55,697 bases of DNA from an uncultured Alphaproteobacteria bacterium (GTDB lineage: Bacteria; Pseudomonadota; Alphaproteobacteria; Thalassobaculales; Thalassobaculaceae): the NCBI GenBank assembly GCA_902589475.1, contig CACITD010000010.1, forward strand, positions 1-55,697. The letters are read 5' to 3'. Each line of letters begins with the position of its first letter. The stretch's first letter is position 1. Made by a program: the position numbers and the translations under genes. Of this stretch, positions 1 to 55,697 are shown one piece after another. The notes beneath the pieces are model-generated. The model saw only the letters and a program-made list of their open reading frames with translations. It was not told the origin of the DNA and ran no database searches.

Positions 1-1112
1 CTTTAGAGACAGAGTTTTCTGCGCCGTACCATGTTTTAATCAGTCTCATGTTAGCAGGAAATATTTTGTTCGGCGCAGCGGCGCTCCCCGCCGGTTATCT
101 AGGTGATAAGTGGGGTGCTATTAATATGATGGTGGTATTTTTCTTTGGAACAGGATTATCTGCGGTACTCGTTGGGCTTGCTGATAATCAGATACAAATA
201 GTTCTTTCTTTTGCACTTGTTGGTTTCTTCGGTTCCATTTATCACCCGGTAGGGATTGCCTGGATAGCAAGAACTATTAAGAATAGGGGTAAAGCACTTG
301 GAATAAATGGTGTTTTTGGCAGTTTGGGCATGGGAATAGCACCCATTATGGCAGGAGCTTTAACAGACGTTTTCTCGTGGCGAGCGGCATTCATCGTGCC
401 TGGAATTTTCAGTATAATCATTGGTATTACACTCCTCATATTTTCTTTGAAAGGTTTAATAAAAGAAAATGAAGTGAAGATGGATAACGAGGAACCTGAA
501 AGCTCGGAAGGTGATATGAGGAGGGGTATATTGTTACTTCTTTTTACAGTTGCCTGCACTGGCTTAATTTATCAAGCGACCTCTTTTATGTTGCCAAAAC
601 TCATTGAAATGAGGTTAACCAATTTTGTAGGTGAAGGACTTATTGGGGTTGGGTTAATAGTATCGATAATATACTTTTTATCGGGCGGCATGCAGCTAGT
701 AGGTGGCTGGTTAGCGGATAAATATCACCTTAAGAGAGTTTACCTAGTATGCTGGATTTTCCAAATTCCGCTTCTTGTAATTGCTGGTTTTCTAAATACA
801 GCACTAATTTTTCCGGTTTTAGCGATGATGGTAGTTGCTAACACAATTGGATCGCCAGCTGAAAATAGTTTGTTTGCAAAATACTCGCCTCCTAAATGGC
901 GCTCCACTGCCTTTGGAGTGAAGTTTGTATTGGCGCTTGGAGTTGCGGCTTTAGCAGTGCCTCTTGTATCGTGGGCACATAGATTGGTCGGGGAATTCAC
1001 TTGGTTGCTTGTAATTTTGGCGGTTATAGCAGGCATCGCGGCGGCCTTTACGATTTTACTGCCGGGAAAAAAAGCTTCAGCGGTTTACAAAGTACCTAAT
1101 GTTGCGTCGTAA
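1..1112 (+). CDS. MFS transporter, 5' end cut by window
   Basis: Membrane permease of the major facilitator superfamily; the substrate cannot be told. The reading frame is already open at base 3, so the start lies outside the window and about 369 residues are visible. The loop motif after a transmembrane helix (AGYLGDKWG, near base 90) is the MFS motif A type G-x-L-x-D, and a second copy (GGWLADKYHLKR, near base 705) marks the C-terminal half. Many hydrophobic helices flank a charged central loop (around KENEVKMDNEEPESSEG), as expected for a 6+6 helix layout. The stop codon directly abuts the stop of the convergent trpE with no intergenic base. Family is clear, function is not. Confidence 0.85.
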   Translation, partial: LETEFSAPYHVLISLMLAGNILFGAAALPAGYLGDKWGAINMMVVFFFGTGLSAVLVGLADNQIQIVLSFALVGFFGSIYHPVGIAWIARTIKNRGKALGINGVFGSLGMGIAPIMAGALTDVFSWRAAFIVPGIFSIIIGITLLIFSLKGLIKENEVKMDNEEPESSEGDMRRGILLLLFTVACTGLIYQATSFMLPKLIEMRLTNFVGEGLIGVGLIVSIIYFLSGGMQLVGGWLADKYHLKRVYLVCWIFQIPLLVIAGFLNTALIFPVLAMMVVANTIGSPAENSLFAKYSPPKWRSTAFGVKFVLALGVAALAVPLVSWAHRLVGEFTWLLVILAVIAGIAAAFTILLPGKKASAVYKVPNVAS

Positions 1113-2621
1113 TTATCTTTCTTGCGCAGCAAATTCTACCGCCTGCTGCGCTGCTCTAAAGAGGGCACGGGCTTTGTTGATAGATTCTTGATACTCTGCC
1201 TCAGGATCACTATCTGCCACAACCCCGCCTCCAGCCTGAACATACATAGTGCCATCCTTCACTAAAGCTGTTCTTAGAGCAATGCACGTATCCATTGTCC
1301 CATTAGCTGAGAAATATCCTACCGCTCCAGCGTAAACGCCTCTCCGTGATTTCTCTAATTCGTCAATAATTTCCATTGCCCGAACTTTGGGCGCACCGGA
1401 AACGGTTCCTGCAGGAAACCCTGATGCCAGAGCATCAAGGGCATCTAGATCGTCTTGGATTGAGCCTTCGACATGACTGGCAATGTGCATAACGTGCGAA
1501 TAGTACTCGATCGCGAATTGCTCAATCACTTTGACGCTTCCAATTTTACTTACTCGGCCTACGTCATTCCTTCCAAGATCTAACAACATTAAATGTTCGG
1601 CTCGTTCTTTAGGGTCTTCTAATAGTTCCTTTGCAAGAGCTTTATCTTCTTCCGTGTTTGTGCCTCTTTTTCGTGTGCCAGCGAGTGGTCGTAGTGTCAC
1701 AGTTCCATCGCGTAATGTAACTAATATTTCTGGACTAGACCCAACGATTGAGAACTCATCGAAATCAAAGAAAAATAAATAGGGAGAGGGGTTTAAACGT
1801 CTTAATGATCGATATAGCGCCATTGGCGGAAGATCAAAAGGAATTGAAAACCGTTGCGAAGGTACAACCTGAAAAATATCACCTGCATTTATGTAGTCTT
1901 TTGCTCTATTAACCATTTCATGGAATTCTTCTCGCGAAGTGTTCGAGAGTGGGCCGTCTATCTGTTTACTTTCAACTAATCGCTCTCGCCTGAATGGTAA
2001 GCTTCGTTGAAGGTCTGATACCGCGGCGTTTAAGCGTTCAGTGGCAGCCTCATAAGCTGCCTCTGAGGAAACTCCTGATTTGGGCCAAACTGGTGTAACG
2101 AGTGTCACAATGTCCTCGAGTCTATCGAATATACAAATTAAAGACGGGCGTAAGAACAGACCGTCAGGCACCCCCAAGTCGTCGTTATTATTATCCGGTA
2201 TTTTTTCGCTTAAACGGACAGCGTCATAACCCATATAACCAAAAAGGCCTGCCGCCATAGGCGGTAGTCCTTCAGGGAGGTCTATGCTGGACTCAGCGAT
2301 AAGACTCCGCAAAGAATCAATTGGGCTATCGTTGATTTTTTCGAAAGATTTACTGTCAGTTCTCGCTTTGCGGTTTATGAATACGTCTTCACGAGAGAAT
2401 TTCCAAATTAGGTCGGGGTTCATTCCGATTATTGAAAATCGCCCTCGGACCTTTCCTCCTTCAACTGACTCTAGAAGAAAGGTGTTCGATCGTCCGTCTG
2501 CTAATTTTAACATTGCAGAAACTGGGGTCTCAAGATCAGCGACTAAGGTCGTCCATACAACTTGAGCGGTATCTTTTTGATATGATCTTGCGAAATTGTC
2601 AGCGGTTGGACTATAGCTCAT
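1113..2621 (-). CDS. trpE: Anthranilate synthase component I
   Basis: Makes anthranilate from chorismate, the first committed step of tryptophan synthesis, using ammonia supplied by the TrpG glutaminase subunit. The 502-residue length fits TrpE. Visible signatures are the N-terminal LLES element of the tryptophan feedback site, RPLAGTRKRG, DLGRNDVGRVS and FPAGTVSGAPKVRAMEII of the chorismate-binding domain. The start overlaps the end of ppiD by 4 bases (ATGA type), so the two are probably co-translated. The usual downstream partners trpG, trpD and trpC are absent: the next gene is a convergent transporter. PabB is an alternative name for this fold, but the LLES element and length favour TrpE. 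Confidence 0.93.
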   Translation of the reverse strand: MSYSPTADNFARSYQKDTAQVVWTTLVADLETPVSAMLKLADGRSNTFLLESVEGGKVRGRFSIIGMNPDLIWKFSREDVFINRKARTDSKSFEKINDSPIDSLRSLIAESSIDLPEGLPPMAAGLFGYMGYDAVRLSEKIPDNNNDDLGVPDGLFLRPSLICIFDRLEDIVTLVTPVWPKSGVSSEAAYEAATERLNAAVSDLQRSLPFRRERLVESKQIDGPLSNTSREEFHEMVNRAKDYINAGDIFQVVPSQRFSIPFDLPPMALYRSLRRLNPSPYLFFFDFDEFSIVGSSPEILVTLRDGTVTLRPLAGTRKRGTNTEEDKALAKELLEDPKERAEHLMLLDLGRNDVGRVSKIGSVKVIEQFAIEYYSHVMHIASHVEGSIQDDLDALDALASGFPAGTVSGAPKVRAMEIIDELEKSRRGVYAGAVGYFSANGTMDTCIALRTALVKDGTMYVQAGGGVVADSDPEAEYQESINKARALFRAAQQAVEFAAQER

Positions 2622-4510
2622 TCTGGGTTCACTAGTTTTTCTATATAATTCTGATTTATCGAGACATTAAACTTCTTTTTCAAAGCAGTATGAATGCCCT
2701 CCAAATAATCTTGTTCAATCCCTGAAATTAGCTCTTTTTCAAGAGATAACCACGCTTCACTTTTCTTATTCATTTTTGCGGGATCTATCTTAACAACTTC
2801 TACAACATAGACATTTGTCCCGTTATCTGCGATGCCAATGTCATTTCTACGTAATTCAAAAGCAATTGATGCTAGTTCGTTAGGGTTATATTTAGCTTCG
2901 ATGCCTTCACCAAGTCGCGTAAAGGGCCCAATCTGTAGTTGTTGGATCCCAGACGTTTCGGCTGCCCTGCTCAAACTCCCCATACTCCGGCTCTTTCCGG
3001 CAAAATCTTTTGCTTTTTTCATTAAAGCCTTTTTCTTCTCTGCTGCTTCCCAAACCTTCTTAACTTCGACTATTACTTCGTTAAAGGGCCTCTGCCGGGC
3101 TTTGGTTTCGCTTTCAATTCTGACTATAAAATACCCACCATCTTCGCTCTCCAACAATTGGCTTTGTTCTCCTACAGGTGTGTCGAAGACGCTTGACAAA
3201 AACTGTTTTTGCGCCGTAATCCCGCCGATAATAGTTCCGTTTTCGCTTTTCCCATTATTATCAATTGATTTTAATTTGGATGAGAGAAAATTAATTTCCC
3301 TGGCAGCTTGTTCTATCGATGCTCCACCCGCCAGGCTATCTTCAAAAACATTTGTTAGATCAAATATATTATCTAGGGCCTTTTCGTTTGAAAGCTCGTT
3401 TCTAAGTTTTTGTCTTACCGCATCTAACGGAGTAATGACTTCAGGGGTGTCTTTAAAAGGAAAGAAAACTTTCCATCCAAATGAAGTTTTAATTAAAGGG
3501 CTTATTTGTCCGACTGGTGTCTCAAATGCAGCCTTTCTCTCGTTTATATCGATAAAATCTGACTCTGTAACGTCTTTCATTTCTATTACATTAGCTGTTT
3601 TATCTATCTCAGAAATGCGCGTGGTGACTTCCGTTGTTGAAAGAGCAGAAGTGATTGAATTTATAAATTTTTGAGCCAACTCTTCCTCGGAGAATATCAA
3701 TTGTTTGAGGTCACGAGACGCAGGTGTAGTCAACTCATCCCGTCGGGCGTCATACTCTTCTTCCAAGGTTTCTTTCGAGATCATAATGTCTTTTGCTATT
3801 TCTTTAGGATCAATGTGTACGTATGTCACTGATCTGTATACGGGAGCCATGTATTCTGATTTAGTATCATCGTATAATTTTCTAAGATCGGACTCTTTGT
3901 GATTTGGCAAACTTAAGATGCTTTCGTCAGTAAACTCGGCAATGTTGACTGTTCTTTTTTCATTTCGATAGTTAAAGATTTTTTCCACTAATACAGCTGG
4001 AGGTGACACGCTGCCAGCTACGGCTGATATTAGCTGGTTGTTCCTCATCTCCTCTCGAAGTGAAGAGAAAAAATCAGCTTCAGTAAGGCCAGAGTTGAAT
4101 AAAGCTTGCCTAAGTAATTCAGGATCAAATTTACCACCGCTGTCACGAAAAGATTCTGATCTTCCAACCCATTTTTTTAATTGAGTGTCTCCATACGCTA
4201 AATTTAGGTCTAGAGTCTCTGCGGACAGTAGTCCATTTCTTATTATTGATTGCTTTACGGACTCTATTATTTGAGGTTTTACTAGCTCCTCATATTCTGG
4301 TGGTAAACGCATAGCTCTTCGCGCTTTTTCGTATTCTGATAGAAACTCGTTAGCGTTATAATCTTTATCCCCAATACTTATAACAGCTTCACCGTCCTTG
4401 TTCCCTAGAAAAATGTCGCCTATTCCCCATATCGCAAAGCTAAGGATTAAAATACCAAATAACACTTTAATAAATATAGAGGTAACTTTTGATCTTATGA
4501 ATTGTAACAT
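2618..4510 (-). CDS. ppiD: PpiD-type periplasmic folding factor (SurA/PpiC family peptidyl-prolyl isomerase)
   Basis: Inner-membrane-anchored chaperone of newly exported proteins. The 630-residue protein begins with a short basic segment and one transmembrane helix (roughly residues 12-32, ending IWGIGDIF), then a SurA_N-like helical region with the typical NEFLSEYEKARR motif. A parvulin-like PpiC region follows around residues 240-370, with the GWKVFFPF strand near its end, and then a long C-terminal helical region. Length and architecture match alphaproteobacterial PpiD proteins. Whether the parvulin domain is catalytically active cannot be judged. It is the first gene of a two-gene unit with trpE, divergent from tpiA across about 200 bases. 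Confidence 0.88.
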   Translation of the reverse strand: MLQFIRSKVTSIFIKVLFGILILSFAIWGIGDIFLGNKDGEAVISIGDKDYNANEFLSEYEKARRAMRLPPEYEELVKPQIIESVKQSIIRNGLLSAETLDLNLAYGDTQLKKWVGRSESFRDSGGKFDPELLRQALFNSGLTEADFFSSLREEMRNNQLISAVAGSVSPPAVLVEKIFNYRNEKRTVNIAEFTDESILSLPNHKESDLRKLYDDTKSEYMAPVYRSVTYVHIDPKEIAKDIMISKETLEEEYDARRDELTTPASRDLKQLIFSEEELAQKFINSITSALSTTEVTTRISEIDKTANVIEMKDVTESDFIDINERKAAFETPVGQISPLIKTSFGWKVFFPFKDTPEVITPLDAVRQKLRNELSNEKALDNIFDLTNVFEDSLAGGASIEQAAREINFLSSKLKSIDNNGKSENGTIIGGITAQKQFLSSVFDTPVGEQSQLLESEDGGYFIVRIESETKARQRPFNEVIVEVKKVWEAAEKKKALMKKAKDFAGKSRSMGSLSRAAETSGIQQLQIGPFTRLGEGIEAKYNPNELASIAFELRRNDIGIADNGTNVYVVEVVKIDPAKMNKKSEAWLSLEKELISGIEQDYLEGIHTALKKKFNVSINQNYIEKLVNPE

Positions 4511-4713
4511 ATCAAATGCTTTTCTGCTTCAAGGTAATAACACGTTATTTAGGCAACGTTACTTATGCAACATCATACGTTCCGATGTGATGATACTGCA
4601 ACTTGCTTTTAATTAAAAAACTGGTTCTATTTAACCTATCAAAGTTGGGGTGTGTATCAAATATCTCAGAAATAGTTAAGTCTTGTTGTTCTAACTGTTA
4701 AAAGGAAGTCAAA

Positions 4714-5472
4714 ATGGCAACGCCTCCAATAATAGCCGGCAATTGGAAGATGAATCTTTTGTTAGAAAGTTCAACAAAACTTATCTCAGACTTGAAGAAA
4801 GGTGGCATATCGAAATCTAGAGCGAGGGTAATCGTTATCCCTCCTGCTACCTTGCTCTCGTCTATTGCAGATCAAATAAAAAATACCGGTATTTTTTTAG
4901 GCGCCCAGAATTGTCACGAAGAGTTAAAAGGGGCATTTACCGGGGAAGTTTCAGCGGAGATGCTAGCAAGTGTTGGCTGTAATTATGTAATCTTGGGTCA
5001 CTCAGAAAGAAGAACGCTTTTTGGGGAGACGAATGCTCAGATTAAGGCGAAAATGTCATCAGCTATTAAGTGTGGTTTGACCCCCATTGTTTGCGTTGGC
5101 GAGAACCTAAGGCAACGCGAAGCAGGGGGGGCTATGGATACAGTGGGAAAGCAATTAGAAGAATGTCTTATAGATAAAGTAAGTAAAGATAATTGTATCA
5201 TTGCGTATGAACCCATATGGGCTATTGGAACCGGTCAGACTGCGGAGCCAGACGACATTGAAGAAATTCATAGTCATATTCGAAATACTTTAAAAGCTAA
5301 AGAGCCTAACACTGACGGCATCCCAATTTTGTACGGAGGGTCTGTAAAACCAGAAAATGCTTCAAAAATTTTGGTGTTGCCTGATGTTGGGGGTGTACTT
5401 GTTGGTGGTGCTAGTCTCAATCCAAAAGATTTTTTGGCTATCATTGACAAAACTTCAGGGAAATCGGAGTAA
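4714..5472 (+). CDS. tpiA: Triose-phosphate isomerase
   Basis: Interconverts dihydroxyacetone phosphate and glyceraldehyde 3-phosphate in glycolysis and gluconeogenesis, in the cytoplasm. The 252 residues match the family. Catalytic residues are all present: Lys12 in AGNWKMN, His96 in VILGHSERR and Glu166 in IAYEPIWAIGTG, plus the phosphate-binding YGGSVKPEN and GVLVGGASL motifs. The start has a good AAGGAAG ribosome site 6-12 bases upstream. It opens the long plus-strand housekeeping run and is followed by secG after 89 bases, an arrangement common across proteobacteria. Confidence 0.97.
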   Translation: MATPPIIAGNWKMNLLLESSTKLISDLKKGGISKSRARVIVIPPATLLSSIADQIKNTGIFLGAQNCHEELKGAFTGEVSAEMLASVGCNYVILGHSERRTLFGETNAQIKAKMSSAIKCGLTPIVCVGENLRQREAGGAMDTVGKQLEECLIDKVSKDNCIIAYEPIWAIGTGQTAEPDDIEEIHSHIRNTLKAKEPNTDGIPILYGGSVKPENASKILVLPDVGGVLVGGASLNPKDFLAIIDKTSGKSE

Positions 5473-5561
5473 AAGATATAATTTCCCTGGCAATTTTCTT
5501 GATAGACGTTTAAAACATCTACACTTTTGGAGTATTTTTCCGAGAAAGGGCCACGCCCAGA

Positions 5562-5879
5562 ATGACTGAAGTTATCCTCGCTATACATCTAATGATTGCA
5601 GCGGCGTTAGTCGCTGTTGTCCTGCTTCAACGGAGCGAGGGAGGCGGGCTTGGAATAGGTGGGGGCGGAAGTGGTGGTATGGGTGGATTTATGTCTGCTC
5701 GAGGCACTGCCAATCTATTGACGCGGGCTACAGCTATTTTGGCCGCATGTTTTTTTGTTACAAGTTTGTCGTTAGCAATAATAGCCGATTCGGGCCGCCC
5801 AAAATCTTTAGCAGATGAAATAAAGAAGGAAGAAACAAATAAAATACCGAAAGCACCTCAAGCGCCAATGTCAAAGTAA
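5562..5879 (+). CDS. secG: Preprotein translocase subunit SecG
   Basis: Small inner-membrane subunit of the SecYEG export channel. The 105-residue protein has two hydrophobic helices (about residues 3-22 and 50-72) joined by the characteristic loop LLQRSEGGGLG followed by a glycine-rich stretch and RGTANLLTRATAILA. The charged, proline-rich tail after the second helix is typical of alphaproteobacterial SecG. Its place between tpiA and pyrG is a conserved order. Confidence 0.95.
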   Translation: MTEVILAIHLMIAAALVAVVLLQRSEGGGLGIGGGGSGGMGGFMSARGTANLLTRATAILAACFFVTSLSLAIIADSGRPKSLADEIKKEETNKIPKAPQAPMSK

Positions 5880-5924
5880 TCAGTTTATCTTTGTAAAAAG
5901 TTAAGTTTGGTTGGGCGGCAGCTG

Positions 5925-5952
5925 CACTAAAAAAATAAAAGTTTTTTTAGTG
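5925..5952 (+). other. Perfect 11-bp hairpin upstream of pyrG
   Basis: CACTAAAAAAA (5925-5935) and TTTTTTTAGTG (5942-5952) are exact inverted repeats around a 6-base loop. The stem is A/T-rich and no T-run follows the 3' arm, so it is not a standard terminator. It lies between secG and pyrG, directly before a second hairpin. Confidence 0.5.
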
Positions 5953-5958
5953 TGTTAC

Positions 5959-5976
5959 ATCTGAAGTTTTTCAGAT
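5959..5976 (+). other. Second hairpin in the pyrG leader
   Basis: ATCTGA (5959-5964) and TCAGAT (5971-5976) flank a 6-base loop AGTTTT. The hairpin ends 13 bases before the pyrG start, in the place where a ribosome site would be expected, and no good Shine-Dalgarno sequence is seen there. It may affect pyrG translation. Confidence 0.45.
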
Positions 5977-5989
5977 ATAAAAATGTTCC

Positions 5990-7621
5990 ATGTCTAAGTT
6001 TATTTTCATTACAGGTGGCGTGGTTTCTTCTCTTGGAAAAGGTTTAGCCTCAGCTGCGTTGGGGACCCTGCTGCAGTCGCGCGGATACAAGGTGCGTCTT
6101 AGGAAACTTGATCCGTATCTTAACGTTGATCCAGGGACAATGAGTCCTTACCAGCATGGGGAAGTTTATGTAACAGACGATGGAGCTGAGACTGATCTTG
6201 ATTTAGGACACTATGAGCGTTTTACAGGTGTACCAGCGAAAAAATCCGATAATGTTACGACTGGGCAACTCTACATGGATGTTTTGTCTAGAGAGCGGCG
6301 GGGAGATTACCTAGGGGCCACTATACAGGTGATTCCCCATGTAACCGACGCAATAAAAGAATTTGTTAAAAGTGATATATCGGACGAAGATTTTATTTTA
6401 TGTGAAATTGGTGGCACCGTGGGGGATATAGAAAGCTTACCTTTTTTAGAAGCTATAAGACAACTGGGGAATGAATTAGGCAGAGAGAGATCGCTTTTTG
6501 TTCATTTAACTTTAGTTCCATTTATAGCTTCGGCTGGTGAACTGAAGACAAAACCAACCCAGCATTCGGTAAAAGAATTACAGAGTGTGGGCATTCAGCC
6601 TGATATTTTGCTATGTCGATCAGAGGTAGATATCCCGGCTGAGCAAAGAGGAAAGATAGCGCTATTTTGCAATATTAGGCCCGACGCTGTCATCGCGGCG
6701 TTGGATGTCGGATCAATTTATGATGTCCCTTTGAGTTATCATGAACAAGGTTTTGATACTGAAGTTTGTAGACACTTTGGTCTGTTGGAAAAAGAGGTCG
6801 GTCCAGACCTTGGTGTTTGGCAACGAATTTCAGATATTGTGGCAAAACCAGAAGGTAGTGTGAAAATAGCCATAGTTGGAAAGTACACGAGCCTATTGGA
6901 CTCGTATAAGTCACTTGCTGAGGCGCTCACTCATGGCGGAATAGCGAATAAGATCAAAGTAGAGTTAGTTTGGATAGACTCTGAAATTTTTGAAAGTGAA
7001 GATACGGTTCAGCATCTGGAAGGGGTTAATGGTATTTTAGTCCCGGGTGGTTTTGGTGAACGAGGGGCTGAAGGTAAAATTTCAGCAGTTAAATTCGCTA
7101 GAGAGAGACATGTACCGTATTTTGGGATTTGTTTCGGTATGCAAATGGCCGTTATTGAAGCGGCTCGAAGCTTAGGTGGTTTTAAAGGTGCCGGTTCATC
7201 AGAGTTTGGAGAATGTGAACAAGCAGTAGTTGGTCTTTTAACGGAATGGGTTAAGGGGAATGAAAAGGAAGAGCGATCTCTTAAGGATGACTTAGGAGGT
7301 ACGATGCGGTTAGGAGCTTACGAATGTTTGCTCGCGAAAAATTCGAAGGTTCGAGAAATTTATGGTTCTGAAAAAATATCTGAGCGGCATCGTCATCGTT
7401 ATGAAGTCAACATCGATTATCGGTCGGACCTAGAAAAAGCCGGATTAAATTTTTCTGGTATGTCTCCCGATCAGAGGCTTCCGGAAATTGTGGAAATTCC
7501 AAATCACCCTTGGTTTGTTGGCGTGCAATTTCATCCTGAATTGAAATCGAAACCATTCGATCCCCACCCACTTTTTACAAGCTTTGTTAAGGCAGCAATA
7601 CAGCAATCTAGGTTGGTCTGA
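5990..7621 (+). CDS. pyrG: CTP synthase (glutamine-hydrolysing)
   Basis: Converts UTP to CTP with ATP and ammonia released from glutamine. The 543-residue enzyme has an N-terminal synthase domain opening with [13 protein letters not shown] and containing [13 protein letters not shown] and [12 protein letters not shown], and a C-terminal class I glutaminase domain. In the latter, the nucleophile is Cys381 in FGICFGMQ, and His515 and Glu517 lie in VQFHPELKS. No clear Shine-Dalgarno sequence precedes the ATG, and two hairpins occupy the leader. The last base of the stop codon is the first base of kdsA (TGATG), implying coupled translation. Confidence 0.97.
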
Positions 7622-8472
7622 TGTCAGGTGGTCGTTACAAGAAGATTGATGTTGGGGGTTTTACGATTTCAAATGACAAACCCTTCGTTCTCATTGCAGG
7701 TCCATGTCAAATAGAAAGTGAAAATCACTGTCTCTTTATAGCGGAAAAATTGGCCGAAATCTGTTCAAAATTAAATATACCTTTCATATTCAAAGCCTCA
7801 TATGACAAAGCGAATAGAACGAGTGTTTCCGGGCAGAGAGGTGTTGGTCTGGAAAAAGGAATAGAAATACTCGCTAAAATAAAAACTGATATAGGTTGCC
7901 CTGTTCTTACTGACGTGCATGAGCGTGAACAATGCAAGTTAGTTTCAACGGTTGTTGATTTGATACAGATACCGGCATTTCTCTGTCGGCAAACAGACTT
8001 AATCCTTGAGGCGGGTAAAACTCGGAAAATTATAAATATAAAAAAGGGGCAATTTTTAGCGCCTTGGGATATGGGTAATATTGTTGAAAAACTGGCCTCG
8101 GTTGGAAATTATAATGTATTGTTAACCGAACGAGGCACTAGCTTTGGTTATAATAACTTAGTGTGCGATATGCGTTCTTTGACACAAATGGCTGATACGG
8201 GTTGTCCGATCGTTTTTGACGCAACGCATTCAGTCCAGCAACCAGGGGCGTTAGGCGGCGCAAGTGGGGGAGATAGATCTTTTGTACCGGTGCTTGCTAG
8301 GGCGGCAATAGCTGTGGGAGTCGCTTCTTTGTTTATAGAGACGCATGACGCTCCTGATAAAGCACCGAGCGATGGTCCGAATATGTTGCGGTTAGATGAT
8401 ATGGAACACGTGCTAAGTCAACTTAAAAAAATTGATGAAGTCACCAAGGCTAGTCTCTTCGGCAAGCGATAA
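7621..8472 (+). CDS. kdsA: 3-deoxy-8-phosphooctulonate (Kdo-8-P) synthase
   Basis: Condenses phosphoenolpyruvate with arabinose 5-phosphate to make Kdo 8-phosphate for the LPS inner core, so the organism should have a Gram-negative outer membrane. The 283 residues match KdsA. Signatures include [62 protein letters not shown] and the C-terminal [17 protein letters not shown]. It overlaps pyrG by one base and is followed by a likely terminator before eno. Confidence 0.96.
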
Positions 8473-8488
8473 CTTCGATGTGTTTAGT

Positions 8489-8512
8489 AGCAATTGGACG
8501 ATTGCTTTTATT
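8489..8512 (+). terminator. Probable intrinsic terminator after kdsA
   Basis: AGCAAT (8489-8494), loop TGGACG, and ATTGCT (8501-8506) form a 6-bp stem followed by TTTATT. The stem is short, so termination may be partial and allow read-through to eno. Confidence 0.4.
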
Positions 8513-8567
8513 GGTTTTATCACGGAAGCCATTGTAAATTCTAAGTTTAAATTTGTTTAGTGGATAA

Positions 8568-9854
<1,287 letters not shown>

Positions 9855-9865
9855 GTCATTAATGC

Positions 9866-9895
9866 AACAGTTTTTAGCTGTTTAAAAATTTTTTT
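9866..9895 (+). terminator. Possible terminator after eno
   Basis: AACAG (9866-9870) and CTGTT (9878-9882) form a short stem, with an A/T tract ending in a seven-base T-run a few bases downstream (up to 9895). The stem is only 5 bp and the T-run is offset, so this is tentative. Confidence 0.3.
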
Positions 9896-9987
9896 AACGA
9901 TTCGCATTAATAATGATTACGATTCCTGTTTTGTTCACGTTGACCCATTGATTCGTCGGTGATTCACTCCCGTGCATGGAGGGATGA

Positions 9988-10317
9988 ATGTCGTCGTTAA
10001 GAGAACTAAGAGCTAGGGCGAGAGTTAGTTATGGTGTGATTGCCGGGATCCTGATCTTTATATACTTCATTTATCATTCCGTTGAAGGTGATCGAGGCCT
10101 CTTAGCTCTAAATAATGTGAATGTTCGAATAACAGAAGCAGAGAAAAAATTAGCTGAGTTAGTTGTTGTACAAAGAGAGCTAGAGGGAAAAGTGATTAGG
10201 TTGACGCCATCAAGTTTAGATGCTGACTTTCTAGAAGAGCGCGGTCGAAAGATCCTAAACTTCGGACATAATAGCGACATAGTTATTCTCATAGAAAATA
10301 AACGTAAAAAAAGTTAA
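9988..10317 (+). CDS. ftsB: FtsB/DivIC family cell-division protein
   Basis: Small bitopic membrane protein of the divisome; in the family it works with FtsL and FtsQ. The 109-residue protein has a short N-terminal cytoplasmic part, one transmembrane helix (about residues 15-31, YGVIAGILIFIYFIYHS) and a periplasmic segment rich in charged residues and leucine that should form a coiled coil (about residues 40-75). It ends with FLEERGRKILNFGH, which matches the conserved E-E-x-A-R motif region. The ATG follows a strong GGAGGG site. Its position after eno is a conserved gene order. The low sequence conservation of the family is the only doubt. Confidence 0.88.
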   Translation: MSSLRELRARARVSYGVIAGILIFIYFIYHSVEGDRGLLALNNVNVRITEAEKKLAELVVVQRELEGKVIRLTPSSLDADFLEERGRKILNFGHNSDIVILIENKRKKS

Positions 10318-10483
10318 GTCATTTATCCAGTCATATTACCAGTAAAGTTTGCAATATAGAATTTCACGTGGATTCAAGGATCTAGTTTGCTTGAAAACAA
10401 AGTGAATTTGTCTTACTTTAATTTGTCTAGATCGTAACTCGAGTTGTATCGCTAGTGTAACTAAACTTCTTTCTGAGGTGTCC

Positions 10484-11530
10484 ATGGCAAGATCGTCGAA
10501 AAGCGCCACCAAACAACGCTCTTCAAAGTCACAGCAAGTAAAGAGCGCAGTTAGAAATAGCATTAACGGTAAATTAAAAGATGAATTACTCTCTTATTAC
10601 CGGGACATGGTCTTAATACGGCGTTTTGAAGAGAAGGCAGGACAGCTTTATGGCATGGGGTTGATAGGGGGCTTCTGTCATCTTTACATAGGCCAAGAGG
10701 CCGTGGTTGTTGGAATGCAGGCAGCCATAGACAGCAAATCGTCAGTTGTAACCAGTTATCGCGACCACGGGCACATGCTAGCGTGTGGTATGGACCCCAA
10801 TGGTGTTATGGCTGAACTTACTGGACGAGTTGGAGGGTACTCTAAAGGTAAAGGTGGTAGCATGCATATGTTTAGCCGAGAAAAGAATTTTTTTGGCGGT
10901 CATGGAATTGTGGCCGCGCAGGTTCCAATCGGCACGGGATTAGCATTTGGTCATAAATACAGGGATGAAGAGGCAGTTTGCCTCACTTATCTTGGGGATG
11001 GTGCGATAAACCAGGGACAGGTATACGAAAGTTTCAATATGGCTGCTCTGTGGCAGTTACCCTGCATCTATGTCATCGAGAACAACCAATATGGCATGGG
11101 AACTGCGGTTGCAAGGGCGGCAGCAGGTAGAGAACTAGCAGACAGAGGTGCAGCATATGGTATACCAGGTGAAAAAGTTGATGGAATGGACGTTCTCGAA
11201 GTTAAGAATGCTGGAGGACGAGCGGTCGAGCATGCTATTTCAGGAAAGGGGCCATATATTTTGGAAATGACAACATATCGATATAGAGGCCATTCGATGT
11301 CAGATCCAGCAAAATATCGTACCAAAGATGAAGTAAATAAAATGCGTCAGGAACGGGACCCAATCGATAATGTTAAGGAAAAGCTTTTACTTGCTGGATT
11401 AGAAGAGAAGTCACTTAAAGATATAGACGCATCAATCAGGAAAATTGTGTCGGAAGCGGTAGAATTCGCGCAAACGAGCCCGGAGCCGGACCCTCAAGAG
11501 TTGTACACTGATGTTTTGGTTAATAACTAA
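10484..11530 (+). CDS. pdhA: Pyruvate dehydrogenase E1 component, alpha subunit
   Basis: ThDP-binding half of the E1 heterotetramer that decarboxylates pyruvate and acetylates the lipoyl groups of the complex. Motifs are MVLIRRFEEKAGQLYGMG at the start of the catalytic domain, YIGQEAVVVG, TSYRDHGHML, GKGGSMHMF, the ThDP motif GDGAINQG ending in VIENNQYGMGT, and the phosphorylation-loop region YRGHSMSDPAKYR. A GTG six bases upstream (10478) is also in frame, but its first base is part of the GAGG ribosome site (10475-10478), which sits 5 bases before the ATG at 10484. The ATG is therefore preferred, giving 348 residues. pdhB follows after 71 bases. Confidence 0.95.
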   Translation: MARSSKSATKQRSSKSQQVKSAVRNSINGKLKDELLSYYRDMVLIRRFEEKAGQLYGMGLIGGFCHLYIGQEAVVVGMQAAIDSKSSVVTSYRDHGHMLACGMDPNGVMAELTGRVGGYSKGKGGSMHMFSREKNFFGGHGIVAAQVPIGTGLAFGHKYRDEEAVCLTYLGDGAINQGQVYESFNMAALWQLPCIYVIENNQYGMGTAVARAAAGRELADRGAAYGIPGEKVDGMDVLEVKNAGGRAVEHAISGKGPYILEMTTYRYRGHSMSDPAKYRTKDEVNKMRQERDPIDNVKEKLLLAGLEEKSLKDIDASIRKIVSEAVEFAQTSPEPDPQELYTDVLVNN

Positions 11531-11601
11531 TGATTACCTTGTCAGAAAAAAAAATAGAAGAGAGCTGGTCGGTCTCTACTTCGCATCGAGGGGATTAAAA
11601 G

Positions 11602-12957
11602 ATGCCAGTTGAAATCTTGATGCCAGCACTATCCCCCACTATGACTGAAGGCAAATTATTCAAGTGGTTAAAGGAAGAGGGTGACAGTATAGAGCCGGGA
11701 GACGCTGTAGCAGAAATCGAAACAGATAAAGCGACCATGGAAGTAGAAGCGGTAGATAGTGGCATATTGCAAAAAATTTTAGTTGCGGAAGAAACAGAAG
11801 GTGTCCCTGTGAATACACCAATTGCCTTGCTTTTGTTAGATGGGGAGGAAGATGGCAGGCAATCAAATAATCAAGGCGATATAGCTCCGCTGGTTGTTGA
11901 CCGACCGACATTTGATTCATTTGTATCTCAATCCGATGAGGGCAGTCCGCCAAAGGGCCAAGAAAGAGTAGATGTTAATACTCAAACAGTCAGGGAAGCC
12001 CTTAGAGATGCGATGGCTGAAGAAATGAGAGCGGACGACTCAGTTTTCGTAATGGGGGAAGAAGTGGCTGAGTACGAGGGCGCTTACAAAGTAACTCAGG
12101 GGCTTTTGAAAGAGTTTGGCGACAAGCGTGTAATCGATACGCCTATCACTGAGCATGGTTTTGCGGGTTTAGGTGTTGGCGCAGCATTTGGTAATTTGAA
12201 ACCTATCATAGAGTTCATGACTTTCAACTTTGCTATGCAGGCTATGGATCAAATAATTAACTCAGCTGCTAAGACTTTATATATGTCGGGGGGGCAAATG
12301 GGATGTCCTATTGTGTTTAGAGGTCCCAACGGCGCTGCATCTCGTGTGGCAGCGCAACATTCCCAGGATCTAACCAGTTGGTTTGCCCATTGTCCAGGGC
12401 TAAAAGTTGTGGCGCCCTGGTCGGCCGGTGATGCAAAGGGGTTGCTTAAAGCAGCAATCAGAGATCCCAATCCAGTTGTTTTTTTGGAAAATGAAGTTTT
12501 ATATGGACAATCTTTTGAAGTGCCGGTGGGTTCTGAGATAATTGTACCAATTGGCAAGGCAAATATAGTTTCCAGTGGGACAGACGTAACGATTGTGTCG
12601 TTTTCAATAATGGTGGGTAAAGCTCTTGAAGCGGCCTCTCAATTAGCAGATGACGGCATAGATGCGGAAGTAATAGATCTTCGTACGATACGTCCACTAG
12701 ATGAGGAAACAATCATTAAGTCGGTTGCTAAAACAAACCGTATTGTTGTTGTAGAAGAGGGCTGGCCAACCTGCGGAATAGGCTCTGAAATGGCTGCATT
12801 AATGATGGAAAAGTCTTTCGATTGTCTCGACGCGCCGCTGATACGCGTTTGCGGTGAAGATGTTCCTATGCCTTATGCGGCTAACCTTGAAACGCTGGCG
12901 CTACCTCAGGTGGCCGATATTGTTAAGGCTGCAAAAAAGGTATGTTATCAAGGTTGA
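11602..12957 (+). CDS. pdhB: Pyruvate dehydrogenase E1 component, beta subunit, with N-terminal lipoyl domain
   Basis: Partner of PdhA. The 451 residues are longer than a plain E1-beta (about 330) because residues 1-80 form a lipoyl domain with Lys43 in [13 protein letters not shown] as the lipoylation site. A linker rich in Asp, Gln and Pro follows, and the E1-beta domain begins near residue 127 ([17 protein letters not shown]). Other motifs are [56 protein letters not shown] and [16 protein letters not shown]. This fusion is known in Alphaproteobacteria and supports that placement. The ATG follows a strong GAGGGG site. Confidence 0.96.
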
Positions 12958-12967
12958 GGAGTTCATT

Positions 12968-14281
12968 ATGTCTATTCAAATACTGATGCCTGCTTTATCG
13001 CCTACGATGACTGAGGGCAACTTAGTGGCATGGCTTAAAAAAGAAGGCGATAGTGTTGTATCTGGCGAGGTTCTCGCTGAAATAGAGACAGATAAGGCTA
13101 CCATGGAGGTGGAAGCCGTGGATGAGGGTGTATTAGGAAAGATACTTGTTCCCTCCGGAACAGAAGGTGTGTCAGTTAACGCTCCTATAGCAATTCTGCT
13201 AGAGGATGGCGAGGATATCTCGTCTATAAAAGTTGATATTCAAAGTCCTATTTCAAATAATTCTAAAAGCCCCCAAATGACTCCGGAAAAGATTGAGGCT
13301 GCAGTTACAGAGGATGTGTCGACAATAAGTAATGTAACTCCTAGCAATGGAAACGCAACTAATCCAAGAAACCTCTCTGTACCTTTCTCGACAAACAAGA
13401 ATGATGATCGCATAAAGGCCAGCCCTCTTGCTCGGCGTATGGCTATGCATGCGGGATTGGATTTGGCTAAAATTGCAGGGAGCGGCCCCAATGGCCGAAT
13501 TATTAAGGCGGATATTGACCAATTTTTATCAGACGGTCAGGATTCGGAGGCTGTCGTGAGTAAGTCGGGTAAAGAGAGAGCGGACACACAGTCTAAGATA
13601 AACTATGAAGCGGTCCCAAATAGTGGGATGCGTAAAGTTATTGCTAGTCGTTTGACCGAATCAAAGCAATCTGCACCTCATTTCTATATGACAGTCGATT
13701 GTAATATTGATGCATTAAAACTAGTAAGGAAAGAATTGAATGAAAAAGTAGAGGGAACAAAAATATCTATCAATGATCTTATTATCAGTGCGGCTGCGAT
13801 AGCCTTAAAACGAGTTCCAGAAGCGAATGCATCTTGGACTGAAGAAGCGACACTTTTATATAAATCGATAGATATATCAGTGGCTGTAGCAATCGATGGA
13901 GGGCTAATTACCCCTATAATCAAAGATGCCGGTGCAAAAGGTTTACAGCAGATCTCAAGTGAAATGAAAGACCTAGCTAATCGTGCTCGAGAAGGAAAGT
14001 TGTTGCCGGAAGAATATCAAGGGGGCACTTTCTCAATATCTAATCTTGGAATGTATGGAGTTAAGGAATTCTCAGCAGTTATCAATCCGCCGCAGGGCGC
14101 CATACTGGCTGTTGGCGCCGGTGAAGAACGTCCGATTATAAAAGATGGCGCGGTCACAGCCGCTACATTAATGAGTTGTACTCTTTCTGTTGATCATCGA
14201 GTTGTAGATGGAGCGGTAGGCGCTCGTTTCCTCTCAACATTCAAGGGGTTAATAGAAGATCCTCTAACTATGCTGTTATAA
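12968..14281 (+). CDS. pdhC: Pyruvate dehydrogenase E2 component (dihydrolipoamide acetyltransferase)
   Basis: Core of the complex; transfers the acetyl group from lipoyl-lysine to CoA. The frame is open further upstream, but the ATG at 12968 gives the expected N terminus [17 protein letters not shown] and has a GAGGAG site overlapping the pdhB stop, so 437 residues are called. Order of parts: lipoyl domain with Lys43 (residues 1-80), flexible linker, subunit-binding domain (about 140-180, ASPLARRMAMHAGLDL and GSGPNGRIIKADI), and catalytic domain with the active-site His410 and Asp414 in VDHRVVDGAVGARF. Only one lipoyl domain is present on E2; the second is on PdhB. Confidence 0.96.
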   Translation: MSIQILMPALSPTMTEGNLVAWLKKEGDSVVSGEVLAEIETDKATMEVEAVDEGVLGKILVPSGTEGVSVNAPIAILLEDGEDISSIKVDIQSPISNNSKSPQMTPEKIEAAVTEDVSTISNVTPSNGNATNPRNLSVPFSTNKNDDRIKASPLARRMAMHAGLDLAKIAGSGPNGRIIKADIDQFLSDGQDSEAVVSKSGKERADTQSKINYEAVPNSGMRKVIASRLTESKQSAPHFYMTVDCNIDALKLVRKELNEKVEGTKISINDLIISAAAIALKRVPEANASWTEEATLLYKSIDISVAVAIDGGLITPIIKDAGAKGLQQISSEMKDLANRAREGKLLPEEYQGGTFSISNLGMYGVKEFSAVINPPQGAILAVGAGEERPIIKDGAVTAATLMSCTLSVDHRVVDGAVGARFLSTFKGLIEDPLTMLL

Positions 14282-14316
14282 AATGAACTATGTAAAGAGC
14301 ATGCAAGCGAATAATT

Positions 14317-15729
14317 ATGACTAATAGCGAATATGATTTGGTAGTGGTAGGCGCAGGTCCTGGTGGTTATGTTGCCGCAATTAGAGCGTCACAACTAGGG
14401 CTTAACGTTGCTATTGTTGAGCGGGAGAGTGTTGGTGGTGTTTGTTTAAATTGGGGATGTATTCCAACTAAGGCATTATTAAGATCTGCGGAAGTAGGGC
14501 ATTTGCTTAACAACCTTAAAGCATATGGTTTCAGTGCCGATAATATTTCGTTTGATATAGAAACAATCGTTCAAAGATCTAGGAACGTCGCAAAACAGTT
14601 ATCATCTGGCGTCTCACACTTACTAAAAAAAAATAAAGTTACCCTCATAATGGGATCAGCTTCCCTAAAAAAGAAATCCGGTGACGAATTTAACATCGAA
14701 GTTCTTCAGGAAGGCAAAAAATATCTTAACTTGAAATCGAAGAATGTGATTATGGCTACTGGTGCGCGAGCCAAGTTCCTTCCTAATATCGTTCCTGATG
14801 GGAAAAGTATCTGGACATACAAAGAAGCTATGGTTCCAAATACTCTACCAAAGTCTATTCTTGTAATTGGCTCGGGAGCTATTGGGATAGAATTTGCCAG
14901 TTTCTATAATGATTTAGGGGTTGATATAACGGTTGTAGAAGTTCTCGATCGGATATTGCCAGCCGAGGATATAGATATATCAAATTTCGCAGTCAAGTCA
15001 TTTGAAAAACAAGGGATAAAAATTAAAACGTCGTCTATGGTAAAATCATTAAAGAGGTCAAACGGTAAAATTAGTGTTCAAATTGAAACAGCGGCGGGCT
15101 CAGAAGAAGTTAGCGTGGAGAAGGTTATACTGGCTGTTGGTATTATTGGGAATACAGAAAACCTTGGATTAGAAAATACGTCGGCACAAGTTTCAAATGG
15201 ACAGCTTGTTGTTGACAAATGGGGAGCTACAAACGAACCGGGGTTATACGCCATTGGAGATTTAGTTGGTGCTCCTTGGTTGGCGCATAAGGCTAGTCAT
15301 GAGGGTGTGATTTGTGTTGAACGTATAGCAGGTGTAGAAAATGTGCACCCGCTCGATCCTTCAAATATTCCTGGTTGTACTTATTCGCGTCCTCAAGTCG
15401 CCAGTGTTGGTTTGACGCAGAAATTAGCAGAGGATGCAGGCTATAAAGTTCGCGTTGGGCATTTTCCGTTTATCGGTAACGGTAAGGCAATTGCTCTTGG
15501 TGAAATGGATGGTTTCGTCAAAACTGTTTTTGACGCGACAACTGGGGAATTACTTGGGGCTCACATGATAGGGGCTGAAGTTACAGAAATGATTCAAGGA
15601 TACACCGTCGCTAGAACTTTAGAAACAACGGAAAAAGAGCTCTTGAATACAGTATTTCCGCATCCTACGTTATCAGAAATGATGCATGAATCGGTTCTTG
15701 ATGCATTTGACAGAGCAATACATATATAG
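14317..15729 (+). CDS. lpdA: Dihydrolipoamide dehydrogenase (E3)
   Basis: FAD flavoenzyme that re-oxidises dihydrolipoyl groups and reduces NAD+. The 470 residues begin with the FAD-binding VVVGAGPGGYVAAIRA. The redox disulfide is Cys43 and Cys48 in GGVCLNWGCIPTKALL. The NAD-binding site is VIGSGAIGIEFASFY, the second FAD motif is GLYAIGDLVGAPWLAHKA, and the C-terminal dimer-interface pair is His449 and Glu454 in HPTLSEMMHE. Lying directly after pdhC, it is probably the E3 of this pyruvate dehydrogenase, though it could also serve other 2-oxoacid dehydrogenases. Confidence 0.96.
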   Translation: MTNSEYDLVVVGAGPGGYVAAIRASQLGLNVAIVERESVGGVCLNWGCIPTKALLRSAEVGHLLNNLKAYGFSADNISFDIETIVQRSRNVAKQLSSGVSHLLKKNKVTLIMGSASLKKKSGDEFNIEVLQEGKKYLNLKSKNVIMATGARAKFLPNIVPDGKSIWTYKEAMVPNTLPKSILVIGSGAIGIEFASFYNDLGVDITVVEVLDRILPAEDIDISNFAVKSFEKQGIKIKTSSMVKSLKRSNGKISVQIETAAGSEEVSVEKVILAVGIIGNTENLGLENTSAQVSNGQLVVDKWGATNEPGLYAIGDLVGAPWLAHKASHEGVICVERIAGVENVHPLDPSNIPGCTYSRPQVASVGLTQKLAEDAGYKVRVGHFPFIGNGKAIALGEMDGFVKTVFDATTGELLGAHMIGAEVTEMIQGYTVARTLETTEKELLNTVFPHPTLSEMMHESVLDAFDRAIHI

Positions 15730-15817
15730 ATCGGTATAGCGCGTGAATTTCGTCTATATACTGCGGTAGATAAATTGTTTCGGGAGTTTGGGAACATTTG
15801 CCACGAACGGAGTACTT

Positions 15818-16825
15818 ATGGTCAATAAATTGACAGACTTAGATCTGCGTCAGCAACTTCGGCACCCTGAGAAGGTAAAAAACGTAATAAGCCCAATTAA
15901 GAGAAAGCCTAACTGGATCAGGGTTAAAGCACCAAATTCATGCGCTTACCACGAAACGCGCTCACTCATGCGGGAACTGAAACTAACTACTGTGTGTGAA
16001 GAAGCAGCATGTCCAAATATTGGCGAGTGTTGGTCCAAGAAGCATGCTACGATGATGATATTGGGCTCGATTTGTACTAGGGCTTGTTCATTCTGCAATG
16101 TAGCTACAGGTCGCCCAAGTTCCGTGGATGTTTTTGAACCAGAGAATGTTGCGGAATCCGTCGTGCGTTTAGGTTTAGAACACATCGTTATCACATCTGT
16201 CGATAGGGATGATTTAGCTGACGGGGGAGCTTCCCATTTTGCGTCTACTATTAAAGCGATTAGATATTTGTCTCCTGCAACTACAATTGAAATCTTAACG
16301 CCAGACTTTTTGAGAAAAGATGGCGCTTTAGAACAGGTAGTGGAAGCTAAACCAGATGTTTTCAATCATAACTTAGAAACGGTACCACGGTTGTACCCTA
16401 CCGTCCGCCCTGGTTCTCGTTACTTTCATTCGCTTAAATTACTCGAGAAAGTAAAAGAGCTAGATCCAGCTATGTTTACTAAATCGGGGTTGATGGTCGG
16501 TTTGGGAGAAAGCTTAGAGGAAGTTTACCAGGTAATGGATGATATGCGCTCTGCAGACATTGATTTTCTTACTGTCGGGCAATACCTGCAACCTTCGGTA
16601 AAACACCACCCGCTGGATAGGTTTATAGAACCCCACGAATTTAATGAAATAGAGAGAAGAGCGTATGGTAAGGGGTTCTTATTGGTTTCGGCTTCTCCTC
16701 TGACACGATCTTCTTATCACGCCGGAGAAGATTTTAAGGCGCTGCGTGATGCACGGCATAGATCTCTTGATATTAAAGAGAAGTACCGCTCTGCTGAACG
16801 CGATATAGAAGTTCCTGCCGGTTAG
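15818..16825 (+). CDS. lipA: Lipoyl synthase
   Basis: Radical-SAM enzyme that inserts two sulfurs into octanoyl groups on lipoyl domains, including those of the PdhB and PdhC encoded just upstream. It carries the auxiliary cluster motif [12 protein letters not shown] (C-x4-C-x5-C), the radical-SAM motif CTRACSFC (C-x3-C-x2-C) and the C-terminal [10 protein letters not shown] whose serine binds the auxiliary cluster. A TTG at 15788 is in frame, but the ATG at 15818 has GGAG five bases upstream (15809-15812), giving 335 residues. No lipB is in the window. Confidence 0.95.
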
Positions 16826-16842
16826 GCTAGCGGTATTACTAC

Positions 16843-17316
16843 ATGACTAAGCACTTCGAGCAAAAGGTTGTACCTTTTACACCCAAACAATTATTTGAGA
16901 TGGTTTCCGACGTACAGAGTTATCCAAAGTTTTTACCTTGGTGCGTCGGCGCTAGAATTAGGTCAGTGGAGGATGAACTAATTGTGGCGGATTTGATGAT
17001 TGGTTATAAGTTATTACGCGAAAGGTTTACTTCTCGGGTAAGCCTTGATCGTCAAAATGTTATTATAAGGACCGAGTTCACCGATGGTCCTTTTAACTTT
17101 CTTAGAAACCAATGGCAATTTAAACCCTGCCCGGAGGGTTGCCTTATCGATTTTTCGGTCGAGTTTGAGTTTCGTTCTACGGTTCTTCAAAAATTAGTGA
17201 GTGTGTTGTTGAATGAAGTAGTCTTAAGAATGGTAAGTGCCTTTGAAAAAAGGGCTCACTTTTTGTACGCTAATTCGACTCAACCAATAGTTCTTAATGA
17301 AAAAATAAAGGCTTAA
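16843..17316 (+). CDS. RatA/Coq10-type START-domain protein
   Basis: A 157-residue protein of the polyketide cyclase/START superfamily, closest in pattern to Coq10 and RatA proteins: KHFEQKVVPFTPKQLFEMVSD at the N terminus, VQSYPKFLPWCVGARI, and GPFNFLRNQWQFKPC with a C-terminal helix ending FEKRAHFLY. Members bind ubiquinone-like lipids and support respiration; E. coli RatA has also been described as a ribosome-binding toxin. Placement after lipA, next to respiratory-chain feeding enzymes, favours a quinone role. No antitoxin partner (RnfH/RatB) is next to it. Confidence 0.85.
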   Translation: MTKHFEQKVVPFTPKQLFEMVSDVQSYPKFLPWCVGARIRSVEDELIVADLMIGYKLLRERFTSRVSLDRQNVIIRTEFTDGPFNFLRNQWQFKPCPEGCLIDFSVEFEFRSTVLQKLVSVLLNEVVLRMVSAFEKRAHFLYANSTQPIVLNEKIKA

Positions 17317-17321
17317 AGCAC

Positions 17322-18476
17322 TTGATTAAAAAAGTGTGTAACAGGTGCTCATGTTCTAATCACTTGATATTTAACTCGCCGATTTTGATCTCTAACGAGA
17401 TTTATAGACTTTTACCATTTGATCAATCTCATCCTCTCGCTTTTAACAGAATAATGCCGGTGATCGGTTTAGCGAAGAGTCTAAATTGGCTTGATGAAAG
17501 TCAGTATAAGGAAAGTTCTGTAGCTTCTGTGGATATGCTGGCGAGGTACCATCATATAGATTATGTCGAGGCAGTATTATCAGCTGAAAATAATAGATGT
17601 ATCCCAGTTACATTAGGTAAACGCTATAATCTGGGTAGACATGGAAATTCCTACTTTTCAAAAATTTTTACCCGCCCAGCTACCACTGCTGGCGCGAGCA
17701 TACAAGCGGGTCGGTTGCTTGCCGATAATGAGGAAGGTGTTATCTTCTCCTTAGCTGGTGGTAATCACCACGCGAAAAAGAATCAAGCATCCGGTTTTTG
17801 TATTTTTAATGATCCAGTTTTGGGTATTCTCGCTATGTTGGACAATGGGTTAAAAAAAATTCTTTATGTCGACTTAGATGCGCATCACGGAGATGGGGTA
17901 CAGGAAGCGTTTCAACACGATGATAGAGTCTTTACTATCTCCATACACGAAAAAAATCGTTGGCCGTATACAGGAAAAATTTCAGAGAGAGGTTTGGGAA
18001 ACATTAGAAATCTTCCTGTTCCGAAAGAGTTGAATGACAGTGAAATGAGTGTATTGATATCGGAGGGCGTGATCCCGCTGGGAGAAGAATTTGAGCCAGA
18101 TGCAGTAGTTATTCAGTCGGGTGCTGACGCTTTATTGGACGACCCACAGAGTCAATTAAGTTTGTCGAATCAAGCTTTGTGGGATGCAGTAAAGTGTTTA
18201 ATTAAGTTGTCGTGTCGAATTTTAGTTCTTGGGGGGGGAGGCTATAACCCATGGGCCACGGTAAGAGCTTGGACTGGCATTTGGGGACTTCTTAATAGAC
18301 AAAATCTAGATGTTGAGCTTCCCTTGGCGGCGATGGGTATATTACGCAGCTTGGAATGGAAGCATTCAAAGGGTCGTAATGTGCCGTATCACTGGAACGC
18401 TAATTTGACGGACAGCCCTAATTTGGGTTCCGTAAGACCTGAGATTACGGAGATCATACGCGAGATCAGAAAATGA
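17322..18476 (+). CDS. Histone deacetylase-family hydrolase
   Basis: Zinc hydrolase of the HDAC/acetoin utilization/acetylpolyamine amidohydrolase superfamily; the bacterial substrate is unknown (acetylated polyamines or lysines are possible). Active-site motifs are GGNHHAKKNQASGFCIFND (charge-relay histidines), DLDAHHGDGVQ (zinc Asp and His), QSGADALLDDP (zinc Asp) and GGGGYNPWATVRAW. The glycine motif is encoded by an uninterrupted run of eight G (18231-18238). The start is uncertain: TTG 17322 is the first in frame, five bases after the previous stop, and TTG 17364 or 17385 are alternatives closer to the start of conserved sequence. The end overlaps the DUF192 gene by 4 bases. Confidence 0.87.
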   Translation: MIKKVCNRCSCSNHLIFNSPILISNEIYRLLPFDQSHPLAFNRIMPVIGLAKSLNWLDESQYKESSVASVDMLARYHHIDYVEAVLSAENNRCIPVTLGKRYNLGRHGNSYFSKIFTRPATTAGASIQAGRLLADNEEGVIFSLAGGNHHAKKNQASGFCIFNDPVLGILAMLDNGLKKILYVDLDAHHGDGVQEAFQHDDRVFTISIHEKNRWPYTGKISERGLGNIRNLPVPKELNDSEMSVLISEGVIPLGEEFEPDAVVIQSGADALLDDPQSQLSLSNQALWDAVKCLIKLSCRILVLGGGGYNPWATVRAWTGIWGLLNRQNLDVELPLAAMGILRSLEWKHSKGRNVPYHWNANLTDSPNLGSVRPEITEIIREIRK

Positions 18477-18925
18477 AAAAACTTCTCCTTTTTTTTTCCT
18501 TAATGTATTTGATTTTTCTTCAATGTTCATTTGCTGCTGATTTTAATATTACTAAGATAAGTATTTCGCGCGATGGTTTTCCAAAACATGAATTCATGGT
18601 TGAGTTGGCGACGACGGAAAAGGAAAGGTCGCTGGGATTAATGTTTAGAAAGAATTTAGCACAGAATAGAGGTATGCTTTTCATATACAAAAGCGAGCGT
18701 GTTGTCAGTATGTGGATGAAGAATACCCTTATACCTTTGGATATGTTATTTCTTGATAAGAACGGTTTTATCACTCACCTCGTTAAACAGACGCGACCCC
18801 TTTCGCTAGAAATTATTTCTTCTATCGGAAATGTTTTAGGCGTGCTGGAATTATTAGGGGGTACATCAGAAAAGTTAGGGATCCGCATCGGTGACCGCGT
18901 GGAGCACGTAGCATTTGGTTCCTAG
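18473..18925 (+). CDS. Exported DUF192 protein
   Basis: A 150-residue protein with an N-terminal signal peptide (MKKLLLFFSLMYLIFLQCSFA, likely cleaved after SFA) and a DUF192 domain. Family marks include VELATTEKERSLGLMFRKNL, GMLFIYKSERVVSMWMKNT and IPLDMLFLDKNGFI. The biochemical function of the family is not established. The ATG overlaps the stop of the HDAC-like gene (ATGA), so the two are likely co-translated. Confidence 0.88.
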   Translation: MKKLLLFFSLMYLIFLQCSFAADFNITKISISRDGFPKHEFMVELATTEKERSLGLMFRKNLAQNRGMLFIYKSERVVSMWMKNTLIPLDMLFLDKNGFITHLVKQTRPLSLEIISSIGNVLGVLELLGGTSEKLGIRIGDRVEHVAFGS

Positions 18926-19007
18926 TTTTGTTGGAAATAAAACAATTAACCCTTTGTCAAAGTATGGTGTAGCATTAAGTTTTTAAGTTTTATCTGAGAA
19001 AATAGAG

Positions 19008-21095
19008 ATGAGTGATCAAGTTGTAAAACGCGTAGCTGCCGATATTGGAGGCACATTCACAGATATAGCTGCAGTGACAGAGGATGGTGAGTTGCTCACT
19101 TGGAAATTACCCTCTACCCCTCCAAATTTTGCTGATGCTGTTTCCACGGGTATCGAGGAACTATTTCGAAAACATTCGATAAAACTGTCAGAAATTGACG
19201 AGGTTTTGCACGGTTGCACGGTTGCGACAAACGCTATTTTGGAGCTGAAGGGCGCCAAGACAGCTTTGATAACCACTAAAGGTTTTAGAGATGTTTTAGA
19301 AATTCAACGAGTCAGAGTTCCCAAATTATATGACCCTCTCTACGAAAAGCCACCTCCATTGGTTCCTAGAAATCTAAGATTTGAGGTCGATGAACGTCTC
19401 GACGCAGCTGGTAGAGTAATTCGGGAATTGGATCTTAAACAATTAAATGAGATTATTGAAAAACTAAAAAAGGTGGGCATAGAGGCAATAGCAATTTGTT
19501 TTCTGCATTCCTTTGTAAATCCCGCTCACGAAGAAATAGTTGAGGCAATCATCAAAAAAGAGTTTCCGCATTGTTTTGTGTCTATATCATCTAAAATTCT
19601 GCCGCAGAAAAGAGAATATGAGCGGACGAGCACTACAGTAATTAACTCCTATGTAGGACCGCCGGTTAGCAGATACCTCTTTGCTTTAATACAAAAGCTT
19701 AAGTTATCCAATGTGACTAATAGGCTGACAGTTATGCAGTCTAGCGGAGGTGTTCTCGATGCAGAGTCTTGCCTCGAAAAACCAGCTCATATTGTTGAAT
19801 GCGGGCCCGCAGCAGGAGTCGTGGGCGCCGAATATATCGCAAAAAAATCCGGCTTTGATAACGTGATCACCTTAGATATGGGGGGCACTACCGCCAAAGC
19901 ATCTTTAATAGAGGGAGGTAGATACACTCTTGCTGACGAATATGAAGTAGGAGGTGGAATGTCATCGTCCAGCGCATTAGTTGGCAAAGGTGGTTATGCG
20001 CTTAAATTACCTGTGATTGATATTGCGGAAGTCGGAGCTGGTGGCGGAAGTATAGCTTGGCTTGATGGAGTAGGTTCTCTTAAGATTGGGCCTGAGAGTG
20101 CTGGGGCATTACCTGGCCCAGCTTGTTATGGCCTCGGTGGCGAAAGACCAACTGTGACGGATGCTAATTTGGTATTAGGATACCTAAATCCAAAAGGTCT
20201 CGCAGCTGGAACAGTACTGATCGATAAAACAATATCAGAGTCCGCAATCAAAAAAGAAATTGCTGAACCTATGCGACTTGGTTTGTTGGAGGCGGCATAT
20301 GGCATCCATTCTGTTGCTAACGCCTCTATGATGAGAGCTGTCCGTGCAGTGACAACTTATAAAGGAATAGATCCAAGAGATTTTATTTTGTTTGCATTTG
20401 GCGGCGCGGGTGGTTTGCATGCAGTAGAATTAGCAAAGACACTGAAAATAAAGAAGGTTTTGGTGCCAAAAGCTAGCGGCGTTTTTAGTGCGCTTGGGCT
20501 TTTGTATAGTAACCTTGAAGCAAGTGAAACAGCGCCTCTCCTTTCTTTATTAGCGGAGGTGCCCCTTCAGGCAGCAGAGCAACTTTTCTTGCAGTTGCAA
20601 AAAAAAATAACGAAGACTATTGGAGGAGATGCCGAGAAAATTATGTTTAAAAAGTTTGCTGACCTTAGATTCCAAGGTCAAGCTTATGAATTAAATATTC
20701 CTTTTCAAAATAGCTCTCTTAACGAAGAAGAGCTAAAGAATCTTGCTTCGTCTTTTGAAGAAAGGCATTTAACAAGATATGGGCATGCGTTTTCTGGTGA
20801 ATTTCCGATAGAGTTGGTCAATTTAAGATTGGTGGGAATAAAAAGTACCTTAATGCCCGAACTAACCCATGCAGCAAAAGATACTAAGTGTGAGGCGTGC
20901 AGCAGAAAGGCGTATTTTGGACCAGCTATAGGTTTAGTGACTTCTAGAGTGGTATCCCGGGATGGCCTAGAGAACAATGCCATAGAAGGTCCTTTGATTA
21001 TAGAAGATTATGAAGGTACAGTTGTTGTTCCGCCAGATTGTAAGGCGTGCTTGGATGATATGGGTAATATTATAATAGAGATACCGGATAATTAG
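19008..21095 (+). CDS. hyuA: Hydantoinase/oxoprolinase family protein, subunit A (HyuA type)
   Basis: ATP-dependent half of a two-subunit hydrolase acting on cyclic amides such as N-methylhydantoin or 5-oxoproline. The 695-residue protein has the N-terminal KRVAADIGGTFTDIAAV phosphate-binding motif of the actin-like fold, VLHGCTVATNAILELKGAK and TTKGFRDVLEIQR. The second ATPase half has VMQSSGGVLDA, VECGPAAGVVGAEY, TLDMGGTTAKASLI and FGGAGGLHAVELA. It lacks the fused HyuB half of full 5-oxoprolinases; hyuB is the next gene, 22 bases on. Acetone-carboxylase beta subunits are related, but the neighbours fit a hydantoinase better. Confidence 0.92.
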   Translation: MSDQVVKRVAADIGGTFTDIAAVTEDGELLTWKLPSTPPNFADAVSTGIEELFRKHSIKLSEIDEVLHGCTVATNAILELKGAKTALITTKGFRDVLEIQRVRVPKLYDPLYEKPPPLVPRNLRFEVDERLDAAGRVIRELDLKQLNEIIEKLKKVGIEAIAICFLHSFVNPAHEEIVEAIIKKEFPHCFVSISSKILPQKREYERTSTTVINSYVGPPVSRYLFALIQKLKLSNVTNRLTVMQSSGGVLDAESCLEKPAHIVECGPAAGVVGAEYIAKKSGFDNVITLDMGGTTAKASLIEGGRYTLADEYEVGGGMSSSSALVGKGGYALKLPVIDIAEVGAGGGSIAWLDGVGSLKIGPESAGALPGPACYGLGGERPTVTDANLVLGYLNPKGLAAGTVLIDKTISESAIKKEIAEPMRLGLLEAAYGIHSVANASMMRAVRAVTTYKGIDPRDFILFAFGGAGGLHAVELAKTLKIKKVLVPKASGVFSALGLLYSNLEASETAPLLSLLAEVPLQAAEQLFLQLQKKITKTIGGDAEKIMFKKFADLRFQGQAYELNIPFQNSSLNEEELKNLASSFEERHLTRYGHAFSGEFPIELVNLRLVGIKSTLMPELTHAAKDTKCEACSRKAYFGPAIGLVTSRVVSRDGLENNAIEGPLIIEDYEGTVVVPPDCKACLDDMGNIIIEIPDN

Positions 21096-21117
21096 AAAAT
21101 ATTGATAGGGGTAACCT

Positions 21118-22851
21118 TTGCCTAAATACGATCCATTTTTGAGAGAAGTTATTAAGTATGCTTTCGATGCAATAGCCGATAACATGGCTCTCACATTAAT
21201 GCGTACCTCGCATTCTGGCATAGTTCGGGACTCGCTAGATTTTTCGACAGCGCTGAGTGATGCAACAGGACAGACTATTGCGCAGGGCGTGTGCACACCC
21301 ATGCACCTGGGCTGCTTTCAAGATGCTTTGAAAAACGTCATTAACAGTTTTAAAGAAAAAATATATCAAGACGATGTATTCATTTTTAATGATCCATTTG
21401 CTGCCGCTGGCCAGCATTTGCCGGATATTTACATCACTAGTCCGGTTTTTCGAAATTCACGAATAGTAGCATGGGCAACTGCACTTGCTCATCACTCCGA
21501 CGTGGGTGGAATTGTGGCAGGAAGTAATGCGTTAGGCGCTTATGAGATATTTCAAGAAGGTCTCAGACTACCTGTAGTAAAATTTCTAGAAAGAGGCGTT
21601 CCTAATCAAGCTCTTTGGGACGTAATAACGTTAAATGTTCGAACGCCCGAAAAAGTTCTGGGTGATCTGCAGGCTCAAATAGCGGCTTGTAAAAGTTGCG
21701 AAAAGGAATTAGGCGACCTCTTTGATCGGTATGGTGTTGAGACAGTGTTGCAATATGCAGATCATTTACAGGATTATGCAGAAGAACTCACAAAGTCAGA
21801 GATCCGTAAAGTTCCAAATGGCATATACAGTTTTACAGACCATATAGATGGGTTAGGAAAGGATCCTCAACCAGTTATTTTAAACGTCGAAGTCACTGTG
21901 GAAGACGAGACAGTAATTGTGGATTGGGAAGGAACCTCTAAGCAAGTGCCTGGGGGTATAAACCCATCTTTTCCCTTTACTAAATCTTGCGCTTACGCAG
22001 CTTTGAGGTCAATCCTTGATGCAGATATCCCAAACTGTGAGGGTTTTTCTCGGCCAATAACGGTCAGAGCTCCCTTGGGGTCATTACTAAATCCAAAATT
22101 CCCTGCACCTTGTGGAGCAAGGGGAATAACAGGCTATAGAATGATCGATTGCTTATTTGGTGCTCTATCGAGTGCGGTACCGGACAACGTTACCGCAGAT
22201 ACTACAGGTGGTTCTACGTTGCCAACAATTTCAGGTTATATAAATGGTAAGGCCTACGTTTTTTGCGAAACGTTTATGGGAACGTGGGGAGGTACTAGTA
22301 AACATGATGGGCAAGAAGGGGTGCCACATATGGGGGCAAACCAATCGAACGTTTCGGTCGAAATGATAGAACAAGATTATCCAATTAGAATAAATCAGTA
22401 TGGTTTAGTTCCTGACTCTGGAGGGGCAGGTCAATATCGGGGTGGTCTAGCATTAATGCGCGAATACGAGTCATTGCACGATGGTGCCCTGTTAAATGTT
22501 CGATCTGATAAAAGAGATTTTCCACCGCATGGGCTTTTCAATGGAAAGAATGGTAAACCTTCAAAAAACATTCTAAACCCGGACAGTAAACACAGAATTT
22601 TACCGGTCCTGATGACTGAGGTGGAAACACTAAATCGAGGAGATGTTTTTAGACATATCATGGCTGGTGGCGGAGGCTATGGAAACCCTCTAAAAAGGAC
22701 ACCAGAGTTGGTCTTAAAAGATGTGATTGAGGAGAAAGTGACCATTGCTGGTGCAAGAGAGGATTATGGCGTTGTTATAATAAAAAAAGCTGAGGAATTC
22801 ATAATAGATTCTATTGCGACTAAAAAATTACGTACCCAACATACTATTTAG
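21118..22851 (+). CDS. hyuB: Hydantoinase family protein, subunit B (HyuB type)
   Basis: Catalytic partner of HyuA; 577 residues. Recognisable parts are MRTSHSGIVRDSLDFSTAL near the N terminus, GCFQDALKNV, FNDPFAAAGQHLPDI, ALAHHSDVGGIVAGSNALG with conserved histidines and Asp, EGLRLPVVKF, GTSKQVPGGINPSFPF and PDSGGAGQYRGGLALMREY. The start is a TTG with an AGGGG ribosome site (21107-21111) six bases upstream. The true substrate is not visible from sequence. Confidence 0.92.
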   Translation: MPKYDPFLREVIKYAFDAIADNMALTLMRTSHSGIVRDSLDFSTALSDATGQTIAQGVCTPMHLGCFQDALKNVINSFKEKIYQDDVFIFNDPFAAAGQHLPDIYITSPVFRNSRIVAWATALAHHSDVGGIVAGSNALGAYEIFQEGLRLPVVKFLERGVPNQALWDVITLNVRTPEKVLGDLQAQIAACKSCEKELGDLFDRYGVETVLQYADHLQDYAEELTKSEIRKVPNGIYSFTDHIDGLGKDPQPVILNVEVTVEDETVIVDWEGTSKQVPGGINPSFPFTKSCAYAALRSILDADIPNCEGFSRPITVRAPLGSLLNPKFPAPCGARGITGYRMIDCLFGALSSAVPDNVTADTTGGSTLPTISGYINGKAYVFCETFMGTWGGTSKHDGQEGVPHMGANQSNVSVEMIEQDYPIRINQYGLVPDSGGAGQYRGGLALMREYESLHDGALLNVRSDKRDFPPHGLFNGKNGKPSKNILNPDSKHRILPVLMTEVETLNRGDVFRHIMAGGGGYGNPLKRTPELVLKDVIEEKVTIAGAREDYGVVIIKKAEEFIIDSIATKKLRTQHTI

Positions 22852-22911
22852 ATAAAATTTTATGGGCTTAATTCTATAACCTGTAAAAATTGCTGAACAC
22901 GGAATTACAAG

Positions 22912-23535
22912 ATGATTTTATACACAGATGCCACAACGCCATTTGGGCGAAAGTGCGTAATAGCAGCTTTGGAGCGTAAAATTCCTCTCGAGGAACGTTT
23001 TATTAAATTATCTGAACCAGGAGATTTTTTAGAGGTTAACCCTTTGAATCAAATACCAGCACTTTTCGTTGAACGTGGGAAGTGTTACTTTGATAGCGAC
23101 GTAATATTAGAGTATCTGGATACGTTACATGAGAATAGCCCACTGATACCAGAGCTTAATAAATTTGAGTGCAAAACGGCGATCCATCTTGCTAACGGCG
23201 TTATTGAAAGTACGTTACTACGGACAATGGAGTTGCGCCGGCCAGAATGCCGGCAAAGCAAAACCTTCGTTAATCATCTGGAGGCCAGAGTTATGCGGGG
23301 CATAGACACAATGGAAAAAAAACGTGAGATAACAATAGGTGATTGGCTTAATGGCGAGGAGATAACCACTGCCGTTGCACTTTCTTATGTGGATTTTCGT
23401 TTCTCCACGGAGTGGCGAAAAACTGCTCCAAAACTAGAGACTTGGTTTGAAAGAGTCGCTTGTCGAAAATCGATGAAACTTACTGCCCCAACTAGAGAGC
23501 GACGTATCACGATGATTGATAAGATACAAGGGTAA
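22912..23535 (+). CDS. Glutathione S-transferase family protein
   Basis: A 207-residue soluble protein with an N-terminal thioredoxin-like domain (MILYTDATTPFGRKCVIAAL, then NPLNQIPALFVERG and FDSDVILEYLD, the usual glutathione-binding loop and Ser/Asp pair) and a C-terminal helical domain. The first-strand motif is TPFGRKC, as in GST proteins where Ser/Thr near the start activates glutathione. It sits between hyuB (60 bases) and the amidase (4 bases), so it is likely in the same operon. Its role there is unknown; detoxification or a glutathione-dependent ring-opening step are guesses. Confidence 0.87.
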   Translation: MILYTDATTPFGRKCVIAALERKIPLEERFIKLSEPGDFLEVNPLNQIPALFVERGKCYFDSDVILEYLDTLHENSPLIPELNKFECKTAIHLANGVIESTLLRTMELRRPECRQSKTFVNHLEARVMRGIDTMEKKREITIGDWLNGEEITTAVALSYVDFRFSTEWRKTAPKLETWFERVACRKSMKLTAPTRERRITMIDKIQG

Positions 23536-23539
23536 AGGC

Positions 23540-24934
23540 ATGAATGAAAGTAATCTATGGTCGTTAAGTGCGACTGAGCTTAGACATGCTTATATGAAGA
23601 GAACGCTTTCACCTGTAGAGGTGTTAGAGTCCTATTTAGGTCGCATCACAACATTAAATCCAAAGGTGAACGCTTTTTATCTTTTGATGGAGGAGAAGGC
23701 GTTGTTAAGCGCAAAAGAAAGTGAAGAGCGCTGGTTGAACGCTTCACCTTTAGGATTATTGGACGGCATTCCAACCGCAATTAAGGATGGGTTATTCATG
23801 TCGGGCATACCCATCTATAGAGGCTCTTTAGCGAATAACGCAAAGTCTAATATTCCAACCACAAATGCGCCGGTGGTAGATAGAATGATCGGTAGTGGTG
23901 CGATCATCCTGGGAAAAACGACAATGTGCGATTACGGTATGCTTGCATCCGGCTACAGTTCTAAGTTTGGTCCTACTCGAAATCCTTGGAACCTAGATTT
24001 TAACTCAGGCGGTTCTAGCTCCGGTTCGGCTGCTGCAGTGGCCGCTGGAATGTGTCCTGTTGCAGTGGGAACAGACATTGTTGGTTCAATTAGAAACCCA
24101 GCATCTTTTTGCGGATTATTTGGTCATAAACCAAGCTTTGGAAGAGTGCCGTTTTATCCTCAGACTAGTCCTGCGGTCTGTGCTGGACCAATTTCAAGGA
24201 GTGTGGAAGATATGGCGCTTCTGCTTAATGTTATTTCACGTCCCGATAGCAGAGACCCATCGGCATTACCTTATCATGAGATCGACTACATGGAGGCAAT
24301 CAAGGGTAATGTGGCAGGACTGAAAATTGGCTTTATGCCCGATATAGGTTTCGGACCGGCGCCAGATGATGAGGTTTTAAAATTATGCTGTGAGGCGGTA
24401 AAGTCATTTAAGAAGATGGGCAATCAAATCACTGAAATTAAAGCGCCTTTTTCGCAGGAAGACATAGCCAAAGCTGAAAACTTTTATAGAACACGCGCGT
24501 TGGCCGAATTATCTCTGCTGCCCCCTAAAGTACAGGCAAATGGTAAAGTTATTAACGAATGGGCCCAGAAGGCAAAAGATTATAGTGGAGTTGACCATTA
24601 TAGAGATTACCTTGGAACTCAGGAGCTCCGATCAAGGATGTTTGAGGTCATAAAGGATTATGATTTGCTTATGCTGCCCACAGTCCCCATACCACCATAT
24701 ATGGCGGAGAACCCCGGTTTAGATGATGGAGATATTTTTGCCCCTTGGTGCAATACATTTGTTTTCAACTTAACCCAGCAACCCGCCTCATCAGTACCTT
24801 GCGGGAGAACATCTGCAGGGCTTCCAGTAGGCCTTCAGGTTGTTGGTCAGCCTCATGACGACGTTGGGGTACTCCGTATCGCTAAAGCCTTTGAGAATAC
24901 AGAAACGTTTAAAGTTACAATACCCTTAGATTAG
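23540..24934 (+). CDS. Amidase (amidase signature family)
   Basis: Hydrolyses an amide bond with a Ser-cisSer-Lys triad. With the start at ATG 23540 (AAGGG site at 23528-23532; the in-frame ATG at 23516 lies inside the GST gene) it has 464 residues. The triad is Lys82 in GIPTAIKDGLF, Ser159 in NSGGSSSGSAAA and Ser183 in VGSIRNPASF. The family loop is normally GTDGGGSIR; here it reads GTDIVGSIR, which should alter the active-site surroundings but keeps the nucleophile. Following hyuA-hyuB-GST, it could act on the linear carbamoyl or amide product of HyuAB. GatA is unlikely because gatB and gatC are absent. Confidence 0.92.
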   Translation: MNESNLWSLSATELRHAYMKRTLSPVEVLESYLGRITTLNPKVNAFYLLMEEKALLSAKESEERWLNASPLGLLDGIPTAIKDGLFMSGIPIYRGSLANNAKSNIPTTNAPVVDRMIGSGAIILGKTTMCDYGMLASGYSSKFGPTRNPWNLDFNSGGSSSGSAAAVAAGMCPVAVGTDIVGSIRNPASFCGLFGHKPSFGRVPFYPQTSPAVCAGPISRSVEDMALLLNVISRPDSRDPSALPYHEIDYMEAIKGNVAGLKIGFMPDIGFGPAPDDEVLKLCCEAVKSFKKMGNQITEIKAPFSQEDIAKAENFYRTRALAELSLLPPKVQANGKVINEWAQKAKDYSGVDHYRDYLGTQELRSRMFEVIKDYDLLMLPTVPIPPYMAENPGLDDGDIFAPWCNTFVFNLTQQPASSVPCGRTSAGLPVGLQVVGQPHDDVGVLRIAKAFENTETFKVTIPLD

Positions 24935-24957
24935 TTCCCCTGTATTGAAATTTTGGT

Positions 24958-24998
24958 GATTTTTGGTCGAAAAATCCGATGCTCATCTTTACGGATTT
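24958..24998 (+). promoter_or_regulatory. Two mutually exclusive hairpins before cysK
   Basis: GATTTTT (24958-24964) can pair with AAAAATC (24970-24976), and AAATCCG (24972-24978) can pair with CGGATTT (24992-24998). Each stem is 7 bp and they share bases 24972-24976, so only one can form at a time. The element is 24 bases after the amidase stop and about 170 bases before cysK. It may be a terminator of the hyu operon or part of a cysK leader. Confidence 0.35.
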
Positions 24999-25170
24999 GC
25001 ACAGTTGCTAGTTGCTTACCTGTGTGAAAAGAAATTTTTTAAAATAACCTAACAAAGAAATAAATTTCTAAAACAGATTTCAAATGCGGAGATTGGAGAC
25101 TTTTTGTTTTGTGAAAGTGTTCTTTGAGTTTATCTAATACTGAATTGTAATGTTTAGGACGGGCAATGTT

Positions 25171-26172
25171 ATGTCGGTTAAAAATGGCTTCATAGACTGT
25201 ATAGGAAATACGCCACTAATTCGTTTAAATAAAGCATCGGACGTGACAGGTTGTACTATATTAGGAAAGGCAGAGTTTCTTAATCCGGGTGGATCGGTAA
25301 AAGATAGAGCTGCACTAGGAATAATTAGAGATGCGGAGAGAAACGGTTTGTTAAAGCCTGGTGGAACGATTGTAGAGGGTACCGCCGGTAATACAGGTAT
25401 AGGACTAACGCTTTTGGCTAAAGTTCTTGGCTACGAATCAATCATTGTAATGCCAGAAACACAGAGTCAGGAGAAGAAAGACACGCTCCGTTTATGTGGT
25501 GCTGATTTGCGATTGGTACCTGCTGTTCCGTATAAGGATCCAAGTAACTATGTAAAATATTCTGAGCGATTAGCAAAAGAACTTTCAAGTTCAAATGGAA
25601 AAAGTGTTATATGGGCAAACCAATTCGATAACGTGTCAAACGCCATGGCGCATTATGAAACCACTGGCCCCGAAATTTGGGAGCAAACAAATAAAGAGAT
25701 TGATGGTTTTGTTTGTGCAGTTGGTTCGGGCGGAACACTCAGCGGTATAAGTAAGTACCTTAAGGAATGCAGTGAAAAAATTCAAATTGGACTTGCTGAT
25801 CCTGAAGGTTCGTCCCTTTTTAATTACTATACTAAAGGAGAATTGTTTTCTGAGGGTAGTTCAATCTCGGAGGGAATAGGGCAGGGACGCATTACCAAAA
25901 ATTTAGAACTCGCGGTAATAGATGATTGTTTTCAGATTTCAGATAGAGAGGCTCTTCCTTTAATTTTTGATCTCTTTCAAAATGAAGGGCTTTGCATGGG
26001 AGGCTCCACTGGCATAAACATAGCAGGTGCCATAAAGATGGCTAAAAAAATGGGACCTGGGCATACAATAGTAACAATTCTATGTGATTATGGACATCGG
26101 TATCAAAGCAAGATCTATAATCCAGAATTTTTGAAAGAGAAAGATCTGCCGGTTCCTAGTTGGCTGAATTAA
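25171..26172 (+). CDS. cysK: Cysteine synthase (O-acetylserine sulfhydrylase)
   Basis: PLP enzyme joining O-acetylserine with sulfide to form cysteine. With the ATG at 25171 the protein has 333 residues and starts MSVKNGFIDCIGNTPLIRL, as in relatives; an in-frame ATG at 25150 has no ribosome site. PLP-binding Lys44 is in NPGGSVKDRAA. The phosphate-binding loop is EGTAGNTGIG (Ala where many have Ser), and VGSGGTLSGISKYL and MGGSTGINIAG complete the pattern. Length and the ENG-free N terminus resemble the CysK group common in Alphaproteobacteria; cystathionine beta-synthase activity is less likely. cysE overlaps or directly follows. Confidence 0.93.
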   Translation: MSVKNGFIDCIGNTPLIRLNKASDVTGCTILGKAEFLNPGGSVKDRAALGIIRDAERNGLLKPGGTIVEGTAGNTGIGLTLLAKVLGYESIIVMPETQSQEKKDTLRLCGADLRLVPAVPYKDPSNYVKYSERLAKELSSSNGKSVIWANQFDNVSNAMAHYETTGPEIWEQTNKEIDGFVCAVGSGGTLSGISKYLKECSEKIQIGLADPEGSSLFNYYTKGELFSEGSSISEGIGQGRITKNLELAVIDDCFQISDREALPLIFDLFQNEGLCMGGSTGINIAGAIKMAKKMGPGHTIVTILCDYGHRYQSKIYNPEFLKEKDLPVPSWLN

Positions 26173-26189
26173 ATAGAGATGCACCACAA

Positions 26190-26990
26190 ATGTTAAATTC
26201 AAAATCAGATGCTCCTAGTAATAGCGAGGACGTATGGTTAGCGCTTTGTAACGAAGCAAAACTATGGTCAGCCGCTGAGCCAACATTAGAGACGTTATTT
26301 CAAAAAAATATACTCCAGCAAAAATCCTTCCAATCAGCCCTAGTAACTGTAATTTCAACAGAATTGAGTACAGATCACGATGATTACATCGCAATACAAA
26401 AAGTAGCTGATGATGCTTTAAACAGTGATCCGCTCTTAGAGAAAGCGGCAACGGCAGATCTTTGTGCAACGATAGAACGGGATCCTGCATGCCATAGTTA
26501 TTTAAAACCATTTTTGTTCTACAAAGGATTTCAGGCCATTCAAGCGTACCGATTAGCTAATTGGCTGTGGAAAATGGAAAGAACGGTCTTGGCTGAATTT
26601 ATACAGGGTAGGGTATCCAAAGTTTTTCAGGTAGATATTCATCCTGCTGCAACAATAGGTCATGGAGTTATGGTAGATCATGCGACAGGTGTGGTGATTG
26701 GTGAAACTGCAGTGCTAGGGAATGATGTTTCGCTCTTACATGGAGTGACGTTAGGAGGGACTGGTAAAGAACCAGGCAATCGTCACCCAAAGATTGGTTC
26801 GGGCACTATGATTGGTGCCGGGGCCTCTATCCTTGGCAATATTACTGTCGGTAAGTCGTGCAGGATTGGCGCTGGCAGTGTTGTATTGAAAGATGTGCCA
26901 GACAATACTTCGGTAGCAGGTATCCCGGCCAAGGATTTAGGGGAAGCAGGGAGTGAACTGCCTGCAATTACTATGGAACAGAAATTTTGA
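26190..26990 (+). CDS. cysE: Serine O-acetyltransferase
   Basis: Makes O-acetylserine, the substrate of CysK encoded immediately upstream. The N-terminal helical domain contains DPACHSYLKPFLFYKGFQAIQAYRLANWLW. The C-terminal left-handed beta-helix has hexapeptide repeats (HPAATIGHGVMVDHATGVVIG, VSLLHGVTLGGTGKEPG, HPKIGSGTMIGAGASILG), including the catalytic histidines of DHATG and LHGVTLGG. The ATG at 26190 gives 266 residues; an upstream in-frame TTG at 26160 lies inside cysK. The C-terminal tail (TMEQKF) lacks the usual Asp-Gly-Ile ending that docks into CysK, so complex formation is uncertain. Confidence 0.94.
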   Translation: MLNSKSDAPSNSEDVWLALCNEAKLWSAAEPTLETLFQKNILQQKSFQSALVTVISTELSTDHDDYIAIQKVADDALNSDPLLEKAATADLCATIERDPACHSYLKPFLFYKGFQAIQAYRLANWLWKMERTVLAEFIQGRVSKVFQVDIHPAATIGHGVMVDHATGVVIGETAVLGNDVSLLHGVTLGGTGKEPGNRHPKIGSGTMIGAGASILGNITVGKSCRIGAGSVVLKDVPDNTSVAGIPAKDLGEAGSELPAITMEQKF

Positions 26991-27046
26991 GGTAAATAGT
27001 TATTGTATCAAGTTGAGAAAACATAAAAAAATTATTTACCCTTGAT
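26991..27046 (+). other. Inverted repeat with pseudoknot-like arrangement after cysE
   Basis: GGTAAATAGTT (26991-27001) pairs with AATTATTTACC (27030-27040), 11 pairs including one G-U, starting at the base after the cysE stop. ATCAAG in the loop (27007-27012) is complementary to CTTGAT (27041-27046) directly after the 3' arm, giving an H-type pseudoknot order. No T-run follows. Confidence 0.35.
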
Positions 27047-27124
27047 GTGAATATAATAATGTCGCAACTCCATATTTTAAGTAGTTTTTGGCTAGATTAG
27101 GCAGACATATCAATTGAGGTAATA

Positions 27125-28546
27125 TTGGTTTTATATGACGCGAAGGCTTCTAAGCAATTAGACGCTGCTGTACTAAAAACAGGAATTCATGAAGTGTTAC
27201 TAATGATGCGGGCTGCATCCAGTATCTTCAATGTTGTAGAAAATTTGACAAAGGTAAACCGTGTTATTTCTATAGCTGGTCCTGGGAGCAATGGTGGCGA
27301 TGCATATGGTGTCGCAATTCTTAGCGCAATAGCTGGAAAAAGCACAAAAATATACTCGATTAGTGAGGTTTCTGGCGAATCAAAAAAAATTGCCGATTTT
27401 TGTGGTGAGTTAGGTGTTGTGAAACTTAAATCACTTCCGGAGCCAAGTGAGATATCAAGTGATGACGTTATTATTGATGGTTTGTTTGGATCAGGTTTGA
27501 ACAGACCCCCAACTGGCTCCTTTGCAGATGCCATTGACTGGATGAATTTATCCCGTCGAAACGGGGCAAAAGTTATCGCTATAGATGTTCCATCTGGCTT
27601 AAACGCGTCAAATGGATCCACTCCCGGGGTTGCTGTAAAGGCAGATTTTACAGTGATGTGCTTGTCTTCGAAGCAGGGCTGTTACACGGATAAAGCACCT
27701 GATTTATGTGGAAAGCTACTTTTTGCGAACTTAGGAATCGAAAAACCAGAAAACTATACTGATCCAACTGCTTTTCTTATTGAAGGTCCAAACTATGGCG
27801 TCATGAATAGACCCCGGGTGGGGCATAAAGGAAGCTACGGCAATGTTTTAGTTATTGGTGGTTGGCCGCCTATGCAAGGGGCGGGAGGCATGGCAGGTTT
27901 AGCAGCTTTAAGAGCTGGGGCAGGCAAAGTATATGTTTGCGGTCCCTCATTCCCAGAATGCCCTCTCGAACTAATATCAATCGAGCGGAAATTGGATTGC
28001 GTTGACGAAATATTACAGAGTATGGATGTTGTGGTAGCTGGCCCAGGATTAGGTGACGGCGCCGGCGTGTTTCTCGAGAAGATATGGCGCAGTGATCGTC
28101 CACTTGTACTTGATGCTGATGGGTTAAATTGGTTGTCAGAAGCTAATTTAGATAAAAGAGAAGCCGAGTGGATAGGAACGCCACATCCAGGAGAAGCGCG
28201 TAAATTGTTAGGTGAGAATATAGACGATCGGTTTACTGCAGTGGAGAGGTTACACAATCGTTACGGTGGTCTCTGGGTGTTAAAGGGCGCGGGAACGCTA
28301 GTTGGGCCCAATCCCATATATGTAAATCCATTTGCCGATAGTATTCTCGCAACAGCTGGTTCGGGCGACGTGTTAGCTGGCGTTATCGGTGGACTACTCG
28401 CTCAAAAGTCCCTGTCACCTGCGCAAAAGGGCGTTTACATACATTCTAAAGCGGCTGAGTTACTTAAAACAGAAGGAAGAACAACCATTGTTGCGACGGA
28501 TTTATTAGATGCAGTGAGCAAGGCGGTTACCGTCGGCGATAATTAG
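27125..28546 (+). CDS. nnr: Bifunctional NAD(P)HX epimerase / NAD(P)HX dehydratase
   Basis: Repairs hydrated, inactive NADH and NADPH. The 473-residue protein has an N-terminal YjeF_N epimerase domain (IAGPGSNGGDAYGVA, DGLFGSGLNRPPTG, AIDVPSGLNASNG) to about residue 215. A C-terminal ribokinase-like dehydratase domain follows: GGWPPMQGAGGMAGLAALRA, VAGPGLGDG, VLDADGLNWL, GTPHPGEARKLL, LKGAGTLVG and ATAGSGDVLAGVIGGLLAQ. The start is a TTG with GAGG five bases upstream (27116-27119); the next in-frame start would remove part of the epimerase domain. Confidence 0.94.
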   Translation: MVLYDAKASKQLDAAVLKTGIHEVLLMMRAASSIFNVVENLTKVNRVISIAGPGSNGGDAYGVAILSAIAGKSTKIYSISEVSGESKKIADFCGELGVVKLKSLPEPSEISSDDVIIDGLFGSGLNRPPTGSFADAIDWMNLSRRNGAKVIAIDVPSGLNASNGSTPGVAVKADFTVMCLSSKQGCYTDKAPDLCGKLLFANLGIEKPENYTDPTAFLIEGPNYGVMNRPRVGHKGSYGNVLVIGGWPPMQGAGGMAGLAALRAGAGKVYVCGPSFPECPLELISIERKLDCVDEILQSMDVVVAGPGLGDGAGVFLEKIWRSDRPLVLDADGLNWLSEANLDKREAEWIGTPHPGEARKLLGENIDDRFTAVERLHNRYGGLWVLKGAGTLVGPNPIYVNPFADSILATAGSGDVLAGVIGGLLAQKSLSPAQKGVYIHSKAAELLKTEGRTTIVATDLLDAVSKAVTVGDN

Positions 28547-28562
28547 TGACGCCTTCGCTGAC

Positions 28563-29450
28563 CTAGTATAAATCCGACGGGCGCTCTACAATAGACGATA
28601 TAGCGTCTTTGATACTGCCGAGGGCTCGTGCTTCTAGTTGCCTCACACGCTCTTTACTGACACCAAATTCCTGACCTAGGGACTCAAGGGTCACTTTCTC
28701 ATCACTTAATCTTCTGCGTTTAATAATTGTATATTCTCTTGGACTAAGTTCAGCCATAGCTCGTGCAATGATGTCCGCTCTAATCTTGGCATCGGTGCTT
28801 CCACTTAAAATGACTTCTGGATTTGGCCGTTCGTCCGCTAAGAGATCTTGCAGCTCAACTCCGCTTTCATCGAATGCAATAGCGTTCAGGGACTGGTCGC
28901 TTTTTTCTAACCTTCCGGTCATGTAGTCAACGTCTCGAACAGGAACTTCGAGTTGCTTTGCAATTTCCTCGGACATGTTGTCATACGGAAGTGACAAAGA
29001 TTGTTCTTCCAATTTAGATTTTAAACGGCGCAGGTTAAAGAAAAGTTTACGCTGAGATGATGTAGAACCTATGCGAACCATAGACCAGTTTCGCAGAATG
29101 TATTCTTGAATAGCGGCTTTGATCCACCAAGCGGAATAGGTTGAGAAACGTACGTCGCGATCGGGGTCAAACTTGTCAGCGGCTTGCATGAGACCTACGT
29201 TTGCTTCTTGAATCAGATCGCTAACAGGTAAACCAAACTTTTTATATTTGAGCGCAGAGCTCACGGCCAGACGAGAATATGCGCGTATCAGTCGATCCAA
29301 CGCCTTTGAATCCCGGTTACGTTTCCACGCTCGCGTCAATTGCTGCTCATCCTCTTTGGTGAGGAGTGGCTGTTTCATTGCTTTTCTTATAAAATCTGAT
29401 TCCCCAGATTTGAAAGTGCTGTCCAGCGAACTTTGTGTCGTGTAAGTCAT
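28563..29450 (-). CDS. rpoH: RNA polymerase sigma factor, RpoH (sigma-32) family
   Basis: Alternative sigma factor for heat-shock or oxidative-stress promoters. Region 2 is clear (LIRAYSRLAVSSALKYKKFG, DLIQEANVGLMQAADKFDP, RFSTYSAWWIKAAIQEYI). The RpoH box region is SQRKLFFNLRRLK, and region 4 ends in LGQEFGVSKERVRQLEARAL. The ATG at 29450 has AGGAG five bases upstream and gives 295 residues; a GTG at 29489 is in frame but would lie upstream of the predicted transcript start. A TGATCC-N16-CGTA promoter precedes it, matching the one before the neighbouring ECF sigma gene, so it is likely an RpoE target like RpoHII of Rhodobacter (inference from that system). Confidence 0.94.
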   Translation of the reverse strand: MTYTTQSSLDSTFKSGESDFIRKAMKQPLLTKEDEQQLTRAWKRNRDSKALDRLIRAYSRLAVSSALKYKKFGLPVSDLIQEANVGLMQAADKFDPDRDVRFSTYSAWWIKAAIQEYILRNWSMVRIGSTSSQRKLFFNLRRLKSKLEEQSLSLPYDNMSEEIAKQLEVPVRDVDYMTGRLEKSDQSLNAIAFDESGVELQDLLADERPNPEVILSGSTDAKIRADIIARAMAELSPREYTIIKRRRLSDEKVTLESLGQEFGVSKERVRQLEARALGSIKDAISSIVERPSDLY

Positions 29451-29476
29451 GTTTTCTCCTAACCTGATATAGAAAT

Positions 29477-29502
29477 TACGAGCAGTCACAACCTCTGGAT
29501 CA
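29477..29502 (-). promoter_or_regulatory. Predicted ECF (RpoE-type) promoter of rpoH
   Basis: On the minus strand TGATCC (29502-29497) is followed after 16 bases by CGTA (29480-29477). TGATCC is the -35 element I recall for Rhodobacter RpoE promoters, and CGTA is a common ECF -10 core. The predicted +1 near 29468 lies just before the AGGAG site and ATG of rpoH. The same element with the same spacing lies before the ECF gene. Confidence 0.7.
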
Positions 29503-29644
29503 CATTTTCTGGTTGAAAATGTTTGTTTAAAACTTATGTCGGGGGGGGAGAAAAATATAATATCAAGCGTTCTAGTCGACTCGTTTGAACGCTGTGGCGA
29601 GTGACTACACTAAGTTTATCCTTTGCCGTCTGTCGTGAGGTCGT

Positions 29645-30352
29645 ATGTCTAAAATATTTCCGGTTGGAAGCGTTGCTGTCGTTTTAGGTTCGTCTGGTGG
29701 CATTGGGAAAGCGATTAGAGATAATCTTGTCAAACAGAAGATTTTTTACGACGTTATTTCAGCCAGTAGAGAAACGAGTCCAAAGGTTGACTTAAAAAGC
29801 GAACGATCGATTATTGATTTAGCTGAAGCAATAAAGCAAAGAGATCGCGAACTGAGATTAGTAGTCGATGCAACCGGCTTGTTGCACAATGAAAATTTTT
29901 TCCCAGAAAAAAATCTCCGTTCGTTGACACAGGAAGCACTATTAGAAAATTTTCTTGTTAACGCGATTGGACCGGTACTTTGTTTAAAGCATTTAAGCGC
30001 ACTTTTCCCAAGAGTGGGTAAATCAGTGTTTGTGAGTCTGTCAGCGAGAGTTGGTAGCGTTGCAGATAATCACTTGGGGGGGTGGTATAGTTATCGTGCG
30101 TCAAAAACGGCCTTAAATCAATTGATCAAAACAGCATCGATTGAATTGGCGCGCGGCCTGCCAGACCACGTGTCAGTTGCAGTTCATCCTGGTACGGTAG
30201 CAACCAAGCTCTCCAAACCCTTTTCGAAGGCTGGATTGAGACTTCTAACACCGGATGAAGCTGCTGCTAAGCTATGGAAGGTGATCGAAAAGTTAGAAAG
30301 TTCAGACACAGGTAAATTTTTTGATAATGAGAAAAGATCTATCCCGTGGTGA
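29645..30352 (+). CDS. Short-chain dehydrogenase/reductase (C-factor-like)
   Basis: A 235-residue NAD(P)-dependent oxidoreductase with the Rossmann motif VLGSSGGIGKAI (residues 13-24), catalytic Ser133 in SLSARVGSV, and Tyr150 and Lys154 in YRASK. The region after LVNAIGPVLCLKHL and the tail VAVHPGTVATKLSKPF fit the C-factor/CsgA-like SDR group. GAGG precedes the ATG. It lies between the divergent rpoH and the downstream ECF sigma gene (90-base gap), suggesting a link with the same stress response, but no TGATCC promoter is seen before it. Substrate unknown. Confidence 0.88.
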   Translation: MSKIFPVGSVAVVLGSSGGIGKAIRDNLVKQKIFYDVISASRETSPKVDLKSERSIIDLAEAIKQRDRELRLVVDATGLLHNENFFPEKNLRSLTQEALLENFLVNAIGPVLCLKHLSALFPRVGKSVFVSLSARVGSVADNHLGGWYSYRASKTALNQLIKTASIELARGLPDHVSVAVHPGTVATKLSKPFSKAGLRLLTPDEAAAKLWKVIEKLESSDTGKFFDNEKRSIPW

Positions 30353-30408
30353 TATTTCAGCCCCGGTCTGCACCATTACAGAAAAATTAGTTATTTTTAT
30401 ACTCAGAA

Positions 30409-30434
30409 TGATCCAATCTGAAAAGTTGACCGTA
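30409..30434 (+). promoter_or_regulatory. Predicted autoregulatory ECF promoter of rpoE-chrR
   Basis: TGATCC (30409-30414), a 16-base spacer and CGTA (30431-30434). Spacing and both boxes are identical to the rpoH promoter. Transcription would start at about 30441-30444, that is at or within the first ATG of the sigma gene, implying a leaderless message or a later translation start. Confidence 0.7.
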
Positions 30435-30442
30435 GTAGTTAC

Positions 30443-31120
30443 ATGAGTATAGATGTAGACATAGTTGCTGAGCGGCGGAACTCTGGGTTAGACCGAGTAC
30501 ACGTTGGGAATTCATCTTTTCCGACAATTGGTTCGAACGAGGAGTCAAAGGAAGTTGGTCTAAAGGTGGAAAGTGTTTACAGGGACGAGCAGTCAAGATG
30601 GATTGTTGCCGTGGCAGAAAACCGCGATAAAAAGGCTTTTAAACGATTGTTCAATTACTTTGCTCCGAGAATAAAAGGGTTCTGCCAAAACAATGGGTCT
30701 ACGTCCGACCGAGCAGAGGAGGTAGTGCAAGAAGCCTTCGTAAATATCTGGAGAAAGGCTAATCTATTTGATCCAAAAAAAGCTAGCGCCGGCGCCTGGA
30801 TATTTGCAATCGCCAGAAACTCTCGGATTGACCTAATAAGGAAAGAAAATCGTCCTGAGGCTGACACAACTGATCCATTTTTCGAACAGAATGAGCCCGA
30901 AAGTCCATTGGCGGTTCTAGAAACCGAACGTAAAAGTAAGCTTCTTCGTGACTTTGTTAGAGATTTGCCCGCTGAGCAACAGCAGGTTTTAAAGTTGGCT
31001 TTTTTTGAGGAAAAACCACACTCGGAGGTAGCTGAAGAGCTGGGGATACCTTTGGGGACAGTAAAGTCTAGAATAAGACTGGCCTTTAAAAGGATAAGAA
31101 GTGAGTTTGGGGAAATATAA
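30443..31120 (+). CDS. rpoE: ECF sigma factor, RpoE/ChrR-controlled type
   Basis: Group 4 sigma factor with only regions 2 and 4. Region 2 spans RWIVAVAENRDKKAFKRLF to GAWIFAIARNSRIDLIRK, with the DRAEEVVQEAFVNIW helix; region 4 is LPAEQQQVLKLAFFEEKPHSEVAEELGIPLGTVKSRI. The first 45 or so residues have no sigma-like sequence and may not be translated, because the predicted promoter puts +1 at the first ATG; GTG 30566 is a possible later start. The stop overlaps the start of the anti-sigma gene by one base (TAATG). In Rhodobacter this pair responds to singlet oxygen; the same role here is inferred. Confidence 0.92.
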   Translation: MSIDVDIVAERRNSGLDRVHVGNSSFPTIGSNEESKEVGLKVESVYRDEQSRWIVAVAENRDKKAFKRLFNYFAPRIKGFCQNNGSTSDRAEEVVQEAFVNIWRKANLFDPKKASAGAWIFAIARNSRIDLIRKENRPEADTTDPFFEQNEPESPLAVLETERKSKLLRDFVRDLPAEQQQVLKLAFFEEKPHSEVAEELGIPLGTVKSRIRLAFKRIRSEFGEI

Positions 31121-31782
31121 TGAAAATTACACACCATCTTAGTGAGGAATTTTTACTTGATTACTCTTCGGGTGCACTCTCTGAGGCTTGGAGCATAGCT
31201 GTAGCGGCTCATCTGTCCAAATGTTCACACTGTAGAGCATTACACGCCAAGTTAGAGGAAGTAGGGGGCTCGCTATTATCAGACTCTACTCCTGAAGGGT
31301 TATCCGATGACATTTTTGAGAACGTGCTAGATCGACTTGACGAGGCCGGGGCAGCTACAGGTAATGGGGTTAGACATAACAGTGAGTGGGCTAGTAGGTA
31401 CGGTATTCCTGCAGTAGTCACTGACTACTTGGCTGCTGATGCAAATAAATTGCCATGGAAAAGTCTAGGTTTGGGAGTAAGTCAGGTTGTCTTAGAGACA
31501 AAAGACAGCTCCGCAACTGCCCGGTTACTGAAAATACCTGCTGGTAAGAAGGTTCCTCACCACAGCCATAAAGGAAGAGAGTTAACGGTTATCTTTTCTG
31601 GTGGCTTCACTGACGAGACGGGTAGCTATGGCCCAGGCGATATTCAGGAGATACACGGCAGCACTGAGCACCAACCTTGGGTGCGTGAAGGAGAAGACTG
31701 CATTTGTCTTGCCGTGACAGAGGCACCACTGAAATTTTCAAGTGTTGCGGTTAGATTGGCGCAGCCCCTAATAGGTATTTGA
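31120..31782 (+). CDS. chrR: ChrR-type zinc anti-sigma factor with cupin domain
   Basis: Holds the ECF sigma factor encoded just upstream inactive until singlet oxygen or similar damage. The N-terminal anti-sigma domain has His6, His31, Cys35 and Cys38 (HLSKCSHC), the same four zinc ligand positions described for Rhodobacter sphaeroides ChrR. The C-terminal half (about residues 110-205) is a cupin with a second metal site His148, His150, Glu154 and His184 (VPHHSHKGRELTVIFSGG and STEHQPW). At 220 residues it is full length. The 1-base overlap with rpoE supports balanced co-translation. Confidence 0.94.
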   Translation: MKITHHLSEEFLLDYSSGALSEAWSIAVAAHLSKCSHCRALHAKLEEVGGSLLSDSTPEGLSDDIFENVLDRLDEAGAATGNGVRHNSEWASRYGIPAVVTDYLAADANKLPWKSLGLGVSQVVLETKDSSATARLLKIPAGKKVPHHSHKGRELTVIFSGGFTDETGSYGPGDIQEIHGSTEHQPWVREGEDCICLAVTEAPLKFSSVAVRLAQPLIGI

Positions 31783-32102
31783 TCAGGCTGTGATACAAGA
31801 AAAACTTGCGCCAAATTACTACTCCGCCTTCGGCGGCTAACTCATTGGCAATCTGATAGAACTTCTTTGCCTACCACCTCTGCTTTAAAAGCCCCCCTGC
31901 ATATTGGTTATGGCTAGTTCACTTCTCGTTAGAATTTTGGACAAAATATAGCCATTAAACGGTAAATCTGACGCTGTGTGCTCTAGCCTTATTTTCTAGT
32001 ATAGCACCGAATATATACTTTTTTTGAATTCAAACGCTATTTGACCAGGGTCTAGTGGAGCTATACTGTTGTAATATAGCTTGGATATTCGAGGAATGTG
32101 AT
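31783..32102. other. Intergenic region between chrR and acyl-CoA synthetase
   Basis: About 320 bases with no credible gene. It holds a small GC-rich hairpin soon after chrR (CCGCC at 31824-31828 and GGCGG at 31832-31836, no T-run, so a doubtful terminator) and a 23-base palindrome just before the next gene. No tRNA or known riboswitch fold was recognised. Confidence 0.6.
32059..32081. promoter_or_regulatory. Palindrome upstream of acyl-CoA synthetase
   Basis: AGCTATA (32059-32065) and TATAGCT (32075-32081) form a perfect 7-bp inverted repeat with a 9-base spacer, ending 21 bases before the ATG and 9 bases before its GAGG site. It could be an operator for a dimeric repressor or an mRNA hairpin that affects translation. 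Confidence 0.45.
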
Positions 32103-33674
32103 ATGAAGGTAGCATTGAGCCCAATGGAGTTCGCTAAGCGTGCGAGACGGCTTTATTCTGAAAAAGAAGCGGTGGTAGACGGGAACCTTCGTTTCACATA
32201 TGAGCAATTTTTTACTCGTTGTGATAAATGGTCAGCCGCACTGCAGAATATGGGGATCGCCCATGGCGATAGAGTCGCTTATATAGCCCCTAACACTCAT
32301 ACGCACCTAGAAGGATACTACGCGGTTCCGCAAATGGGAGCTGTTCTTGTCCCGATCAACTATCGTCTCTCCGCAGATGACTTTGAATATATATTAAATC
32401 ACTGCGGCGCTAAAATTGTCTGTGTTCACCCAGACTATTTTGATGCGGTAGATGGGATTAGGGATAAATTAGCATCTGTCGAAACATTTATTGCATTAGA
32501 AGGTGAAAAACCTGGTTGGCAAGAGTATGAAAAACTAATTGAAAATGAAAACGGCACTTTTCGGAAAAATAAAATTGAGGAGGATGATCTTTTAACGATC
32601 AACTATACCAGCGGAACTACGGCTAGACCGAAAGGCGTCATGATTACCCATCGTAACGCCTACATGAATATTATGGGCACCTTGGTTCATCATCATTTGA
32701 CGCCAAATGATAGATATCTTTGGACGTTGCCGATGTTTCACGCAAACGGTTGGACATTCACCTGGATAAACACGGCAAGAGGCATGGCGCATATATGCCT
32801 TAGAAAAGTGGAACCGGAGCTAATCTACAAATTAATCAAAGACGAAAAAATAACAATGTTCTGTGCGGCTCCAACGGTCTTAATTAGCATAACCAATGCT
32901 CCAGAACGCATTCGCGCTGATGCCCCAAAAGGTGTCCGTCTATTTACAGCAGGCGCCCCACCAGCGGCTGCAACAATTGAGGTTGTAGAGAGAGACCTTG
33001 GTTGGGAGCTCACACACGTTTATGGGTTAACGGAAACTACGCCCCTGATCGCAATCTGTGAACCTCTACCTTCGCACTCCAATTTACCGGTAGAAGAACT
33101 CGCAAAAATAAAAGCCAGGCAGGGCGTCGAGCTAGTAAGTTCGGGAGAGCTGAGGGTAGTAGATGATGACGGTAATGAGGTTCCAAAAGATGGCAAAACA
33201 CTTGGAGAAATAAGTGTGCAGGGTAATGTCGTTATGACTGGTTATTATAATGATCCGGAGGCAACGGCGGCAGCCATAAAAGATGGTTGGTTTTACAGTG
33301 GTGATGCAGCTGTGGTTCATCCTGACGGTTACTTGGAAATAAGAGATCGTTTTAAGGATGTAATAATTAGTGGCGGGGAAAATATCTCGTCCGTTGAAGT
33401 TGAGGGTTGTTTACTGCGTCATACGGCGGTTATGGAGGTTGCAGTTGTTGGGATGCCTCACGATAAATGGGGCGAGGCTCCCCATGCATTTGTGGTTCTT
33501 CAAGATGGAGGGAGCGCGACTGAGGATGAACTAAAACTCCATGTGCGTGAAAACTTGGCTCATTTCAAAACGCCTCAATGGATTAGCTTTGTTAATGACT
33601 TGCCCAAAACGGCTACTGGTAAAGTTCAAAAATTCGTTCTTCGGGATGGTAAGGCGGCAATCTCAACTCAGTAG
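32103..33674 (+). CDS. Acyl-CoA synthetase (AMP-forming)
   Basis: Activates a carboxylic acid to its CoA thioester through an acyl-adenylate. Motifs are TINYTSGTTARPKGVMITHRN (P-loop), YGLTETTP, YSGDAAVVHPDGYLEIRDR, KDVIISGGENISSVEVE and the C-terminal catalytic lysine in KTATGKVQKFVLR. The ATG at 32103 with GAGG 8 bases upstream gives 523 residues; a GTG at 32055 is in frame but lies before the palindrome. The type resembles medium- or short-chain and aromatic acid ligases. The class III CoA-transferase gene follows after 78 bases, so both may handle the same acid. Confidence 0.92.
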   Translation: MKVALSPMEFAKRARRLYSEKEAVVDGNLRFTYEQFFTRCDKWSAALQNMGIAHGDRVAYIAPNTHTHLEGYYAVPQMGAVLVPINYRLSADDFEYILNHCGAKIVCVHPDYFDAVDGIRDKLASVETFIALEGEKPGWQEYEKLIENENGTFRKNKIEEDDLLTINYTSGTTARPKGVMITHRNAYMNIMGTLVHHHLTPNDRYLWTLPMFHANGWTFTWINTARGMAHICLRKVEPELIYKLIKDEKITMFCAAPTVLISITNAPERIRADAPKGVRLFTAGAPPAAATIEVVERDLGWELTHVYGLTETTPLIAICEPLPSHSNLPVEELAKIKARQGVELVSSGELRVVDDDGNEVPKDGKTLGEISVQGNVVMTGYYNDPEATAAAIKDGWFYSGDAAVVHPDGYLEIRDRFKDVIISGGENISSVEVEGCLLRHTAVMEVAVVGMPHDKWGEAPHAFVVLQDGGSATEDELKLHVRENLAHFKTPQWISFVNDLPKTATGKVQKFVLRDGKAAISTQ

Positions 33675-33752
33675 CCGGCAGCAATACTATCGTTGATAAA
33701 TTATCGCCTGGACGTTTGTGTGTCGTTCAAATAATTCAAAAAGGGGGAAACC

Positions 33753-34988
33753 ATGTCTGATAATATCGTCGACTTTTCTTTTTTAAAAGGCATTAAGGTT
33801 CTCGATTTAACCCAATTTGAAGCTGGCCCTTCGTGCACCGAGACGCTGGCGTGGCTAGGTGCAGACGTCGTAAAGATTGAAAATCCTAAAATGGGAGATC
33901 CCGGACGTCGGCTACGACCGAATAAGCCCGATGACGATCCGTATTATTTTCATATGTTTAATGCAAATAAAAAGTCCGTGACAATCAATCTAAAGTCACC
34001 AGAAGGCCTTAAGTTAGTCAAAAGTATGATCAAAGAGGCGGACGTAATGATGGAAAACTTTGCTCCTGGAGCTATTGAACGGCTTGGCTTAGGATATGAA
34101 ACCGCAAAAAGTATTAACCCCAGCATTATTTATGCGCAGGTAAAAGGGTTTGGGATTGGAAGCCCCCATGAAAAGAACCTTGCGTTTGATATGATAGCCC
34201 AAGCATGTGGGGGTACTTTCAGTGTCACTGGCGAGTCCGATGGTCCTCCAACGCGTCCAGGTATCACCTTAGGCGACACGGGGACAGGGATGCTCATGGC
34301 TGTAACTATTTTAGGAGCGCTGTTCAAAAGAAAAGAGACCGGTGAGGGTCACTGCCTTCAAGTTGCCATGCAAGATGCGATGCTCCACTATATGCGCGTA
34401 AATTTCGCTACGCATGGGAGAACTAAAAAACCCGCGGAAAGGGGTGGGAGTAAAGTGCCTGGGATAACAAATGCGCCGATGGGACTCTATCCTTGTGCTC
34501 CTGGTGGAGCAAATGACTACATTTATATTATGACCAGTCGAGCTAATCCAGAGCACTGGGAACGGCTTCTAAAAGTTGTTGGTCGAGAGGACCTGATTGG
34601 AGATCAGCGATATTTGACCCCAGCTGACAGGGTAAAACGTATGGATGACGTAGATCAAATCATTACAGCCTGGACCAAAACGCTTACGAAAACAGACGCT
34701 ATGAGAAAAATAGGGGAAGCAGGTATTCCAGCAGGGGCTGTTCTCGATACCGGGGAATTAAATGACGAAAAAGATTTCGAGAATAGAGGCATAATGCAGG
34801 TAATGGATCATCCAATTCATGAACCGTTCAAAATGCCCGGTTGGCCTGTCTTAGTTGATGGTAAGGCATCTAATCTGAAGCCATCTCCTGTTCTCGGGGA
34901 GCACACCGATCAAATTCTGCAAGAATGGCTTGGTCTTGATGAAGACGATATCACTTCGTATAAGGCGCAAGGAGTTCTTAACGTTTAG
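33753..34988 (+). CDS. Class III CoA-transferase (CaiB/BaiF/Frc family)
   Basis: Moves CoA between carboxylic acids. The 411-residue protein starts with LKGIKVLDLTQFEAGPSCTETLAWLGADVVKIE, typical of the family, followed by VMMENFAPGAIERLGLGYE. The catalytic aspartate should be Asp146 in NLAFDMIAQACGG, and DGPPTRPGITLGDTGTGM follows. A GGGGG ribosome site precedes the ATG. It is probably in one unit with the acyl-CoA synthetase. Formyl-CoA:oxalate transferase is one possible member, noted because an oxalyl-CoA-decarboxylase-like gene lies 6 kb away, but the substrate cannot be read from sequence. Confidence 0.92.
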   Translation: MSDNIVDFSFLKGIKVLDLTQFEAGPSCTETLAWLGADVVKIENPKMGDPGRRLRPNKPDDDPYYFHMFNANKKSVTINLKSPEGLKLVKSMIKEADVMMENFAPGAIERLGLGYETAKSINPSIIYAQVKGFGIGSPHEKNLAFDMIAQACGGTFSVTGESDGPPTRPGITLGDTGTGMLMAVTILGALFKRKETGEGHCLQVAMQDAMLHYMRVNFATHGRTKKPAERGGSKVPGITNAPMGLYPCAPGGANDYIYIMTSRANPEHWERLLKVVGREDLIGDQRYLTPADRVKRMDDVDQIITAWTKTLTKTDAMRKIGEAGIPAGAVLDTGELNDEKDFENRGIMQVMDHPIHEPFKMPGWPVLVDGKASNLKPSPVLGEHTDQILQEWLGLDEDDITSYKAQGVLNV

Positions 34989-35019
34989 ATTTAGCTTTTC
35001 TTGATGAAGAAATATGCGC

Positions 35020-36000
35020 CTAAAAATTATTTTGCACTGTTCTAATTTGTTTTAGGGTGCTCGGGGAAAGTGGACCACAATTTACTGATTTGACTGCTTT
35101 AATCAGTTCTTCATTAGTCGCAATTCCAACCTCAATTGTTGATAGATTGGAATTTGATACTGCATACCTTATAGCAAGTTCTGGGAGATCAACGGCGTGT
35201 CCTTCTTTTACAAGATTTTCGAAGTGAAGTGCGCGCGAGACATCCGTCTTGTAGTCTACTCCTGACCCTATTGGTGCTACGTCTTGCATACTTAAAGGGT
35301 GTCTAGCTTCCGTACCGGATAAAGCGCCTCCTGCTAGAATTCGCACGCCAATGCTTCCCATTTCATGACGTCCGCAATTATTCAAAAGTTGTTTGTAGTC
35401 TTGCCCAGGGAAATTTGAAGGAGCCTCTTCCCCGGCTGTTGGGGTTAGAAGGTTATAAAAGACCTGGCTGCTTTCAAATTCACCGGTTTCTACTAAAGCG
35501 TGCAGTGACTCGGTTTTACCTTTTGCCGTAAATCCTAGGTACCTAACAACACCCTTTTCTCTGAGTTTAATGAAAACAGGCAGGACATCATTTATTACTT
35601 GCTGCACGGAAATTGAATCGGACGCAGTTGCGTCGTCAAGTGTGTTATGTAATTGAAATATGTCTACATGATCCCGTCGCAACCTTTTTAAACTTGCTTC
35701 CAAAGATTTTTGTGTCGCGCCTTGGATATCCTCTAGTTCATCTTTAGAAAAACCAATTTTTGTGCTTACAATAATATCTGATCGGTTTCGGCCGAGCGCC
35801 CTTCCAAGATTGGATTCTGATACTGTATCACCATACGAGGGTGCAGTGTCGAAGTGATTTATTCCGTTGTCTCGAGCCCAATCTACGGCCCTATCTTGAT
35901 CGTGGGAGGTGCCTTTTGTCATTAATCCACCGACAGCGCCGCAACCAAAAGTAAGTAGGGATATTTCTAACCCGGTTCTTCCAAATATTCTTTTTTCCAT
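35020..36000 (-). CDS. Aldo/keto reductase
   Basis: NAD(P)H-dependent reductase with a TIM barrel. The ATG at 36000 gives MEKRIFGRTGLEISLLTFGCGAVGG, the normal family N terminus, with AGGAA about 6 bases upstream; an in-frame start at 36054 would add 18 unmatched residues. The protein has 326 residues. The tetrad region is NHFDTAPSYGDTVSESNLG (Asp and Tyr), IIVSTKIGF (Lys) and VDIFQLHNTLD (His). It resembles the subgroup with L-galactose dehydrogenase and similar oxidoreductases. It converges on the CoA-transferase gene and is followed upstream by the alpha/beta hydrolase gene in the same direction. Confidence 0.9.
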   Translation of the reverse strand: MEKRIFGRTGLEISLLTFGCGAVGGLMTKGTSHDQDRAVDWARDNGINHFDTAPSYGDTVSESNLGRALGRNRSDIIVSTKIGFSKDELEDIQGATQKSLEASLKRLRRDHVDIFQLHNTLDDATASDSISVQQVINDVLPVFIKLREKGVVRYLGFTAKGKTESLHALVETGEFESSQVFYNLLTPTAGEEAPSNFPGQDYKQLLNNCGRHEMGSIGVRILAGGALSGTEARHPLSMQDVAPIGSGVDYKTDVSRALHFENLVKEGHAVDLPELAIRYAVSNSNLSTIEVGIATNEELIKAVKSVNCGPLSPSTLKQIRTVQNNF

Positions 36001-36106
36001 ATCGTTTATTCCTAAACTTTGTCTCAAGTAAGTTTTAAGTTTCCGGTTGCTCATTCGTTATAGTTTTGAGAAGTGAGTTTTTGGCAGTTTTGTTGGTATA
36101 TCTTCT

Positions 36107-36862
36107 CTATATAGAATTGGACTGACTGTATGAGGAGAGAAAAACTGAAATATGTCTTAAAGCAAGTTCAATTTTGCGATCATTTTCTTTCCAAGGATAG
36201 AGGCTTACTTGTGAATTTGGGGCAAGTAGCGCCGTTTCCATAGCTGTAGCATATGGATGAGCAGGGATATCGTCTGGCAAAATAAGGATAGGTGTTTCAC
36301 AATTTCTCACAAAATCCCTGTCTACAGTAAAGACGAAATCAGCCCGTTTTGTATACATGTTATTAAGAAACTTCGTTGCCATATCTAAAGTAATTTTTGG
36401 GTTTTTTTGGATCAAATTTGGTATCCAGCCACTAATATTATTCTGAAAGTAAATATCAGGGTGGCTCGATGTAAAACCGCTAGGATGGACCAAAGTGGCA
36501 CAGGTCACACGATGTTTAGCTTTTCTTAACAAATTCCAAATCAAAGGACCACCAATACAGAACCCTAGCACCATAAACTTCTCTATGCCCAGATAGTCCA
36601 TAAGGGTGAGTTGGTCCTCTGTGAAGCTATCCCAGGTTTTTTCAATTTCAAGTGGTCCGATCGTTTTACCATCGTTTGCGTTGCGGAGATCAAGTGCGAT
36701 TACACGATATTTGTTTGAAAATTCTGATATTGGATTGAAGGCATGGTTTTTTAAGCCTGCTACAGTAGCATTCAATCCACCTCCTGGCAGCACTAAAAGG
36801 GGAAACCCTGTGCCTGCTTCTTCATAATATATTTCAACGCCGTTCTTTTTTATGATTGGCAT
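36107..36862 (-). CDS. Alpha/beta hydrolase with Cys nucleophile motif
   Basis: A 251-residue hydrolase. The oxyanion region is LLVLPGGGLNATV and the nucleophile elbow reads VLGFCIGGPLIW, so Cys102 takes the place of the usual Ser, as in dienelactone hydrolases (G-x-C-x-G). A possible acid is in LPDDIPAHP, and the catalytic His may be in ALRHISVF. The ATG at 36862 is chosen because GGGAG (36868-36872) lies 5 bases upstream; the ATG at 36874 overlaps that site. Same strand as the aldo/keto reductase (about 106 bases apart). Overall it looks like the epoxide hydrolase/esterase group rather than classic DLH, so activity is open. Confidence 0.85.
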   Translation of the reverse strand: MPIIKKNGVEIYYEEAGTGFPLLVLPGGGLNATVAGLKNHAFNPISEFSNKYRVIALDLRNANDGKTIGPLEIEKTWDSFTEDQLTLMDYLGIEKFMVLGFCIGGPLIWNLLRKAKHRVTCATLVHPSGFTSSHPDIYFQNNISGWIPNLIQKNPKITLDMATKFLNNMYTKRADFVFTVDRDFVRNCETPILILPDDIPAHPYATAMETALLAPNSQVSLYPWKENDRKIELALRHISVFLSSYSQSNSI

Positions 36863-37064
36863 AATAGCTCCCATCGTGGAAAGTCATTCTAATAATATTT
36901 AGTTTGATGTAATTGATTCTTGATAAATACCATTATTGTAATAGCGCGATTAATATAAAAAAATAACTTATAACATCGTAAATTTGAAAAGCTTAAAGAG
37001 ATAATCGATAGAAAGTTGAACGGGATATTAAAAGATTAGGCTGTTGTTTTGGGGAGTTGTTTAA

Positions 37065-38045
37065 ATGAAAACACTAATAAATGGCCGATGGACAGATCGT
37101 AAAGAGGAAAAACAATCTAACGATGGATCCTTTAAACGAAAGGATACAGAATTTCGTAATTGGATAACTCCCGATGGCTCTCCTGGAGAAACGGGAGTGG
37201 GTGGTTTCAAAGCAGAGAGTGGTCGATACCATCTGTATGTTTCTTTGGCCTGTCCTTGGGCCCACCGAACCCTGATATTCAGAAAGTTAAAAAATCTTGA
37301 GCCCCACATAGGTGTGTCGATCGTTCATCCCATAATGTTGGAGAATGGTTGGGAGTTCAGGACTGACTTTTCGCAATGTACAGGTGATCAAATACTAGGG
37401 AAAAATAGTATCTTTGAAGTATACTTAGCAGCCGATAAAAATATTACAAGCAGAGCCAGTGTGCCAGTTCTTTGGGATGTGAAGCAGGCTACTATAGTGT
37501 CTAATGAAAGCTCTGAAATAATACGAATGTTTAATTTCGCTTTTGAGAAAATTAGCGTTAACGAATTGGATTTTTATCCAAGGAAATTAAGAACGGAAAT
37601 AGATGAATTAAACGCTATGATCTACGAAAATGTGAATAATGGTGTATATAAAACAGGCTTTGCCACCTCGCAAAAGTCGTATACAGAATCCTTTATGAAA
37701 TTATTTGAGTGTCTTGAGGAATTAGAAAAAAGGCTTTCAATCACACGCTTTTTATTAGGCGATAAAATAACCGAGGCGGATTGGCGGCTATTTACTACAT
37801 TGGTTAGGTTTGATGCTGTATATGTTGGTCATTTTAAATGCAACAAAAAAAGGTTGTGTGACTATCCAAATCTCTGGGGCTACACCAGGGAGCTTTATCA
37901 ACAACCCGGTGTCTCAGAAACGGTGGACTTAGAACATATCAAACACCACTACTATGGAAGTCATAAAATGATCAATCCGAACGGGATAATTCCCTCAGGA
38001 CCTTTTATCAATTTTCATGATGCACATTATAGGCAGCCGTCCTAG
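37065..38045 (+). CDS. Glutathionyl-hydroquinone reductase (GST Xi/omega-like)
   Basis: Removes glutathione from glutathionyl-hydroquinones, as PcpF and YqjG do. The 326-residue protein has the class signature ACPWAHRTLIFRKL with the catalytic Cys63, preceded by the conserved RWITPDG-like RNWITPDGSPGETG region and followed by HPIMLENGWEF. Later motifs include VPVLWDVKQATIVSNESSEIIRMFN and ITEADWRLFTTLVRFDAVYVGHFKCN, both typical of the group. GGGGAG lies 8 bases before the ATG. It appears monocistronic in a neighbourhood of catabolic genes and may protect against quinones formed in aromatic breakdown. Confidence 0.92.
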   Translation: MKTLINGRWTDRKEEKQSNDGSFKRKDTEFRNWITPDGSPGETGVGGFKAESGRYHLYVSLACPWAHRTLIFRKLKNLEPHIGVSIVHPIMLENGWEFRTDFSQCTGDQILGKNSIFEVYLAADKNITSRASVPVLWDVKQATIVSNESSEIIRMFNFAFEKISVNELDFYPRKLRTEIDELNAMIYENVNNGVYKTGFATSQKSYTESFMKLFECLEELEKRLSITRFLLGDKITEADWRLFTTLVRFDAVYVGHFKCNKKRLCDYPNLWGYTRELYQQPGVSETVDLEHIKHHYYGSHKMINPNGIIPSGPFINFHDAHYRQPS

Positions 38046-38113
38046 CTTGCTCGCCGTGTCCTTTATTTTTAGCTGATAGTTGGTGTAGGGCGGCAGCGGG
38101 TCTTCTACGGCGA

Positions 38114-38464
38114 TTATTTCATTGTCTTTGAGAGCATTTTCAATAGCTGAAGATAAACGACTGATGCCGCTTCAAATACATGTTGTTCAGGATTTTTTTT
38201 GCAAATAGTCTCTACCGCTAACCAGATTTCTTTCGGTTTACTTAAATCAAAAACGGGTTGACTATGAACCAGTGCAAGTGATGACATGAAACCAAATACC
38301 CATTGCTTGTAAACGTCTTTATTAAAGTTTTTCTTGTCAATGAAATCTATCATAGTGGTGCATTGCGCAGACCCGGTGCCGATTAATGGTGGCTTTTCTT
38401 GAGCAACAGATATGCTCACCGTTGATAAAAATATGATGACAATGTATGTGGAAAAAATCTTCAT
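38114..38464 (-). CDS. Small exported protein, Rap1a/HdeA-like pattern
   Basis: A 116-residue protein with a clear signal peptide (MKIFSTYIVIIFLSTVSISVAQ, cleavage likely after SVA or AQ). The mature part has exactly two cysteines (Cys35 and Cys88). The spacing QC-x18-WVFGFMSSLAL and AVETICKKNP-x10-VVYLQLL recalls Rap1a/Tai immunity proteins and HdeA-type small periplasmic folds held by one disulfide. That resemblance is by eye and weak. It stands alone between two convergent or co-directional genes, and no toxin gene is adjacent. Function unknown. Confidence 0.7.
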   Translation of the reverse strand: MKIFSTYIVIIFLSTVSISVAQEKPPLIGTGSAQCTTMIDFIDKKNFNKDVYKQWVFGFMSSLALVHSQPVFDLSKPKEIWLAVETICKKNPEQHVFEAASVVYLQLLKMLSKTMK

Positions 38465-38596
38465 TAAATTTTGCTCTATCTATAGGTGGATTTCTGGATT
38501 CAGCGTCGATTGTTTTAATGGCTTCAACAGGAGTTCGTTTCAGATATTACCATTCTAAATAAGTGAATGAGCTCAAAGTCAATACAGGTAATTTCA

Positions 38597-40555
38597 TTAA
38601 CCTTCAATTATATAAACGGAAGGTTCACGAGTTTTGTCTTCGCGTCCCGTAAAGGGATTGATTAATTTTTCCCCCGAATTAAGATTTTCTTCTAACCCCA
38701 CCCGTATAGTTTTATTTTGGTTATTTATTAATCTGTGTGTCTTGTCATCCTTTTTCACTTGCCAAGGACCATCCATACCTAATCGCTGTATTAGTTCTGA
38801 GACTATATTACTCGCCACACGCGGATTAAAGCGTCTGTCAACAAGCCCAGTTCTAGTGAAATATCCCCGATCAGCGTCATCGAAGGTATCCATTATAACG
38901 TTTACGTTATTACCGATTGCCGCCAAGCAGATATCGCCAAATCGTAATGTATTGGAAATTTCGTCATCAAAACGCTCAGCAGGACTGGCTTCTGTAGACT
39001 TAACGTATAGATAAGGTTTGCATCCCGTCGCATTTGCGAATTTTTGCACCACTTCGGAAGCCTTCCAAGGGCAGTCTCCCCTGGTAATTGTAAATTGCAC
39101 GCCAGAAACCAGATGCTTATTATCAGACAGGAAGTTACTTAGTTCTCCCGTCTCAGATAAACTGAAGCCGTGGCTTATTAGATGGTTAAATTTGCCTCCG
39201 GATGTTTTTGCGCTGTCTTTGCGATTCACTCTCGATAAAATGATATCTAAACCAAACTGATTGGTAAGGTCGTTTAATACCCTTGTGTACTCTTTAATTT
39301 TATCCCACGATATAACAATTTCGAGTTGAGAAATAAGGTCGGTGTTTTCTCGGATCAGACTGATTTGTTCTTCTGTGGGAATATCATAAACGTAGACATG
39401 AAAATTATGCCCTACGTCTCTCATCAATCCCATTCGTCTTCGTGTTTTTTCGTCCTCTAGGTCTTGAATGGGAACACGCAAACCGCGAATTCCCATCTCC
39501 CATATAGCCATTATAGGATAGTCATTCCGTGCTATTTTTCGTCTAAACTCATCGACCGCACCGGAAGGCGACACTGTCAACTCCTCGGCCCACGCGTGCC
39601 GCATATCAATGTAAATATTTTGAATGTCCACCGTTTTTACATGAGGCCGTTTTACGACCGGGGGAGCCGAGATTGGACCGTCAGCTAAGCATCCAGCAAA
39701 ACTGCGGTGGTAGTGAGCGACATGTCCCTTTTCGTATATCTCTAACGTAATGTGCCCAAGTTTCGCCGTGTCATTCCGACCCTGTTGACTACCGCCATCT
39801 ATTCGATACATTTCAGAATAGTCGTGTCGAACAAAACATGTAGACGGTACAATATAATATTCCGTTTCGCCGATAACATCGTACCAAAAATTATGCACAT
39901 GCGCTGTGAATAACGCCTCGGGCTTGTAAGTCTCAATCAGGTTAATTAGCCAGCTTCTTCCAGGTTCGTCTATATTATCATAACTTTCTGGTTCCTTTGG
40001 ATTTGAAACGTAAAGAGGATAGTGGCTAAATAAAAATATGCGCTTGCTTCTATTTTCTTTCAGATCAGCCTCTAGCCAGTTGGCCTGCTTTATTTCTCTA
40101 GGGTCCCCTGAATTGATTAGGGGTGAATTAATAATAACGAAGTGACAATTTTCATAATTGAACGAAAAAAAATCTTGGCCAAAATGATCTCGGTATAGAT
40201 CAATGTGCTCTTTGTTGACCATTCCTGCAGGCATCCATGTTACCGGTTTATCGCCGATATCATGGTTGCCTGGCATTAAGTGCAGAGGAATAGTCAGTCT
40301 TGAGGCGATCGAATGAAAGTTTTCTGCTGCAGCATCGTAACTAGGTAATTCAGGCACTGGGTTTACCATGTCACCTAAATGAATGCAGAATTTAGAATCA
40401 CTTTGTTTGATTTGATCGAAAATATATCGTGCTCGTGGGTTAGCTTCCGCATTTGCAGGATATGGAGACGCAGAAAAATCTTCAGCTTCGTTTATATGGG
40501 TATCAGAAATAAGCGAAACTCTAAAAGCTAGTTTTTGCGACGGTCTGCGTTTCAA
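38597..40555 (-). CDS. Metallophosphoesterase fused to a C-terminal TIM-barrel-like domain
   Basis: The 652-residue protein has a calcineurin-like phosphoesterase domain in residues 10-290. Metal ligands are Asp18 and His20 (SDTHI), Asp62 (HLGDMV), Asn97-His98 (PGNHD), His178 (FSHYPLY) and His219/His221 (TAHVHNF). Residues from about 305 to 630 are a second domain with strand-helix repeats such as IRGLRVPIQDL, FHVYVYDIP, LEIVISWDKI, LDIILSRVN, GVQFTITRGD, KPYLYVKSTE and VNVIMDTFDDADRGYFTRTG. This pattern looks like a TIM barrel of the sugar-isomerase or glycosidase kind. No signal peptide is visible. The substrate is unknown; a phosphodiester on a sugar or lipid is only a guess. Confidence 0.82.
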   Translation of the reverse strand: MKRRPSQKLAFRVSLISDTHINEAEDFSASPYPANAEANPRARYIFDQIKQSDSKFCIHLGDMVNPVPELPSYDAAAENFHSIASRLTIPLHLMPGNHDIGDKPVTWMPAGMVNKEHIDLYRDHFGQDFFSFNYENCHFVIINSPLINSGDPREIKQANWLEADLKENRSKRIFLFSHYPLYVSNPKEPESYDNIDEPGRSWLINLIETYKPEALFTAHVHNFWYDVIGETEYYIVPSTCFVRHDYSEMYRIDGGSQQGRNDTAKLGHITLEIYEKGHVAHYHRSFAGCLADGPISAPPVVKRPHVKTVDIQNIYIDMRHAWAEELTVSPSGAVDEFRRKIARNDYPIMAIWEMGIRGLRVPIQDLEDEKTRRRMGLMRDVGHNFHVYVYDIPTEEQISLIRENTDLISQLEIVISWDKIKEYTRVLNDLTNQFGLDIILSRVNRKDSAKTSGGKFNHLISHGFSLSETGELSNFLSDNKHLVSGVQFTITRGDCPWKASEVVQKFANATGCKPYLYVKSTEASPAERFDDEISNTLRFGDICLAAIGNNVNVIMDTFDDADRGYFTRTGLVDRRFNPRVASNIVSELIQRLGMDGPWQVKKDDKTHRLINNQNKTIRVGLEENLNSGEKLINPFTGREDKTREPSVYIIEG

Positions 40556-40738
40556 TTTTTTACTTCCATTCTTCGGTAAATGTTTTGAGAAATTGTATTG
40601 CTTGTCGTTTAAAAATGTAAACTTATTAAAATACTAAGCATCAGTCTGGTTTAATGCAAAATACACTAGCCTCTTTCTATTCATTCTCATAATGTAATTG
40701 TTCTTGAAATAGAATTTTCGAAATGGGAGGAATTATTA

Positions 40739-42397
40739 ATGGCGAAGATCAATGGTGCGACCCTGATCGCTCGGAGTCTCAAGGAACAGGGAATTGATCA
40801 TTTATTCGGTGTAGTGGGTTTCCCGGTAGGACCAATCGCGGAGGCAGCACAAAAAGAAGGCATCAATTATGTTGGGATGCGTAACGAGCAAGCAGCTTCC
40901 TATGCTGCTCAGGCATATGGCTATATGACTGGCCGACCCGGAGCTTGCATCGTTGTAACAGGACCTGGCGTTGTGCATGGTCTGGCAGGATTAGCAAATG
41001 CTCAACAGAATTGCTGGCCAATGATACTAATCGGCGGCGCTTCTCAAACCTACCGAGGTGGAATGGGTGCTTTCCAAGAAGAGCGACAGGTTCTTATCAC
41101 AAGTCCATTTTGTAAATTTTCACATGCCGTTGATAGTGTGGAACGTATTCCGTACTACGTAGAGATGGCCACCCGTCATTCAATTTATGGCCGCCCCGGC
41201 GCCTGTTACATAGATATGCCAGATGACATTATTCAGGGGGAATGTGAGCTCGACGATATAATAAAGGTCGATCGGGTTCCAGAGCCACCAAAAATGATTG
41301 CACCTGCTGAAAATATTGAAGCTGCTTTAAATGTTCTTGAGAGTGCAGAGCGGCCCCTGGTCTTAGTAGGCAAGGGAATGGCTTGGGCTCAAGCTGAAGA
41401 CGAGGTGCGGGCCTTTATTGATCGAACGCAGCTCCCTTTCGTAAGATCGCCAATGGGTAAAGGTGTAATTCCGGACGATCATCCGCTCGCCGCCTCAGCC
41501 GCTAGAACATTGGCCTTGCAACAGGCCGATGTTGTTTTTCTTATGGGTGCACGCTTTAATTGGATATTCCACTTTGGTCTACCACCGAGGTTTTCTCCAG
41601 ATGTAAAGGTAATTCAATTAGACATCTCGCCAGAAGAAATAGGCCATAACAAGCCTGCCGAAGTAGCTTTAGTGGGCGATGGTAAAGCAATTATGAGCCA
41701 GATGAATCAAGCTTTGGATGGCAGACAGTGGTTTTACCCAAAAGATACCCCATGGCGGACCGCATTAAGTGAAAAAATTTCATCTAACGTAGAGACCATT
41801 AAAGCGCAGGTAAATGATGACACAGCTCCGGCAGGCTATTACCGGGCCTTAAGAGATGTAGCAGCATGGATGCCTGATAATGCAATTTTGAGTGCTGAAG
41901 GTGCAGGTACCATGGATATAGGGCTTACTCAGTTACCTGTTTCAAATGCTCGTTCATGTTTAAATGCTGGAACTTACGGTACTATGGGAGTTGGTCTTGG
42001 TCATGCAGTTGCAGCATGTGTTGTTCACCCAGACCGGCCAGTTATTCATCTTTCTGGGGACTCGGCTATAGGGTTCTCTGGGATGGAGATGGAGACATTA
42101 GTACGTTATAATTTGCCCGCTAAAATCGTTGTATTAAACAACGGTGGTATTGGACCTGGTATGCCAGAAATTCCAGATGACCCGATGATGAAACTGAAGC
42201 CGAATGCGTTAATATATGGTGCACGTTACGATAAGATGATGGAAGACTTCGGTGGAAAAGGTTTCTTTGTAGAGGATCCCAACGACATTCCCGCAGCATT
42301 AGAAGAGGCGATGGCTTTTCCAGGGCCAGCATTGGTCAATATCGTGATTTCTCAAAATTCGTCACGTAAACCTCAAAAGTTTGCATGGAATTCATAA
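40739..42397 (+). CDS. ThDP enzyme, 2-hydroxyacyl-CoA lyase / oxalyl-CoA decarboxylase family
   Basis: A 552-residue three-domain ThDP enzyme. The catalytic Glu50 is in VGMRNEQAASYAAQAYGY. VVTGPGVVHGLAGLANAQQNCWP, MGAFQEERQ, YGRPGACYIDMPDD and ALQQADVVFLMGARFNWIFHFGLPPRF closely follow the pattern of human HACL1 and bacterial oxalyl-CoA decarboxylases. The ThDP-Mg motif is GDSAIGFSGMEMETLVRYN ending in VVLNNGG. The C terminus ends SSRKPQKFAWN, which resembles HACL1 more than oxalyl-CoA decarboxylase; I therefore favour a lyase that splits 2-hydroxyacyl-CoA into an aldehyde and formyl-CoA. GGGAGG precedes the ATG. An MFS gene follows. Confidence 0.9.
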   Translation: MAKINGATLIARSLKEQGIDHLFGVVGFPVGPIAEAAQKEGINYVGMRNEQAASYAAQAYGYMTGRPGACIVVTGPGVVHGLAGLANAQQNCWPMILIGGASQTYRGGMGAFQEERQVLITSPFCKFSHAVDSVERIPYYVEMATRHSIYGRPGACYIDMPDDIIQGECELDDIIKVDRVPEPPKMIAPAENIEAALNVLESAERPLVLVGKGMAWAQAEDEVRAFIDRTQLPFVRSPMGKGVIPDDHPLAASAARTLALQQADVVFLMGARFNWIFHFGLPPRFSPDVKVIQLDISPEEIGHNKPAEVALVGDGKAIMSQMNQALDGRQWFYPKDTPWRTALSEKISSNVETIKAQVNDDTAPAGYYRALRDVAAWMPDNAILSAEGAGTMDIGLTQLPVSNARSCLNAGTYGTMGVGLGHAVAACVVHPDRPVIHLSGDSAIGFSGMEMETLVRYNLPAKIVVLNNGGIGPGMPEIPDDPMMKLKPNALIYGARYDKMMEDFGGKGFFVEDPNDIPAALEEAMAFPGPALVNIVISQNSSRKPQKFAWNS

Positions 42398-42418
42398 TTA
42401 CGTATAATTTTAAGAGAT

Positions 42419-42440
42419 AGGGGCTAAAAAGGCCCCTGTT
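42419..42440 (+). terminator. GC-rich hairpin after the ThDP enzyme gene
   Basis: AGGGGC (42419-42424) and GCCCCT (42432-42437) form a perfect stem with a loop TAAAAAG, followed by GTTTC. The stem is strong for this AT-rich region, but the T-run is short. Confidence 0.5.
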
Positions 42441-42558
42441 TCACCCCGGACTTTTGCTCAATTTCTCGAGATCGAGTTAGCTATATCGTTCAAATTGCTC
42501 TTACTTTAAAAAAGTCTTGGCGAGCTGATGTATATCTTGTTTTTTTTGTGGAAGTGAA

Positions 42559-43719
42559 ATGACTAACCGTTGGTTTATTCTAGGATTACTTTTCATAACT
42601 AGAATAAGTCTTGGATTTCAATTCCAAACAATGGGATCTACTAGCGACAAAGTTATTTACGAACTCGCACTTAATTATGCGGAGATAGGAACACTAATAG
42701 GACTATTTATGCTGCCAGGCCTCTTCTTGGCTATTCCAGCAGGGTTAGCTGGAAATTTTTTCTCTGATAAAGCTCTCATTGGATTTGGTTTAATTGCATT
42801 AAGCCTTGGTGGAACAATTGCTGGCCTTTCCCAAGGGTTTGGATTTTTATCCGTGGGAAGAGTTATTTGCGGAATTGGCTTTGTAGTCTCCACTATATTT
42901 TTTGCAAAAGTTTTAATTGATTGGTTTGAAGGAAAGGAATTGGCTACTGCAATGAGTGTATTGGTCATGTCCTGGCCTTTTGGAATCGCGATGGGCCAAG
43001 TTGGCCATGGGTGGTTGTCGGCTTCTTTAGATTGGCGTTGGGCTTTTTATATTGCTTCATTATATTGCGCTGTAAGTGCGGCTCTTATGATATTACTCTA
43101 TCGTGGGCCAGTAAAAGAGTTGAGGGAAAATGGTAGCGTTAAGTTTTCCTTAAATAGATCGGAATTCCTACTGACGCTAACAGCGTCATTGGCCTGGGGT
43201 TTTTTCAACGCGGGCTATGTAGTTTATTTAAGTTTTTCTCCTCTTGTCTTAATGAGTTCAGGTCATAGTGCGATAGCCGCTTCTAGTATTGTTAGCGCGG
43301 CTAGTTGGGTAATGATCTTTTCCGGTGCGATTTGTGGTTTCATTTCGGATAAAACTAAACGGCCAAACCTTATTATTTATATCTGCATGGGCGCCTGTAT
43401 ACTAAGTTTTTTAATGTTGTTAAATTTGCCATTCCCTCTTACTTCAGTCCTAATTTTTGGATTAGTAGGGATGGCCCCTGCGGGAATATTGATGGCATTG
43501 TCCGCGGAGGCAATGCGGGTTGAAAGTCGTTCTATTGGCATGGGGGTGTTTTTTATGGGGCAAGTCTTACTTCAATCAACCGCTCCGCCGGTAGCTGGCT
43601 GGTTATATGACGTCACCAACGACGTAAACTTACCAATATTATTTGCCGCTGCCTTATTTTTAGCAACCGGGGTAAGCAACTACTGCTTTCAGTATTTAAA
43701 AATAAAGCACGCAATTTAG
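42559..43719 (+). CDS. MFS transporter
   Basis: A 386-residue permease with about 12 hydrophobic helices. It begins RWFILGLLFITRISLGFQFQ, has a motif-A-like loop after helix 2 (PAGLAGNFFSDKALIG), and FISDKTKRPNLIIY between helices 8 and 9 in the second half. The pattern is closest to the CynX/NimT and organic-anion branches of MFS. It lies 161 bases after the ThDP enzyme gene, beyond a likely terminator, so a separate promoter is probable. The substrate may be an organic acid, by context only. Confidence 0.88.
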   Translation: MTNRWFILGLLFITRISLGFQFQTMGSTSDKVIYELALNYAEIGTLIGLFMLPGLFLAIPAGLAGNFFSDKALIGFGLIALSLGGTIAGLSQGFGFLSVGRVICGIGFVVSTIFFAKVLIDWFEGKELATAMSVLVMSWPFGIAMGQVGHGWLSASLDWRWAFYIASLYCAVSAALMILLYRGPVKELRENGSVKFSLNRSEFLLTLTASLAWGFFNAGYVVYLSFSPLVLMSSGHSAIAASSIVSAASWVMIFSGAICGFISDKTKRPNLIIYICMGACILSFLMLLNLPFPLTSVLIFGLVGMAPAGILMALSAEAMRVESRSIGMGVFFMGQVLLQSTAPPVAGWLYDVTNDVNLPILFAAALFLATGVSNYCFQYLKIKHAI

Positions 43720-43779
43720 ATTCAAACGCTATTAATAGGGAAAGTAATTTGTCCCAGCTTTTTAAAGTCACCAACCTAT

Positions 43780-44850
43780 TTAAGGTATCAAGCGTTCTCT
43801 TCGCATTTCCATAAAATATTTTTGTATCGACTCACTTGTATCTATACAGCCATTGAAACCAACCTTTCTAATTTTGATTGTAGACACGAGAGAAGGAGAA
43901 GGGGATGGTCCAGCATCACGAAGTGCTCTATCTAGAAACTGCCAAGAGCCTCCCACTAATTCCCTTAGCGTTAATTTTTTTAGCTGATATTTTTCAACAA
44001 TAAGGCGCCATTCCTTTTCAAGCTTCGGTAATGCTGTCGCCAATGTTCTATTTCGTTTTTGCCCCAATGGAACATCAAAATAATTTGCAATTTCGGGCCA
44101 TAAATGATGCCAAATTAAAACATCACCATTTGTAATATTAAATGTCTGATTTTGAGCATTTTTTTCATTAAACGCCCATTCTAATGCTCGAGCAAAAAGT
44201 GCGGCATCAGTCGCCTCGGTAACAATCGGGGTTCCTTTAGGTTGAAAAAATGCCAGTCCAGTTTCTCTGCAAATAGTTGCGTATACTGCGACAGCGGCTA
44301 TTAAATTCATAGGGCTTCCAGTTGCGTTCCCGAGAACCACTTGGGGGCGCCATATATTGAAAGACCAGTTTTTCTTTTTAGCTAGACGTTTAAGTATATC
44401 CTCTTGGTGCCAGTAGAAGTTGTCGTGATCATGGCGTGGCCATTTTTCTTTTGCCGGTGCTTTCATTGGCTCGACATGAATACCATAGGCTTTTGTGCCC
44501 TGTAATATACTTACGTGCCGAAGTTTTGGAGAATAAAGGGATAGGGAGTTAGTTAAATTCTGAAACATTAAGGTATTAGTTCTAATTTGCTCACTATGTC
44601 TCCACCCAGTAAGAAGATCATCCATTTCATAAAGTGCCGCATAAAGCACATGCGTTACATCGTGCAATCTACTCTGTAGTCTGTCGATTGAACCTTTATC
44701 CAAAAGGTCTCCCCGTAGATATTGAACATTTCTTATCTTATGCGGACGACGAGATAACCCGGCGCACTTCCAATCTTTTTTGTTTTTAAAATATTTGATT
44801 GTTGCCTTACCTAAAAGGCCAGTAGCCCCTACAACTAATAATTTTTTCAT
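43780..44850 (-). CDS. SDR of the PRISE type (progesterone 5-beta-reductase/iridoid synthase-like)
   Basis: A 356-residue NADPH-dependent reductase. The Rossmann motif is VVGATGLLGKATIKYF. Family marks include LRHVSILQGTKAYGIHVEP, FYWHQEDIL with the catalytic-type tyrosine, and WSFNIWRPQVVLGNATGSPMNLIAAVAVYATICRE. These match the plant PRISE pattern (L-Q-T-G-x-K-H-Y, F-Y-Y-x-x-E-D, H-R-P-x-x-I-F-G), whose members reduce activated C=C bonds of enones. It converges on the MFS gene. The natural substrate in bacteria is not known; simple enones are plausible. Confidence 0.85.
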   Translation of the reverse strand: MKKLLVVGATGLLGKATIKYFKNKKDWKCAGLSRRPHKIRNVQYLRGDLLDKGSIDRLQSRLHDVTHVLYAALYEMDDLLTGWRHSEQIRTNTLMFQNLTNSLSLYSPKLRHVSILQGTKAYGIHVEPMKAPAKEKWPRHDHDNFYWHQEDILKRLAKKKNWSFNIWRPQVVLGNATGSPMNLIAAVAVYATICRETGLAFFQPKGTPIVTEATDAALFARALEWAFNEKNAQNQTFNITNGDVLIWHHLWPEIANYFDVPLGQKRNRTLATALPKLEKEWRLIVEKYQLKKLTLRELVGGSWQFLDRALRDAGPSPSPSLVSTIKIRKVGFNGCIDTSESIQKYFMEMRRERLIP

Positions 44851-45075
44851 AGTGATCCATACAATTTAAAGCCGTCAAACTATCCTTAAACTAGAATACA
44901 GCAAGAGTTCTGGAAGGCGAAACTTAGAAAATGCCTAATTTTTTGTTCCATGCCAACCATGTCAATCAAACATAGGGTAACTCACTACATGGTTATCTGG
45001 AATTTAAAATAATGAGTTTGCCAGGCTAAAACACAACGTTTTTAGAAGTGAGAACCCTATTTCAATTTTGGGACT

Positions 45076-45486
45076 TTATGCTGCTAGAGGGGCATTTCCA
45101 TTAAAAATGCCGAGGTTATACCGGGTTTGCACACCCCAGGTATCCCCGATTTGTCCAAGAACCCAAATGGCTTGAAAAATTGTGCTCGTTTTGCCTTCTG
45201 AAGTAATTCTTCGAGCGACCAACTTGTAGGCAAGTTGAGTGTTACTTTTGATGACTTCCTCCAGCTCCTCTAACTCGGTGTAAGACCAATCTGGTTCATA
45301 ATTTCTGATGAGTTCCCATGGCATGGGATGTTCATTTTTATAGTTTTCAATATTGGCTACTCTGTAGAAGTGACCATCATAGCGATGGAAGGTGAAAGGG
45401 AAGCAGATTGTGCTCAAGTAAGCTTCTGTATTACCCTCATTTATTGCTTGGTGGTGAGAAATGATCACTTTTTTTGCAATATCCAT
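45076..45486 (-). CDS. NTF2-like small protein (SnoaL-type fold likely)
   Basis: A 136-residue protein without signal peptide or membrane helix. The sequence pattern (an N-terminal helix with HHQAINEGNTEAYLSTICFPFTFHRYDG, then alternating strands such as YKLVARRIT and STIFQAIWVLGQIGDTWGVQTRYNLG) resembles NTF2-like/SnoaL proteins that bind small hydrophobic ligands. No catalytic residues can be assigned. It stands alone, 204 bases downstream of the LysR gene on the same strand, and may be controlled by it. Confidence 0.72.
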   Translation of the reverse strand: MDIAKKVIISHHQAINEGNTEAYLSTICFPFTFHRYDGHFYRVANIENYKNEHPMPWELIRNYEPDWSYTELEELEEVIKSNTQLAYKLVARRITSEGKTSTIFQAIWVLGQIGDTWGVQTRYNLGIFNGNAPLAA

Positions 45487-45689
45487 GTAATCATCCGATG
45501 ATTAGTTTGATTTGGTAACTATAGGTTAACCCCTATTGGAACAGTTAGAACGTGGAAACTTAATATTCATCTAATGAAATAAAATTGTAACATTAAAAGT
45601 TTAGCGACAGAGCTACTTGTGTCTGCTGCTTTTTAGTTCCAACAGCTATGCATAAACAGCACACCTATATTACGATGTTACACCGAGTA

Positions 45690-46604
45690 CTAATTTGTAT
45701 CAAATTTGCTGAAAAATGTTTGCGATAATTGGTCGGCAAAACGAGCGGCTGCAACTTGCAGGGTACGATCTTTAAGTTGAGCCAAATGCAGTAGTCCGCT
45801 CAAATCACCAGATAGTTCTAATGGAATATTGATTAAGTCAAAGTTTGCGTTATCTAACGGCAGGCCAATTGGTAGTTCAAAGGAAATTGCTTCTCCTAAG
45901 CCAACATAGTTTCTCAAAAATGTGAAGTCATCGGATGTTAATATTGGGGTTAATGGTGTAGACGTTTTGTTAGCAGTCAGTTCCAATATATCCCTTAACG
46001 ATTGTGGATTCCCAGGTAAAGCTAGCGGATAATCTTGACAATCGATCAGTTGTAGGCTCTCTCGAGTACTTAAAGGATGGTTCGTTGCCATTATTGCTTG
46101 AATGGGTTGTCGCACGGTGCAAATGCTTTGTAAGTCTGCTGTTTTCATTGATGAAAACTCAAACACAAGCGCCAAGTCAGCGCTATAGTCTCGTAGACTA
46201 TCCATAGCTTGTTCGCCGTCTTTTACTTGTATATCAAACGTAACATTTGGGAACTCTGATTGATATTTATGTATTTGATTAGGCAGAAAATAAGTGAGTA
46301 ATGCTTGATTGCAAACTATCGAAACGTGACCGCGGCGAATTCCAGATAAGTCTGCTAATTGAGATTTTAACCGTTCAGCTTCAGCCAGCTGTTTTCGAAA
46401 CATAACGACGACCAACTCACCTGCAGTGTTTAGTCGCACACCATTGCCGATACGCTCGAATATTTGAAAGCCAAGTTCGTCTTCTAATGAGAGAATTCTT
46501 CGGTTCAACGCTGAACTAGTTATATTTAGGCGATCTGCCGCTTTTCTTATGGAGCCGGTGCGAGAGATAGTATCGACATAACGATAGATCTGTAAATTTC
46601 TCAT
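45690..46604 (-). CDS. LysR-family transcriptional regulator
   Basis: A 304-residue regulator. The N-terminal winged helix-turn-helix (residues 1-60) contains YVDTISRTGSIRKAADRLNITSSALNRRILSLEDELGFQIFERIGNGVRLNTAGE, and residues 90-295 form the effector-binding domain (VSIVCNQALLTYFLP, LALVFEFS, FLRNYVGLGEAISFELP). It lies between the PaaI-like and NTF2-like genes, all on the minus strand. An inverted repeat of LysR-box type lies about 80-100 bases upstream of its start. Target genes and effector are unknown. Confidence 0.92.
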   Translation of the reverse strand: MRNLQIYRYVDTISRTGSIRKAADRLNITSSALNRRILSLEDELGFQIFERIGNGVRLNTAGELVVVMFRKQLAEAERLKSQLADLSGIRRGHVSIVCNQALLTYFLPNQIHKYQSEFPNVTFDIQVKDGEQAMDSLRDYSADLALVFEFSSMKTADLQSICTVRQPIQAIMATNHPLSTRESLQLIDCQDYPLALPGNPQSLRDILELTANKTSTPLTPILTSDDFTFLRNYVGLGEAISFELPIGLPLDNANFDLINIPLELSGDLSGLLHLAQLKDRTLQVAAARFADQLSQTFFSKFDTN

Positions 46605-46682
46605 AACAAAAATTTCTAGTGATGCAGAAAAAAAATTTTAAGAAAAAAAAGTAGCACCTAACTGCAGCACACAAAACCATCA

Positions 46683-46702
46683 AAATTCAGAAAATAGAAT
46701 TT
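46683..46702. promoter_or_regulatory. Candidate LysR box upstream of the lysR gene
   Basis: AAATTC (46683-46688) and GAATTT (46697-46702) are a perfect 6-bp dyad with an 8-base spacer, and include a T-N11-A core typical of LysR-type sites. It lies 79-98 bases before the LysR start, a usual position for autoregulation. Confidence 0.35.
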
Positions 46703-46763
46703 CCATAATGGGACCAATCGGGTTGCTTTTCGTTTGAATTCCCAATACCCAATTGAACATGCC

Positions 46764-47204
46764 TTAGATAATGTTTTTATTTTCCTTGAGCACAGGGCCT
46801 TTGATCGTTCTGGAGCATCCTCGGAACTCTGCTATCACATTGGCATTTTGATTTGTTACCGTCACGTCGTAAATACCGTTACGTTTTACGAGACTTATTT
46901 CTTTTGCTGTCGCAAAGAGCTTGTCTCCTAATTCTGCAGGCTTTATGAAAGTGACACTCGCGTGTTGAGCGACACTCGCTGCATTGCGACTATTACAGGC
47001 GAAGGCAAAAGCACTATCCGAAAGTGTAAAGATTATTCCTCCGTGGCAAATACCATGTCCATTTATGTGTTGCTCTTTAATCTCTAAAGACAAGGTAGCT
47101 GTACCTTCATTTACGTACTCCAAGCATATCCCCATCGATCGACAAGTCTTATCTCTTTCCAATATCTTTGAAGCTACTTTTTTCGCCGTTTCTGTAGAGT
47201 TCAT
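46764..47204 (-). CDS. PaaI-type hotdog thioesterase
   Basis: Hydrolyses acyl-CoA thioesters, in the best-known case hydroxyphenylacetyl-CoA. The 146-residue protein has the family core NGHGICHGGIIFTLSDSAFAFACNSRN with the Asn/His/Gly oxyanion region and the catalytic Asp, then ASVTFIKPAELGDKLFATA and NGIYDVTVTNQNANVIAEFRG. The match to PaaI (GHGICHGG, SDSAFAFACNS) is close. No other phenylacetate (paa) genes are in the window, so it may be a general thioesterase here. Confidence 0.9.
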   Translation of the reverse strand: MNSTETAKKVASKILERDKTCRSMGICLEYVNEGTATLSLEIKEQHINGHGICHGGIIFTLSDSAFAFACNSRNAASVAQHASVTFIKPAELGDKLFATAKEISLVKRNGIYDVTVTNQNANVIAEFRGCSRTIKGPVLKENKNII

Positions 47205-47270
47205 CGGATCTGTACCTTGCTTTGTAGTTTGATATAGCTTGGTTTCTGCGCTTTATATTTCAGTACCAAA

Positions 47271-48539
47271 CTATAGCGATTTGACAAATTGATTGACGGT
47301 AAAGGCCAGATGCATAAGGTTTTGCTTTAATAACCTGCCTTTTACGGGTGATAGTGGAGTAATGGGAACTGGTAACTTTGCTTCTTCCTTTCCTGTAAGA
47401 AGCTCAGCAAACACTTTGCCGAACATTGTCCCGGTGGTTATGCCTCGTCCATTGTATCCAATTGGGGTGTAGAGATTGTCAGCAAGTTTATGAATCCTAA
47501 AAAGATGATTGGGCGTCATGGCGATATTTCCGTGCCAAGCGTTTTCAATATTGATTTCACCTAGTTCTGGGTACAGCCGGCGAAGATTGCGAACAGCCCA
47601 TCTTTCAGACATCTTTTCCATGCCCTTTACTATCGAACCCATCGATCCTATAACGAGTCGGCCGTGAATATCTTTTCGTAAGGAAAACATAATTTTTCCT
47701 GTGTCCCAAAGTCCATGCCCTTCAGGTAGAACAGAATATAACTTCTCATTAATTGGGGTTGTCGCGATATTGAAGTAATTAATTTTTGTGAATGTTTGTT
47801 TTAGTCCGGGCCAAAGATTATCGGTATATGCATTTGTTGCTAAGATAATAGTCTTTGCTCGTAGTATTTGCTCTCCAAATTGAACCTGCCACAAACCATT
47901 TTCTCTCGCTAGTTTTTCCACATGAATTCCAGTTGATATTCTCGCTCCGGCGGCAAGTGCTATTCTAGCTAGTCCTCTCACATACCCCATAGGGTTGATC
48001 GTTCCAGCACGATTATCCAATAGACCACCGTAGAACCTCTTGGTGCCCGTTTTACTTTCCGTTTCTTTTGCCGTAAGTAATTCGACAGGTGCACCTAAGC
48101 GTTGCCATTCTTGTGCGCGGGCCTCTAAATTCTTCAGCCCTGTCAGGGAATGCGCTGCATGAATAGTCCCATTCTGGGTTGCCTCACACTGAATTTGATG
48201 TTTCTCGATTAAGGAGAAAACGTACTCAGGCATCTTCCCTAGTGTTTCAATCAAACTTGCGCCTGTTTCAGTTCCCAATTTTTTATTTACGTCTTGAGGG
48301 GGTAGCCATAATCCAGCATTTACCAAACCTGTGTTGCGACCTGAGCCCCCATATCCAATTTTATTGGCCTCTAAAACATGTATATCAAGTCCAAGCTTGG
48401 CACCGTGGTAAGCTGTAGACAACCCGGTAAAGCCACCACCTACAACAATAACATCTGCATCTCTTGTTGTTTCAACGTGACCTGCGTAGTCATTTTCTTC
48501 GGCTGATTTATCCCAAAGCGATATATATTTTTCTTCCAT
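47271..48539 (-). CDS. FAD-dependent oxidoreductase (DAO family, PuuB/OrdL-like)
   Basis: A 422-residue flavoprotein oxidising an amine or amino acid. The FAD-binding motif is DVIVVGGGFTGLSTAYHGAKLGLDIHVLEA, and GYGGSGRNTGLVNAGLW follows; in this group that glycine-rich segment lies close to the isoalloxazine ring. The C-terminal YTPIGYNGRGITTGTMFGKVFAELL completes the pattern. It resembles gamma-glutamylputrescine oxidase and similar proteins, but the other puu genes are missing. It lies upstream of PaaI on the same strand and is divergent from ogt across 101 bases. Confidence 0.9.
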   Translation of the reverse strand: MEEKYISLWDKSAEENDYAGHVETTRDADVIVVGGGFTGLSTAYHGAKLGLDIHVLEANKIGYGGSGRNTGLVNAGLWLPPQDVNKKLGTETGASLIETLGKMPEYVFSLIEKHQIQCEATQNGTIHAAHSLTGLKNLEARAQEWQRLGAPVELLTAKETESKTGTKRFYGGLLDNRAGTINPMGYVRGLARIALAAGARISTGIHVEKLARENGLWQVQFGEQILRAKTIILATNAYTDNLWPGLKQTFTKINYFNIATTPINEKLYSVLPEGHGLWDTGKIMFSLRKDIHGRLVIGSMGSIVKGMEKMSERWAVRNLRRLYPELGEINIENAWHGNIAMTPNHLFRIHKLADNLYTPIGYNGRGITTGTMFGKVFAELLTGKEEAKLPVPITPLSPVKGRLLKQNLMHLAFTVNQFVKSL

Positions 48540-48640
48540 TTTTTCATTAAACTTTTCTTAGTTAAAACAGTCAATATTCACAAACAAGATGCTGGATAAA
48601 AAAGTACTACCCGTTTAAACTTTCACAGGGGAGATCAATA

Positions 48641-49171
48641 ATGCATAAAGGAACAAAAGGCTCTTATAGGGATATAGACAGTCCTATTGGTCCTCTGCGA
48701 CTGGTTGGGAGTGGTGACAGCCTTCAATATCTAGTTATTATAAAAGCACAGCAACTCAGGGATAATGTGGGTGAGTGGATTGAGGAGAGCTCGGGTTTTG
48801 GATCAATCGTTGATCAATTGGATGCTTACTTTAACAATCAAACAAAGTATTTCAGTATACCTACAGTTTTAATTGGCACTGATTTTCAAAAACAAGTTTG
48901 GGAAGAATTACAGAAGATTCCGTTCGGCGAAACAAGGACATATGCGGAAGTGGCTTTATCAATTGGACGTCCAAAGGCTGTACGAGCGGTAGGTACAGCG
49001 ATTGGTGCAAACCCTATTCCGGTTATTGTTCCTTGCCACAGGGTTATTGGTTCTAACCAATCGCTCACAGGATTTTCTGGAGGGCTAGAAAATAAAGCCT
49101 TTTTGCTAAGGCATGAGGGCGCGAAAATCATAAATGGACTTGTATTAGAAAAAAGAAATCGTGCAGCTTAA
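48641..49171 (+). CDS. ogt: Methylated-DNA--protein-cysteine methyltransferase
   Basis: Repairs O6-alkylguanine by moving the alkyl group to its own cysteine. The 176-residue protein has the DNA-binding helix region FQKQVWEELQKIPFGETRTYAEVALSIGRPKAVRAVGTAIGANPIPVIVP, the acceptor site PCHRVIG, and the C-terminal GFSGGLENKAFLLRHEG. Length and single-domain form match Ogt rather than Ada. AGGGGAG precedes the ATG. Confidence 0.95.
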   Translation: MHKGTKGSYRDIDSPIGPLRLVGSGDSLQYLVIIKAQQLRDNVGEWIEESSGFGSIVDQLDAYFNNQTKYFSIPTVLIGTDFQKQVWEELQKIPFGETRTYAEVALSIGRPKAVRAVGTAIGANPIPVIVPCHRVIGSNQSLTGFSGGLENKAFLLRHEGAKIINGLVLEKRNRAA

Positions 49172-49216
49172 ACTAGTTAGTGTCATGAGAAACAATCCTT
49201 TGAACGAGACCTGATT

Positions 49217-50113
49217 ATGTCGCTCCATAACCCAATCAGTGTGAGGAAGAGACACCCATTGATTGGTGCAGAACTCACAGGAGTGGATCTAAGATGCCCT
49301 CTAGACAATAATTTATTTGAGAGAATCCACTCTCTTTGGATGGAAAACTTAGTTTTAGTCTTTCCTAATCAATCACTAAATGATGAACAACATATAAAGT
49401 TCGGTTCCCAGTTTGGAGAGCTGGAGGTGCATCCCTCGCTGGCGCATCGATCGTCGGAAAATAGAGAAATCTATCGAGTTTCTAATGTTGACGAGAGCGG
49501 TAATATCATTCAATCCACTGAAACGGCTTGGCAGTACATTAATCTTTCGTGGCTGTGGCATACAGATAGCTCATTTCGGAAGATCCCTAGCAAGGGGTCA
49601 ATACTGCACGGCATAGAGACGACAAAGAAGGGAGGTCATACTCTTTTCGCTAATATGTATGAAGCCTACGAAGGTCTGGAGACTAGCATTAAGAAACGAT
49701 TAGATAGTTTATATGTAATGCACGATCATGACTATATCATTAAACAATCCAGAGACTTATCAAAAAAAAGCGATAAAGGTAGCTATGAAAATTTGCCTCC
49801 AGTTCGTCATCCGTTAATTCAGATACATCCTGTAACCGGCAGACGCTCGTTATTTTTATCTCCTCATACTATGGATTACATCGTAGGTATGGAAAGAAAT
49901 GAAAGCAGGGAGTTACTAGACGAGCTTATACACCACGCGACCTCGGAAAAGTTTGTTTATAAACATATATGGGAGAACGATGATGTCGTTATGTGGGATA
50001 ATCGTTGCACGATGCACGCAGTCGAGCCATTTGATAATACATCAGTGCGAAGGATAATGCATCGCGTCACATTAGTTGGAGACAACCAACCAATATCTAT
50101 CGAGAGTACATAA
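49217..50113 (+). CDS. TauD/TfdA family Fe(II)/2-oxoglutarate dioxygenase
   Basis: A 298-residue non-haem iron oxygenase. Iron ligands are His115 and Asp117 in WLWHTDSSF and the distal His267 in CTMHAVEPFD, with Arg278 or Arg279 placed to bind 2-oxoglutarate. The N-terminal part (PLIGAELTGVDLRCPLD, ENLVLVFPNQSLND) is typical of the TfdA branch that cleaves aryloxyacetates or similar ethers; taurine is another family substrate. The start lies 46 bases after ogt, possibly in one transcript. It ends 2 bases before the convergent GMC gene. Confidence 0.91.
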   Translation: MSLHNPISVRKRHPLIGAELTGVDLRCPLDNNLFERIHSLWMENLVLVFPNQSLNDEQHIKFGSQFGELEVHPSLAHRSSENREIYRVSNVDESGNIIQSTETAWQYINLSWLWHTDSSFRKIPSKGSILHGIETTKKGGHTLFANMYEAYEGLETSIKKRLDSLYVMHDHDYIIKQSRDLSKKSDKGSYENLPPVRHPLIQIHPVTGRRSLFLSPHTMDYIVGMERNESRELLDELIHHATSEKFVYKHIWENDDVVMWDNRCTMHAVEPFDNTSVRRIMHRVTLVGDNQPISIEST

Positions 50114-50115
50114 CC

Positions 50116-51834
50116 TCAGTTGCTCGATTTTTCTTTTAGAATGGTATCCGCAATTTTTTCTGCGGTCATTATAGTTGGAAAATTTGTATTAGCACATGGC
50201 ACTACTGGGAAAATTGAGGCATCTACAACGCGTAAGCCCTCAATTCCTTTGACTCGGCCTTGATTATCTGTTACCGCCATTGGGTCGTTGTCTGCCCCCA
50301 TTCTGCATGTGCATGAGGCATGCCAGACACCAACAGCTGCCCGCCTAATAAAAGCCTCCGCCTTATCATCATCAACACATACTTCATCGAGAGAAAAATC
50401 TTCCATGAGAAAATTTTCAATTAGATAATTACGAAGGAATGCGGGTCCGTCTAAAAGCTTTGCTGCAATTCCGGTAAGTATCTTATTTTTTGTGGTAATA
50501 GCACCTACTTGACGCACTTTGTCCGAGTAGGCTGCTGGAAATGGATTACTTGCCACGGATTGCATCGCTGGATCAGAATACAGCGGGGCAAGGCGACGTA
50601 TAGAGTCCATTAATCGGTCCAGGTCACGTTTGTCGGATAAAAGATTAAAATCGACAGATGGTTCATCGCTCCAGTTCGGTGAATTCAATTTAACTTCACC
50701 AGTTTCGGAAAATGTCTTATTTACGAAAACTAAGAAGGCGCCGATCTGTTCCCCCACTTTATGCCAAGAGTTTTTTGAAGTGCCAACAACAAACATGTCG
50801 CCAGCAGGTGCTCCTCCAATGTTAGAGGAATATCGCATGGCCAAATTCATATGACGACGCGTTAAGTTATTTTGGACACGGGCTGAGGGTTTTAAAAACG
50901 AGGCGAGCGCAATAGAGGGGTGATCCATAAGCCGTTGGCCAACTCCCGGAAGTGCGCGTCTTATTGGAATGCCAAGTTCTCTTAAATGGCCTTCCGGACC
51001 GATGCCTGATCTCATTAAATGGGCAGGTGAATGGATGGCGCCTGATGATAAAATTATTTCGTTTCCTTGAAACTCTTGCGGTTTACCACCTACTAAGGCT
51101 TTCACTCCAATACATTTTTCTTTTTCAAAAAGCAGTTCAGTAACAACTGTTTTGGTCGAAATAATTAGATTTTTCCGCTTTCTTATTTCGGATGTTAAGT
51201 AGCCAATAGCCGCGGATACTCTTTTTTCCTCAAAATTTGAAATCGTTACAGGGAAAAACCCATCTTCAAAATGACCGTTCTGATCCGGAAGATATTTATA
51301 TTTTGCACGTTTGAACGTCTCAAACATGGCCTTAGAATGACCGGTCCAGTGTTCTTCTGGGACACGGCGAACCTTTATGGGGCCATCGTTGCCATGCCAG
51401 TCGTCGACTATGTCGACATCTGTTTCTAATTTTTTGAAGAAAGGGAGCACATTCTCCCAATTCCATCCAGTAGCACCGCGAGTCTCCCATTCATCGTAGT
51501 CTGTTGGCGCTCCTCTGTTTGCCATTTGTCCGTTTATTGAGGAGCCGCCACCTAGTACCCTGGCTTGCTCGTACTTTCGAAGGGGTGGCTTAGGTGCATC
51601 CTTATCATTATGCGAAATAACCTCTGTTGTTACCTTAAGGTCCTTCCATATAAATCTATTATTTAAATAAGCGGTCCCAGGATAGCTATCTAGAATTTCT
51701 TCGGGCACTTCTCCTGGAGCAGTATCCTCTCCTGCTTCACATAATAAAACATTTATGTCACTAATCTTAGATAATCGGTTTGCTAATACGCTTCCGGCAG
51801 ACCCGCCGCCAACTATTATATAATCAAATACCAC
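50116..51834 (-). CDS. GMC-family FAD oxidoreductase (choline dehydrogenase/alcohol oxidase type)
   Basis: Oxidises an alcohol with FAD. The 572-residue protein has the N-terminal FAD motif YIIVGGGSAGSVLANRLS, the GMC signature 1 GGSSINGQMANRGAPTDYDEW, signature 2 SSGAIHSPAHLMRSGIGP, and the C-terminal active site VWHASCTCRMG with the catalytic His and PCANTNFPTIMTAE with the Asn partner. The start is a GTG with AAGGAG six bases upstream. It resembles choline dehydrogenases and the broad alcohol dehydrogenase group, but no betaine genes accompany it. Confidence 0.93.
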   Translation of the reverse strand: MVFDYIIVGGGSAGSVLANRLSKISDINVLLCEAGEDTAPGEVPEEILDSYPGTAYLNNRFIWKDLKVTTEVISHNDKDAPKPPLRKYEQARVLGGGSSINGQMANRGAPTDYDEWETRGATGWNWENVLPFFKKLETDVDIVDDWHGNDGPIKVRRVPEEHWTGHSKAMFETFKRAKYKYLPDQNGHFEDGFFPVTISNFEEKRVSAAIGYLTSEIRKRKNLIISTKTVVTELLFEKEKCIGVKALVGGKPQEFQGNEIILSSGAIHSPAHLMRSGIGPEGHLRELGIPIRRALPGVGQRLMDHPSIALASFLKPSARVQNNLTRRHMNLAMRYSSNIGGAPAGDMFVVGTSKNSWHKVGEQIGAFLVFVNKTFSETGEVKLNSPNWSDEPSVDFNLLSDKRDLDRLMDSIRRLAPLYSDPAMQSVASNPFPAAYSDKVRQVGAITTKNKILTGIAAKLLDGPAFLRNYLIENFLMEDFSLDEVCVDDDKAEAFIRRAAVGVWHASCTCRMGADNDPMAVTDNQGRVKGIEGLRVVDASIFPVVPCANTNFPTIMTAEKIADTILKEKSSN

Positions 51835-52230
51835 GTTAAGCTCCTTAGAGAACGTTCAGCAAAATTTGCTAAAATGACCTCAATAATCTGTGATTAATAT
51901 CTGGTTTGCATCAACCTATTTAAAAAACGGGATTTCATATACAAGTTTGCAGACGAGCCTTCTTATGCACAAGTTTGTTAGGAGGCGCGTTATTAAAGAT
52001 CATCAACTTGATAGTCATGAATTTGGAAAAGGATTTTGTTTTCGATATTTAAACAAAAAAATGTTTGCTTAACTTTAACATTTTTTAATGCGACCTAAGA
52101 ATAATATTTGTGGCTTTGGAACCAATGGGCATCCAAGAAGATATAATTTTTAAATGTATGTACTAGGAGTTTTCTATCTCTTGGTGTTAATTAGAAATTT
52201 TTAAGACTAACAGAATTTATAAGGAAAAAA
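51835..52230. other. Divergent intergenic region between GMC and nitroreductase genes
   Basis: About 396 bases separating two divergent genes. It contains a short palindrome near the GMC start and an AT-rich stretch likely to hold both promoters. A 60-codon open frame (51890-52072) has no ribosome site or recognisable protein pattern and is not called. No RNA gene was recognised. Confidence 0.6.
51858..51870. promoter_or_regulatory. Palindrome upstream of the GMC gene
   Basis: AGCAAAATTTGCT is a perfect 6-1-6 palindrome 24-36 bases upstream of the GTG start of the GMC oxidoreductase, within its probable promoter or leader. It may be an operator, but a chance palindrome is possible in such AT-rich sequence. 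Confidence 0.3.
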
Positions 52231-52905
52231 ATGTCAGAAATGTCTTTGGAAAGAGCAGTTATGTCCCGACACTCTGTTCGGGGCTTTCAGCAAAGGGAAG
52301 TTTCGCAAGATTTACTCAATAAAGTATTTGATATCGCTCGATGGTCGCCGTCGGGAACGAATATGCAGCCCTGGCAAATCTGTGTAGCTTCCGGTGCAAC
52401 GAGGGATTTACTAAGGGAGAAAATGATGACGGCAGTTAAGGATGGGATGCCACCAAATCAAGACTTTAAATCATCTGGAAAGCCTATAGGCAAGCTTTGG
52501 AAGGATAGGCGAAGAGAGTGTGCAGCAGTGTTGTACCGAGCAATGGATATCACCTGGGAGGATAAGAAGGCTAGAGGTGCAGCCGCGTTTAGAAACTTTG
52601 AGCTTTTTGATGCGCCTCATGTGGCGTTTATATGTTCTGATGAGGCGTTTAGTTTGGCGAGAGCTTGGGACATTGGTATGTATGCACAAACACTGATGTT
52701 GGCAATGACAGCTAATGGTTTGGCTTCATGTGCGCAGGGGACGATGGGACATTATCCAGAAATTGTTCGCGAAGCATTTAATCTGGGTGAAGAGGTCAAA
52801 GTATTATTCGGTATCAGCTTCGGCTATGAAGATAAATCTATGAAGGTGAATACAGCCCTTACAGAGCGTTCTTCGATAGAGGAAAGTGTAATATTTAAAA
52901 ACTAG
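52231..52905 (+). CDS. Nitroreductase family protein
   Basis: A 224-residue FMN-dependent NAD(P)H oxidoreductase. Marks are SRHSVRGFQQREV with the FMN-phosphate-binding Arg-Ser/His-Val-Arg pattern, IARWSPSGTNMQPWQICVASG, SLARAWDIGMYAQTLMLAMTANGLASCAQ, and VLFGISFGYEDKSMKVN with the C-terminal FMN contact. AAGGA precedes the ATG. It probably reduces quinones, nitro compounds or enones; it is a single gene with its own promoter. Confidence 0.92.
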   Translation: MSEMSLERAVMSRHSVRGFQQREVSQDLLNKVFDIARWSPSGTNMQPWQICVASGATRDLLREKMMTAVKDGMPPNQDFKSSGKPIGKLWKDRRRECAAVLYRAMDITWEDKKARGAAAFRNFELFDAPHVAFICSDEAFSLARAWDIGMYAQTLMLAMTANGLASCAQGTMGHYPEIVREAFNLGEEVKVLFGISFGYEDKSMKVNTALTERSSIEESVIFKN

Positions 52906-53031
52906 TAACTTTTTAGGATTCTTAGCTCCGAATTTAATGACCCAAATTCTGAGATGCGAATGAGATTGCAATACCGTTTTTCAAACGTGTTCATTAGCCA
53001 TTAAATTTTTTTTTTATATTATCAGAAATGG

Positions 53032-55248
53032 CTATTTATCTGTTGCTATATAAACGCCGTCCCAATCTTCTCCCGGTGGATTTATTTGATACTCAGCGAT
53101 TCTCTCGTCGAATAGGTCGTAGAGCCCGTTATATTTTTCTCCCGCAACTCCTCGGGCCTTTTTAGAGAGTGACGTCGCATTTTCCCAATTTTGGTTTCTA
53201 TATTCTGAGATTAATTCAGCATGAATTGGGTTGAATTCCTTAAACCAATCGGAATTTTGTACATTATTATTCCCAATTAAGGCAAAAATTCTTACAGGGA
53301 CAGTTTTCCCTTTAACCTGTATTAGGTCCAATTCTATTGTAGCAAAATCTGGCGCTGCGACTTTGGTTGTTTCACTTATGACGATATCTACGCCATAACC
53401 TTTAGACTGGCCCTCCAATCGAGAGCAAAGATTAACGTCATCTCCAAGAATTGAGTAGTCGAACCTTTGTGTTGACCCCATGTTACCTACACAGCAGGTG
53501 CCGGTATTTAAACCAATTCCGATTTTCAAAGGTCGGAATTCTCTGTTATTACTGATAGCTTCGTTTTCAAGTTCTTGGTTCAGTTCTTCTAATTTCTCAA
53601 ACATGACCAGTGCAGAATTACAGGCTTCAGTGACATGTGTCGGCACGTCGACTGGTGCGTTCCAGAACGCCATAATGCAATCTCCCATGTACTTATCTAT
53701 GGTTCCCATTCTATCCATAATCACTTGGGTCATAGGGGTCAGAAATTTATTAATTAGTTGTGTTAGCCCCTCTGGATCATACAGTTCAGATATAGAGGTA
53801 AAACCTCGGACGTCGCAGAACATAATTGAAATATCTTTCATTTCTCCGCCTAGCTTGAGCTGTTCTGGATCTGATGCCAATTGCTCCACAAGCGCAGGTG
53901 ATAAATACATTCCGAAGGCACCTCTAACTCTTGCACGTTCGGCCTCTGTGGCTAAGTAAATTAGTAACGATTGGGTGAGATAAATAATTAGTATTACTAA
54001 GCTGAAATAAATTGGATCGAGAAGCCAATTGTAAACATCAAATGCATACCATGCTCCTCCGATAACACCGCCGATCGCACATACCGTAAGTACAGCACAC
54101 CAAATTGATCCCCATTTAGGAAGTAACCAAATTAATAGCAGACCTAGTAATAAGCTGGCGACCACCTCCAGTCCGTGAGCAAAGTCTGGTCTATTCAAAA
54201 AATTTCCTGTTAGTATTGTTTCGAGTGCCTCTGCATGTAGACTTACTCCAGCAGCTGCAGGGTTAAGCGGCGTCGCCCGTAAATCTTTTAACGCTGCTGC
54301 CGATGTTCCAATAAGGACAATATGTCCTTCTAATTTCTCTGCTGGTGCTTTGCCCTCCAATAGTTGCCAGGCGGGAACGTAACGATCAGGTATGTCACCA
54401 GTAAATCTAACCCAAATTTGTCCGTTCTCATCTGTCGGCACAGTCACCGCACCAACCTTAAAACCCACTAATCCCGTCTCACCAAACCCTTCTTCGCCAC
54501 TCGCGCCAACTGCTCGTATAATAAAAGTCGAGGCATCTTGCGCGACGCGCAGCGACTCTGCTACCAATGATGGATATATTTTGTCTTTCAATGTCATAAA
54601 CATTGGTATTCTGCGGTAAACGCCATCACTTTCTGGAATAGCATTCAGCGCGCCGTTCCCAGCGGCTTTAACTTCGATATTTGTTAAAACTTTCATCGCT
54701 CCAGCGTAGGCCGGAAGATAAGGCGCTGCTCTATCGCCATTTTCAGCAAATCCAGCTTTTATTTCAGGTGTTGGGCCACTCGTTTCTGTACCTGTTAATG
54801 CAAATCCCGTTACGACATACGATCCGTCTACAGTCTGGGCAAATAGTTCATCATTATCGGGTATTGCTAGCAGTCCTTTTCTTGCTTCCTCAAATTCAGG
54901 CCGCGCGGGCAGCATTTGGCGCAGGCTTTTTGGGGACAAACGGTCTGGTTGGGAGAACACCATATCAAAAACAACAGCAGATGCACCTAACTCATTTAGT
55001 CGGGCAACAATCTCAGCCATAACGTCTCTGGGCCAAGGCCATTGGCCTACACGGCTAAGGCTTTCATCGTCTATATCGAGAATTCGTACGGGTATGTCAT
55101 TTGAGTACTCTCTAGGCTTTAGTCTCTGATATTCATCAAAAACCCGATGTCTCATTTGTTCTACAAAGGTGGGTTCAATAACGTGAATGCCTGTTGATAG
55201 AAGAAGAAATAATATGGGTAAAACAGGCGACCATGGAAATTTTCTCAT
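53032..55248 (-). CDS. CHASE2-domain adenylate/guanylate cyclase
   Basis: Membrane-bound class III nucleotide cyclase of 738 residues. After an N-terminal helix (about 7-25), residues 30-350 form an extracytoplasmic CHASE2 sensor (RILDIDDESLSRVGQWPWPRD, VVFDMVFSQPD, VLIGTSAAALKD). Three transmembrane helices follow (about 359-376, 382-401 and 409-432). The cyclase domain (470-660) is intact: metal Asp479 and Asp523, purine-site Lys519, and transition-state Asn606 and Arg610, with Ser599 at the second purine position. cAMP is the likely product. A GGAG site precedes the ATG inside the end of the upstream gene, 2 bases past its stop, so the genes are coupled. Confidence 0.93.
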   Translation of the reverse strand: MRKFPWSPVLPILFLLLSTGIHVIEPTFVEQMRHRVFDEYQRLKPREYSNDIPVRILDIDDESLSRVGQWPWPRDVMAEIVARLNELGASAVVFDMVFSQPDRLSPKSLRQMLPARPEFEEARKGLLAIPDNDELFAQTVDGSYVVTGFALTGTETSGPTPEIKAGFAENGDRAAPYLPAYAGAMKVLTNIEVKAAGNGALNAIPESDGVYRRIPMFMTLKDKIYPSLVAESLRVAQDASTFIIRAVGASGEEGFGETGLVGFKVGAVTVPTDENGQIWVRFTGDIPDRYVPAWQLLEGKAPAEKLEGHIVLIGTSAAALKDLRATPLNPAAAGVSLHAEALETILTGNFLNRPDFAHGLEVVASLLLGLLLIWLLPKWGSIWCAVLTVCAIGGVIGGAWYAFDVYNWLLDPIYFSLVILIIYLTQSLLIYLATEAERARVRGAFGMYLSPALVEQLASDPEQLKLGGEMKDISIMFCDVRGFTSISELYDPEGLTQLINKFLTPMTQVIMDRMGTIDKYMGDCIMAFWNAPVDVPTHVTEACNSALVMFEKLEELNQELENEAISNNREFRPLKIGIGLNTGTCCVGNMGSTQRFDYSILGDDVNLCSRLEGQSKGYGVDIVISETTKVAAPDFATIELDLIQVKGKTVPVRIFALIGNNNVQNSDWFKEFNPIHAELISEYRNQNWENATSLSKKARGVAGEKYNGLYDLFDERIAEYQINPPGEDWDGVYIATDK

Positions 55249-55250
55249 TT

Positions 55251-55697
55251 TTATTGCTCCGGTCCAATACGACCCTCTGCTCTACCAAAGTTGTTGAAAT
55301 GGTTTATGGCTTGTTGTTCCATAGCACGCTGAAAATCACGGCCAGGTGCAATCCCGAGAGCTTTCACCGCTTGCCGGGCGTGTAGCATTACATCTGGGTT
55401 GTCTATCAAGTATTGCAGGGAAGGGGACTCGCTTATTTGTATTAGCGGCTGGGGTGTAGCTTTTTGTAATGATAGTTGTTGCGATCGCTCAATGCCATCG
55501 ATATGCCGCCCTTCAGCTCTACCAAAAGTATTATAATGCTCCAATGCGACCTGTTCCATCGCCTGCTGGTAAGCTCGCCCGGGCGGAATTCCACGGGCGT
55601 CTACAATATTTTTAGCATGTATCATTACATCAGGATTTCTTATGAGATAAGATAAGCCTATTGAGCTAGAGACCGAAATAAGGTTTGTATTTGATAT
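55251..55697 (-). CDS. Repeat protein with two NPDV...FGRAEGR units, 5' part outside window
   Basis: The frame is open to the window edge, so at least 148 C-terminal residues are visible and the true start is outside. Two copies of a unit of about 48 residues are seen: Y-L-I-[RD]-N-P-D-V-M-[IL]-H-A, then G-I-[PA]-P-G-R, then A-M-E-Q and H-[YF]-N-x-F-G-R-A-E-G-R, separated by about 35 residues rich in Gln and Ser. The NPDV...HY...FG..EGR pattern recurs in alphaproteobacterial secreted and calcium-binding repeat proteins; its function is not established. It directly precedes the CHASE2 cyclase gene and is probably in the same operon. Confidence 0.75.
   Translation of the reverse strand: MSNTNLISVSSSIGLSYLIRNPDVMIHAKNIVDARGIPPGRAYQQAMEQVALEHYNTFGRAEGRHIDGIERSQQLSLQKATPQPLIQISESPSLQYLIDNPDVMLHARQAVKALGIAPGRDFQRAMEQQAINHFNNFGRAEGRIGPEQ

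Follow-up and report, generated by a model that had tools for sequence, protein, structure and literature searches.

The 55,697-nucleotide contig of an uncultured bacterium of the family Thalassobaculaceae (Alphaproteobacteria) analysed here, hereafter the window, carries rpoH2, a dehydrogenase-like SDR gene, rpoE and chrR side by side within 3.2 kb. The RpoE–ChrR–RpoHII system itself is already known; the arrangement is new. Within these 3.2 kb, rpoH2 and the rpoE–chrR pair each lie behind a predicted sigma-E site, and they would probably work as an ECF11 cascade. Judged from its sequence, the locus probably serves as a two-step alarm, compact in layout, against singlet oxygen generated by light.

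Genes and predicted promoters of the locus

The features of the locus are detailed in Table 1.

Table 1. Features of the rpoH2–SDR–rpoE–chrR locus, with positions in the window.
Feature	Position	Strand	Basis
rpoH2, sigma-32 factor of RpoHII type, 295 aa	28563..29450	-	NF005693, 349 bits (cut-off 315)
Predicted sigma-E promoter of rpoH2, TGATCC-N16-CGTA	29477..29502	-	26 bp before ATG; pattern and matrix match
SDR gene, 235 aa	29645..30352	+	Pfam adh_short; best NCBIfam model PRK09009, below cut-off
Predicted sigma-E promoter of rpoE-chrR, TGATCC-N16-CGTA	30409..30434	+	8 bp before ATG; pattern and matrix match
rpoE, ECF sigma factor, 225 aa	30443..31120	+	TIGR02937 above cut-off; structure relative 2q1z_A
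chrR, zinc anti-sigma factor with cupin domain, 220 aa	31120..31782	+	TIGR02451, 2z2s_B, ligands

The initial annotation, made from the letters of the sequence, had described an RpoE–ChrR–RpoHII circuit, an identification that curated models and zinc ligands support. The best solved relative of the rpoE product was Rhodobacter sphaeroides RpoE (2q1z_A, E=3.3e-42). ChrR scored 208.6 bits against the curated ChrR-family model TIGR02451 (cut-off 124.5) and matched 2z2s_B with E=4e-46. By comparison with the R. sphaeroides list, all eight of its zinc ligands are intact: His6, His31, Cys35 and Cys38 in the anti-sigma domain, exactly as previously annotated, and His148, His150, Glu154 and His184 in the cupin domain, equivalent to R. 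sphaeroides 141/143/147/177. The match to NF051881, the model of cadmium-, peroxide- and UV-responsive ChrR, reached 135 bits where the cut-off is 300, and thus decides nothing on the signal. The chrR ATG overlaps the rpoE stop codon by one base, and the two genes are predicted to share an operon whose TGATCC-N16-CGTA promoter is autoregulatory.

The rpoH2 product scored below the cut-off of the general RpoH model TIGR02392 (276 bits, cut-off 323.1), whereas the other RpoH of the same genome showed the opposite pattern with the two models and is RpoHI-type; from the scores of both genes, we read the NF005693/TIGR02392 pair as separating RpoHII from RpoHI. The first listed start of this reading frame, GTG 29489, overlaps the promoter, and ATG 29450 lies 26 bp from the -10 box, as in the congeneric genome G001; the ATG therefore fits better.

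Both promoter sites were found exactly where the initial annotation had placed them, upstream of rpoH (29502-29477, minus strand) and of the ECF sigma gene. It called them identical, which holds for boxes and spacing; the spacer sequences differ. These were the only two matches to TGATCC-N15..17-CGTA in the whole window; shuffled windows averaged 0.22 such matches, with two or more turning up in 2 of 100. With a weight matrix built from 32 related sites, both window sites and one unchecked TGATCT site from record L107 included, they scored 25.7 and 22.0 bits, and the next best position in the window 8.7; no comparable third site was present in the window at the counting threshold of 10 bits. 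The equivalent locus of G001 has three sites, and its rpoH2 site and 26-bp distance are kept although the mean column identity of the intergenic alignment is just 67%. In five relatives, an in-frame rpoE ATG likewise follows the site by 8–9 bp.

The SDR gene, proposed earlier as an output of the cascade, scored 181.9 bits against NF006532 (PRK09009; curated cut-off 330), a cut-off that no protein exceeded in 61 genomes. In the window, no sigma-E site was detected upstream of it by weight matrix (best score -11.9 bits), so that its transcription by RpoE is not supported there, and sigma-70-like matches in this region were near chance (8 vs a shuffle mean of 5.0, sd 2.6). The proposal finds backing in relatives only: predicted sites precede the SDR gene of G001, the SDR operon of three genomes of the sister genus g8 (one with 17-bp spacing) and the SDR gene of G044, and the other 16 of 20 SDR loci examined had none.

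Arrangement in related genomes

rpoH2, the SDR gene and rpoE–chrR lie together in both genomes of the window's genus (g1) with a fully assembled locus, the window's own (G000) and G001, that is, in two of five. In G004 a contig end falls within rpoE, in G002 a contig begins with a fragment of rpoH2, and neither rpoE nor rpoH2 was found in G003. Among 65 genomes of the class with both chrR and rpoH matches, the window's genome was the only one with the two at most 5 kb apart; they shared a contig in 19 genomes and lay on different contigs in 46, where the distance is consequently not defined. The compactness described initially is thus borne out, adjacency being rare among the genomes searched. 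In a distance table of 28 related genomes (rpoH matches picked by hand, most RpoHI-type rows left out), the RpoHII-type gene of G046 lies 7.2 kb from chrR, separated from it by other genes. The Rhodobacteraceae record L011 carries an rpoH 2.8 kb from chrR, but this is RpoHI-type and therefore no second case. No report of the arrangement was found in the titles and abstract openings of the literature searched.

Where the units lay previously is suggested by g8, to which g1 is sister in the ChrR tree (99/95). In g8, rpoE–chrR adjoins furan-fatty-acid (ufa) genes, rpoH2 comes after carD and the SDR gene belongs to a separate operon, each behind a sigma-E-type site. The position of rpoE–chrR beside ufaD is retained in g8 and several outgroups. 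In four of the five g1 genomes the ufaD locus lies elsewhere, with its neighbours in unchanged order but without rpoE–chrR; in the window's genome it is on contig C20, and neither there nor in G001 does the ufaD operon adjoin rpoE. A ufaD operon divergent from rpoE is common in ECF11 RpoE–ChrR pairs but not universal, and so not defining for them. Loss of the ufa genes in g1 was ruled out, ufaD- and ufaM-like genes being present in those four genomes. The matrix recognised no site upstream of their ufa loci, nor a surviving degenerate one (best ufaD score -7.1 bits). Most likely, rpoE–chrR moved from the ancestral ufa locus to the place of rpoH2 and the SDR gene, and the ufa operon was left without a recognisable RpoE promoter.

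The clustering may nevertheless be a neutral rearrangement within a real cascade whose genes would work equally well apart, a reading that we place slightly below even. It accords with the sigma-E-type sites that the units of g8 and G044 carry though apart (rpoH2 site TGATCT-N16-CGTA in four g8 genomes, TGATCC-N16-CGTA in G044), and with R. capsulatus, where rpoE–chrR lies off its usual neighbours and rpoE and rpoHII are still induced (PMC7074977). Against it, three separately located units carrying sites for a single sigma factor have ended up adjacent, and G000 and G001 retain the arrangement despite ChrR proteins only 71% identical.

Proposed cascade and predicted regulon

In the proposed cascade, singlet oxygen or an organic peroxide would inactivate ChrR; RpoE, once freed, would bind at the predicted sites and transcribe rpoH2 as well as the operon that encodes RpoE itself; RpoH2, presumably acting as in Rhodobacter, would turn on a wider repair regulon. 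Singlet oxygen is the probable trigger by homology. Caulobacter sigma-E–ChrR is also reported to answer cadmium and organic hydroperoxide, several signals for one pair, and the trigger could thus differ here. We nevertheless consider it unlikely that the pair senses organic hydroperoxide, cadmium or UV-A instead of singlet oxygen, as the cupin domain, described as needed for the R. sphaeroides singlet-oxygen response, is intact with its ligands and the genome has ufaD- and ufaM-like genes.

The whole genome of the window has six exact TGATCC-N16-CGTA sites and none of the reversed pattern; other spacings give 1–4 matches each, so that the count alone is weak and the case is carried by position and conservation. 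In the spacing control, 31 sites at N16 compared with a mean of 13.9 over eight other spacings; the reversed-pattern control was soft (68 matches for the reversed pattern against 142, over spacings 12–20). Classed by hand, 23 of the 31 sites are upstream of a gene start or of a conserved element, two are plausible, and the other six fall within coding sequence or in a position that is ambiguous (VOC-like, yaaA-like and membrane proteins, GPH, NIPSNAP and MFS were named by eye). Equal frequency in coding DNA, named at the outset as counting against the promoters, was partly tested: in a scripted count of N16 sites beyond the window, 21 of 29 did not fall in any ORF of at least 80 aa, vs three of nine N15/N17 sites fetched from the 13 in G001–G004. 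Those three are the yaaA element; the other six lie in ORFs, one of them at the same time 77 bp upstream of the start of an SDR gene. A chance match upstream of rpoH2, leaving the gene outside RpoE control, is very improbable: chance alone would give a few exact matches per genome, two g10 genomes have no exact site upstream of rpoH2 and G046 has the variant TGAACC-N16-CGTA, but the site is kept in G001 and rpoH2 has sites in g8 and G044 too.

The regulon had been proposed to be self-contained, a view not supported, since further sites precede genes on other contigs and the ufa genes lie on C20. In the window's genome these sites precede pdxH, a gene for a 36-aa protein and a conserved candidate short transcript, for which Rfam gave no match near the gathering score. 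Elsewhere in g1, sites also precede small-peptide genes and, in G004, a photolyase-domain gene and a fasciclin gene, both predicted targets; the former suggests, as initially proposed, a possibly light-exposed organism. A yaaA-like gene is a candidate target, with a 17-bp-spaced site about 195 bp upstream. Vitamin B6 is a singlet-oxygen quencher. No report linking pdxH with singlet oxygen and a sigma factor was found in the titles and abstract openings searched.

A wider scenario is put forward tentatively, as we rate it rather doubtful: g1 may have rebuilt its response, the pair leaving the ufa operon, which lost RpoE control so that the ChrR-destruction loop was cut, and joining rpoH2 and the SDR gene, while pdxH (vitamin B6 synthesis), mini-peptides rich in His and destined for export, and a new short transcript were recruited to the regulon. 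With this locus, nature offers a rearrangement experiment on a stress cascade that has been well studied. As the ufa genes seem uncoupled in g1, the role of the loop is testable by comparing the sister genera g1 and g8. The predicted RpoE targets offered are pdxH, the mini-peptides, the 36-aa protein and the candidate short transcript; pdxH, if truly a target, would tie vitamin B6 to the bacterial singlet-oxygen response.

Comparison with known systems

The locus resembles the R. sphaeroides RpoE–ChrR–RpoHII system (ECF11) in its RpoE and ChrR homologues, in promoter boxes and spacing, which are identical in the Pos19 promoter (PMC5036791), and in rpoHII as a target, here a predicted one. The R. 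sphaeroides regulon is reported to include photolyase and the fasciclin protein RSP_1409, both predicted for G004. In R. sphaeroides, rpoHII (RSP_0601) and rpoE (RSP_1092) are apart, as the initial annotation had stated; rpoE adjoins RSP_1087-1091, with ufaD and ufaO, instead. The ufa genes are described there as RpoE targets needed for ChrR turnover under singlet oxygen (PMC6852236 and PMC7074977). In the window, unlike in R. sphaeroides, rpoH2 and the SDR gene stand beside rpoE, and no recognisable site precedes the ufa genes, which are located elsewhere.

As in R. capsulatus, rpoE–chrR is away from the RSP_1087-1091 operon; in that species the pair is placed beside bsaA1-cryB, near photosynthesis genes, RSP_1087-1091 homologues seem absent, and the proteins are very divergent (24% and 13% identity; PMC7074977). 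Shewanella oneidensis RpoE2–ChrR differs in that the promoter listed for its rpoH belongs to a different sigma factor, RpoE. It shares the promoter, with boxes and spacing of rpoE2, pgpD and phr identical to those of the window sites (PMC4336711), and a photolyase–SDR operon, SO_4169-SO_4170, is a predicted target there.

Gene identities and promoter sites

The minus-strand gene of the locus encodes an RpoHII-type sigma-32 factor (model NF005693, 349 bits against a cut-off of 315; general RpoH model below cut-off), and a second RpoH of the same genome (G000, contig C7) gave the opposite model pattern. The solved structure closest to the ECF factor was that of R. sphaeroides RpoE. The anti-sigma protein was ChrR (208.6 bits, cut-off 124.5); its residues 1-208 of 220 align with 2z2s, and the zinc ligands are kept in both the anti-sigma domain (4/4) and the cupin domain (4/4). 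The reading frames of rpoE and chrR share a single base. For the SDR, the closest model was PRK09009, with a score below cut-off. The RpoE-ChrR-RpoH identification of the initial annotation is sound, and both TGATCC-N16-CGTA sites it had claimed were found where it placed them.

Features of the locus and of other stretches
Feature	Location	Strand
rpoH2	window, 28563..29450	-
predicted RpoE site of rpoH2	window, 29477-29502	-
SDR gene	window, 29645..30352	+
predicted RpoE site of rpoE	window, 30409-30434	+
rpoE	window, 30443..31120	+
chrR	window, 31120..31782	+
pdxH	G000 contig C6, L001:1501-2158	
conserved stretch	G000, L006:605-860; also L108	
N17 element of the yaaA type	G000:C17:44986	
site followed by apparent hairpin	G003 contig C84, L102:754-779	
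glutathione peroxidase gene	G013, L049:609-1233	

These were the only two matches to TGATCC-N15..17-CGTA in the window. On a matrix built from 32 sites of the window's genus (g1) and its sister genus (g8), the window's own two among them, they scored 25.7 and 22.0 bits, the runner-up anywhere in 55.7 kb reaching 8.7. Between the end of the site and the ATG lie 26 bp at rpoH2 and 8 bp at rpoE; the GTG at 29489, given as the rpoH start in the ORF list, would overlap the promoter. In the window (30434-30443) and in five relatives (L043, L044, L046, L047, L048), all with rpoE open frames of 225-235 aa, an in-frame ATG lies 8-9 bp past the -10 box, so that a leaderless rpoE mRNA, beginning at its start codon or close to it, is predicted. 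About 40 residues of the window RpoE precede the part aligning with R. sphaeroides RpoE.

Rarity and origin of the joined locus

In a class sample of 240 genomes (thresholds E ≤ 1e-25 for ChrR and E ≤ 1e-68 for RpoH, RpoHI-type rows included), ChrR was matched in 80, RpoH in 106 and both in 65, on the same contig in 19 of these. A chrR-rpoH distance below 5 kb was found in the window's own genome only, G046 following at 7.2 kb. Among 61 relatives such a distance was restricted to G000 and its congener G001, followed by G046 (7.2 kb) and G008 (9 kb, to an RpoH gene that may be of either type). The flanks of 20 ChrR loci, which reached up to 5 kb and were in several cases shortened by contig ends, showed rpoH2 in G001 alone.

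In the sister genus these units lie apart. rpoH2 of g8 follows carD, with a TGATCT-N16-CGTA site in the four genomes inspected, and it also follows a CarD-like gene in another genus (g10), G044 and G046; CarD was confirmed by Pfam in G011 and G013. No RpoHII-type match was obtained in G020. The SDR is the second gene of an operon behind a site in three g8 genomes (spacing 17 bp in G011, 16 in G027 and G030), between a homologue of an 82-85-aa membrane-like protein and a DCC1-like gene, and in g10 it directly follows chrR. Near rpoE-chrR-SDR of G013 (g10), a site also precedes a gene for glutathione peroxidase. Upstream sites were present at 4 of 20 SDR loci outside g1, and the SDR of G001 has its own site 88 bp upstream. 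A matrix scan found none upstream of the window SDR, which is therefore likely transcribed otherwise than from an RpoE site.

Besides the window, rpoE-chrR is divergent from the furan-fatty-acid gene ufaD in 8 of 21 distinct loci (three g8 genomes, G008, G036, G044, G057 and L011); RSP1091 is ufaD and RSP1090 ufaO (PMC7380195). In G011 (g8) a transporter-like gene, ufaM, ufaO and ufaD lie on one side, with rpoE, chrR, an FAD oxidoreductase-like gene and a 326-aa gene divergent from ufaD, followed by three more genes: a dioxygenase-like one on the opposite strand, a small one and an MFS-like one (names assigned by eye, except the ufa set). Four g1 genomes lack rpoE-chrR and the 326-aa gene there but keep these neighbours in the same order, and no RpoE-type site was found upstream of their ufaD; the ufaO and ufaM domains were verified in G000. 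The ChrR tree (23 rows) places g1 with g8 (support 99/95; seven other inner branches unresolved), and the joined locus is therefore most simply read as derived in g1.

Predicted targets in the genus

The G000 assembly (2.08 Mb, 59% complete, 93 contigs) holds six exact N16 sites and no reversed pattern. Site counts by themselves are weak support, because other spacings give 1-4 sites apiece in G000 and, over spacings 12-20 in the five g1 genomes, the reversed pattern occurs 68 times vs 142. Spacing 16 accounts for 31 sites in these genomes, against a mean of 13.9 at spacings 12-15 and 17-20; classed by hand, 23 of the 31 precede a gene start or conserved element; of the others, 2 were judged plausible and 6 not. 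Five of the six in G000 qualify, those of rpoH2, rpoE, pdxH, a 36-aa membrane-like protein gene (also present in G003 and G004) and a conserved stretch; the self-contained regulon proposed initially was thus overstated.

The pdxH site lies 38 bp upstream of the gene (Pfam check on the G000 copy) and is kept in 4 of 5 genus genomes; since the flanks are conserved too, this is supportive rather than decisive. Quenching of singlet oxygen by vitamin B6 is reported in plants (PMC2777905). The conserved stretch, detected in 2 of 15 genomes with a further 24-base match in G003, is 85% identical over 215 bases to that of G004, and an Rfam search gave no family for it. It is a candidate short transcript, one that may be coding (a short mRNA) instead of non-coding, because an 18-codon frame (MKSRKIRVRVSLPSGHFR in G000) keeps 17 of 18 residues and five of six altered codons, stop counted, changed silently.

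A gene for an exported-looking 41-aa peptide, which carries an SCGYGDHTHTD-type stretch, stands behind a site in G001, G002 and G004, about 280 bp before an amine-oxidase-like FAD gene. At E ≤ 1 the peptide has 33 relatives in the database; two of them are labelled 'hypothetical protein' and the others are nameless. Exported-looking mini-peptide genes of two kinds (roughly 40 aa with a single Cys and several His) were seen directly after sites (L078, L065, L081, L107). The gene of the 82-85-aa protein is behind a site in G001 and G004, and G004 only has genes for a second exported-looking mini-peptide, a fasciclin and a photolyase-domain protein so placed. In G003, a site is followed within about 50 bases by an apparent hairpin and T run, which may mark a very short RNA. 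In three relatives (L096, L101, L110) a yaaA-like gene has a TGATCC-N17-CGTA element about 195 bp upstream, and the element itself also occurs in G000.

Comparison with known systems

By homology, singlet oxygen would lead to ChrR breakdown, RpoE would then transcribe rpoE-chrR and rpoH2, and RpoH2 would in turn broaden the response (PMC6852236). The RpoE-ChrR-RpoH2 system itself is already known; new, as far as our searches show, are the way its genes are arranged here, the probable relocation behind this and the apparent uncoupling from ufa. The novelty of the relocation is lowered by R. capsulatus, in which displaced rpoE-chrR is described as well (PMC7074977). The same source lists photolyase and the fasciclin protein RSP_1409 in the R. 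sphaeroides RpoE regulon; in G004 a photolyase-domain gene and a fasciclin gene are behind sites, and the predicted RpoE2 regulon of Shewanella also includes a photolyase-SDR operon (PMC4336711).
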